Of a DNA stretch of 34,515 nucleotides, positions 1-34,515 are shown one piece after another. This stretch comes from an uncultured Actinomycetes bacterium (GTDB taxonomy: Bacteria; Actinomycetota; Acidimicrobiia; Acidimicrobiales; Microtrichaceae). Made by a program: the position numbers and the translations under genes. The stretch is taken from the NCBI GenBank assembly GCA_903868545.1, contig CAIPVR010000291.1, forward strand, positions 1 to 34,515. Reading direction: 5' to 3'. The first letter of the stretch is position 1. Every line of letters begins with the position of its first letter. The notes beneath the pieces are model-generated. The model searched no databases. It saw nothing but the letters and a program-made list of their open reading frames with translations, and was not told where the DNA came from.

Positions 1-39
1 CGGTTTCCCGGGGCGTTCGGCGTGATTATCGGATTCAGA

Positions 40-116
<77 letters not shown>

Positions 117-127
117 GCGTGACGGTC

Positions 128-156
128 ACACTAGGCCCGCCGCGGCCCGCTGGCAA
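128..156 (-). promoter_or_regulatory. Promoter of the initiator tRNA
   Basis: On the minus strand a -35 box TTGCCA (156-151, 5 of 6 to TTGACA) is followed after 17 nt by a -10 box TAGTGT (133-128). Transcription would start near 121, about five bases before the mature tRNA end at 116. This is the clearest two-box promoter in the window. Confidence 0.7.
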
Positions 157-192
157 AGCGCGGCGCCTCCGGGAGCAGCGGCCGGCCCTCGC

Positions 193-198
193 TACCGT
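193..198 (+). promoter_or_regulatory. -10 box for a leaderless GNAT gene
   Basis: TACCGT matches TANNNT and lies 6 nt before the GTG at 205, so the transcript would begin at or next to the start codon. There is no Shine-Dalgarno sequence and no clear -35 box. Confidence 0.5.
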
Positions 199-204
199 GC
201 GGCG

Positions 205-771
205 GTGACCTCCGCCCTCCGCATCGTGCCCGCCGGCACCGACGACGTCGACCGGATCGTCGACCTCGTGCAGTCCGCCTACCGGGGTGAGGCGAGCCGG
301 GCCGGTTGGACCACCGAGGCGGACCTGCTCGACGGTTCGCGGGTCGACCGGGAGCTGGTGCACGCAGCGATCGGCGCACCCGACACCACGGTGCTGCTGG
401 CGCTCGACGCCGGCGATCCGGACGTCCCCCTCCTCGGATGTTGCGAGGTGCGCGCACCGGGTGACGGGCCCGCACATGCGCACTTCGGCATGTTCGCCGT
501 CTCACCGCAGCGGCAGTCCCGCGGCGTGGGCTCGGCGCTCCTGGCGGCCGCCGAGCGCTTCGCGTCAACGGCCGGTGCGGCGGTGCTCGACCTGTGGGTG
601 ATCGACCGGCGCCACGAGCTCATCGCCTGGTACCGCCGGCGCGGCTACACGCCCACCGGCCGGCACCACCCGTTCCCTTATGGCGACGAGCGGTTCGGCA
701 TCCCCCGCAGGACCGACCTCCGCTTCGCCGTGATGTCGAAGCCGCTCGTACCCGGCGACACGCGCTGCTGA
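205..771 (+). CDS. GNAT-family N-acetyltransferase
   Basis: A 188-residue single-domain GNAT protein that should transfer an acetyl group from acetyl-CoA to an unknown amine. The acetyl-CoA pyrophosphate-binding signature is QRQSRGVGSALLAAAE (Q/RxxGxG/A type) at about residue 100. Beta strands before it (HFGMFAVSP) and the following RRHELIAWYRRRGY region fit the fold, where the YRRRGY segment often closes the CoA site. The reading frame is open back to base 22, but that part crosses the tRNA gene. I therefore chose GTG at 205, supported by a -10 box 6 nt upstream. Substrate cannot be read from the sequence. Confidence 0.88.
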   Translation: MTSALRIVPAGTDDVDRIVDLVQSAYRGEASRAGWTTEADLLDGSRVDRELVHAAIGAPDTTVLLALDAGDPDVPLLGCCEVRAPGDGPAHAHFGMFAVSPQRQSRGVGSALLAAAERFASTAGAAVLDLWVIDRRHELIAWYRRRGYTPTGRHHPFPYGDERFGIPRRTDLRFAVMSKPLVPGDTRC

Positions 772-794
772 TCCAGCATCAACGCTGCTATTCT
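766..794 (+). promoter_or_regulatory. vapB1 leaderless promoter and small inverted repeat
   Basis: TATTCT (789-794) is a good -10 box exactly 6 nt before the ATG at 801, so the toxin-antitoxin transcript is probably leaderless. A small perfect inverted repeat TGCTG-ATC-CAGCA (766-778) overlaps the stop codon of the acetyltransferase gene and sits where a -35 box would be. It could be an antitoxin operator, but it is short. Confidence 0.5.
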
Positions 795-800
795 GCATGC

Positions 801-1034
801 ATGGCGGCGATCACCATCCGGGACGTACCCGACGAGGTCCGTGACGAACTCGCCGCCCGGGCAGCGCGCTCAGGGCGCTCACTGCAGGAGTACCTCCGAC
901 TGCACCTGATCGAGGTGGCCGAGCGACCGACGATGGAAGAAGTCGTCCGGCGCATCACGGAGCGGGTGGGGCGGACCGGCACGCGGGTCACGGCCCGGCA
1001 GATCCTCGACGACCTGCACGCCGACCGTCGGTGA
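801..1034 (+). CDS. vapB: VapB/FitA-like ribbon-helix-helix antitoxin
   Basis: A 77-residue antitoxin. Its start (MAAITIRDVPDEVRDELAARAA) has the beta strand followed by a helix typical of a ribbon-helix-helix DNA-binding domain, as in FitA and many VapB proteins. The charged C-terminal half (from about residue 45) would wrap the toxin. The gene overlaps the PIN toxin by 4 nt (GTGA), the usual translational coupling of such pairs. The family normally binds its own promoter with the toxin; the short inverted repeat at 766-778 is a possible site. I chose ATG 801 because it gives the standard length and has a -10 box 6 nt upstream. Confidence 0.88.
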   Translation: MAAITIRDVPDEVRDELAARAARSGRSLQEYLRLHLIEVAERPTMEEVVRRITERVGRTGTRVTARQILDDLHADRR

Positions 1035-1423
1035 CACTCGTCCTCGACGCCTCGACGATCTTCGCGGCGCTCATCGATCCCTCACCGCTCGGCACCTGGG
1101 CCCGTGAACTGGCAGTCGCCGAGCACCTCGCAGCACCCCACCTCCTACCGTCCGAGGTGGCCAACGTGCTGCGGCGACGGGCAGCCGCCGGGCAGATCTC
1201 GGAGGACACGGCCACGCTCGCGCACGCCGACCTGCTCGCCATGACGATCGAGTTGGTGCCGTACCGGGTCGTGGCCGAGCGGGCATGGACCCTCCGTCAC
1301 AACCTGACTGCGTACGACGCGTGGTACGTCGCGGTGGCGGAGCTCCTCGACGCGCCACTCGCCACGCTGGACCACCGGCTCGCCCGCTCGGAGGGCCCCC
1401 GCTGCCGGTTCCTCACCCCCTGA
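1031..1423 (+). CDS. vapC: VapC-type PIN-domain RNase toxin
   Basis: A 130-residue PIN-domain endoribonuclease, full length for VapC. The Mg2+-binding acidic residues are all present: D6 (LVLDAST), E42 (LPSEVAN), D96 (TAYDAWYV) and D114 (ATLDHRL). VapC toxins cut specific RNAs (tRNA or rRNA) when the antitoxin is degraded; the target here is unknown. The start GTG overlaps the antitoxin stop codon. It ends 18 nt before the convergent surE gene. Confidence 0.93.
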   Translation: MTLVLDASTIFAALIDPSPLGTWARELAVAEHLAAPHLLPSEVANVLRRRAAAGQISEDTATLAHADLLAMTIELVPYRVVAERAWTLRHNLTAYDAWYVAVAELLDAPLATLDHRLARSEGPRCRFLTP

Positions 1424-1441
1424 CCGGAGGCCCGAGGGCGG

Positions 1442-2317
1442 TCAGGACACGTCGTCGGGGGCCAGGCCCAGTTCGGGCCGCCGGAGGAGCCGGTGGTCGG
1501 TGGCGTCGGGCACCGTGTGGACCTCGTGGAGCTCGGCACCGGGCTCGAGGCGGACCTCGTAGCCCGACGCCTCGGCCGCACCAGTGATCGGTTCCGGCCA
1601 TGCCTCCACGATCCCGACCAGTGTGGTGAGTGCGGCCCAGCCGCGTTCCACCGCGCCCTGGTCGGTGTCCTCCGGCGGGTCGTAGCCGGTGGGTTCGAGT
1701 CGGAACTGCCACCGGTCGCCGTCGCGGTCGCCGAGCCGGGCCCGCACCGCGCCGAGCGGCGAGATCCTCGCCCAGCGGATGCCACGCACCTCCGACCGGT
1801 CGAGGGCCGGCACGTTCAGGTTGAGCGCCGTCCGCGGCGGCCCCTCGATCACCCGGGGCAGTACCTCGAGGGTCAGCGCGGCGGCCGTGTCCCACCGCCA
1901 GGTGTCGCCCGACTCGACCGACACCGCCAGACCGCTGATCCCGAAGTTCTGCCCGGCCAGCACGGCGCCGACCGTCCCCGAGTGCAGGATCGACCGGCCG
2001 GTGTTCAGTCCGGCGTTGATCCCCGACACGATGAGCTCAGGGGTGCCACCGAAGGCACCCAGCCGACCACCCACGACGCACAACGCGGGCGGGCCGTCGA
2101 GCGCCCACGCCTCCAACTCCGGCGCGTCGGGGATCTCGACCCGCCGCACCGCGAGCGGTTCGTCGGGCCGCAGGTCGCCGAGGGCGGCCCCGGCGCCGCT
2201 CCAGTTGGTGGAGGGCGCCACCACCACCACCTCGTGGCCGGCGGAGGCCACGGCCCGGGCGAGCACGTGGATGCCCTCCGACTCGATGCCGTCGTCGTTG
2301 GTCACCAGGATCCGCAC
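1442..2317 (-). CDS. surE: 5'/3'-nucleotidase SurE
   Basis: A 291-residue SurE phosphatase, which removes phosphate from nucleoside monophosphates (and short polyphosphate in some species) during stationary phase or stress. The N-terminus MRILVTNDDGIESEGI is diagnostic. Metal ligands are D8, D9, S40 (TNWSGAG) and N101 (VSGINAGLNTG). The protein is a little longer than the usual 250 residues because of a C-terminal extension (SGYEVRLEPGAELHEVHTV onward) that resembles the tail of other long SurE proteins. The start is GTG with a -10 box TAGGTT 6 nt upstream. It lies between two toxin-antitoxin modules but is transcribed on its own. Confidence 0.95.
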   Translation of the reverse strand: MRILVTNDDGIESEGIHVLARAVASAGHEVVVVAPSTNWSGAGAALGDLRPDEPLAVRRVEIPDAPELEAWALDGPPALCVVGGRLGAFGGTPELIVSGINAGLNTGRSILHSGTVGAVLAGQNFGISGLAVSVESGDTWRWDTAAALTLEVLPRVIEGPPRTALNLNVPALDRSEVRGIRWARISPLGAVRARLGDRDGDRWQFRLEPTGYDPPEDTDQGAVERGWAALTTLVGIVEAWPEPITGAAEASGYEVRLEPGAELHEVHTVPDATDHRLLRRPELGLAPDDVS

Positions 2318-2323
2318 GCCGGC

Positions 2324-2329
2324 AACCTA
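2324..2329 (-). promoter_or_regulatory. -10 box for leaderless surE
   Basis: TAGGTT on the minus strand ends 6 nt before the GTG start at 2317. No Shine-Dalgarno sequence is present, which agrees with a leaderless mRNA. Confidence 0.5.
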
Positions 2330-2370
2330 ACGCCCGCCGCGACGACGGCGACATGAACAGGCAACGACGC

Positions 2371-2772
2371 TCAGGAACCCACCACGACGAGGCCGACCTC
2401 CCTGGCGGCCCGGGCCTGCCGGACGTCGAACGTGCAGAACACCGTCGCGGGCCCTGCGCGCAGCGCCGAACCGATGTGGAGGGCGTCGAGTGACCGGCAA
2501 CCGGTGGACTCCGCGACACGCGCCGCCTCGCCCGCCGTCGCGGCGTCGAGCCCGACCAGTGCCATCGCATCGAGGTCGACCGACAGCTGGTGCCGCGCCC
2601 GGTCCACGTCGTCGCCGTCGAGATGGCGGGCCAGGTTGCGGCGCACCTCCACCTCGGTCAGACGCGACGTCACCAGGACGGGATCCGCAGCGAGGAGCTG
2701 CTCCGACAGCTCCGAGTCGTGCTCGTCGAGGTAACGCTTCAGGAGGGCGCTCGAGTCGACGTACAGCGTCAT
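2371..2772 (-). CDS. vapC: VapC-type PIN-domain RNase toxin (second module)
   Basis: A 133-residue PIN-domain ribonuclease. Acidic active-site residues are D6 (LYVDSSALLKRY), E40/E42 (RLTEVEV), D96 (CRSLDALHI) and D116 (TFDVRQ). The SSALLKRYLDE start and the SLDALHIGSAL motif place it in a different PIN subgroup from the toxin at 1031-1423, so the two modules are not a recent duplication. Its ATG overlaps the antitoxin stop by 4 nt. Confidence 0.93.
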   Translation of the reverse strand: MTLYVDSSALLKRYLDEHDSELSEQLLAADPVLVTSRLTEVEVRRNLARHLDGDDVDRARHQLSVDLDAMALVGLDAATAGEAARVAESTGCRSLDALHIGSALRAGPATVFCTFDVRQARAAREVGLVVVGS

Positions 2773-3029
2773 CCACGATCCTCGGTGAGCACGTCGAGGA
2801 CCGAGCGCTCCGAGGAGGCGCGGCGTGCCACCGGCGGGAGTCCACCATGACGCCGCGGCGGCTCCACCCAGCCCTCCTCGATCCCGCGGTCGAGTGCCGA
2901 ATCGGCGCCGTACGGGACCAGACGGGCGACCGGGCGGCCCCGATCGGTGACCACGAGGGACTCACCGGCACGGACCCGCCCCAGGTACTCCGACAGGTGT
3001 GACTTGAGCTCACGGACACCCACGACCAT
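2769..3029 (-). CDS. Phd/YefM-family antitoxin
   Basis: An 86-residue antitoxin. The N-terminal 40 residues (VGVRELKSHLSEYLGRVRAG, then VVTDRGRPVARLVPY) are a typical Phd/YefM DNA-binding domain. The C-terminal part (EEGWVEPPRRHGGLPP) is the toxin-binding tail common in antitoxins paired with PIN toxins. It precedes the toxin gene with an ATGA overlap. Autoregulation is very likely: a perfect 12-bp inverted repeat covers the promoter and the start codon (3028-3061). Confidence 0.92.
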   Translation of the reverse strand: MVVGVRELKSHLSEYLGRVRAGESLVVTDRGRPVARLVPYGADSALDRGIEEGWVEPPRRHGGLPPVARRASSERSVLDVLTEDRG

Positions 3030-3061
3030 GTGACCACATTATCACCGCCATGTGGTCACAT
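3028..3061 (-). promoter_or_regulatory. Operator and leaderless promoter of the second TA module
   Basis: ATGTGACCACAT (3028-3039) and ATGTGGTCACAT (3050-3061) are exact reverse complements separated by 10 nt. On the minus strand the -10 box TAATGT (3041-3036) overlaps one arm and sits 6 nt before the ATG at 3029. That start codon lies partly inside the arm. The other arm lies just upstream, toward the -35 region. A repressor bound here would block RNA polymerase, as expected for a Phd-type antitoxin. Confidence 0.8.
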
Positions 3062-3066
3062 TGCGC

Positions 3067-4020
3067 TCAGGCGACGCCGGCCTCCACCGCGGCCCTCGGG
3101 GTGTCGAGCACGATGCCGGTCTCCCGCTCGGACACGGCCCACAGCCGCTCGATGCCGGAGTCGAGGTCCCAGCGCCGCAGCACCGGCAGCTTCACCGCCG
3201 GCCCCCACGAGAAGAACCGCGGCCCGTAGAACTCGCCGCCGGCCGCCGACGGGTCGGTGGCGGCCCGGAGCTGGGGCCGTGCGCCCACCGACGCCGACAT
3301 CCCGGTACGGGCCGCCATCGTCTCCCAGAACGGTGCGGTGGGCCCGCCGCCACCCTCCCGCACCGTGCGCGCCTGCAGGTCGGTGTTCGACAGGCCCGGG
3401 TGCGCGATCAGGCTGGCCGCCTCCACCCCGGCGGCCCGGAAGTGGCGGTCGAGACCGAGGCCGAAGTGGAAGTTCGCGAGCTTGGCCTGGCCGTACGCCT
3501 TCCACGGCGCGTAGTTCCCGTGGAGGTGCGGGTTGTCGGGATCGAGCTGGCGGCCCTGGTGGTGGGCGATGCTCGTGACGGTCACCACCCGGGACCGCCC
3601 GGCCCGCAGCACGGGCTCGAGCAGCAGCGCCGTGAACGCCCAGTGCCCGAGGTGGTTCACGCCGAACTGCATCTCGAAACCGTCGGCGGTGCGCCGCTCC
3701 GGCATGGCCATCAGCCCGGCGTTGTTCACGAGCAGGTCGATCCGGTCGTGCGCCGCGGCGATGGTTCCCGCCGCCGCACGCACCGAGGTGAGGTCACCGA
3801 GGTCGAGCGGCACCACCTCCAGCGAGGCACCCACGCACCCGCTGCGGATGTCGGCCTCCGCGGCGGCCGCCTTCTCCTGGTCGCGGGCGGCCATCACCAC
3901 GTGGGCGCCCTTCGCGGCCAGCGCCCGGGCGGTCTCGAGGCCGAGGCCACCGTTGGCGCCCGTCACCACCGCCACGCGGCCGGTCTGGTCGGGCATGTCG
4001 GCCTGGGTCCAGGTGTGCAT
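3067..4020 (-). CDS. Short-chain dehydrogenase/reductase
   Basis: A 317-residue classical-type SDR using NAD(P)H. The cofactor motif TGANGGLG is at residues 20-27, NNAG at 98-101, the structural N121, catalytic S149 and the YxxxK pair Y175/K179. The length and the segment with LVNNAGLMAMPERRTADG resemble the retinol dehydrogenase/WWOX-like group that actinobacteria carry in many copies. Substrate unknown. The ATG at 4020 has TAGCGT 6 nt upstream, and the gene is divergent from the NADH dehydrogenase. Its stop codon lies 5 nt from the operator of the second toxin-antitoxin module. Confidence 0.9.
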   Translation of the reverse strand: MHTWTQADMPDQTGRVAVVTGANGGLGLETARALAAKGAHVVMAARDQEKAAAAEADIRSGCVGASLEVVPLDLGDLTSVRAAAGTIAAAHDRIDLLVNNAGLMAMPERRTADGFEMQFGVNHLGHWAFTALLLEPVLRAGRSRVVTVTSIAHHQGRQLDPDNPHLHGNYAPWKAYGQAKLANFHFGLGLDRHFRAAGVEAASLIAHPGLSNTDLQARTVREGGGGPTAPFWETMAARTGMSASVGARPQLRAATDPSAAGGEFYGPRFFSWGPAVKLPVLRRWDLDSGIERLWAVSERETGIVLDTPRAAVEAGVA

Positions 4021-4026
4021 GCGCCG

Positions 4027-4075
4027 ACGCTAACCGCGGGCACCCCACCGGGGCCGGGTGCCGCACCGGTAGCGT
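4027..4075 (+). promoter_or_regulatory. Divergent pair of leaderless promoters (SDR / NADH dehydrogenase)
   Basis: The same -10 hexamer, TAGCGT, occurs facing both ways: on the minus strand at 4032-4027 (6 nt before the SDR ATG at 4020) and on the plus strand at 4070-4075 (7 nt before the ATG at 4083). Both genes lack Shine-Dalgarno sequences. Confidence 0.55.
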
Positions 4076-4082
4076 GAGGCCC

Positions 4083-5348
4083 ATGTCGGAACGGCCCCGT
4101 GTGCTCCTCCTCGGCGCCGGCTTCGCCGGGCTGGGCGCGGCCCGGAAGCTCCGCAAGGCACCGGTGGACGTGCTGCTCGTGGACCGGCACGACTACCACA
4201 CGTTCCAGCCGCTCCTCTACCAGGTGGCCACCGACGTCCTCGACCCACCGACGGTGGGCCACCCGGTCCGCTCGCTGGTGCACCACCAGGACAACCTGAA
4301 CTTCGTGCAGGCCACCGTGGACGGCATCGACCTCGACGCGCGCACCGTCACCTTCGCCGACCGCGACCCGCTCACCTACGACCACCTCGTGGTGGGCCTG
4401 GGGGCCCGAGTGAACTTCTTCGGCGTGGACGGCGCCGCCGAGCACGCCTTCCCCCTCTACACGCTGAACGACGCCGTGCGGCTCAAGACCCACGTGCTGC
4501 GCCGCTTCGAGGAGGCCGCCCGCCACCCCGACCGGGTGGAGCCGGGTTCCCTCGACGTGGTCATCGTGGGCGGCGGCCCCACCGGCGTGGAGACCGCCGG
4601 GGCGATGTCGGAACTCCTGCTGCGGGTCTTCCCCGGCGACTACCCCGACCTCGACCTGTCGGGGCTCACCATCACCCTCGTGGACCACGGCACCCGCCTG
4701 CTCCCCATGTTCGACGAGGGCCTCAGCGCCTACACGAAGGACGCCCTCGAGGAGCGCGGGGTGACGGTACGCCTCGGGGAGAAGGTCGCGGCCATCGCCC
4801 CCGACGGCGTCACCCTCGGGACCGGCGAGGTGCTGCGGGCCGACACCACGGTGTGGGGCGCCGGCCTCCGGCCCTCCCCGCTCGCCGCCGCCCTCACCGA
4901 CGAGCTCCGCCACGGTCGGGTGCCGGTGGACGAGCACCTGCGTCTCGCCGATCACCCCGAGGTCTTCGTGGCCGGCGACCTGGCCTGGATCCCCGACGCC
5001 CCCGGCAGCGACACCGCCCTCCCCCAGCTCGGCTCGGTGGCCCTCCAGGCCGGCGAGCACATCGGGCGCACGATCGACCGGCTGACGCGGAAGCACAAGG
5101 TGCCCGAACCGTTCCACTACGTGGACAAGGGGACGATGGCCACCATCGGCCGCCGGGCCGCCGTGGCGCACATGCCGCCCGACCTGCACCTCACCGGCCG
5201 GGCCGCCTTCGCGCTGTGGGGCGCCGTGCACCTGGCGCTGCTCACCGGCGGCGACTCGCGCATGGCTGCGATGGTCAACTGGTCGTGGTCGTTCATGTCC
5301 CACGACCGACCGTCACGGATGATCATCGACCCCGACGACGAGGACTGA
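4083..5348 (+). CDS. ndh: Type II NADH dehydrogenase-like FAD oxidoreductase
   Basis: A 421-residue flavoprotein of the NDH-2 family, which passes electrons from NADH to membrane quinone without pumping protons. The FAD-binding GAGFAGLG is at residues 11-18 and the NAD-binding GGGPTGVE at about 162-169. The second FAD motif (EVFVAGDLAWI) is near 294. The LPQLGSVALQAGEHIGR helix is typical of NDH-2. The C-terminal stretch rich in W and hydrophobic residues (FALWGAVHLALL, NWSWSF) is the usual membrane anchor. An in-frame GTG at 4074 exists, but ATG 4083 is preferred because a -10 box lies 7 nt before it. The GH15 gene follows after 6 nt. Confidence 0.9.
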   Translation: MSERPRVLLLGAGFAGLGAARKLRKAPVDVLLVDRHDYHTFQPLLYQVATDVLDPPTVGHPVRSLVHHQDNLNFVQATVDGIDLDARTVTFADRDPLTYDHLVVGLGARVNFFGVDGAAEHAFPLYTLNDAVRLKTHVLRRFEEAARHPDRVEPGSLDVVIVGGGPTGVETAGAMSELLLRVFPGDYPDLDLSGLTITLVDHGTRLLPMFDEGLSAYTKDALEERGVTVRLGEKVAAIAPDGVTLGTGEVLRADTTVWGAGLRPSPLAAALTDELRHGRVPVDEHLRLADHPEVFVAGDLAWIPDAPGSDTALPQLGSVALQAGEHIGRTIDRLTRKHKVPEPFHYVDKGTMATIGRRAAVAHMPPDLHLTGRAAFALWGAVHLALLTGGDSRMAAMVNWSWSFMSHDRPSRMIIDPDDED

Positions 5349-5354
5349 ACGCCC

Positions 5355-7175
5355 GTGGCCGGACGCATCGAGGACTACGCGGTCATCGGCGACACCAACA
5401 CCGTGGCGCTGGTGGACCGCAGCGGCTCGATCGACTGGTGGTGCGCGCCACGCATCGACTCCGGCGCCGCGCTCGCCGCGCTGCTCGGCTCCTCCGAACA
5501 CGGCCGGTGGCTGATCACCCCCGACGCGGAGCACTCGGTCACCCGACGCTACGAGGACGACACCCTCGTACTTGAGACCGTGTTCCGAACCGCCGACGGC
5601 GAGGTGGCGGTCCTCGACTTCATGCCGCCGGAGGCCGCGAACCCCACCATCCACCGCATCGTGGAGGGCCGCTCCGGCAACGTCCGCCTCGACATGGAGC
5701 TGGTGGTCCGCTTCGACTACGGCTCGATCACCCCGTGGGTTCGGGCCACCGGCGACGGGCTCGTGATGGTGGCCGGACCCGACGGCCTGCGGTTCCACTC
5801 CCCCGTCCGCCTCGAGGGCCTCGACCACACCACGGTGGCGTCGTTCGAGGTGCACGAGGGCACCCGGCTCGCCTTCTCACTCACCTGGTTCCCCTCCGCC
5901 GACCATGCGCCACTCCCGCTCGACTCGCTGGCCGCCCTGCACCGCACCCGCCGCTGGTGGCACCGCTGGGTGGGACAGTGCCGCTACGAGGGCGAGTGGC
6001 GAGACGACGTGGTGCGGTCGCTCATCACGCTCAAGGCGCTCACCTACGGCCCCACCGGCGCCGTGTGCGCGGCGGCCACCACCTCGCTACCGGAGTCGAT
6101 CGGCGGGGTGCGCAACTGGGACTACCGCTACTCGTGGCTGCGCGACGCCACATTGACGCTGCAGGCGCTGCTCGTCTCCGGCTACGTGGAGGAGGCCACC
6201 GACTGGTCGCAGTGGCTCCGTCGCGCGGTGGCCGGCAGTCCCGGCGAGTTCCAGATCATGTACGGCGTGGGCGGCGAGCGGCGCCTCACCGAGCTCGAGC
6301 TCGACTGGCTGCCCGGCTACGAGGGTTCCGCGCCGGTGCGCATCGGCAACGAGGCCTCCACACAGTTCCAGCTCGACGTGTTCGGCGAGGTGATGGACGC
6401 CGCGTTCACCGCCACGCGCAACGCGCTCCCCGGCCAGGCCGGCTACGGCGGCGAGGTGATCGTCGCCCTCATGGAGCACCTCGAACGCGTGTGGGAGGAG
6501 CCCGACGACGGGATCTGGGAGGTGCGCGGGCCGCGGCGCCACTTCACCCACTCGAAGGTGATGGCATGGGTGGCCTTCGACCGCGCCGTGCGCCTCGCGG
6601 AGGCGAACGGCCGCTCCGACGGCGAACGGGTGCAACGGTGGCGCCGCCTGCGCGACGAGGTGCACGCCCAGGTGTGCGAGAAGGGTTTCGACCCCGCCCT
6701 CAACTCGTTCACCCAGTACTACGGGTCGAAGAACCTCGACGCGTCGCTCCTCATGCTGGCGATCGTCGGCTTCCTCCCCGCCGACGACCCCCGCATCGTG
6801 GGCACGGTCGACGCCATCCGGCGCACGCTCGTGACCGACGGGTTCGTCCGCCGCTACGAGATCGACGGCGACGGCGACGACGACGTGGACGGCCTGCCCG
6901 GCCAGGAGGGCGCGTTCCTCATGACCACGTTCTGGCTCGCCGACAACCTTGCGCTCATGGGCCGCACCGACGAGGCGACCGACCTCTTCGAGCGGCTGCG
7001 CGGCCTGCGCAACGACGTGGGCCTGCTCAGCGAGGAGTACGACCCGGTGGCAGGCCGGATGCTCGGCAACTTCCCGCAGGCGTTCTCCCACGTGGGGCTG
7101 GTGAACACGGCAGCGAACCTGTCGGCCGGCACCGAGTCGCCCTGCGTGACGCGCTCCATGCGCGCCGACGGCTGA
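5355..7175 (+). CDS. GH15 glucoamylase/trehalase-like hydrolase
   Basis: A 606-residue bacterial GH15 enzyme, full length, with the usual N-terminal beta-sandwich (about 1-250) and a C-terminal (alpha/alpha)6 barrel. Diagnostic segments are IEDYAVIGDTNTVALVDRSG at the start, VRNWDYRYSWLRDATLT, GIWEVRGPRRHFTHSKVMAW (E of WEVRG as general acid) and QEGAFLMTTFWLADN (E of QEGAF as general base). GH15 proteins of this type hydrolyse alpha-glucans such as maltooligosaccharides, or trehalose as in mycobacteria; the sequence alone does not decide. No signal peptide, so cytoplasmic. GTG start 6 nt after the NADH dehydrogenase stop, so co-transcribed. Confidence 0.92.
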   Translation: MAGRIEDYAVIGDTNTVALVDRSGSIDWWCAPRIDSGAALAALLGSSEHGRWLITPDAEHSVTRRYEDDTLVLETVFRTADGEVAVLDFMPPEAANPTIHRIVEGRSGNVRLDMELVVRFDYGSITPWVRATGDGLVMVAGPDGLRFHSPVRLEGLDHTTVASFEVHEGTRLAFSLTWFPSADHAPLPLDSLAALHRTRRWWHRWVGQCRYEGEWRDDVVRSLITLKALTYGPTGAVCAAATTSLPESIGGVRNWDYRYSWLRDATLTLQALLVSGYVEEATDWSQWLRRAVAGSPGEFQIMYGVGGERRLTELELDWLPGYEGSAPVRIGNEASTQFQLDVFGEVMDAAFTATRNALPGQAGYGGEVIVALMEHLERVWEEPDDGIWEVRGPRRHFTHSKVMAWVAFDRAVRLAEANGRSDGERVQRWRRLRDEVHAQVCEKGFDPALNSFTQYYGSKNLDASLLMLAIVGFLPADDPRIVGTVDAIRRTLVTDGFVRRYEIDGDGDDDVDGLPGQEGAFLMTTFWLADNLALMGRTDEATDLFERLRGLRNDVGLLSEEYDPVAGRMLGNFPQAFSHVGLVNTAANLSAGTESPCVTRSMRADG

Positions 7176-7179
7176 CCCC

Positions 7180-7241
7180 CCCCCGGCTCTGTGTCGCGCT
7201 CGAGAGGTAATCGATACCTGAGCGCGACACAAAGCCGGGGG
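7180..7241. terminator. Long hairpin between convergent genes
   Basis: An almost perfect inverted repeat. Arm 7180-7201 (starting CCCCCGGCT) pairs with 7220-7241 (ending AGCCGGGGG) over 22 positions with one C/A mismatch (7189/7232). A 3-nt bulge (7202-7204) follows, then AGGTA/TACCT and an ATCGA loop (7210-7214). It lies 5 nt after GH15 and 14 nt before the end of the convergent galM gene, so it should stop transcription from both sides. There is no U tract. The stem is longer than a terminator needs, so it may be a repeated palindromic element reused as a terminator. Confidence 0.75.
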
Positions 7242-7254
7242 TGGGTCCGGAGGC

Positions 7255-8295
7255 TCAGGACGGGGGCGGGTCGCCCACCCCGAATCGCAGGACGGTGACG
7301 CTCTCGTAGCGCTGCCCGGGCGCGAGGCGGACCGAACCCGCCGACGGGCCGTTGGGGGTGTCGGGGAACGACTGGGTCTCGAGGCACACCGCGGTGTGCG
7401 GGGCGAAGGGCTCACCGAGGCCGTTGCCCGTGTAGAGCTGCACCCCCACCCGGTCGGAGTGCACCGTCATCCACCGACCGGTGGCGGGCGAGCGCAGGGT
7501 CGCCACCGGCCGCACCTCGCCGGTGGCACCGTCCACCCCGAAGCAGTGGTCGAAGCCCCCGCCGGCGGCAGCCATGGCCGGGCCGAGCGGCGTGGGTCGC
7601 CGCAGGTCGAACGGCGTGCCGTCGACGGGCTCGGGTCCGCCGGTGGGGATCCCGGCGGGGTCCACCGGGAGCACGGTCGAGCACGAGAGCGCGAGTTCGT
7701 GGCGGTGGACCGGGCCCCAGCCGTCGGGTCCGAGCCCGTCGAGGTTCCAGTAACCGTGGTTGGCGAGGTTCACGACCGTCGGCTCGTCGGCGGTGGCGGT
7801 GTAGGTGACGGTGACCTCGTCGCCCGACAGCTCGTAGGTGGCCGACGCACGGATCCGACCCGGGAAGCCCTGGTCGCCGTCGGGGCTCTCCAGCTCGAAG
7901 GTCACCGCCCCACCGTCCACCCCGTCGTCGGCGTCGCGCACGTCCCACACCCGGCGGTCGAAGCCGTCGGGGCCCCCGTGGAGGGTGTTCGGTCCGTCGT
8001 TGGCCACCAGCGCGACAGTGCGCCCGTCGAGCGGGAACGACGCTCCGGCGATGCGGTTCGCGTAGCGACCCACGGTGGCACCGAGGTGGGGGTTCCGGGC
8101 CCGGGTCCGGTGGTCGGCCGCCTCCGGGAGGTGGAGGTGCACCTCTCCCGGACGTCCTGCGGCGTCGGGCACCTCCACGGAGAAGATCGCCGCGCCCAAA
8201 CCCGACACCACCACGGTCATCCCGGCGGAACCGAGCTGGACGAGCTCGAAGGCCGGCTCGGCGCCGTCCGCGGGGACGGTCCGACGGGCGATCAC
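7255..8295 (-). CDS. galM: Aldose 1-epimerase (mutarotase)
   Basis: A 346-residue galactose mutarotase-like enzyme that interconverts alpha and beta anomers of aldoses. Family signatures are RYANRIAGASFPLDG, NDGPNTLHGGPDGFDRRVW (substrate-binding H), NLANHGYWNLDG (catalytic H) and the C-terminal CLETQSFPDTPN containing the catalytic E. Length is normal and there is no signal peptide. The GTG start lies 14 nt after the stop of the H1-like gene, so the two are probably one transcript. There is no strong Shine-Dalgarno sequence and no -10 box nearby, consistent with being second in an operon. Confidence 0.92.
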   Translation of the reverse strand: MIARRTVPADGAEPAFELVQLGSAGMTVVVSGLGAAIFSVEVPDAAGRPGEVHLHLPEAADHRTRARNPHLGATVGRYANRIAGASFPLDGRTVALVANDGPNTLHGGPDGFDRRVWDVRDADDGVDGGAVTFELESPDGDQGFPGRIRASATYELSGDEVTVTYTATADEPTVVNLANHGYWNLDGLGPDGWGPVHRHELALSCSTVLPVDPAGIPTGGPEPVDGTPFDLRRPTPLGPAMAAAGGGFDHCFGVDGATGEVRPVATLRSPATGRWMTVHSDRVGVQLYTGNGLGEPFAPHTAVCLETQSFPDTPNGPSAGSVRLAPGQRYESVTVLRFGVGDPPPS

Positions 8296-8309
8296 CTGAC
8301 CGTGGCCGC

Positions 8310-8849
8310 CTACTTGGCCGCGGACGTCGTCGTGGCCGGCGACTTCTTCTTGGCCGGCGACTTCTTCTTGGCCGGAGCCTTCTTCTTCGCCGGAGCCTTC
8401 TTCTTCGCCGGAGCCTTCTTCTTCGCCGGAGCCTTCTTCTTCGCCGGCGACTTCTTCTTCGCCGGCGACTTCTTCTTCGCCGGCGACTTCTTCTTCGCCG
8501 GGGCCGTCTTGCCCCCGACGGATGCAGCCGCTCCCGACACGGCATCGGTCGCACGACCCACCGCGCCGCCGGCCCGGCGCACCGCACCCTTCACCGGAGC
8601 AGCGGCCGCGTCGGCCATCTCCTGCACGCGGGCCTCCACACGCCGGCGCTGGTCCTCCGCCTGGCGGCCCACTCGGTCGACCTCGTCCGAGACCCAGCCG
8701 AGAAGCTCGTCGACGAGGCGCTGGAGGTTCTCCCAGTACTCCCCCATCACCTCCTCGGCGGAGCGGGCGCCGTCACGCACCTCCCGGGTGAGCCGGTCCA
8801 CCTCCTCCGCGGCTCGGTCGAGGAAGGGCGGTCGCTGCAGGTCGGGCAC
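8310..8849 (-). CDS. Histone H1-like protein with PAKKK repeat tail
   Basis: A 179-residue protein in two parts. Residues 1-110 are charged and alpha-helical (heptad-like EEVDRLTREVRDGA, NLQRLVDELLGW), with no recognised DNA-binding fold. Residues 116-169 are nine tandem hexapeptides [A/S]PAKKK, followed by one degenerate unit SPATTT. The basic tail resembles eukaryotic histone H1 tails and the PAKK repeats of mycobacterial HupB, so binding to nucleic acid or polyphosphate is likely. There is no HU domain. The start is GTG 8849, set by a strong GGAGGAGG 5 nt upstream; the frame extends to 8891 but without a ribosome site. galM follows. Confidence 0.85.
   Translation of the reverse strand: MPDLQRPPFLDRAAEEVDRLTREVRDGARSAEEVMGEYWENLQRLVDELLGWVSDEVDRVGRQAEDQRRRVEARVQEMADAAAAPVKGAVRRAGGAVGRATDAVSGAAASVGGKTAPAKKKSPAKKKSPAKKKSPAKKKAPAKKKAPAKKKAPAKKKAPAKKKSPAKKKSPATTTSAAK
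8343..8504 (-). repeat. Nine 18-bp tandem repeats encoding [A/S]PAKKK
   Basis: Nine direct 18-bp copies inside the H1-like gene. Units differ in the first codon (Ala or Ser) and in one wobble base: GGCC in the units nearest the stop codon, CGCC elsewhere. The near-identity of the units suggests recent expansion or gene conversion. Copy number probably varies between strains. Confidence 0.95.
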
Positions 8850-8854
8850 GGATA

Positions 8855-8862
8855 CCTCCTCC
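8855..8862 (-). promoter_or_regulatory. Strong Shine-Dalgarno site of the H1-like gene
   Basis: GGAGGAGG on the minus strand ends 5 nt before the GTG at 8849. It fixes that start codon and is unusual here, where first genes are mostly leaderless. The remaining divergent region up to 9105 shows nothing else I can name. Confidence 0.8.
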
Positions 8863-9105
8863 GGCGGGCACCCGGATCGGTGCACGGACAACTGCCTACA
8901 CCCGATGCCCCGCCCCGCGCGGCATTTCGGACGGCGCGCCCGATGGAGCCGCGGTGGAGCCGCCCGACCCCACTACGGTCGCGGGCACGACGTGCCCGGG
9001 ACGGGATGCCGGAACCGCCGGAAGCGCCGGCACCTCCAGCGCCCGCGTCCGAGGCGCGTCGACCAGCCAGATCACCACCACATCCACCGACAGAAGGACT
9101 CCGCC

Positions 9106-9501
9106 ATGCTCCTCGCCGACATCTCCCTGGGCGACCTGCTCTGGACCACCATCGCCATCTTCTTCGCCGTCATCTACTTCATGATCCTGTTCAGCGTCCT
9201 CGGCGACCTGTTCCGGGACCACGACACCAGCGGCTGGGCGAAGTTCTTCTGGGTGCTGTTCTTCATCATCGCCCCGTTCCTCGGCGTGTTGATCTACCTG
9301 ATCGTCCGCGGCGGCGGCATGGCCGAGCGCTCCATGGCCGCCCAGGCCGCGGCCCAGAAGCAGTTCAACCAGTACGTGCAGGACGTCGCCGGCTCCTCCG
9401 GCAACCCGGCGGAGCAGATCGCGCAGGCCAAGCAGTTGCTCGACGCCGGCACGATCAGCCAGCAGGAGTTCGACGCCATCAAGGCCAAGGCGCTCGCCTG
9501 A
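9106..9501 (+). CDS. Small membrane protein with C-terminal SHOCT domain
   Basis: A 131-residue protein. Two hydrophobic helices (about residues 11-35 and 46-68, the second in FFWVLFFIIAPFLGVLIYLI) resemble the phospholipase-D-nuclease N-terminal (PLDc_N) module. A short linker follows, then a SHOCT motif at about 103-131 (AEQIAQAKQLLDAGTISQQE). SHOCT is a small domain found at the ends of many membrane proteins and is thought to help oligomerisation; the function here is unknown. The ATG has AGAAGGA 7 nt upstream. The large glycosyltransferase fusion starts 19 nt after the stop, so the two may be co-transcribed. Confidence 0.88.
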   Translation: MLLADISLGDLLWTTIAIFFAVIYFMILFSVLGDLFRDHDTSGWAKFFWVLFFIIAPFLGVLIYLIVRGGGMAERSMAAQAAAQKQFNQYVQDVAGSSGNPAEQIAQAKQLLDAGTISQQEFDAIKAKALA

Positions 9502-9520
9502 GCCCGTCGGCCACCGCAAC

Positions 9521-12214
9521 GTGAACCACGACGACCGGCCCCGGAGCGCCGCCGAACTGGCGGCATCGCTCCGGGGCCTCGTCGTGGACGCCGTCGGCGA
9601 CCTCGTCCACCACCACGCGCCCGGGTTCGTCCTCCCCCGCACCTGGGGCGGCCACCCGGTGGAGCCCGACGTGGCCGCCGACCTGGCCTTCACCCTCGGC
9701 CACCTCCACGACGGCGGCGTGCGGGAACTCGCCGGCGAACCGCTGCCCCGGGCGCTGCGCACCGTGCTTCGCCGCATCGACGGCCGCCGCACCCACACCT
9801 TCTTCTCCTACCGGGTGGCCGAGACCGTGGCACGGTTCGGCACCTGGGATCACAACGAACTGCTCGACCCGCTCACCGACGAGGAGCGGGCGGGGGTGGC
9901 GGAGGCCTGCGACACCTCCGAGTGGATCCCACTCCTCGACGAGGCGATCCTCCCGCTCAACTACGCCTCGGTGCTGGCGCGCTGCGAGGCGGCCCGGTCC
10001 GCGCTGGGCCTCCCCGTCGGGTCGGGCGTGGTGGACGACCTCGTCGCCCGGGCCCGCGCCGTGCTGGCTGCGAACCCCGCCCGGTTCCTCGACGACTCCA
10101 ACCACGGCGTGGGCCGCTACGACATCTACACCGCCGACGTGTGGCTGTTCACCGAGACGCTGGCCGACCAGCTCGAGCCACTGTGGTCGGAGGGGTTCGC
10201 CACCGCGGTCGACCTCGTGGAGGCCACGCTCGCCGACGACGGCACCGCCGTGTCGTGGGGCCGTTCCACCGGGATCCTCGGGGCGGCGCTCACCGTCGAA
10301 CTCGCCGCCGCGGCGCTCGCCCGGGGCGTGGGCGACGACCCCGGGCGCTGGCTCGCCCGCGGGATCCGTGCCGCCGGCGGGCTGCCGTCGTGGTTCACCG
10401 ACGGGGTGGTCGACGCCCACCGCCACCGGTCGCCCTACCAGTACCGCGGCCCGTTCCGGCGTCTCCAGCTCACCCTCGACGTGCTCGGAAAGCTCGCCTG
10501 GGCCGCCAACGAACTCGACCGCGTGCCCGACGGTGGTCCCGCCCCGGCGGCCGACCACGAACTCGACACGCCGCTCGACCGCCTCGTCACGTTCGAGGCC
10601 GACGGCACGGCCGGCGTGTGGGCGCACCGCGGACCCGGGGGCGCCACGGTGGTTCCGTTCGTGGGGGCCACCCGGTCGGACTACCTGGCCGCGCCGCGGG
10701 CACCGGGTCGCTTCGAGGTGCCCGTCGACTCCGAGCTCGCCTGCTGGGTGCCGACGGCCTGGGTCGGTGACCGGCGGATGGTCCCGTCGGGTCGTCCGGA
10801 CTCGGTGCATCACTCCACCGGGGCCGTGACCGCCACCTGGGACGGCCTGCGGTCGGGCGCCGAGCTCGACCCCCGACCCGCGGACGCCGACGTGCCCGGC
10901 ACCGTGACCGGCACCTGGACCGCCACCGCCCGCGGCCTGGAGGTCCGCTGGGACCTGGACCTCGCACCCGCGGCCGACCACCCGCCACGGGGCCTCACCT
11001 ACCTGGTGCCCGAGCGGGCCGACCGGCCGCTGCGGGTGCAGTGGCGGGTACGGGGGGCCACCGCCACCACGGACCGGGTGCTGGTGGACGGCATGGCCGA
11101 GTGGCGTTCGTTCTGGTCCACTGCGTCGCAGGTCCACCAGCTCGACGTGGACCCGGTGGCCCGTCACACCGTGACCGTCACCGTCGAGGCGAAGCTGCGG
11201 GTGGCCTCCAGCGCCCACGGCCACCACTACCACCGGAGCCTCTACGGACCGCTCGCCGACCACGTGTGGGACCGGCCGTCGCCGTGGGGCCCCCACGGCG
11301 ACACGTCCGTGGACCCGTCGGCGGTGGACCTGTTCCACCTGCACTGGCCCGAGTGGGTGGCCTTCGACGACGCGGAGGCCCACCGGGCGGTGATCGACGA
11401 CCTCGCCGACCGCGACGTCCCGGTGGTGTGGACCGCCCACAACCTCACCCCGCACGACCGTCGGCCCGACGTGTACGACCCCATCTACCGCTGGTGGAAC
11501 GACGCCGCCGCGGCCGTGATCCACCACTCGCACGTCGGCCGGGACCGGTTCCTCGCCCGCTACGGGCCCGGTGGCGCGGACACCCGTCACGTGGTCATCC
11601 CCCACGGGCACTTCGGAGGTCTGTGGGCGGGGCACGTGCCGTCGAGGGCGGCCGCTGAGGCGGCGCTCGGACTCCAACCGTGCGGCCTGCGCATCGGGCT
11701 CGTGGGGGCGCCGCGGGTGGACAAGGACGTCGCGGGATTCCTCCGGGCCGTCGCCGGGTCGTCGCGCCACGACCTGCAGGTGGTGTGCTGGTCGCTGCTC
11801 GGCGAGGAGGTGGCGGCGGTGCCCGACGACCCGCGCATCGCGGTGGCCGAGCCGTACGTGATGGTCGACGAGGCCACCTACGCGCTGCGGCTGGCCGCGT
11901 GCGACGCGCTCGCCCTGCCCTTCGACCCGCGGGGCGACATGGCCGCCACCGGCACCGTGTTCGACGCCATCGGCACCGGCCTGCCCGCGCTGTGCAGCAC
12001 CTGGGACTACCTGGCCGAGGTGCTCGGTGACGCCGCACTGGTGGTGGGCGACCACCCCGACGAGGTGGCCGCCGCGCTCGACGCACTCCACGACGAACAC
12101 CTGGAACGGACCCGGCGGGCACTCCTCCTGCGTCGCGACGAACTGACCTGGGACCAGATCGCGGCCCGGACCCTCGCGGTGTTCGAGGACGCCCTCGCCC
12201 GCCGCACCCCCTGA
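9521..12214 (+). CDS. Helical/beta-rich protein fused to a GT-B glycosyltransferase
   Basis: An 897-residue protein with no signal peptide. Residues 1 to about 330 are mostly helical with aromatic-rich loops (NHGVGRYDIYTADVW, AVSWGRSTG, SPYQYRGPFRRLQLTLDVLG), suggestive of an (alpha/alpha) barrel. Residues about 340-590 are beta-rich. This pairing is the layout of heparinase/alginate-lyase-type enzymes, but I cannot name the family. Residues about 600-897 are a GT-B glycosyltransferase: DLFHLHWPEW, VVWTAHNLTPH (as in GumK/GT4-like enzymes), RIGLVGAPRVDKD, and the nucleotide-sugar half with AATGTVFDAIGTGLPAL. GTG start 19 nt after the SHOCT gene. It may build or edit a surface polysaccharide. 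The glycosyltransferase call is firm; the front half is inference. Confidence 0.8.
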   Translation: MNHDDRPRSAAELAASLRGLVVDAVGDLVHHHAPGFVLPRTWGGHPVEPDVAADLAFTLGHLHDGGVRELAGEPLPRALRTVLRRIDGRRTHTFFSYRVAETVARFGTWDHNELLDPLTDEERAGVAEACDTSEWIPLLDEAILPLNYASVLARCEAARSALGLPVGSGVVDDLVARARAVLAANPARFLDDSNHGVGRYDIYTADVWLFTETLADQLEPLWSEGFATAVDLVEATLADDGTAVSWGRSTGILGAALTVELAAAALARGVGDDPGRWLARGIRAAGGLPSWFTDGVVDAHRHRSPYQYRGPFRRLQLTLDVLGKLAWAANELDRVPDGGPAPAADHELDTPLDRLVTFEADGTAGVWAHRGPGGATVVPFVGATRSDYLAAPRAPGRFEVPVDSELACWVPTAWVGDRRMVPSGRPDSVHHSTGAVTATWDGLRSGAELDPRPADADVPGTVTGTWTATARGLEVRWDLDLAPAADHPPRGLTYLVPERADRPLRVQWRVRGATATTDRVLVDGMAEWRSFWSTASQVHQLDVDPVARHTVTVTVEAKLRVASSAHGHHYHRSLYGPLADHVWDRPSPWGPHGDTSVDPSAVDLFHLHWPEWVAFDDAEAHRAVIDDLADRDVPVVWTAHNLTPHDRRPDVYDPIYRWWNDAAAAVIHHSHVGRDRFLARYGPGGADTRHVVIPHGHFGGLWAGHVPSRAAAEAALGLQPCGLRIGLVGAPRVDKDVAGFLRAVAGSSRHDLQVVCWSLLGEEVAAVPDDPRIAVAEPYVMVDEATYALRLAACDALALPFDPRGDMAATGTVFDAIGTGLPALCSTWDYLAEVLGDAALVVGDHPDEVAAALDALHDEHLERTRRALLLRRDELTWDQIAARTLAVFEDALARRTP

Positions 12215-12244
12215 CCCGCCACGAGCACCGGCGGGCTGCGACCC

Positions 12245-13090
12245 CTACCCCGTGGCGTGCGCCCCCGCCACGCCGAGCACGTCCCGCAGCACCGTCACCT
12301 CACCGGCCAGCGCGGCCGGGTCGTCACCGGGGAGGAACTCGACCAGCGCGCCCCGCGGCACTCCCGCCGGGACGGCCCCGCCCGCGGCCACGGCGGCCCG
12401 CACCCGCCGCACCCACCGTCCGCGGGTCCGTGCGAGGGAGTGGCGGGTGCCGTCGGCGTCCCAGTCGTACACGTGCAGGTGCGCGAGCCTCGGTGACAGG
12501 GCCGCCAGGTCGGTCGACTCCCGGGCCGCATCGAGCGGGTCCCAGTACGGGGGCTGCCACGCGGTCAGGCAGGCCGGCGAGCCGACGGCGTCGAGCAGGC
12601 GCACCGTGCCGGCCGCGGTGGCGGTGGGGGTGCCGCCGTGGAACTCGAGCACCAGCAGCAGGCCCCGGGCCGCGGCCGCCGCCGCCACCCGTCGGCCGGC
12701 CGCCGCCACCGCCTCCCAGTCGGCGCCGGTGCCGTCGGGCTCCACGCCCATGCCCGCCCACACCCGCACCCAGCGGGCACCGAGTTCCACGGCGGTGTCG
12801 AGCACGGCGTCGATCCCGTCGGACGGGCCGGTGGCGGTGGTGGCGTCGAGGAACAGGTAGGAGCCGTAGGACAGCACGCCCAGACCCGCCGCCTCGGACA
12901 GCCGCCGGGCCCGGGCCGCCGCCGTCGTGTCACCCGGCGGGACGTGGACGTCGCCGCCCCACTCGAGCACCTCCACCCCTGCGGACGCGGCCAGGCGCAC
13001 CACCTCCGCGGGGTCGAGGGAGCGCAGGGTCACCGTGCACAGCCCGACCCGGAACCCCCCGCCGCCGCCGCCCACCGTGTGGTCCGGCAC
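12245..13090 (-). CDS. Xylose isomerase-like TIM-barrel sugar isomerase/epimerase
   Basis: A 281-residue protein of the AP endonuclease 2/sugar phosphate isomerase superfamily. It follows the TIM-barrel pattern: RVGLCTVTLRSLDPAEVVRLA at strand 1, GVEVLEWGGDVHV, ARWVRVWAG, LLLVLEFHGGTP (metal-ligand E), ARLAHLHVYDWD (H) and GALVEFLPGDD (final E). These enzymes isomerise or epimerise sugars and inositol derivatives using a divalent metal. GTG start 3 nt after the hydroxyacid dehydrogenase, so one operon. The gene ends convergently with the glycosyltransferase fusion. Substrate unknown. Confidence 0.85.
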   Translation of the reverse strand: MPDHTVGGGGGGFRVGLCTVTLRSLDPAEVVRLAASAGVEVLEWGGDVHVPPGDTTAAARARRLSEAAGLGVLSYGSYLFLDATTATGPSDGIDAVLDTAVELGARWVRVWAGMGVEPDGTGADWEAVAAAGRRVAAAAAARGLLLVLEFHGGTPTATAAGTVRLLDAVGSPACLTAWQPPYWDPLDAARESTDLAALSPRLAHLHVYDWDADGTRHSLARTRGRWVRRVRAAVAAGGAVPAGVPRGALVEFLPGDDPAALAGEVTVLRDVLGVAGAHATG

Positions 13091-13093
13091 TGC

Positions 13094-14134
13094 TCAGGCG
13101 ATGCGGTCGAGGTCGCCGCGGGTCACCGGGTACCGGGGTGGACGCCCCTGGGCGTACCGGGCCACCTCCTCGATCGCGAGGTCCGCGAGCCGCACCATCT
13201 CGTTGCCCATCGCACCCGCCACGTGCGGGGTGAGCACCACGTTGGGCAGGTCCCGCAGCGGATGGTCACGGGGCAACGGCTCCTCGTCGGTCACGTCGAG
13301 CACCGCCGACAGCCGCCCCGAGGACAGCTCGGCGAGGAGGGCGGCGGAGTCCACGAGCGCGGGGCGGGCCGTGTTGACGAGCGTGGCGCCGTCCGGCAGG
13401 AGCGCCAGCTGTGCGGCACCGATCATCCCCTTGGTGGCCTCCACGTCCGGCGCGTGGAGGCTGAGCACCTCGGCCCACCCGCACAGTCCGTCGAGGTCCA
13501 TCAGCGCCACGCCCAGGTGCTCGGCCTCCTCCGGCGACAGGAACGGGTCGGCCACGGCCACCTCCACCGCGTGGGGTCGCAGGTACTCGATCACGAGCCG
13601 GCCGACGTGCGACGCACCCACGAGGCCGACGCGCCGGCCGACGTTGCCGATCGTCGCGTGGTCGAGCGGCACCCGGGCCCCCGGGTCGCGCTCGCGGGCG
13701 ATGAACGACCACACGCCCTTGCCGGCGAGCAGCACCGCGGCCACGGTGTACTCCGCGACCGGCACGGCGTTCGCGGCCGCGGCCGAGGTGACCGCGATCC
13801 CCCGCTCCCACACCGCGTCGGTGACCTGCCACTTGACCGTGCCGGCGGCGTAGGCGAACAGGCGGAGGTTCGGCGCGAGGTCGAGGACCTCCGCCGTGAG
13901 CGTGGGGCACCCCCAGTGGCCCACCAGCACCTCGGCCCGACCGAGCAGGTCGCGGGCCTCGGGGGTCGAGAAGTCCGACACCGGTTCGGGAGAGAGCAGG
14001 TCGCACACGCCGTCGAGGGCCGCCAGGCGGTCCGGGGGGAAGGTGTGGTCGAGGAACCCGTCGAGCATCGCCAGCACCGCCGGGGGGCGCCGTGGCGGGG
14101 GGACGGGGGTCGGGTCGTCTGTCACGATGCACAT
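13094..14134 (-). CDS. D-isomer-specific 2-hydroxyacid dehydrogenase
   Basis: A 346-residue NAD(P)-dependent dehydrogenase that interconverts 2-hydroxy and 2-keto acids. The Rossmann motif VGLVGASHVGRLVIEYL is central. The catalytic Arg (VNTARPALVD), Glu (DVTDEEPLP) and His (LTPHVAGAMGNE) are all present. The nucleotide motif reads GASHVG instead of GxGxxG, a mild change (second Gly to Ser) seen in some members. The start could be ATG 14134 or GTG 14125; I use the ATG. Paired with a sugar isomerase-like gene it may handle a sugar acid. It is divergent from the lipoprotein hydrolase, with 52 nt between start codons. Confidence 0.9.
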   Translation of the reverse strand: MCIVTDDPTPVPPPRRPPAVLAMLDGFLDHTFPPDRLAALDGVCDLLSPEPVSDFSTPEARDLLGRAEVLVGHWGCPTLTAEVLDLAPNLRLFAYAAGTVKWQVTDAVWERGIAVTSAAAANAVPVAEYTVAAVLLAGKGVWSFIARERDPGARVPLDHATIGNVGRRVGLVGASHVGRLVIEYLRPHAVEVAVADPFLSPEEAEHLGVALMDLDGLCGWAEVLSLHAPDVEATKGMIGAAQLALLPDGATLVNTARPALVDSAALLAELSSGRLSAVLDVTDEEPLPRDHPLRDLPNVVLTPHVAGAMGNEMVRLADLAIEEVARYAQGRPPRYPVTRGDLDRIA

Positions 14135-14186
14135 CTTGGCCGCCGGGTGCCTTGCGCCCGCGCCGGACAGCGGTGAACCTGCCACG

Positions 14187-15149
14187 GTGGACGGTCCCGC
14201 ACCCCGCTGCACGATCCGACGCCGCCTCGTCCCGGCCGTCGCGGTCGCGCTCGCCCTGGTCTCCGCTGCGTGCGGGACCGCGCAGTCCGCCGCGCCCACC
14301 ACCACCCTGGTGCCGGCCCCCGAGACGAACCTCGCCTACGGTCCCGTGCGGGGCTGCGAGCAGCCGCCCGACGAGGACTGCGGTGGCTCCCAGACCCTCG
14401 ACGTGTGGCGGTCCCCGGTGCCCGGCCCCAACCCGGTGCTGATGTGGATCCACGGTGGCGCCGGGGTGTCGGGCGACAAGACCGAGGGCGTGCCCGCGCA
14501 GCTCCAGCGGTTCCTCGACACCGGCTACGACGTCGTGGCCGTGAACTACCGCCTCGCCGACGACGACGGCACCAACGTGTATCCGGTCGGCCTGCAGGAC
14601 GTGAAGCGGGCCGTCCGCTGGGTGAAGGCCAACGCCGCGGCCCAGGACTGGAACCCCGACTGGGTGGTGGCCTCGGGGCACTCGATGGGCGGGAACCTCG
14701 TCGAGATGCTCGCCGCCACGAACGGTGTCGCCCCCCTCGAACCCACCGGACTCCCGCCCGACCTCGCCGCGCAGGACTCCTCGATCAGCGCCGGCGTCGC
14801 GATCGCCCCGGTGAGCGACCTCAACGAGTTCCGCGACGGCGGCTGGATCGGCGGACTCGCCGACGTCTACATGGGATGCGCCGAGCCGTGCCCCGACCGT
14901 CTGGCCGCGGAGTCGGTGGCGTCGTACGTCACCCCGTCGGCCGCCCCGGTCATCGCGGTGCACGGGGTGCTCGACCCGTGGGCCACGGTCACCGCGGGCC
15001 GCCGGACCCGCGACGCCTACACCGCTGCGGGCATCGGCGACCGGTTCCAGCTCGTGCTCGTGAAGGAAGGACCGGCGTGGGCCCGGGGCCACGCCCCCGA
15101 CCTCGACCAGGTCATCGATCGCGTCCTCGAGTTCGTCGACCGGCAGTAG
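14187..15149 (+). CDS. Alpha/beta-hydrolase lipoprotein (esterase-like)
   Basis: A 320-residue probable lipoprotein. Arginines at 11-13 are followed by a hydrophobic core (LVPAVAVALALVSAAC) and lipid-anchor Cys29. The lipobox is imperfect (Ser at -3). The mature part is a carboxylesterase-type alpha/beta hydrolase: oxyanion HGG (WIHGGAG), nucleophile S166 in GHSMGG, acid near D263 (HGVLDPW) and His near 302 (ARGHAPD). It should hydrolyse an ester or similar bond outside the membrane. An ATG at 14127 is also in frame but overlaps the start of the divergent gene and would bury the signal peptide, so GTG 14187 is preferred. Confidence 0.85.
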   Translation: MDGPAPRCTIRRRLVPAVAVALALVSAACGTAQSAAPTTTLVPAPETNLAYGPVRGCEQPPDEDCGGSQTLDVWRSPVPGPNPVLMWIHGGAGVSGDKTEGVPAQLQRFLDTGYDVVAVNYRLADDDGTNVYPVGLQDVKRAVRWVKANAAAQDWNPDWVVASGHSMGGNLVEMLAATNGVAPLEPTGLPPDLAAQDSSISAGVAIAPVSDLNEFRDGGWIGGLADVYMGCAEPCPDRLAAESVASYVTPSAAPVIAVHGVLDPWATVTAGRRTRDAYTAAGIGDRFQLVLVKEGPAWARGHAPDLDQVIDRVLEFVDRQ

Positions 15150-15194
15150 GTTGCCGACGCCCGCCCCGCCGGGCCGCGACCAGGGGGAACGACC

Positions 15195-16268
15195 ATGACC
15201 TACCGCGTGGTGCAGTGGAGCACCGGGAACGTCGGAACGCACGCCACCCGGCTGATCGCCGGCCATCCCGACCTCGAGCTGGTCGGGCTCTGGGTGCACA
15301 GCGCCGACAAGGTGGGCCGTGACGCGGGCGAGCTCGTGGGGATCGAGCCGCTCGGGGTGGCGGCGACCGACGACGTGGACGCGCTGCTCGCCCTCCGGCC
15401 GGACTGCGTCTGCTACACCGCCACCGCCGACCTGCGCCCGGCCGAGGCGATCGCCGACATGGCCCGCATCCTCACCGCGGGGGTGAACGTGGTGAGCTCG
15501 TCGGTGGTGCCGCTCATCTACCCGGGCCACGTGGCGCTCGACATGCGCCGGCCGCTGGAGGACGCCTGCATCGCCGGCGGCACCTCCGCGTTCACCTCGG
15601 GCATCGATCCGGGCTTCGCGAACGACCTGCTGCCGCTCGTGCTGACCGGCACCTGCGAGTACGTCGAGTCCGTCCGGGTGATGGAGATCGTCAACTACAA
15701 CACCTACGCCCAGCCCGAGGTCCTGTTCGGCACGATGGGCTTCGGCCAGGCGCTCGACGCCACGCCGCTGCTGCTCGTTCCCGGCGTGCTGAGCTTCGCG
15801 TGGGGCGGCGTGCTCGAGGCGATCGCGGCAGGGCTCGGGGTCGAGATCGTCGAGATGCGCGAGGTCCACGAGCGGCTCCCGGCTCCCGAGCGCCTCGACC
15901 TCGGCTTCGGCGTGGTGGAGGCCGGCACCACCGGCGCGCTCCGCTTCGAGGTGCAGGCCATGGTGGACACCGGCGACGGCCCCGAACCGCGGATCGTGCT
16001 GGAGCACGTCACCCGGCTCGACGACACCTACGCACCCGACTGGCCCCAGCCGGTGGGCCACTCCGGCTACCGGGTGGTCGTCACCGGCAACCCGAACTAC
16101 ACCCTCGACCTCCAGATGATGGGCGACGACGGCGACCACAACACCGCCGGGCTCGCCGGGACGGCCGGGCGGATCGTGAACGCGATCCCCGCCGTGTGCG
16201 AGGCGGCCCCGGGCCTGCTGTCGGTGCTCGACCTTCCCCTCGTGAGCGGTCGCGGCACCATGCGCTGA
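15195..16268 (+). CDS. DapB-fold NAD(P)-dependent dehydrogenase
   Basis: A 357-residue protein related to dihydrodipicolinate reductase and to 2,4-diaminopentanoate dehydrogenase. It has an N-terminal Rossmann domain (YRVVQWSTGNVGTHATRLI, then LVGLWVHSADKVGRDAG) and a DapB-like C-terminal domain (GTSAFTSGIDPGFANDLLPL, MEIVNYNTY). It is longer than true DapB (about 245-270 residues), and mycobacteria have many such paralogues, so a lysine-pathway role is unlikely. The ATG has GGGGGAA a few bases upstream. A possible -10 box TAGGTT (15147-15152) would give a leader of about 36 nt. Substrate unknown. Confidence 0.82.
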   Translation: MTYRVVQWSTGNVGTHATRLIAGHPDLELVGLWVHSADKVGRDAGELVGIEPLGVAATDDVDALLALRPDCVCYTATADLRPAEAIADMARILTAGVNVVSSSVVPLIYPGHVALDMRRPLEDACIAGGTSAFTSGIDPGFANDLLPLVLTGTCEYVESVRVMEIVNYNTYAQPEVLFGTMGFGQALDATPLLLVPGVLSFAWGGVLEAIAAGLGVEIVEMREVHERLPAPERLDLGFGVVEAGTTGALRFEVQAMVDTGDGPEPRIVLEHVTRLDDTYAPDWPQPVGHSGYRVVVTGNPNYTLDLQMMGDDGDHNTAGLAGTAGRIVNAIPAVCEAAPGLLSVLDLPLVSGRGTMR

Positions 16269-16286
16269 CCGCCGCCGCCCCGTCGC

Positions 16287-17081
16287 TCAACGGGGGCCGG
16301 CGGGAGCGCCACCGCGGCCCTCGCCGGCGACGAACCGGGCGGCCCCGGCGAGCGTCTCGCCCGACCGGATCGGGGCGAGGCCCAGCTCCGTCTCCCGGGC
16401 CAGCGCGGCGGGGAGGTCGAGGGACCACTGGTCGTGCACGGAACGCCGGTCGGATCGCAGGCACTCCTGCGGGAGCGCCGACAGCTCCCCGGCGAGCGAC
16501 ACGGCCGCGTCGAGCGACCGGCCCGGCGGCACCACACGGTTGACGAGCCCCATCGCGGCCGCCTCCTCCGCCCCCACCCCGCGGCCGGTGAGGATGAGGT
16601 CGAGGGCGTGGGACTGCCCGATGAGCCGCGGCAGGCGGATGGTGCCACCGTCCACCAGGGGCACGCCCCACCGCCGGCAGTACACGCCGAAGGTGGCGTC
16701 GGCCGCGGCCACCCGCAGGTCGCACCACAGCGCCAGCTCGAGGCCGCCGGCCACGGCGTGGCCCTCCACCGCGGCGATCACCGGCTTCGTCAGCAGCATC
16801 CGGGTGGGTCCCATGGGTCCGTCGTCGGCCGGGTCCTCGCTCACCCGGTTGCCCCGGCCCTCGCCCACGGCGTGCAGGTCCGCCCCCGAGCAGAAGGTGC
16901 CGTCGGCCCCGGTCAGGACCGCGACGTCGAGCGTGTCGTCGTCGTCGAAGGACCGGAACGCCGCGGCGAGCGCGTCGGCGGTCGGGCGGTCCACCGCGTT
17001 GCGCACCTCGGGACGGTCGATCGTGACCACCAGCACCCGGCCGGCCCGGTCGGTGCGCACGGTCACGGGTGTGGCGGGCAT
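16287..17081 (-). CDS. Crotonase-family protein (enoyl-CoA hydratase-like)
   Basis: A 264-residue crotonase-fold protein. The CoA/oxyanion regions are clear: TFCSGADLHAVG (about 62-73) and VEGHAVAGGLELALWCDLRV (about 105-124). Aligned with rat enoyl-CoA hydratase, the first catalytic Glu is kept (E115) but the second is Cys135 (TFGVYCRRWGVPLVDGGT). Simple hydration of enoyl-CoA is therefore doubtful; an isomerase, hydrolase or other crotonase reaction is possible. D144 in the LVDGGT loop might take over acid/base chemistry. ATG start with TAGGTT 6 nt upstream. It is convergent with the DapB-fold gene. Confidence 0.88.
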   Translation of the reverse strand: MPATPVTVRTDRAGRVLVVTIDRPEVRNAVDRPTADALAAAFRSFDDDDTLDVAVLTGADGTFCSGADLHAVGEGRGNRVSEDPADDGPMGPTRMLLTKPVIAAVEGHAVAGGLELALWCDLRVAAADATFGVYCRRWGVPLVDGGTIRLPRLIGQSHALDLILTGRGVGAEEAAAMGLVNRVVPPGRSLDAAVSLAGELSALPQECLRSDRRSVHDQWSLDLPAALARETELGLAPIRSGETLAGAARFVAGEGRGGAPAGPR

Positions 17082-17087
17082 CCGCGG

Positions 17088-17093
17088 AACCTA
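17088..17093 (-). promoter_or_regulatory. -10 box for the leaderless crotonase gene
   Basis: TAGGTT on the minus strand, 6 nt before the ATG at 17081. It is the same hexamer and spacing as at surE. Confidence 0.5.
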
Positions 17094-17124
17094 CCCGAAC
17101 CACCCGGTGCGGCCCCGGGGTGGC

Positions 17125-18069
17125 TCAACGGTCGGCGTGGTGCGCCATGCGGGAGAAGAGCGTGACCACATCGGCGGGTTCCCGGCCGGGATCGAGGTGG
17201 CGGTACACCACCTCCACGTTCGCCTGGATCCGCTCCGACTCGCCCCACCCGGCCCACGGACCGAGGTCGATGTCGCGGGCGGCCTCGGCGGCCTCCATCC
17301 CGCCGTGGAACCGTTCCGTGGCCTCGCGCTCCACGAAGTCGAGGTAGTCGCGCACCTCGAGGAGTTCCGCCGTGCCGCACACCGGGCCGTGGCCGGGGAC
17401 CACGGTCCGGACACCGAGTCCCACGATGCGGTCGATGGCCCGGCACCAGTTGGAGAGCGGCCCGGCCCACACCAGGGGTGTGCCACCGATGAACGCGAGG
17501 TCACCCACGAAGGCGGTGGCGGCCGACGGCACGTGCACCACCACGTCGCCCCGGGTGTGCGCCGGGCCGAGCTCCCACAGCTCCACCTCGGTGCCACCCA
17601 CCTCCAGCCGAAGGTGCCCGTCGAAGGTGCGGTCGGGCGGCGCCACCTCGATGCCGGCGAAGTCGAAGGCCCCGAACGCCCCGCGCACGTAGCGCTCCAG
17701 CAACTCGTCACCGAGGTCCGCGGTGACGAAGGCGTGGAGCAGCGACGGCGGGATGTCGGCGAGCTCGGACGCGGTGGCGGTCGACGAGATCACCTCGGCA
17801 CCGCTCACCAGGCGGTTGCCGAAGCAGTGGTCGCCGTTGGCATGGGTGTTCACCAGCGTCGCGATCGGGGCGGTGTCGGTCACCGGGGCCAGGCCGTCCA
17901 GCATGGTGGCGGTGAGGCGCTCGTCGAAGAGCGTGTCCACCAGGAGGGAGACCCCGTCGCCCACCACGAGTCCGGCGTTGGACCACCCCCACCCGCCGTC
18001 GGGCTGGAGCCACGCATGGATCCCGTCGGCGAGTTCGTGGTGCCCGACGGTGTAGGGCGTCGCGCTCAC
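17125..18069 (-). CDS. Metallo-beta-lactamase-fold hydrolase
   Basis: A 314-residue MBL-fold protein. Metal motif 1 reads THANGDH (H76, N78, D80, H81) where most members have HxHxDH, so one zinc-1 ligand is replaced by Asn. Later ligands are present: [22 protein letters not shown] and the [10 protein letters not shown] His. This variant is known in hydrolases acting on esters or thioesters; the substrate is not predictable. The start is GTG 18069, because the -10 box TAGCCT lies 7 nt upstream (inside the end of the neighbouring gene). The longer frame to 18390 only reads through that gene. Confidence 0.87.
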
Positions 18070-18074
18070 GGGGT

Positions 18075-19406
18075 TCAGGCTACGTCGTCGTCGAACCAGA
18101 GCTCGCGGGCGCGGAGGATCTCCACCACGTGCTCCCCCAGCCCGGCGTCGTCCTCGGCGTCGTAGAGCGACAGGGCGAAGCGCTCGGAGCCGGGCGGAAC
18201 GGCGCCGTCGGCCGTGTACGGCCCGGCGGCTCCCACCATCCAGCCCCGGCCCGACGACCAGTGGGGGGCGTGGAGCCGGAACCGGAACACGTGCAGGTCG
18301 GCCGGCACCGTGGCCGAGTCGTCGCGTACCACAGCGAGGTGCTCCACCTCGTCGGGCGCTCGGCCGAGTTCCCCGTCGCCGCAGAGCCACGCCACCAGGT
18401 CGGCCTCGGCCCGCAGCGGCCCGCGGGCGATGGCCGGCGGGGCCGACGGCACCTCACCGGGTCCGGCCTCGGCGGCCAGCGCATGGAGGCCGTCGAGGAG
18501 CAGCGAGCGGGCCTCCGGGTCACGGGCGGTGAGTTCCAGCCGCTCGTCGGGCACCACTCCGCCGCGGGCCACCACCCGGACCGCCGCCGCGGCCACCACA
18601 CGGGGGTCGGCGGACGACAACGCCCGCAGCAGCAGGTTCGCCGACACCGGGCCGTCGAGTGCGGCGGCCAGCCCCAGCACGCCGTCGAGTCGGCGCCGGT
18701 CGGCACGGCTGCGGTCCACCTCGCCGTCGTCGCGCATCTGGCGGTCGCACGCGTCCACCAGTTCGTGCAGCAGGGGCCGGAGACGCTCGACGAGCTCGTC
18801 GGCCACGGCCGAGTCGAGCCGACCCGACGCGGCCAGCGACGCGAGCACGGCGCACGCGTGGGAGGCCCAGCCCCGCCGGAGCACGACCGTGGTGAGCGGC
18901 GGCACAAGGCGCTGGGCCTCGGGGTGGTCGAGCATCGGATCGAGGAGCCCGGGCGTGGGCAGCGGCAGCAGGTCCATCGGACCGTCGTCGGAGAGCAGGT
19001 GCACGAGGGCGTCGAGCCCGTCGTCGTCGCGGCGGAGGGAGAGCAGGTGCAGCAGTGCGCGCCGCACACGGTCCGATGCCACGAGGTACGCACCCTCGAC
19101 CTCCGCGACGGTGAGGTCGAAGGGTCGCGGCCACAACTGCCGCACGAGGAGTTCGCCGGGGTCGCGGCGCTCGCCGCTCACGAACGGGTACACCGCGGTG
19201 GCCGCCCTCAGGACGGCCCGGGCGACCTCCGGCCCCAGCGCCACGCCGTTCCAGGACTCCATCCGGGCCAGGGCCGTCTTCCGGGCGGTCACCTCGGGCC
19301 GCCGGAGCATCGCCCGCACCTCGGCGATGTCCGCGCACCGCACCCTCGCCGCCCCGTCGCCGTCCGCCACGAGCACAGGGTGGACCGTGCCGCCGCGCCT
19401 GTCCAC
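18075..19406 (-). CDS. Hypothetical protein with HEAT-like helical repeats
   Basis: About 443 residues, function unknown. The middle is a run of amphipathic helices with Leu, Ala and Asp spacing like HEAT repeats ([60 protein letters not shown]). The C-terminal 110 residues look beta-rich ([40 protein letters not shown]). No signal peptide, membrane segment or catalytic motif. The start is uncertain: GTG 19406 is the first codon clear of the divergent msrA gene. The stop lies 5 nt before the start of the MBL gene. Confidence 0.75.
18077..18082 (-). promoter_or_regulatory. -10 box for the leaderless MBL gene
   Basis: TAGCCT on the minus strand, 7 nt before the GTG at 18069. It includes the first base of the upstream gene's stop codon (18077-18075), so the MBL gene can be expressed independently. 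Confidence 0.5.
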
Positions 19407-19496
19407 GATGCGGGAGGTTCTGCCCGGTCCCGGGCCACGCTGAGTGCCGATCGCGGCCACGGCGGCGACGCCGGGTGGCGGGCACGGACTCGGACG

Positions 19497-19502
19497 TACC
19501 CT
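19497..19502 (+). promoter_or_regulatory. -10 box for leaderless msrA
   Basis: TACCCT, 6 nt before the ATG at 19509. There is no ribosome site upstream of that ATG. Confidence 0.55.
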
Positions 19503-19508
19503 GATCCC

Positions 19509-20165
19509 ATGCTGTTCGGACGCGCTCCCCAGATGGTCGACCCCGATCGGGCCCTGCCCGGGCGGACCCAGCCCATGCCGGTGCACGAGCCGCACCACGT
19601 GAACGGGCGGTCACTGCAGCCGCCGTGGCCGGAGGGCAGCGAGGTGGCCGAGTTCGCGCTCGGCTGCTTCTGGGGGGCGGAACGGAAGTTCTGGCAGACC
19701 CCCGGCGTGCTCGTCACCGCGGTGGGGTACTCGGGCGGCTACACCCCGAACCCCGACTACCGCGAGGTGTGCTCCGGGGGCACCGGCCACGCCGAGTCCG
19801 TGCTCGTGGTGTTCGACCCCCGGCAGGTGTCCTACGAGGAGCTCCTGCGGGTGTTCTGGGAGGCCCACGACCCGACGCAGGGGATGCGCCAGGGCAACGA
19901 CGTGGGGACCCAGTACCGCTCGGCGGTCTACACCCACTCCCCCGCGCAGCTCGCGGCCGCCGAGGCGAGCCGCGACGCCTACCGGGCCGCGCTCGACGCG
20001 GCCGGCATGGGGGCGATCACCACCGAGATCCGCCCCGCCGGCGAGTTCTTCTACGCCGAGGACTACCACCAGCAGTACCTGTCGAAGAACCCGAACGGAT
20101 ACTGCGGTCTCGGCGGCACCGGCGTGGCCTGCCCCGTCGGGCTCGGCGTCACCACCGAGGACTGA
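19509..20165 (+). CDS. msrA: Peptide methionine sulfoxide reductase MsrA
   Basis: A 218-residue MsrA that repairs oxidised methionine (S-sulfoxide) in proteins. The catalytic motif [11 protein letters not shown] has Cys53. The [17 protein letters not shown] segment and C-terminal cysteines ([12 protein letters not shown]) supply the recycling residues. An N-terminal stretch of about 45 residues ([15 protein letters not shown]) precedes the core, as in E. coli MsrA. The frame is open far upstream, but ATG 19509 has a good -10 box 6 nt before it and gives the family length. Cytoplasmic. No MsrB is nearby. Confidence 0.97.
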
Positions 20166-20194
20166 ACCCCCGTACCGGCGACCCGGCGCACCAC

Positions 20195-20238
20195 CCGTGG
20201 GGCGGCGGGATGGCGTTCGCCACGTCGTCGCCCCACGG
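20195..20238 (+). terminator. Hairpin after msrA
   Basis: CCGTGGGGCG (20195-20204) pairs perfectly with CGCCCCACGG (20229-20238). The 24-nt middle holds a second small stem, TGGC/GCCA (20211-20214 and 20219-20222). It begins 29 nt after the msrA stop. There is no U tract, which is common for GC-rich actinobacteria. Confidence 0.55.
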
Positions 20239-20268
20239 AACACCGGCGGGTGGGGTGGACGGCACCGG

Positions 20269-20274
20269 TACGCT
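20269..20274 (+). promoter_or_regulatory. -10 box for the leaderless cyclase gene
   Basis: TACGCT, 8 nt before the GTG at 20283, supporting that start over an in-frame position further upstream. Confidence 0.45.
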
Positions 20275-20282
20275 CCGGGCCG

Positions 20283-21860
20283 GTGACCACACCCGACCGA
20301 CCGCGACGGCGGGGCCGCATCCCCCGCCGCGAGGGACCCGACGTGGTGCGCGCCCGTTCCACCGTGCGGGGCGTGGTGCTCCTGCAGCTCGTGGCGAACG
20401 GCCTCGGCGTGGTGGTGGTGGCGCTCTACTTCACCTTCCTCCTCCCCCCGGCCGCCGAGGGCGAGCTCGCCGGGATCGACCTCAACCTCGCGGTGTTCGG
20501 CCTCTACCTCGCGGCCAACGTGCTCCTCCTGCTGCCGCTCAACGCGCTGATGCTGCGCCGGGCGGTGGCCTGGGTGCGCGAGGGCCACGCCCCCACCGAA
20601 CGCCAGCGCCGCTTCCTGTTCAGCCTCCCCGGGTTCGAGACGCTCACCGCCCTCGGCTCGTGGTTCGGCGCGGCGGTGCTCTTCGGCGTGCTCAACGAGG
20701 ACGTGCAACGCGTCTCGGTGGGCATCGCGCTCGCCGGCGTGGTCACCTGCACGCTGCTGTACCTGCTCCTCGAGGGCCACTTCCGCCCGCTGTACGCGCT
20801 CGCCCTCGCGGATGCCGACCTGCCCGCGGATCGTCGCGACGTGTGGCCGCGCCTGATGCTCAGCTGGCTGCTCGGCAGCGCCGTGCCCCTCGTGGCGATC
20901 GGCCTCAGCCCCCTCATCAGCCCCGTGGCCCTCGACCCCACCCGGCTGGCGTGGCTGGCGATGGTGGGCGCGGCCGCGGGCGGCGTGGTGATGTCGGTGG
21001 CGGCGGTGTCGGTGTCGCGGCCGCTGAACCGGGTGCGCGACGCCCTGCGGCGCATCGAGCAGGGCGACACCGACGTGGCGGTGCCGGTGGACGACCTCGG
21101 TGAACTCGGCCGGCTCGCCGAGGGGGTGAACGACCTGGTGGCCGGCATCCGCGAGCGCGAGGAACTCCGTGAGGTGTTCTCCCGCCAGGTGGGCCAGGCC
21201 GGCCTCGCCGACCTCGCCCTCGCGGTGGCCGACGGTGACGCGGCGATCGGCGACCGCCGCGAGGTGACGGTGCTGTTCGTGGACCTCCAGGGCTACACGC
21301 GATTCGCCGAGGGCCGGCCTCCCGAGGAGGTGGTGGCCATGCTCAATCGCTTCTTCCGGGTGGTCGTGGCCGTGGTGAACCGGGAGGGCGGTTGGATCAA
21401 CAAGTTCGAGGGCGACGCGGCGCTGTGCCTCTTCGGTGCGCCGCAGCACCAACCCGACCATGCGGCCCGGGCCCTGCGGGCGGCCGCCGCGCTGCCCCGT
21501 GAGCTGGAGGCCGGCGGGCTACAGCTCCGCGCCGGCGTGGGGGTGGCGACCGGCCAGGTGCTGGCGGGTTTCGTGGGAACCGTCGAGCGGTTCGAGTACA
21601 CGGTGATCGGCGACGTGGTGAACCTCGCCGCCCGCCTGTGCGAACACGCCAAGGAGGAACGGACCGGGGTGCTCGCCGCCGCGACCACCGTGCTCGAGGC
21701 GGGCACCGCCGGAGGGGCCGACACGTGGGTGGGGGCGGGCCGCCTGGCCGTGCGGGGACGCCGGGAGAAGGCGGCGGTCTACCGTCCGGCGGCGCCGTCG
21801 CGCCGGGCCCGCTGGGTGGGCACGCCGTGGTCCTCGAGGGCGGAGCGCAGGGCGCCGTAG
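20283..21860 (+). CDS. Membrane class III adenylate cyclase with HAMP domain
   Basis: A 525-residue cyclase that makes cAMP from ATP at the membrane. Six hydrophobic helices span about residues 28-245. A HAMP-like linker follows (PLNRVRDALRRIEQGDTDVA), then the catalytic domain. Metal-binding D334 (VLFVDLQGYT) and D378 (FEGDAAL), adenine-selecting K374 and T440 (EYTVIGD), and transition-state N447 and R451 (NLAARL) are all present. The K/T pair marks class IIIb adenylate cyclases. The layout matches the M. tuberculosis Rv1318c/Rv1319c/Rv3645 group. The last 82 nt overlap the convergent metallohydrolase gene, so the Arg-rich tail may not be essential. Confidence 0.93.
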   Translation: MTTPDRPRRRGRIPRREGPDVVRARSTVRGVVLLQLVANGLGVVVVALYFTFLLPPAAEGELAGIDLNLAVFGLYLAANVLLLLPLNALMLRRAVAWVREGHAPTERQRRFLFSLPGFETLTALGSWFGAAVLFGVLNEDVQRVSVGIALAGVVTCTLLYLLLEGHFRPLYALALADADLPADRRDVWPRLMLSWLLGSAVPLVAIGLSPLISPVALDPTRLAWLAMVGAAAGGVVMSVAAVSVSRPLNRVRDALRRIEQGDTDVAVPVDDLGELGRLAEGVNDLVAGIREREELREVFSRQVGQAGLADLALAVADGDAAIGDRREVTVLFVDLQGYTRFAEGRPPEEVVAMLNRFFRVVVAVVNREGGWINKFEGDAALCLFGAPQHQPDHAARALRAAAALPRELEAGGLQLRAGVGVATGQVLAGFVGTVERFEYTVIGDVVNLAARLCEHAKEERTGVLAAATTVLEAGTAGGADTWVGAGRLAVRGRREKAAVYRPAAPSRRARWVGTPWSSRAERRAP

Positions 21861-22288
21861 GCGTGCACACCCAGATGGTGGCGCCACAGGGCCAGCAGCG
21901 CCGCCACGAACTCCGGACCGTGCGGCTGCGGGGCCGACGGGACGAGCACCGGGCCCCGACCCACCGCCACGTGGGCCAGTTCGTGCACCACCGTGGCGGC
22001 GTCCCACGAGCCGTCCCTGATCCAGACCGCCGCGGCGGTGCCGTCGGCAGTGACGTGGGCGGCGGAGAAGGTGGCGCCACGGCTCCGGCGGAGCACGTCG
22101 ACCTCGACCGGCGCCGCGGGGAACGTGGCGGCCCACCACGGATCGGCGAGCGCGGTGCGCACGAAGGACTCCACCTCCGCGAAGCGCCGGAAGCGACGGC
22201 CGCCATCGGGCAGGGCCGCGTGCTCGGCGGCGTACACCTGCTGCTGCCACGGGTCCCGGGCCGCGCCGCCGGCCCCGGCACGGGTCAT
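21779..22288 (-). CDS. HELAH metallohydrolase (TIGR04338-like)
   Basis: A 169-residue putative zinc hydrolase. HELAH at 102-106 gives two His ligands and the catalytic Glu. H123 and E126 (PHGPEFVAALLALW) may complete the site. The start (DPWQQQVYAAEHAA) and overall size match the actinobacterial family annotated as TIGR04338 metallohydrolase, from memory. It has no secretion signal, so it is cytoplasmic; the substrate is unknown. Its start overlaps the stop of the DUF2786 gene by 4 nt, which means the two are translated together. The 3' end overlaps the cyclase gene on the other strand by 82 nt. Confidence 0.87.
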   Translation of the reverse strand: MTRAGAGGAARDPWQQQVYAAEHAALPDGGRRFRRFAEVESFVRTALADPWWAATFPAAPVEVDVLRRSRGATFSAAHVTADGTAAAVWIRDGSWDAATVVHELAHVAVGRGPVLVPSAPQPHGPEFVAALLALWRHHLGVHAYGALRSALEDHGVPTQRARRDGAAGR

Positions 22289-23076
22289 CCCGACCCGAGG
22301 CCGCGACGACCGCCCACCGCGTCGCGACCGAGGGACGCCTCCTTGCCGGCCCGGCGGCCCGCCCGGCGGCCCTCGGCGGAGGAGCCCCGGGAGGCCCAGG
22401 CCGAGCGCACCGACGGGTACCGCCGACGGAACTCGTCACGCACCTCGCCCGAGCGCTCGGCGAGCACCAGCGCGACCGACGGACCCCGGCCCGCGTCGGC
22501 GGCGCCGCCCTCCCCGGCCACCGACGAACCGGCGGCACCAGCGGCACCCGCCGCAGCGTCGCGGTCGGCACGGAGCCGGGCCGACACCTCCTCGGCGAAG
22601 CCCATGATGAAGCTGCGGCGCCATCCGGCCGACCCCGACGACGTGAGGCCCTCGGGGCAACGGGCCAGCATCGACGAGGTGAGTTGCACCAGCAGGCTCG
22701 TGACCAGGGTCTCCACCCACCGCAGGTCGCCCGGGAACCCGACCACCGAGATCACCTCGGAACGGTGTCCCGGCCCCGACAGCAGCCGCACCGACTGACA
22801 GCCGTGGGCCACCGCCACTGCGTGCACGAGCACGGCCTTCTGGGCCAGGTACGGGGCGTGGATCACGAGGCGCACCTCGTCGGGCTGGTCCCGCTCGGCC
22901 GATCCGGCCCAGACCAGCGCCTCGTCGATGGCGAAGCGGGCGATCAGCTCGGAGGCCTTCGCGAAGAAGGCCTCCGCCTCCTCCGGGTACTCGCTCGCCT
23001 CCGCCTTGGCCAGCAACGCCCGCACCGTGGCCAGGCGACGGTCGTCGACGGGGTCGGGGCGGGCTCCGGCGGTCAT
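22285..23076 (-). CDS. DUF2786 domain protein
   Basis: A 263-residue protein. Residues about 13-52 (LATVRALLAKAEASEYPEEA, then EAFFAKASELIARFAID) are a DUF2786 domain, which has no assigned biochemical role. The middle (VRLVIHAPYLAQKAVLVHAV, VISVVGFPGDLRWVETLVTS) is a conserved extension of actinobacterial members. Near the C-terminus is RRRYPSVRSAWASRGSSAEG and a basic, low-complexity tail. The start ATG 23076 has GGGAGG about 9 nt upstream. It is the first gene of a two-gene operon with the HELAH hydrolase, a pairing I recall from other actinobacteria. Confidence 0.87.
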   Translation of the reverse strand: MTAGARPDPVDDRRLATVRALLAKAEASEYPEEAEAFFAKASELIARFAIDEALVWAGSAERDQPDEVRLVIHAPYLAQKAVLVHAVAVAHGCQSVRLLSGPGHRSEVISVVGFPGDLRWVETLVTSLLVQLTSSMLARCPEGLTSSGSAGWRRSFIMGFAEEVSARLRADRDAAAGAAGAAGSSVAGEGGAADAGRGPSVALVLAERSGEVRDEFRRRYPSVRSAWASRGSSAEGRRAGRRAGKEASLGRDAVGGRRGLGSG

Positions 23077-23164
23077 GTCCTGCAGCCTCCCACGGCCCAC
23101 CGACAACCGGAACGGGGAGCACACCCCGGTCCCGGGGCCGGTACCGGGTCCACCGTCGGACCGC

Positions 23165-24100
23165 TCAGCGGCCCACCGCCTCGCGCAGCCCGCGCCGGAC
23201 CGTCGGCCGGTCGAAGTGCGCCCAGGCCTCCCGGCAGTGCCCGTGGGCGACCTCGGCGTCGCGGTGGAGCGCGTCGGCCAGCGCCCCGGCGGCCAGCGCC
23301 GCCCGCCCGCCGGTGGCGACGCCCGCCCGTTCGATCATCGAGGCCTGCACGTGGTGGTCCTGCAGACGGCCGAGCGTGTCCTGGAGGTCGGCGAGGCGAC
23401 GCTGCACCGGCCCGAAGGTGCCCTTCGGGTACATCGGCGCCACGGCGTTGACCACGTAGCGGTACCGCTTCAGCGCCTTGCGGAGGTCGTGCCACGCGTT
23501 GCGGTCGTCGGTCGCCATGGCCACCTTCCCGGCGCGCCGCGCCCGCCGGAACGCCCGCCACACGAGGTCGTCGGCCACGCTGCCGGCCGGGCGGGCCGCG
23601 TCCGGGCCCGGTTCCCCGCCGCCCAGCCGGTAGACGTTGCCGAGGGCGCGCCAGCGCCGCACGAGCACCGGGTACCGCTCGCCGTCCAGCGCCGCCAGCA
23701 GCGCGGCGCGGGCGGTCGACCGTTCGGCGTCCAGCGCCGCGTACAGCGGTTCGACGCCGTCGGACAGCTCCGGGCTCGTGCGCGCCACCAGGCCGGGCAG
23801 GTCGGCGCGCAGCACGTCGAGGTCGCGTACCGGCGAGGTGACCCCGGCCATCCAGCGCAGCAGCGCCCCGAGCAACTCGCGCTCCTCCGCCGGGTACACC
23901 CGACGGCCCGCCGCGAGCAGGGAGCGGGCCCGGCGCACCGCCACGCGGGCGTCGTGGAGCTCCTCCGGGTCCTCGTCGGCCCGCACCCCCGGCTCGTGGG
24001 CCAGGAAGGTGGCGAGGTAGCCGTCGAGCACCACGGCCAGGACGCGGCCGGCGGGCTGGTCCCGGTCACCGGGGCCCAGCCGCCAGCCGTCAGCGCTCAT
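23165..24100 (-). CDS. CHAD domain protein
   Basis: A 311-residue protein made almost entirely of a CHAD domain, an all-helical fold with conserved His, Arg and Lys that binds inorganic polyphosphate. Two halves carry the signature: ELHDARVAVRRARSLL (H49, R52, R56, R57) and AWHDLRKALKRYRYVVNAV. No CYTH triphosphatase domain is attached, so it is probably a binding or targeting protein and not an enzyme. The gene ends 88 nt before the DUF2786 gene and lies downstream of the proton pyrophosphatase on the same strand (61 nt gap), so expression may be shared. Confidence 0.9.
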   Translation of the reverse strand: MSADGWRLGPGDRDQPAGRVLAVVLDGYLATFLAHEPGVRADEDPEELHDARVAVRRARSLLAAGRRVYPAEERELLGALLRWMAGVTSPVRDLDVLRADLPGLVARTSPELSDGVEPLYAALDAERSTARAALLAALDGERYPVLVRRWRALGNVYRLGGGEPGPDAARPAGSVADDLVWRAFRRARRAGKVAMATDDRNAWHDLRKALKRYRYVVNAVAPMYPKGTFGPVQRRLADLQDTLGRLQDHHVQASMIERAGVATGGRAALAAGALADALHRDAEVAHGHCREAWAHFDRPTVRRGLREAVGR

Positions 24101-24161
24101 CGGGGTCGTGGTCGGCGGGCGGCACCGTGACAGTGTCGCAGGCCGGACCGGGCCGAGCCGC

Positions 24162-26492
24162 TCAGTCGCCGAACGAGGTGCTCTGCTGCTTGGAGAACAC
24201 CACGGCGCCGAGCACCACGGCGAGCGCCACGCCCGCGATCGCGAACCGGAGGCCGTTGCCGTCGGACTCCATGTTGAGGATCACCGGCAGCACGAGGAGC
24301 GACACCAGGTTCATCACCTTGATGAGCGGGTTGATGGCAGGGCCGGCGGTGTCCTTGAAGGGATCGCCGACGGTGTCGCCGATGACGACGGCCGTGTGGA
24401 CGTCGGAGCCCTTACCCCCGAGGTTGCCCTCCTCGATGTACTTCTTGCCGTTGTCCCAGGCGCCGCCTGCGTTCGACAGGAAGTTCGCCATGAGCGCACC
24501 CACGATGATGGTGGCGGCGAGGAAGCCGCCCAGCGCGTAGGCGCCGAGCCCGAAACCGATCACGATCGGCATGAGCACCGCCAGGAGGGCGGGAGTGGTG
24601 AGCTCCCGGAGGGCGGCACCGGTGCAGATGTCGATGACGGGGCCGTAGTCGGGCTTCTCGGTGTAGTCCATGATCCCGGGCTTCTCCCGGAACTGGCGCC
24701 GCACCTCCTGGACCACGGTGCCGGCGGTGCGACCCACGGCGAGGATGGCCAGCGACGAGAACAGGAACACCACCGTGGCGCCCACCAGGCCACCGGCGAA
24801 GGTCTTGGGATCCGCGATGTTGATCGCCACGTCGGCGAACTTCTGGGCCACGTCGCCGGGGCCCGGGAGGTCCGCGGCGATCGTCTCGCGGAAGGAGGCG
24901 AACAGCGCCACCGCCGCGATCACCGCGGAACCGATGGCGAAGCCCTTGGTGACGGCCTTGGTGGTGTTGCCCACCGTGTCGAGGCCGTCGAGGATCTTCT
25001 CGGTCTCGCCCTCCAACTCACCCGACATCTCGGCGATGCCCTGCGCGTTGTCGGCGATCGGCCCGAAGGTGTCCTCGGCGACCACGATGCCGGTGGTCGA
25101 CAGCATGCCGATGCCGGTGAGCGCCACCAGGTAGAAGGCGAAGAGGATCTCGCCGCCGCCGAGGCCGAGCCCCACCAGGATCGCCACCGCGATGGCCACC
25201 ACGGCCCACACGGCGGACTCCATGCCGGAGGAGATGCCGGACAGCACCACCGTGGCCGGCCCGGTGCGGCCCGACTCGGCGATGTCCTTCACCGGCTTGA
25301 ACTGGCTGGAGGTGAAGTACTGGGTGATGCGGCTGGCCACCTGGCCGAGGATCACGCCCACCACGATGGCGAGGAACATGCGCAGGCCCACGCCGCTGAG
25401 TGGCGTCTCCCCCGCACGCACCACCCGGATCGCCGGGTTGCCCACGTAGCCGAAGGCGAGGACCGCGGCGCCCACGAGGGCGATCACCGACGCGATGTTG
25501 AGGCCCCGGTTGATCGGCTTGAGGGCGTCGGTCTCGCCGGAGCGGGCCTTCACGAGGAAGATCGACACCATCGAGGCCACGAGGCCGACGGCCATCATGG
25601 CCAGCGGGAAGATCAGGCCCTTGGCGCGCTCGCCGGGGAGGATCCCGATGGACTGGAACGCGGTGACGCCCAGGATGATGTTGGCCACCAGCACCACGCC
25701 GAAGGACTCGAACAGGTCGGACGCCATGCCGGCGCAGTCGCCCACGTTGTCACCCACGTTGTCGGCGATGGTCGCCGGGTTGCGGGGGTCGTCCTCGGGG
25801 ATGCCGGCCTCCACCTTGCCCACGAGGTCGGCACCCACGTCGGCGGCCTTGGTGAAGATGCCGCCGCCCACGCGGAGGAACAGGGCCAGGAGTGAGCCAC
25901 CGAAGCCGAAGCCCACGAGGATCGCCGAGGCCGTGTTCTGGAAGATCATCACGATGGCGGTGGCGCCCAGGAGTCCGAGCCCGGCGGTGAACAGGCCCAC
26001 CGTCCCGCCGGTGCGGAACGCCACCTGCAGCGCGGCGTCCATGCTCCCTGAGCGGGCCGCCGCCGCCGTGCGCACGTTGGCCTTGGTGGCGAGCCACATG
26101 CCGAGGAAGCCGATGAAGCCGGAGAAGAGCGCCCCGAGGAGGAACGCGAGCATCCGGTAGAGACCCGACTGCCAGCGGTCGAGGCCCACCTCGGTGCCAG
26201 GCTTCAGGATCTCGGTGGAGGTGGCGAACACGATCGCGGCCAGTGGCACGACGATGATCAGGATGGTGCGGAACTGGCGCTTGATGTACGCCATGGCACC
26301 CTCGTGCACGGCGTCCGCGATCTCGTTCATCTTCTCGGTGCCGGCGTCCTTGGACAGGACACCGCGCATCATGGCGAAGCCCACCAGCAGGGCGACGATG
26401 GCCACACCGGCGGCGAACAGCAGCCAGAACCACTCCTGGCCGTCGAGTCGGAACACCTGGTAGCCGCCCTCGGCGGCGAGGATCTGCGTCAT
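24162..26492 (-). CDS. hppA: Membrane-bound proton-pumping pyrophosphatase (K+-independent)
   Basis: A 776-residue integral membrane pump with about 16 hydrophobic helices. It hydrolyses cytoplasmic pyrophosphate and moves H+ out of the cell. The pyrophosphate site is intact: ADVGADLVGKVE, then NVGDNVGDCAGMASDLFES at about residues 216-265. The K+-sensing motif reads GNTTKAVTKG (about 505-515): Lys replaces Ala and Thr replaces Gly/Ala, the pattern of K+-independent H+ pumps. The start is ATG 26492, with a purine-rich AGAGAGA upstream. A two-box promoter at 26607-26578 gives a leader of about 80 nt containing a hairpin. Confidence 0.97.
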   Translation of the reverse strand: MTQILAAEGGYQVFRLDGQEWFWLLFAAGVAIVALLVGFAMMRGVLSKDAGTEKMNEIADAVHEGAMAYIKRQFRTILIIVVPLAAIVFATSTEILKPGTEVGLDRWQSGLYRMLAFLLGALFSGFIGFLGMWLATKANVRTAAAARSGSMDAALQVAFRTGGTVGLFTAGLGLLGATAIVMIFQNTASAILVGFGFGGSLLALFLRVGGGIFTKAADVGADLVGKVEAGIPEDDPRNPATIADNVGDNVGDCAGMASDLFESFGVVLVANIILGVTAFQSIGILPGERAKGLIFPLAMMAVGLVASMVSIFLVKARSGETDALKPINRGLNIASVIALVGAAVLAFGYVGNPAIRVVRAGETPLSGVGLRMFLAIVVGVILGQVASRITQYFTSSQFKPVKDIAESGRTGPATVVLSGISSGMESAVWAVVAIAVAILVGLGLGGGEILFAFYLVALTGIGMLSTTGIVVAEDTFGPIADNAQGIAEMSGELEGETEKILDGLDTVGNTTKAVTKGFAIGSAVIAAVALFASFRETIAADLPGPGDVAQKFADVAINIADPKTFAGGLVGATVVFLFSSLAILAVGRTAGTVVQEVRRQFREKPGIMDYTEKPDYGPVIDICTGAALRELTTPALLAVLMPIVIGFGLGAYALGGFLAATIIVGALMANFLSNAGGAWDNGKKYIEEGNLGGKGSDVHTAVVIGDTVGDPFKDTAGPAINPLIKVMNLVSLLVLPVILNMESDGNGLRFAIAGVALAVVLGAVVFSKQQSTSFGD

Positions 26493-26546
26493 GGGACGTC
26501 TCTCTGTTGTCGGTGGGTCTGGCAGGCACCCGCGAGGGGGCGCGAC

Positions 26547-26572
26547 GGACGCCGGTTCCCCTGCCGGCGTCC
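26547..26572 (-). promoter_or_regulatory. Hairpin between dedA and hppA
   Basis: GGACGCCGG (26547-26555) and CCGGCGTCC (26564-26572) form a perfect 9-bp stem with an 8-nt loop. It may end transcription of the upstream DedA gene, or fold at the very 5' end of the hppA mRNA if the promoter at 26607-26578 is used. There is no U tract after it. Confidence 0.45.
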
Positions 26573-26577
26573 GGGGA

Positions 26578-26607
26578 AGTTCAGTGGAAAGCGACTTCCG
26601 GCGTCAA
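26578..26607 (-). promoter_or_regulatory. Possible hppA promoter
   Basis: On the minus strand TTGACG (26607-26602) and TGAACT (26583-26578) are 18 nt apart. Transcription would start near 26571, giving hppA an untranslated leader. This segment is more AT-rich than its surroundings. Confidence 0.4.
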
Positions 26608-26657
26608 AAGCGGCCGGGCCGCCCACGCCGACGGCGCCACGGGGCCACGCGCGGTGC

Positions 26658-27302
26658 TCACGCCCCCTGCGACGAACGCTCCCGGCGGCTGCGCAGCACC
26701 TCGATGACGATCGGCACCAGCGACAGTGCCACCACACAGAGGATGGCGATCTCGAGGTTCTCGCGGATGAAGCTCACGTTGCCCAGGAAGTACCCGAGCA
26801 ACGTGACCCCCACGCCCCAGAGCAGCCCGCCGACCACGTTGTAGCGGACGAACGTGCCGTAGTGCATGCGACCGACCCCGGCCACGATCGGGCAGAACGT
26901 GCGCACGATCGGGACGAAGCGGGCCAGCACGATCGCCTTCGGGCCGTGACGGTCGAAGAAGGCCTGGGCCTTCTCCACGTTCTCGTGCTTGAACAGTCGC
27001 GAATCGGGGCGCTTGAAGATCGACGGCCCCACCTTCCGGCCGAACAGGTAGCCCACCTGGTCGCCCGCCACGGCGGCGATGAACACGCCGACGAGCACCA
27101 CCCAGATGTTGAACTGGATGTCGTTGCGACCCAGCGTCCCCGCCGAGGCCATGCCGGCGATGAACAGCAGCGAATCACCCGGCAGGAAGAAGCCGATCAG
27201 CAGGCCGGATTCGGCGAAGATGATCGCGAAGAGCAGCAGGTAGCCGCCCTTCTCGATCAGGGCCTGCGGGTCGAGCAGGCCGCCCGCGGCCAGGAGGTGC
27301 AT
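26658..27302 (-). CDS. DedA/VTT-family membrane protein
   Basis: A 214-residue DedA protein. The family includes lipid scramblases/flippases that recycle undecaprenyl phosphate or phosphatidylethanolamine. Signatures are GGYLLLFAIIFAESGLLIGF (a membrane segment), LPGDSLLFIAG, GDQVGYLFGRKVGPSIF and the conserved VLARFVPIVRTFCPIVAGVG with the essential Arg. C-terminal helices end in a basic tail (RSRRERSSQG). ATG 27302 is directly preceded by GTG 27305. With a -10 box TACCCT 8 nt before the GTG, a leaderless start at GTG is possible and would add one residue. UPF0182 lies 49 nt upstream on the same strand. Confidence 0.93.
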   Translation of the reverse strand: MHLLAAGGLLDPQALIEKGGYLLLFAIIFAESGLLIGFFLPGDSLLFIAGMASAGTLGRNDIQFNIWVVLVGVFIAAVAGDQVGYLFGRKVGPSIFKRPDSRLFKHENVEKAQAFFDRHGPKAIVLARFVPIVRTFCPIVAGVGRMHYGTFVRYNVVGGLLWGVGVTLLGYFLGNVSFIRENLEIAILCVVALSLVPIVIEVLRSRRERSSQGA

Positions 27303-27313
27303 CACGGGCGCCG

Positions 27314-27319
27314 AGGGTA
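27314..27319 (-). promoter_or_regulatory. -10 box for the DedA gene
   Basis: TACCCT on the minus strand, 8 nt before GTG 27305, which is followed at once by ATG 27302. Confidence 0.4.
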
Positions 27320-27351
27320 CCGCCCCGAGCGGCCCCACGGCCGCATCGGGC

Positions 27352-30300
27352 TCAGGTCCGGCCCACCGGCGCCACCGTGGTGGGGGTGGCGGGGGTCGTG
27401 GTGGTCGTCGTGGGAGCGCCCGCTGCCGGGGCGGGCTGCGGCGCCGTCGTCGGGGCCGACGGAGCCTCGGCCAGCGCCGCGGCGGCTCGGGCCACCAGTG
27501 CCCGGGCTGCGGCCACGTCGGCCTGGTACCCGCCCAGGTCGCCGTTGCGCAGCTTCTGGTCGGCCCGGGAGAAGGTCTCGTCGGCCTGGGCCAGGAGGGC
27601 GGTGGGATCACCGCCCTGCTCACCGGGGACGGTCGTGGTGGTCGTGCCCGCCGTTCCGCCGCCGTTGCCGGCGCCCCCGGCGTCGGACGGCGCGCCGGTG
27701 GCCTTGTCGGGGTCGCCGTCGAGCAGATCGGCCAGCGCGGCCGGCAGGGAGTCGCCGAAGCCCACGGAGTCACCCGAGGTCACCACCACCCGCTTCAGCG
27801 AGAAGCGGCCGCTCTGCTCCTCCTTCGCGTAGACGGGACGCAGGTAGAGCAGCGAGTCGCGGAACGGGAGGATCAGTAGGTTCCCGAACTGCACCCGGGA
27901 GCCGTTGGACCCCACCTGGGTCTGGTACACCGAGACCGGCTGGTAGGTCACCATCTTCTGGTTGGCCCGCAGGGGGCCGTCCACCCGTGTGGAGCGCTCG
28001 ACCTTGCCGTCCTCGCCCCGGCTCGTCATCACGATCTGGCGGAGCTTGCCGTAGGAGCCGGGGTCGTTCGACGCCACCATGATGGCGGTCAGGTTCCGGG
28101 CCGAGTCGTCGCTGGACGCGAGCACGAACGGGCGCGTGAGCACGAACTCGGGCTCGCTGTCGGGCGAGAGCTGCATGAGCTGGTAGTAGGGCTCGATGCG
28201 GTCGAGCTGTGAGTTCGGCTGGACCAGTGCCGAGGTGTCGGCCGCCGCCGCGCCGGCCGAGGTGTTCGGCGGCTGCTGGGCCACGTCCCACCGGTCGCTG
28301 TTGTTGAAGAACGACGACGGGTCGCCCTGGTGGTAGCGGCCCCACACCGCCGTCTGGGTCTTGAACAGCAGCTCGGGGTAGCGGAAGTGCCGCGACAGCG
28401 ACTCGGGGATGTCGGTGGTGTAGACGCCCGGGAACGCCTTGGCCCAGGCCCGGATGATCGGGTCCTGCGACCCGTAGAGCGTGTCCACGAGGTACAGGTC
28501 GACGGTGCCGTCGTAGGCGTCGACCACCGCCTTCACACTGTTGCGGAGGTAGTTGAACGACCCGGTGGCGCCGGTGGTGACGGCTGCGACGTCCAGTGAC
28601 TCGGCGTACGGGAAGTTGGCCGACGCGGTGTAGCCGTCGATGACGTACTTCACCCGGCCGTCGACGAGCACGCCGTACGGGTCCTCGTCGAGGATCAGGT
28701 AGGGGGCGATCGTCTGCACCCGCTCCTTGATGTCGCGGACGTAGATGACCTTCGACTTCTTCGTGAGGTTGCCCGAGATCATGGGTTCGATCTCGCCGAA
28801 GCGCAGCGCGAACGCCGCCTTGCGCGACAGGGTGTCGATCGGCACCCCGGCCTTGCCCTCGTACTGGGTGGTGACCTGGTCGGTGCTGAGCTCGGTCTGG
28901 TCGGTCCCGACGATGCTGTACCCGTCCATCCCCTCGCCGTGGTACAGCTCCGGGCGCTCGAGCGGCGGCAGACCCGTCACCTTCACCGGGATGTTCGACA
29001 CGAGGAAGTTCGGGTCGCCCCGGCCGTCGACCGAGTTCGCGGGCGCCACCGCGGCGGCGTACCCGTGGGTGAACACCAGGTGCAGCTTCTCCCATGTGGG
29101 CGCCGCGATGCCCTGGGTGTTGAGCTCCCGGGTGGACACGATGGTGGGCTCGCGCACCGGGGCCGCGCCGTCGCGCTGCACCACGTAGCGGTCCACGTCC
29201 ACGTCACGGAAGGCGTAGAACTCCCGGCCGAACTCGAGGTCCTCGATCGTGGGGCGGATCACCGACGGGTCAAGCAGACGTGCGTTGGTGAGGTTCGACT
29301 GCTGCGCCGCGAGCTTCTCGGAGGTGAGGTCCGGCGAGTAGAAGAAATCCGTCTGCTGCACGTCGTCGAGCCCGAGGGCCTCCCGGGTGGCGGTGATGTT
29401 CCGCTCGATGAACGGCTTCTCCTTGGCCAGCTCCGCCGGACCCACCTGGAAGCGCTGCACGAACGCCGGATAGGCGCTGCCCACCACGAGCGCCACCAGC
29501 AACCAGAGCGACACGACGATCGCCGGCAGCGCCCACCCCTTGCGGCGGATGTTCACCAGCAGCAGCACGGCGGCGAACAGGGAGATCAGGATGAGAAGGT
29601 CGATGGCGGGGAGCCGGGCGTTGACCGCCGTGTAGCCCGCCCCGTCGAAGGACCGGCCGGGGGCGTAGAGCAGTTCGTAGCGCTGCAGCCAGTAGTCGGC
29701 AGCCTTGACGAGCGCGGCCAGCGCCAACAGCACCGACAGGTGGGCCTTGGCGTTCGGGGTGACCCGCTCCCCCAACGGCTGCACCCGGATCGCGCCGTTC
29801 AGGTAGTGCACCACCGCCACCACGATGGCGGTCACGACCAAGAACCCGAACAGCCAGTCCACCACCTGGGTCAGGAACGGCAACCGGAACACGAAGAACC
29901 CGATGTCCTGGCCGAACTGGGGGTCCTTCGCCCCGAAGTTCCCGCCGTAGCGGAACAGCAGCCACTCCCGCCACTGCCCTGCGGCACCGAGGCCCGGCAC
30001 GGCGGCGATCAGCAGCGCGACCACCACCTCCATCACCCGCTGGCGGCCGCTGACCAGCTCCCGGTAGCGGACGAGCAGCTCGTCGTCGTGGCCCGCGACC
30101 GGACGGAACCGCGGTGCGATCCGGTCGGCCACCAGCAGGTTGAGCCACAGGATCACGAAGAACACCAGGGTGGCACCCACCCCGAGCGTGACCTTGGCGG
30201 AAAGGAGCTTGCGCCAGACCGCAGCCAGGTCGAGGACGTCGAACCACAGGAAGTCGGTCCAGAAGGTGGCGACGGCCCGGACCGACAGGAGCAGGACCAC

Positions 30301-30396
30301 CACCACCACGGCGATCACGGCGACGATCGTCCGGCCCCGATTCGGATGTGCCGAGGAACGGTCCTTCCGACGTTCCCGCCGCGACGGGCGGGGCAT
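27352..30396 (-). CDS. UPF0182 family membrane protein
   Basis: A 1014-residue protein of the UPF0182 (COG1615) family, whose function is unknown. The N-terminal 310 residues hold about seven membrane helices, the first at about 22-45. The large C-terminal part is probably outside the cell, with family motifs DFLWFDVL near the start, LTSEKLAAQQSNLTNARLLD, RDGAAPVREPTIVSTRELNT and LYLVDTLYGSQDPIIRAWAK. The last 140 residues are a Thr/Pro/Ala/Gly-rich tail, longer than usual. The start ATG 30396 is chosen by homology; TACCCC lies 6 nt before it. M. tuberculosis Rv3193c is a homologue and also sits beside a PDZ protease. Confidence 0.95.
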   Translation of the reverse strand: MPRPSRRERRKDRSSAHPNRGRTIVAVIAVVVVVLLLSVRAVATFWTDFLWFDVLDLAAVWRKLLSAKVTLGVGATLVFFVILWLNLLVADRIAPRFRPVAGHDDELLVRYRELVSGRQRVMEVVVALLIAAVPGLGAAGQWREWLLFRYGGNFGAKDPQFGQDIGFFVFRLPFLTQVVDWLFGFLVVTAIVVAVVHYLNGAIRVQPLGERVTPNAKAHLSVLLALAALVKAADYWLQRYELLYAPGRSFDGAGYTAVNARLPAIDLLILISLFAAVLLLVNIRRKGWALPAIVVSLWLLVALVVGSAYPAFVQRFQVGPAELAKEKPFIERNITATREALGLDDVQQTDFFYSPDLTSEKLAAQQSNLTNARLLDPSVIRPTIEDLEFGREFYAFRDVDVDRYVVQRDGAAPVREPTIVSTRELNTQGIAAPTWEKLHLVFTHGYAAAVAPANSVDGRGDPNFLVSNIPVKVTGLPPLERPELYHGEGMDGYSIVGTDQTELSTDQVTTQYEGKAGVPIDTLSRKAAFALRFGEIEPMISGNLTKKSKVIYVRDIKERVQTIAPYLILDEDPYGVLVDGRVKYVIDGYTASANFPYAESLDVAAVTTGATGSFNYLRNSVKAVVDAYDGTVDLYLVDTLYGSQDPIIRAWAKAFPGVYTTDIPESLSRHFRYPELLFKTQTAVWGRYHQGDPSSFFNNSDRWDVAQQPPNTSAGAAAADTSALVQPNSQLDRIEPYYQLMQLSPDSEPEFVLTRPFVLASSDDSARNLTAIMVASNDPGSYGKLRQIVMTSRGEDGKVERSTRVDGPLRANQKMVTYQPVSVYQTQVGSNGSRVQFGNLLILPFRDSLLYLRPVYAKEEQSGRFSLKRVVVTSGDSVGFGDSLPAALADLLDGDPDKATGAPSDAGGAGNGGGTAGTTTTTVPGEQGGDPTALLAQADETFSRADQKLRNGDLGGYQADVAAARALVARAAAALAEAPSAPTTAPQPAPAAGAPTTTTTTPATPTTVAPVGRT

Positions 30397-30424
30397 GTCC
30401 TCGGGGTAGCGCACGGCGGCGAGG

Positions 30425-32599
30425 TTACCGAGGGGCAGGTGCCAGGAGGCATCGGCACCCGGGGTGGGCCGGCGGCACCACGTCGCCGGTCGGGAACTCC
30501 TCACCCACCGGCACGGGACCGGCGAGCGCGTTGTCCTCCGCGTCGCTGCAGGGGAGGCCGCCGTTGTCGGCCACCCAGCACCACGACGTCCCCGCCGGCG
30601 CGGCCCGGCGGGCGCCCTCGGCGAACCCGGCGGTGGCGAGGTCGCCCGCCAGCTGGGGGACGGACCCCGAGCGGAACTCCCGGTACGCCGCGCGCACCGG
30701 GTCGGCGAGCTCGGCGACCTCCAACCCGGCCTCGTCGGCATCGTCGAGAGCGCGCTGCAGGTGGGCACGGCGGCGATCGAGGAGCTCCGACACCCTGGCG
30801 GTCAGGACCTCCGCGACCGCTGCGTCGTCGGACGGGCCGGCCTCGGCGCCGGTCAGTTCCGCCCAGAGCTCGGTCCCGGCGGCCACGGCGCCGGCGAACT
30901 CGTCCGCGAGCGCGTCGACGAACCGCTCGACGTCGGGACCCGCCGGCAGGAGCTGGGCGAGATCGACCCGACCCTTGCGGTGGCGGCGCAGGCGGTCGAG
31001 CACCTCGTTCTGCTCGTCGGACACCAGCCGCTTGAGCGTCCGGGCCAACCCTTTCTCGGCCGGCTCCAGCAGCTGGTCGCGACGGTCGAGCAGGCGCGAG
31101 GTGGGGTCGGGTTCCGTCAGCGCCACCACGACGGGCTCCTCGTCGGGTCGGGCCGCGGTGTCCGCCTCCATGACGGCGACGCCGGCTGCTGCCGCAGTCA
31201 CGGCAGCGGCCGTGGCGTCGTCGGCGGCCGGCTGGGCCGGACCGGTGGTCGATCCGCCGTCGCCCTCGTCCTCGCCCCCGTCACCGCCGCCACGCTCGGC
31301 GCGGATCCGCTCGAACAGGTCGTGCACCGTGGCGCCGGGCGACAGCTCGTCCCCGGCCGCCGGTGCCGACTCCTCGCCGGGCGGCGGTGTGGTCAGTCCC
31401 ACCACGTTGTCGGCGGTCCCGGCGGGCTCGTCACCGGAGTCGGCCGCGCCGTCCTCCCCGGACGCCTCGTCCCCGGTCGGTTCCTCGGCGATCGGTACCT
31501 CGGCGATCGGTACCTCGGCGATCGACTCCACGGCGATCGCCTCCACGGCCGCGGCGTCCAGGTCTGCGCCCGCGGCCTCGGTACCACCGTCCTCGGCGGC
31601 GTCCTCCGGCTCCTCCGGAGCGGACAGCTCCCCCGTACGGAGGCCCGACTCCAGCTCGGCCACCACCTGGTCGACGTCGTCCAGGACCGTCGCCGCAGCG
31701 GCCTCACCGGCCAGTTCGGCCGCCCGGTCGCTCCCGGCGAGCTCCTCGACCGCGGCGTCGAGCGAGACGCCCACCTCCGCGAGCGAGGCCATGATCCGGT
31801 TGCGGGTGGCCCGGGCCGCCTCCGTCTGCTGTCGGGCGGTGCGACGGCGCTCGGCGAGGTCGCGCAGGATCCGCTCCCGCACGCGCCGGGCCTCACCCAC
31901 CATCTCGCGGCCTTCCTCCCGGGCCCGCTCGCGCTCTGCCTCACCGGCCTCCGCCGCCTCGGCCCGGATGCGCTCGCCCTCCGTCCGGGCCGCGGCCATC
32001 TCGGCCTCCGCGGTGCCCCGGATCGCGGCGGCCGCCACCTCGGCCTCCGCCGTGCGCTCGTCGAGCACCGTGGTGGCCGCCTCGAGGAGCCGGTCGTGCT
32101 CCGACTGCGCCTCGTTCCGCAGGCGGGTCGACTCCTCCGCGGCCTCGGAGCGGAGGCGTTCCGCCTCGTGCCGGGCCTCCTCGCGGAGCGTGGCGGCCTC
32201 GGCCCGGAGGGCCTCCGACTCCTGCTCGGCCGCCGCGCGCGCCGCCGACACGGCCTCGTCGGCCTCGGCCACTGCGCGCGCCGCGTCGGCCTCGGCGTTC
32301 GAGCGGATCTCGGCCGCGGCGGCACGCGCCGCGGCCACGATGCGGGCGGTCTCCGACCCGAGCACCGCGGTGATCCGTTCCTCGTCGGCGTCATGCGACG
32401 CGGAGAGCTCCGACTCGAGCTCGTCGAGCCGTGAGGTCAGGCGTTCGTCACGCTCCTGCCAGGCCCGCAACGCATCCGCGGCCCGCCCCAGCAGCTTGCG
32501 GACCTCCGCCGGCTCGAACCCCTTGCGGGACCTGGTGAAGCTGGCGCCGGACAGCGCGGACGGGTCCAGCGCGGGAGGTTCCGGGACGGAGTCGCTCAT
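30425..32599 (-). CDS. DivIVA-like coiled-coil protein with MuF-like C-terminus
   Basis: 724 residues. The N-terminus (FTRSRKGFEPAEVRKLLGRA, about 21-40) resembles the DivIVA membrane-curvature domain. Residues about 45-290 are an Ala/Glu/Arg-rich coiled coil. An acidic, low-complexity linker (about 320-490) contains IAEVP repeats. Residues about 500-670 are helical. The C-terminus has a Cys/His pattern (W673, C674, C684, H712, C715, C717) ending PPAHPGCRC, as in the phage Mu gpF (MuF, PF04233) minor head protein. No portal, capsid or other phage gene is present, so the domain seems to be used by the host. Leaderless: TAGCAT 6 nt before the ATG. UPF0182 starts 28 nt downstream, so they may be co-transcribed. 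Confidence 0.82.
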   Translation of the reverse strand: MSDSVPEPPALDPSALSGASFTRSRKGFEPAEVRKLLGRAADALRAWQERDERLTSRLDELESELSASHDADEERITAVLGSETARIVAAARAAAAEIRSNAEADAARAVAEADEAVSAARAAAEQESEALRAEAATLREEARHEAERLRSEAAEESTRLRNEAQSEHDRLLEAATTVLDERTAEAEVAAAAIRGTAEAEMAAARTEGERIRAEAAEAGEAERERAREEGREMVGEARRVRERILRDLAERRRTARQQTEAARATRNRIMASLAEVGVSLDAAVEELAGSDRAAELAGEAAAATVLDDVDQVVAELESGLRTGELSAPEEPEDAAEDGGTEAAGADLDAAAVEAIAVESIAEVPIAEVPIAEEPTGDEASGEDGAADSGDEPAGTADNVVGLTTPPPGEESAPAAGDELSPGATVHDLFERIRAERGGGDGGEDEGDGGSTTGPAQPAADDATAAAVTAAAAGVAVMEADTAARPDEEPVVVALTEPDPTSRLLDRRDQLLEPAEKGLARTLKRLVSDEQNEVLDRLRRHRKGRVDLAQLLPAGPDVERFVDALADEFAGAVAAGTELWAELTGAEAGPSDDAAVAEVLTARVSELLDRRRAHLQRALDDADEAGLEVAELADPVRAAYREFRSGSVPQLAGDLATAGFAEGARRAAPAGTSWCWVADNGGLPCSDAEDNALAGPVPVGEEFPTGDVVPPAHPGCRCLLAPAPR
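31479..31538 (-). repeat. Four 15-bp repeats in the linker of the DivIVA-MuF gene
   Basis: The unit GGTACCTCGGCGATC (plus-strand reading) occurs exactly at 31494-31508 and 31509-31523. One-base and three-base variants flank it at 31479-31493 and 31524-31538. They encode IAE[V/E]P-type pentapeptides in the acidic linker, and repeat number could vary. Confidence 0.85.
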
Positions 32600-32605
32600 G
32601 CCCGA

Positions 32606-32611
32606 ATGCTA
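32606..32611 (-). promoter_or_regulatory. -10 box for the leaderless DivIVA-MuF gene
   Basis: TAGCAT on the minus strand, 6 nt before the ATG at 32599. It gives this gene its own promoter in the 98-nt gap after the PDZ protease gene. Confidence 0.55.
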
Positions 32612-32697
32612 CGGGTGGCACCGCGTGCAGTCGCGGACGCATCCGCGCCCGCCGCGGCAGCGGTCGGGGGCGTCCGTCGGGGCCGGCCCGTGTGCCC

Positions 32698-33915
32698 TCA
32701 GCCGGGCACGCCCGCCGGCGGCGCGGCGGCTGCGGCGGCCTGGGCGGATGCCACCCGGCGGGCCTCCGCCTCCACGTCGCCCTTCGGGTCGAGGATCCGG
32801 ATCGCATCGTCGAGCGTCGCCACCGGACGGAGCTCGAGGTCGTCACCCGCCTCCCGTTCGATCGCCCGGCGCTCGGCGGCCGGGGTGGAGGCCGGGTAGA
32901 GGAAGAGCTTCACGCCGTTGCGCTTCACCGCCGCGACCTTCTGCTCGATCCCGCCGATCGGTCCCACGGTGCCGTCCGGCAGGATCTCGCCGGTCACGGC
33001 GACCCGCCGCCCGTCGGTCAGGGATCCCGGGGTGAGCCGGTCGATGACCGCGAGCGCCCAGGCCAGCCCGGCGGACGGCCCGGTCACCTCGCCGGAATCG
33101 ATGGTCACCTGCACGGGCGAATCGAGTCGCGGGTCGTCCGGGTCCACCGACACACCGAGCACCGGCCGCTCCGGCTCGTCGGGGGCCGCCCCGAGCGTGA
33201 TGGTCACGGTCTCGGTGGCCGCGCCCCGACGGACCCCGACCGTCGTCGGCTCGCCGGGGCGGCGGCCGTCGAGCGCCCGACCGATGTCGGAGGGCAGGGT
33301 CACGGGGCGACCGTCGACCGAGGTGATCACGTCGCCGGGCCGGAGCAGGCCGCTCGAGGGGCTGTCCTCCGACAGGGCGAGGACACGGGCCCCGTTCGCG
33401 GTGAACTCCGCCGGGTAGCCGAGGCGGTTGAGCGCCACCTTGGTGGCCACCAGCTTGGAGAGGTCCATCCGCTGCTGGTTCACCTGCTGGCTCTTCCCCC
33501 GGCCCTCCTTGCCGTACACCTCCTCCTCCGAGCGGACCTCGATCGCGTCGTCGACCGCCCCCCGGACGAGGGTGGCCACCGTGGCCCGGTCGATGAAGAC
33601 GGTGGTGAACATCACCGCACCCTTGGTGCGGAACGTCGGGGCACCCTTCACACTCACCAGGGGTTCCGACGCCCGGACCGAGCCGGGCTGGAGCAGGTAG
33701 TAGGGGGTGGGGATGAACAGGAGTCCCGCCAGGACGGCCAGCCCGACCAGGACCACCAGCAGCCAGGCCAGCCGACGTCGCGGTCGACGCGGTGCGGACC
33801 GGGTCGCGTCGGCACCGGGCCCGGGGCCCGCCGGACCGGGCCCGGGAGCGGAGGTGGGAGCGTCGGCGCCGGGATCGGCCGGGACGCCGGAGGTCGGTAG
33901 GCTGCTGTCCGTCAT
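32698..33915 (-). CDS. Membrane-anchored PDZ/LonC serine protease (YlbL-like)
   Basis: A 405-residue protease. A Pro/Gly/Ala-rich cytoplasmic start is followed by basic residues (RRPRRR) and one membrane helix at about 49-69. A PDZ domain is around 175-245 (ARVLALSEDSPSSGLLRPGD, VITSVDGRPV). The Lon-type catalytic domain has the Ser-Lys dyad S281 (GEVTGPSAGLAWAL) and K326 (IGGIEQKVAAVKRNG). No ATPase domain, as in B. subtilis YlbL and M. tuberculosis Rv3194c. It probably cleaves envelope proteins outside the membrane. ATG 33915 is the only ATG or GTG before the membrane helix, and it overlaps the start of the divergent gene. Confidence 0.93.
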   Translation of the reverse strand: MTDSSLPTSGVPADPGADAPTSAPGPGPAGPGPGADATRSAPRRPRRRLAWLLVVLVGLAVLAGLLFIPTPYYLLQPGSVRASEPLVSVKGAPTFRTKGAVMFTTVFIDRATVATLVRGAVDDAIEVRSEEEVYGKEGRGKSQQVNQQRMDLSKLVATKVALNRLGYPAEFTANGARVLALSEDSPSSGLLRPGDVITSVDGRPVTLPSDIGRALDGRRPGEPTTVGVRRGAATETVTITLGAAPDEPERPVLGVSVDPDDPRLDSPVQVTIDSGEVTGPSAGLAWALAVIDRLTPGSLTDGRRVAVTGEILPDGTVGPIGGIEQKVAAVKRNGVKLFLYPASTPAAERRAIEREAGDDLELRPVATLDDAIRILDPKGDVEAEARRVASAQAAAAAAPPAGVPG

Positions 33916-33916
33916 G
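33898..33916 (+). promoter_or_regulatory. Overlapping divergent start codons and plus-strand -10 box
   Basis: The palindrome CATG at 33913-33916 serves two genes: its reverse complement supplies the ATG of the protease (33915-33913) and its forward reading the ATG of the small membrane protein (33914-33916). A -10-like TAGGCT (33898-33903) lies 10 nt before the plus-strand start, inside the protease gene. I find no clear minus-strand promoter. Confidence 0.5.
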
Positions 33917-34225
33917 GGTGCGCTGGTCGTCGGTCTCGTCCTGGTCGTGGTGGCCTCGGTGGCCCTCGGCGCGGCCATGTTCGGGCGCCGGCCGTTGCCC
34001 CAGACTGCCACCGCCCGCAGCGGTGGCGGTCGTGCGGCTGTGACCCCACCCAGTTCGGGCGGTCGGGCGGCCCGCGGCGCCGCCAACCGCATGACGGTCA
34101 CGATCCCCACCAAGGTGAAGGTCCGCTCAGGGCTGCTCCTGCTGCTCACCGTGCTGGTGATCGCCGCCCTGGTGGGAGTGGCGCTGAGCATCGTCACCGT
34201 GCTCGGCGGCCTGGTCGTCACCTGA
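33914..34225 (+). CDS. Small two-helix membrane protein, unknown function
   Basis: A 103-residue protein with a hydrophobic N-terminus (ALVVGLVLVVVASVALGAAM, residues 3-22), a basic and Gly-rich middle (GRRPLPQTATARSGGGRAA) and a C-terminal membrane helix (about 74-100, LLLLLTVLVIAALVGVALSI). Both ends are in the membrane and the charged linker is probably inside. No family recognised. The frame is open upstream, but ATG 33914 is the only good start. The adjacent protease suggests an envelope role; this is inference. Confidence 0.7.
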   Translation: MGALVVGLVLVVVASVALGAAMFGRRPLPQTATARSGGGRAAVTPPSSGGRAARGAANRMTVTIPTKVKVRSGLLLLLTVLVIAALVGVALSIVTVLGGLVVT

Positions 34226-34271
34226 GCCCGCCGAACGACCGCCCACCGCCGGCACCGCTTCCCGCACGCGA

Positions 34272-34300
34272 CCGGACCCGGGCCGATCGCCCGGGTCCGG
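34272..34300. terminator. Hairpin between convergent genes
   Basis: A perfect 12-bp inverted repeat, CCGGACCCGGGC (34272-34283) and GCCCGGGTCCGG (34289-34300), with a 5-nt loop. It lies in the 104-nt gap between the small membrane protein (ends 34225) and the gene ending at 34330, and is likely a bidirectional terminator without a U tract. Confidence 0.75.
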
Positions 34301-34329
34301 AACAGGACGTGGGCCCGCGGCCCGGGACG

Positions 34330-34515
34330 TCAGCGACCGAACAGACCCCGGCGGGTCGGCTGGCTCGGCTCGGGCGACTCGGGAGCCGCGGCCGGCGGCG
34401 CCGGCTGGGAGGGCGCCCCGCCGGGCGGAGGCCCGGCCGGCGAGCCCGCACCGAAGGTGGTCGGCTCGGACGAGGCCGGGGAAGGTGCCGACGGACCGGG
34501 CGGCTGGGTGGGTGA
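34330..34515 (-). CDS. C-terminal end of a Pro-rich protein (partial)
   Basis: The window cuts this gene. The last 61 codons are visible, with a TGA at 34332-34330. The reading is rich in Pro, Ala, Ser and Gly (SEPTTFGAGSPAGPPPGGAP) and ends SQPTRRGLFGR. This is a disordered tail, so the family cannot be named. The frame stays open for the whole visible stretch and a good terminator follows, which supports a real gene end. Confidence 0.5.
   Translation of the reverse strand, partial: SPTQPPGPSAPSPASSEPTTFGAGSPAGPPPGGAPSQPAPPAAAPESPEPSQPTRRGLFGR

Follow-up and report, generated by a model that had tools for sequence, protein, structure and literature searches.

MuF minor head proteins of phages (PF04233, TIGR01641; phrog_2662) include SPP1 gp7 and Mu gpF, and the binding of gp7 to the portal oligomer is what directs it to the procapsid (PMC6316719). 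The function of the MuF domain has been stated as unknown (PMC5576092). The domain is also found in the MuF polymorphic toxins (PMC5576092), which are phage-borne multidomain proteins with a toxin lying C-terminal to MuF. Actinobacterial scaffolds of the DivIVA, Wag31, SepIVA and Scy type have a head motif of the R-G-Y-D-x-x-E-V type and then a coiled coil, with RGYDxxEVD given as the consensus of the DivIVA-like domain in the available part of a survey from 2023 (PMC9858780), a part that makes no mention of a fusion of such a scaffold to MuF. DivIVA scaffolds and MuF domains are each known, but we found no published description of a DivIVA-MuF fusion in the open-licence literature.

The gene described here lies between a PDZ/Lon protease and a UPF0182 membrane protein, the two families that also make up the mycobacterial Rv3194c-Rv3193c pair, which we take to be adjacent, with Rv3193c presumably the UPF0182 protein; we know of no DivIVA-MuF gene between the two. 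The Bacillus protein YlbL is presumably a PDZ protease related to the one found here. In Bacillus, YlbL assists in removing a division inhibitor (PMC6051672). Rv3193c comes out underrepresented when a divisome mutant is examined by Tn-seq, and counts as an interactor of a divisome gene in such data (PMC8093794); by analogy both sets of data point to division or the envelope.

The window, that is the whole stretch of 34,515 nucleotides that was analysed, carries the following features at this locus, all on the reverse strand.

30425..32599 (-), DivIVA-MuF fusion protein of 724 aa, ATG start, frame intact
32513..32599 (-), DivIVA head, residues 1-29; PF05103 match, modelled as short strands then helix
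31739..32512 (-), coiled coil, residues 30-287; AlphaFold helix, conserved alignment columns (18 sequences)
31328..31738 (-), acidic disordered linker, residues 288-424; pLDDT <50 over most, net charge -34
31289..31327 (-), conserved linear motif VHDLFERIRAERG, residues 425-437; orthologue pattern, helix with raised pLDDT
31106..31288 (-), second acidic linker, residues 438-498; pLDDT <50 over most
30425..31105 (-), MuF-homologous domain, residues 499-724 (226 residues); profile, AlphaFold, Foldseek and tree
30449..30583 (-), Trp/Cys/His end, residues 673-717 (W675, C684, H712, C715, C717); orthologue alignment
27352..30396 (-), UPF0182 membrane protein directly downstream of the scaffold; PF03699, E 5.9e-231
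32698..33915 (-), PDZ/Lon (S16) protease, upstream, from a candidate start, the ORF being open to 34221; PF13180 and PF05362

The 724-aa protein shares its head motif and coiled coil with the DivIVA-type scaffolds, but has in addition an acidic linker, an LFARLR motif and MuF. Like the polymorphic toxins it has MuF within a multidomain protein, yet MuF forms the extreme C-terminal end and the gene belongs to the bacterial core; the protein stops 7 residues past the last MuF cysteine, and a MuF polymorphic toxin was excluded as no toxin domain lies C-terminal to MuF.

The DivIVA-like N-terminus, the coiled coil of about 250 residues and the acidic linker had all been claimed in an earlier note on this DNA, and all are recovered here. 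PF05103 (DivIVA) matches residues 19-126 with 28.4 bits against a gathering cut-off of 28 (32.2 bits in a separate scan), and DivIVA is the sole family that Pfam assigns to the whole protein. AlphaFold, run on the full length with 18 sequences, gives a small head with short strands and then a near-continuous helix that spans residues 30-287. Most of 289-424 and of 438-494 is disordered, with a short helix at 425-437 between the two, and a confidently folded domain lies at 499-721. The FTRSRKGFEPAEV motif of the head extends into the coiled coil; the head motif reads RKGFEPAEV in the window copy and RGFDxxEV or RGYDxxEV in many orthologues, and head and coil fit the DivIVA-like domain as PMC9858780 defines it. 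The Wag31 equivalog profile NF050102 gave 20.7 bits where 260 are required, and a further, canonical-looking DivIVA in the same genome adjoins a SepF-like gene.

The C-terminal 226-residue domain is a homologue of the phage MuF minor head proteins over its full length. Compared on its own with the PHROGs it matched phrog_2662 at E 8.7e-16, with domain residues 12-222 on profile positions 485-707; the family consists of portal proteins (portal-MuF) and the match covers their C-terminal part. The same profile is matched by 34 of 35 orthologous C-terminal domains, TIGR01641 by 28 of the 35 (best E 2.7e-6, the window copy being below cut-off) and PF04233 by 17 (best E 3.5e-5, with no match for the window copy). 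The whole window protein as query gave weak phage matches (phrog_2841 E 0.68; TIGR01641 E 0.072), the homology having emerged with the isolated domain and the orthologue alignment and not in the whole-protein scans of PHROGs and NCBIfam. AlphaFold models the isolated domain with a pLDDT of 95.9 and pTM of 0.91 as four long helices and a small beta/Cys-His end, for which Foldseek finds 83 matches at E <=1e-3 in a viral library (best 6.7e-7, TM 0.78). Those matches that bear a name are portal, minor capsid and head-morphogenesis proteins and other phage proteins of this kind, some of them fused to toxin-like domains, so that the MuF-like C-terminus that had been claimed, with structure prediction set as the refutation test, is upheld by profile and model alike.

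Among solved structures no convincing relative of the domain was found by sequence or by Foldseek (best E 0.19), and the best VIA-align result, Z 8.7 to a designed helical bundle, is within the range usual for helical models; that no relative was found does not establish a new fold. Searching in reverse, a profile of 62 host MuF domains finds phage proteins with E down to 1.4e-21, scores that are partly built in as the viral contigs were picked by motifs including PP[AG]HxGCRC, whereas the phrog_2662 and Foldseek results are independent of that selection. One of the viral contigs, L173, reads as phage, with terminase-like and portal-like genes and then a 260-aa MuF protein downstream whose end, W..GDERVCSTCEDNAGEGEVPINQGFSSGDLYPPAHPGCRC, resembles the end in the window, W..DNGGLPCSDAEDNALAGPVPVGEEFPTGDVVPPAHPGCRC.

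Host copies are like the phage MuF proteins in the whole domain and its predicted fold, and the two have alike a W, C-x2-C, F-x2-G and the PPAHPGCRC end, although in the phage set the conservation of this end is partly due to motif selection. At the level of single columns what is common to both is the W, the first Cys, PP.H and C-x-C. The host copies are unlike their phage counterparts in being carried on a chromosomal DivIVA scaffold, in frequently lacking the second of the two C-x2-C cysteines (about one in three has Ala or Gly there, the window copy Ala), in some copies being without the Cys/His end, and in the absence of the phage R..LIA.TE helix. The Thr and the Glu of this helix are each found in 97% of 35 phage copies, with mainly Asp and Leu/Ala at these columns in the host copies, which share signatures of their own, D-N-x-L-x-G and F-P-[TS]-G. 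Within 63 aligned host copies, an alignment that excludes those without the Cys/His end, W is found in 90%, C684 in 89%, H712 in 87% and C715 and C717 in 100%. The earlier note had listed W673, C674, C684, H712, C715 and C717, and all are present, but W673 and C674 are not conserved in orthologues and the conserved tryptophan is W675. Conservation of the Cys/His pattern, the want of which the note had named as a refutation, holds for most orthologues; several lineages have lost this end whilst retaining the helical part.

The DivIVA-MuF gene is a vertically inherited core gene of the Acidimicrobiia and some relatives. Its architecture is present in hundreds of species, and together with the near-complete matching of orthologous C-termini by phrog_2662 this puts the pattern far above chance. 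The whole protein is matched in 56 of 61 relatives, and across the class the domain is found in 202 of 249 Acidimicrobiia genomes that are at least 95% complete, almost always once, a figure that falls to about 200 without two doubtful matches (G568 and G452) that are not located at the UPF0182 locus. Phylum-wide, 58 of 396 genomes match, of which two resemble chance and were set aside: G435, with glycosyltransferase-like matches, and G081, with a 308-aa ORF outside the syntenic setting. Matches outside the Acidimicrobiia are confined to a few actinobacterial classes, one of which has the domain in 10 of 34 genomes and 8 of 21 genera. Searching the genomes of 84,980 species gave 305 confirmed relatives, the best 80 of which, chosen on the MuF part alone, served as an independent set; their records are titled Acidimicrobiia, Acidimicrobiales, Microthrixaceae, Ilumatobacteraceae or Actinomycetota, with a few MAGs seemingly mistitled. 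Four such MAG records (L096, L099, L144 and L156) are titled Bifidobacterium breve and have Acidimicrobiia-type loci; the titles appear wrong. Aquihabitans sp. G128 and IMCC26207 are relatives in which the locus is present.

A DivIVA head starts all 69 complete ORFs within these best 80 of the 305 loci. In the tree all host MuF domains group together, separate from the phage MuFs (99/94; 98% of bootstrap trees); the tree is unrooted and its phage set was picked by motif, so that phages are poorly sampled. Distances between MuF domains track those between the UPF0182 proteins (Mantel r 0.61, permutation maximum 0.19), and the domain is under purifying selection, with a dN/dS of 0.017-0.03 among three close relatives and of 0.10 in another pair, in which the linker has 0.35, out-of-frame pairs having been excluded. 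The survey of actinobacterial genomes and neighbouring genes that had been proposed as a check finds both the fusion and the gene order conserved throughout the Acidimicrobiia.

The neighbours claimed for the gene have Pfam matches on both sides and lie on its strand, with a candidate start of UPF0182 28 bp past the scaffold stop. Among the best 80 of the 305 loci UPF0182 is directly downstream in all 74 that are testable, and the PDZ/Lon protease at most 6 kb upstream in 63 of 65. Of 20 further ORFs of the window that were compared with Pfam, about half matched something and none matched a phage family, in agreement with the claim that no phage gene is nearby, and no head-packaging gene module was found by Pfam around the gene within the window. 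Some genomes, Acidimicrobiia included, carry UPF0182 without the DivIVA-MuF gene, thus UPF0182 does not need the scaffold.

Further genes of these loci can be listed. After UPF0182 the window has a VTT (DedA-type) protein (26658-27302, (-)) and a proton-pumping pyrophosphatase (24162-26492, (-)), and the pyrophosphatase, often with a VTT gene, also comes after UPF0182 in many of the nearest relatives. A CHAD-domain protein lies beside a DUF2786 protein at 23165-24100 (-) and 22285-23124 (-). In L034 a PAS/HAMP histidine kinase (10367-13021, (-)) stands between the protease and the DivIVA-MuF gene, and ORFs like it occur in 19 other loci, which may merely reflect common kinase domains.

Within the linker there is a motif that did not figure in the earlier note. 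Its family form is V-x-D-L-F-A-R-[IL]-R (LFARLR-like), or more broadly V-x-[DE]-[LI]-F-[AE]-[RK]-[IL]-R, and the strict form is present in 45 of 65 distant orthologues with looser forms in more. V425 and F429 do not vary across the 18 aligned sequences, and the rest of the linker does not align. The motif looks like a binding peptide. It is kept in copies that are without MuF, as DVDAIFARLRSQ in L284 and IAALFARIRADS in L068.

The family contains what amounts to a natural deletion series. Eight loci (L238, L245, L295, L298, L301-L303 and L070) have copies ending just before the Trp/Cys/His end with the helical part kept, which is therefore more widely retained than the Cys/His end. Three have the DivIVA-like part with its motif but without MuF, adjoining UPF0182:

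L284, 8514-9623, DivIVA-like copy without MuF, motif kept
L293, 7318-8388, DivIVA-like copy without MuF, motif kept
L068, 7474-8451, DivIVA-like copy without MuF, motif kept

In L285-L287, L289, L291, L292, L294 and L296 no DivIVA gene was found and PDZ/Lon is beside UPF0182. A sister group, from a related class, has short DivIVA-only genes without MuF directly upstream of UPF0182:

L323, 10603-11280, DivIVA-only protein of 225 aa
L326, 3559-3987, DivIVA-only protein of 142 aa

As the DivIVA-like part is found beside UPF0182 even without MuF, the link between DivIVA and UPF0182 is more general than MuF, and as the Cys/His end has been lost in several lineages and the whole of MuF in others, MuF is not indispensable.

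That this is a domesticated MuF-DivIVA fusion we regard as highly probable. The balance tips modestly towards a fuller explanation, an ancient domestication in which a second and non-canonical DivIVA scaffold that works with UPF0182 gained a phage MuF head domain as its C-terminal binding module; the DivIVA Pfam score of the window copy, just above cut-off, counts against it. A MuF minor-head domain would have been fused once, long ago, to the C-terminus of a UPF0182-associated DivIVA-type scaffold, passing from phage to host, and the fusion would then have become a vertically inherited core gene. By analogy with the DivIVA family the head and coil may oligomerise and bind curved membrane, which would place the protein at the poles or septum, and whether it is a curved-membrane scaffold for UPF0182 we judge evenly poised. 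The disordered linker would display the LFARLR motif with the MuF domain at its end, the two recruiting partners, of which UPF0182, as the constant neighbour of the scaffold, is the likeliest client or co-worker, with the PDZ/Lon protease next; adjacency of genes does not prove physical contact between scaffold and UPF0182. The head role would be gone and MuF probably be a protein-binding module, for which SPP1 gp7 offers a precedent by analogy as a docking module, although that MuF recruits protein rather than binding DNA is put forward tentatively, at somewhat less than an even chance.

DivIVA proteins anchor chromosomes in other Gram-positives, through RacA or ParB, and the MuF domain might likewise bind DNA and so act as a tether between the chromosome and the curved membrane of a pole or septum. 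The first MuF helix is arginine-rich, with R524 and R538 nearly invariant, and the title of a study cited by PMC5576092 terms SPP1 gp7 DNA-binding; against this the domain is acidic (its net charge is -13 in the window copy and has a median of -9 over 63 host copies) and, as weak evidence, no known DNA-binding fold is related to it among solved structures, leaving such a tether unlikely. It is less probable still that a membrane-held MuF senses phages, binding their portals or head proteins as they enter or assemble and blocking head assembly or DNA entry as a decoy defence. The portal binding of SPP1 gp7 (PMC6316719) and the retained overall fold would suit such a role, but typical defence genes are patchy whereas this one is core, mostly single-copy, syntenic and under strong purifying selection, with no phage gene matched nearby and with the R..LIA.TE of nearly all phage copies missing.

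A reversed direction, in which MuF was an old cellular domain later acquired by phages, is allowed by an unrooted tree with host and phage copies each on one side of a branch. MuF genes are however common in tailed phages beside portal genes (PMC5576092), and the domain occurs in many PHROG families whilst the host copies are limited to a few actinobacterial classes, which makes this reading slightly more improbable again. A chance Cys/His pattern or a decaying prophage gene joined to DivIVA has next to nothing in its favour beyond the weak scores of the whole window protein scanned alone, and is excluded by the fusion in 69 of 69 complete ORFs from the best 80 of the 305 loci, the intact frames, the dN/dS, the host clade, the synteny and the presence in about 200 of 249 genomes of the class.

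Phage parts that have been domesticated mostly serve as weapons, transfer devices or defence. Under the preferred reading of an ancient domestication, a domain associated with capsids is here part of a division-type scaffold that is mostly single-copy and inherited vertically, across a class of bacteria common in soil and freshwater. It is possible, though we would put it below an even chance, that a virus head domain is now a core, class-wide part of the polarity or division apparatus, in which a portal-docking module lets a DivIVA scaffold hold a UPF0182 complex. The system gives a handle on what MuF does alone and on UPF0182, a membrane protein that is widespread but has no known function, and the natural series of full domain, no Cys/His end, no MuF and no gene makes it directly testable. 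Together this suggests that part of a virus has been turned into part of the cell's own envelope machinery.
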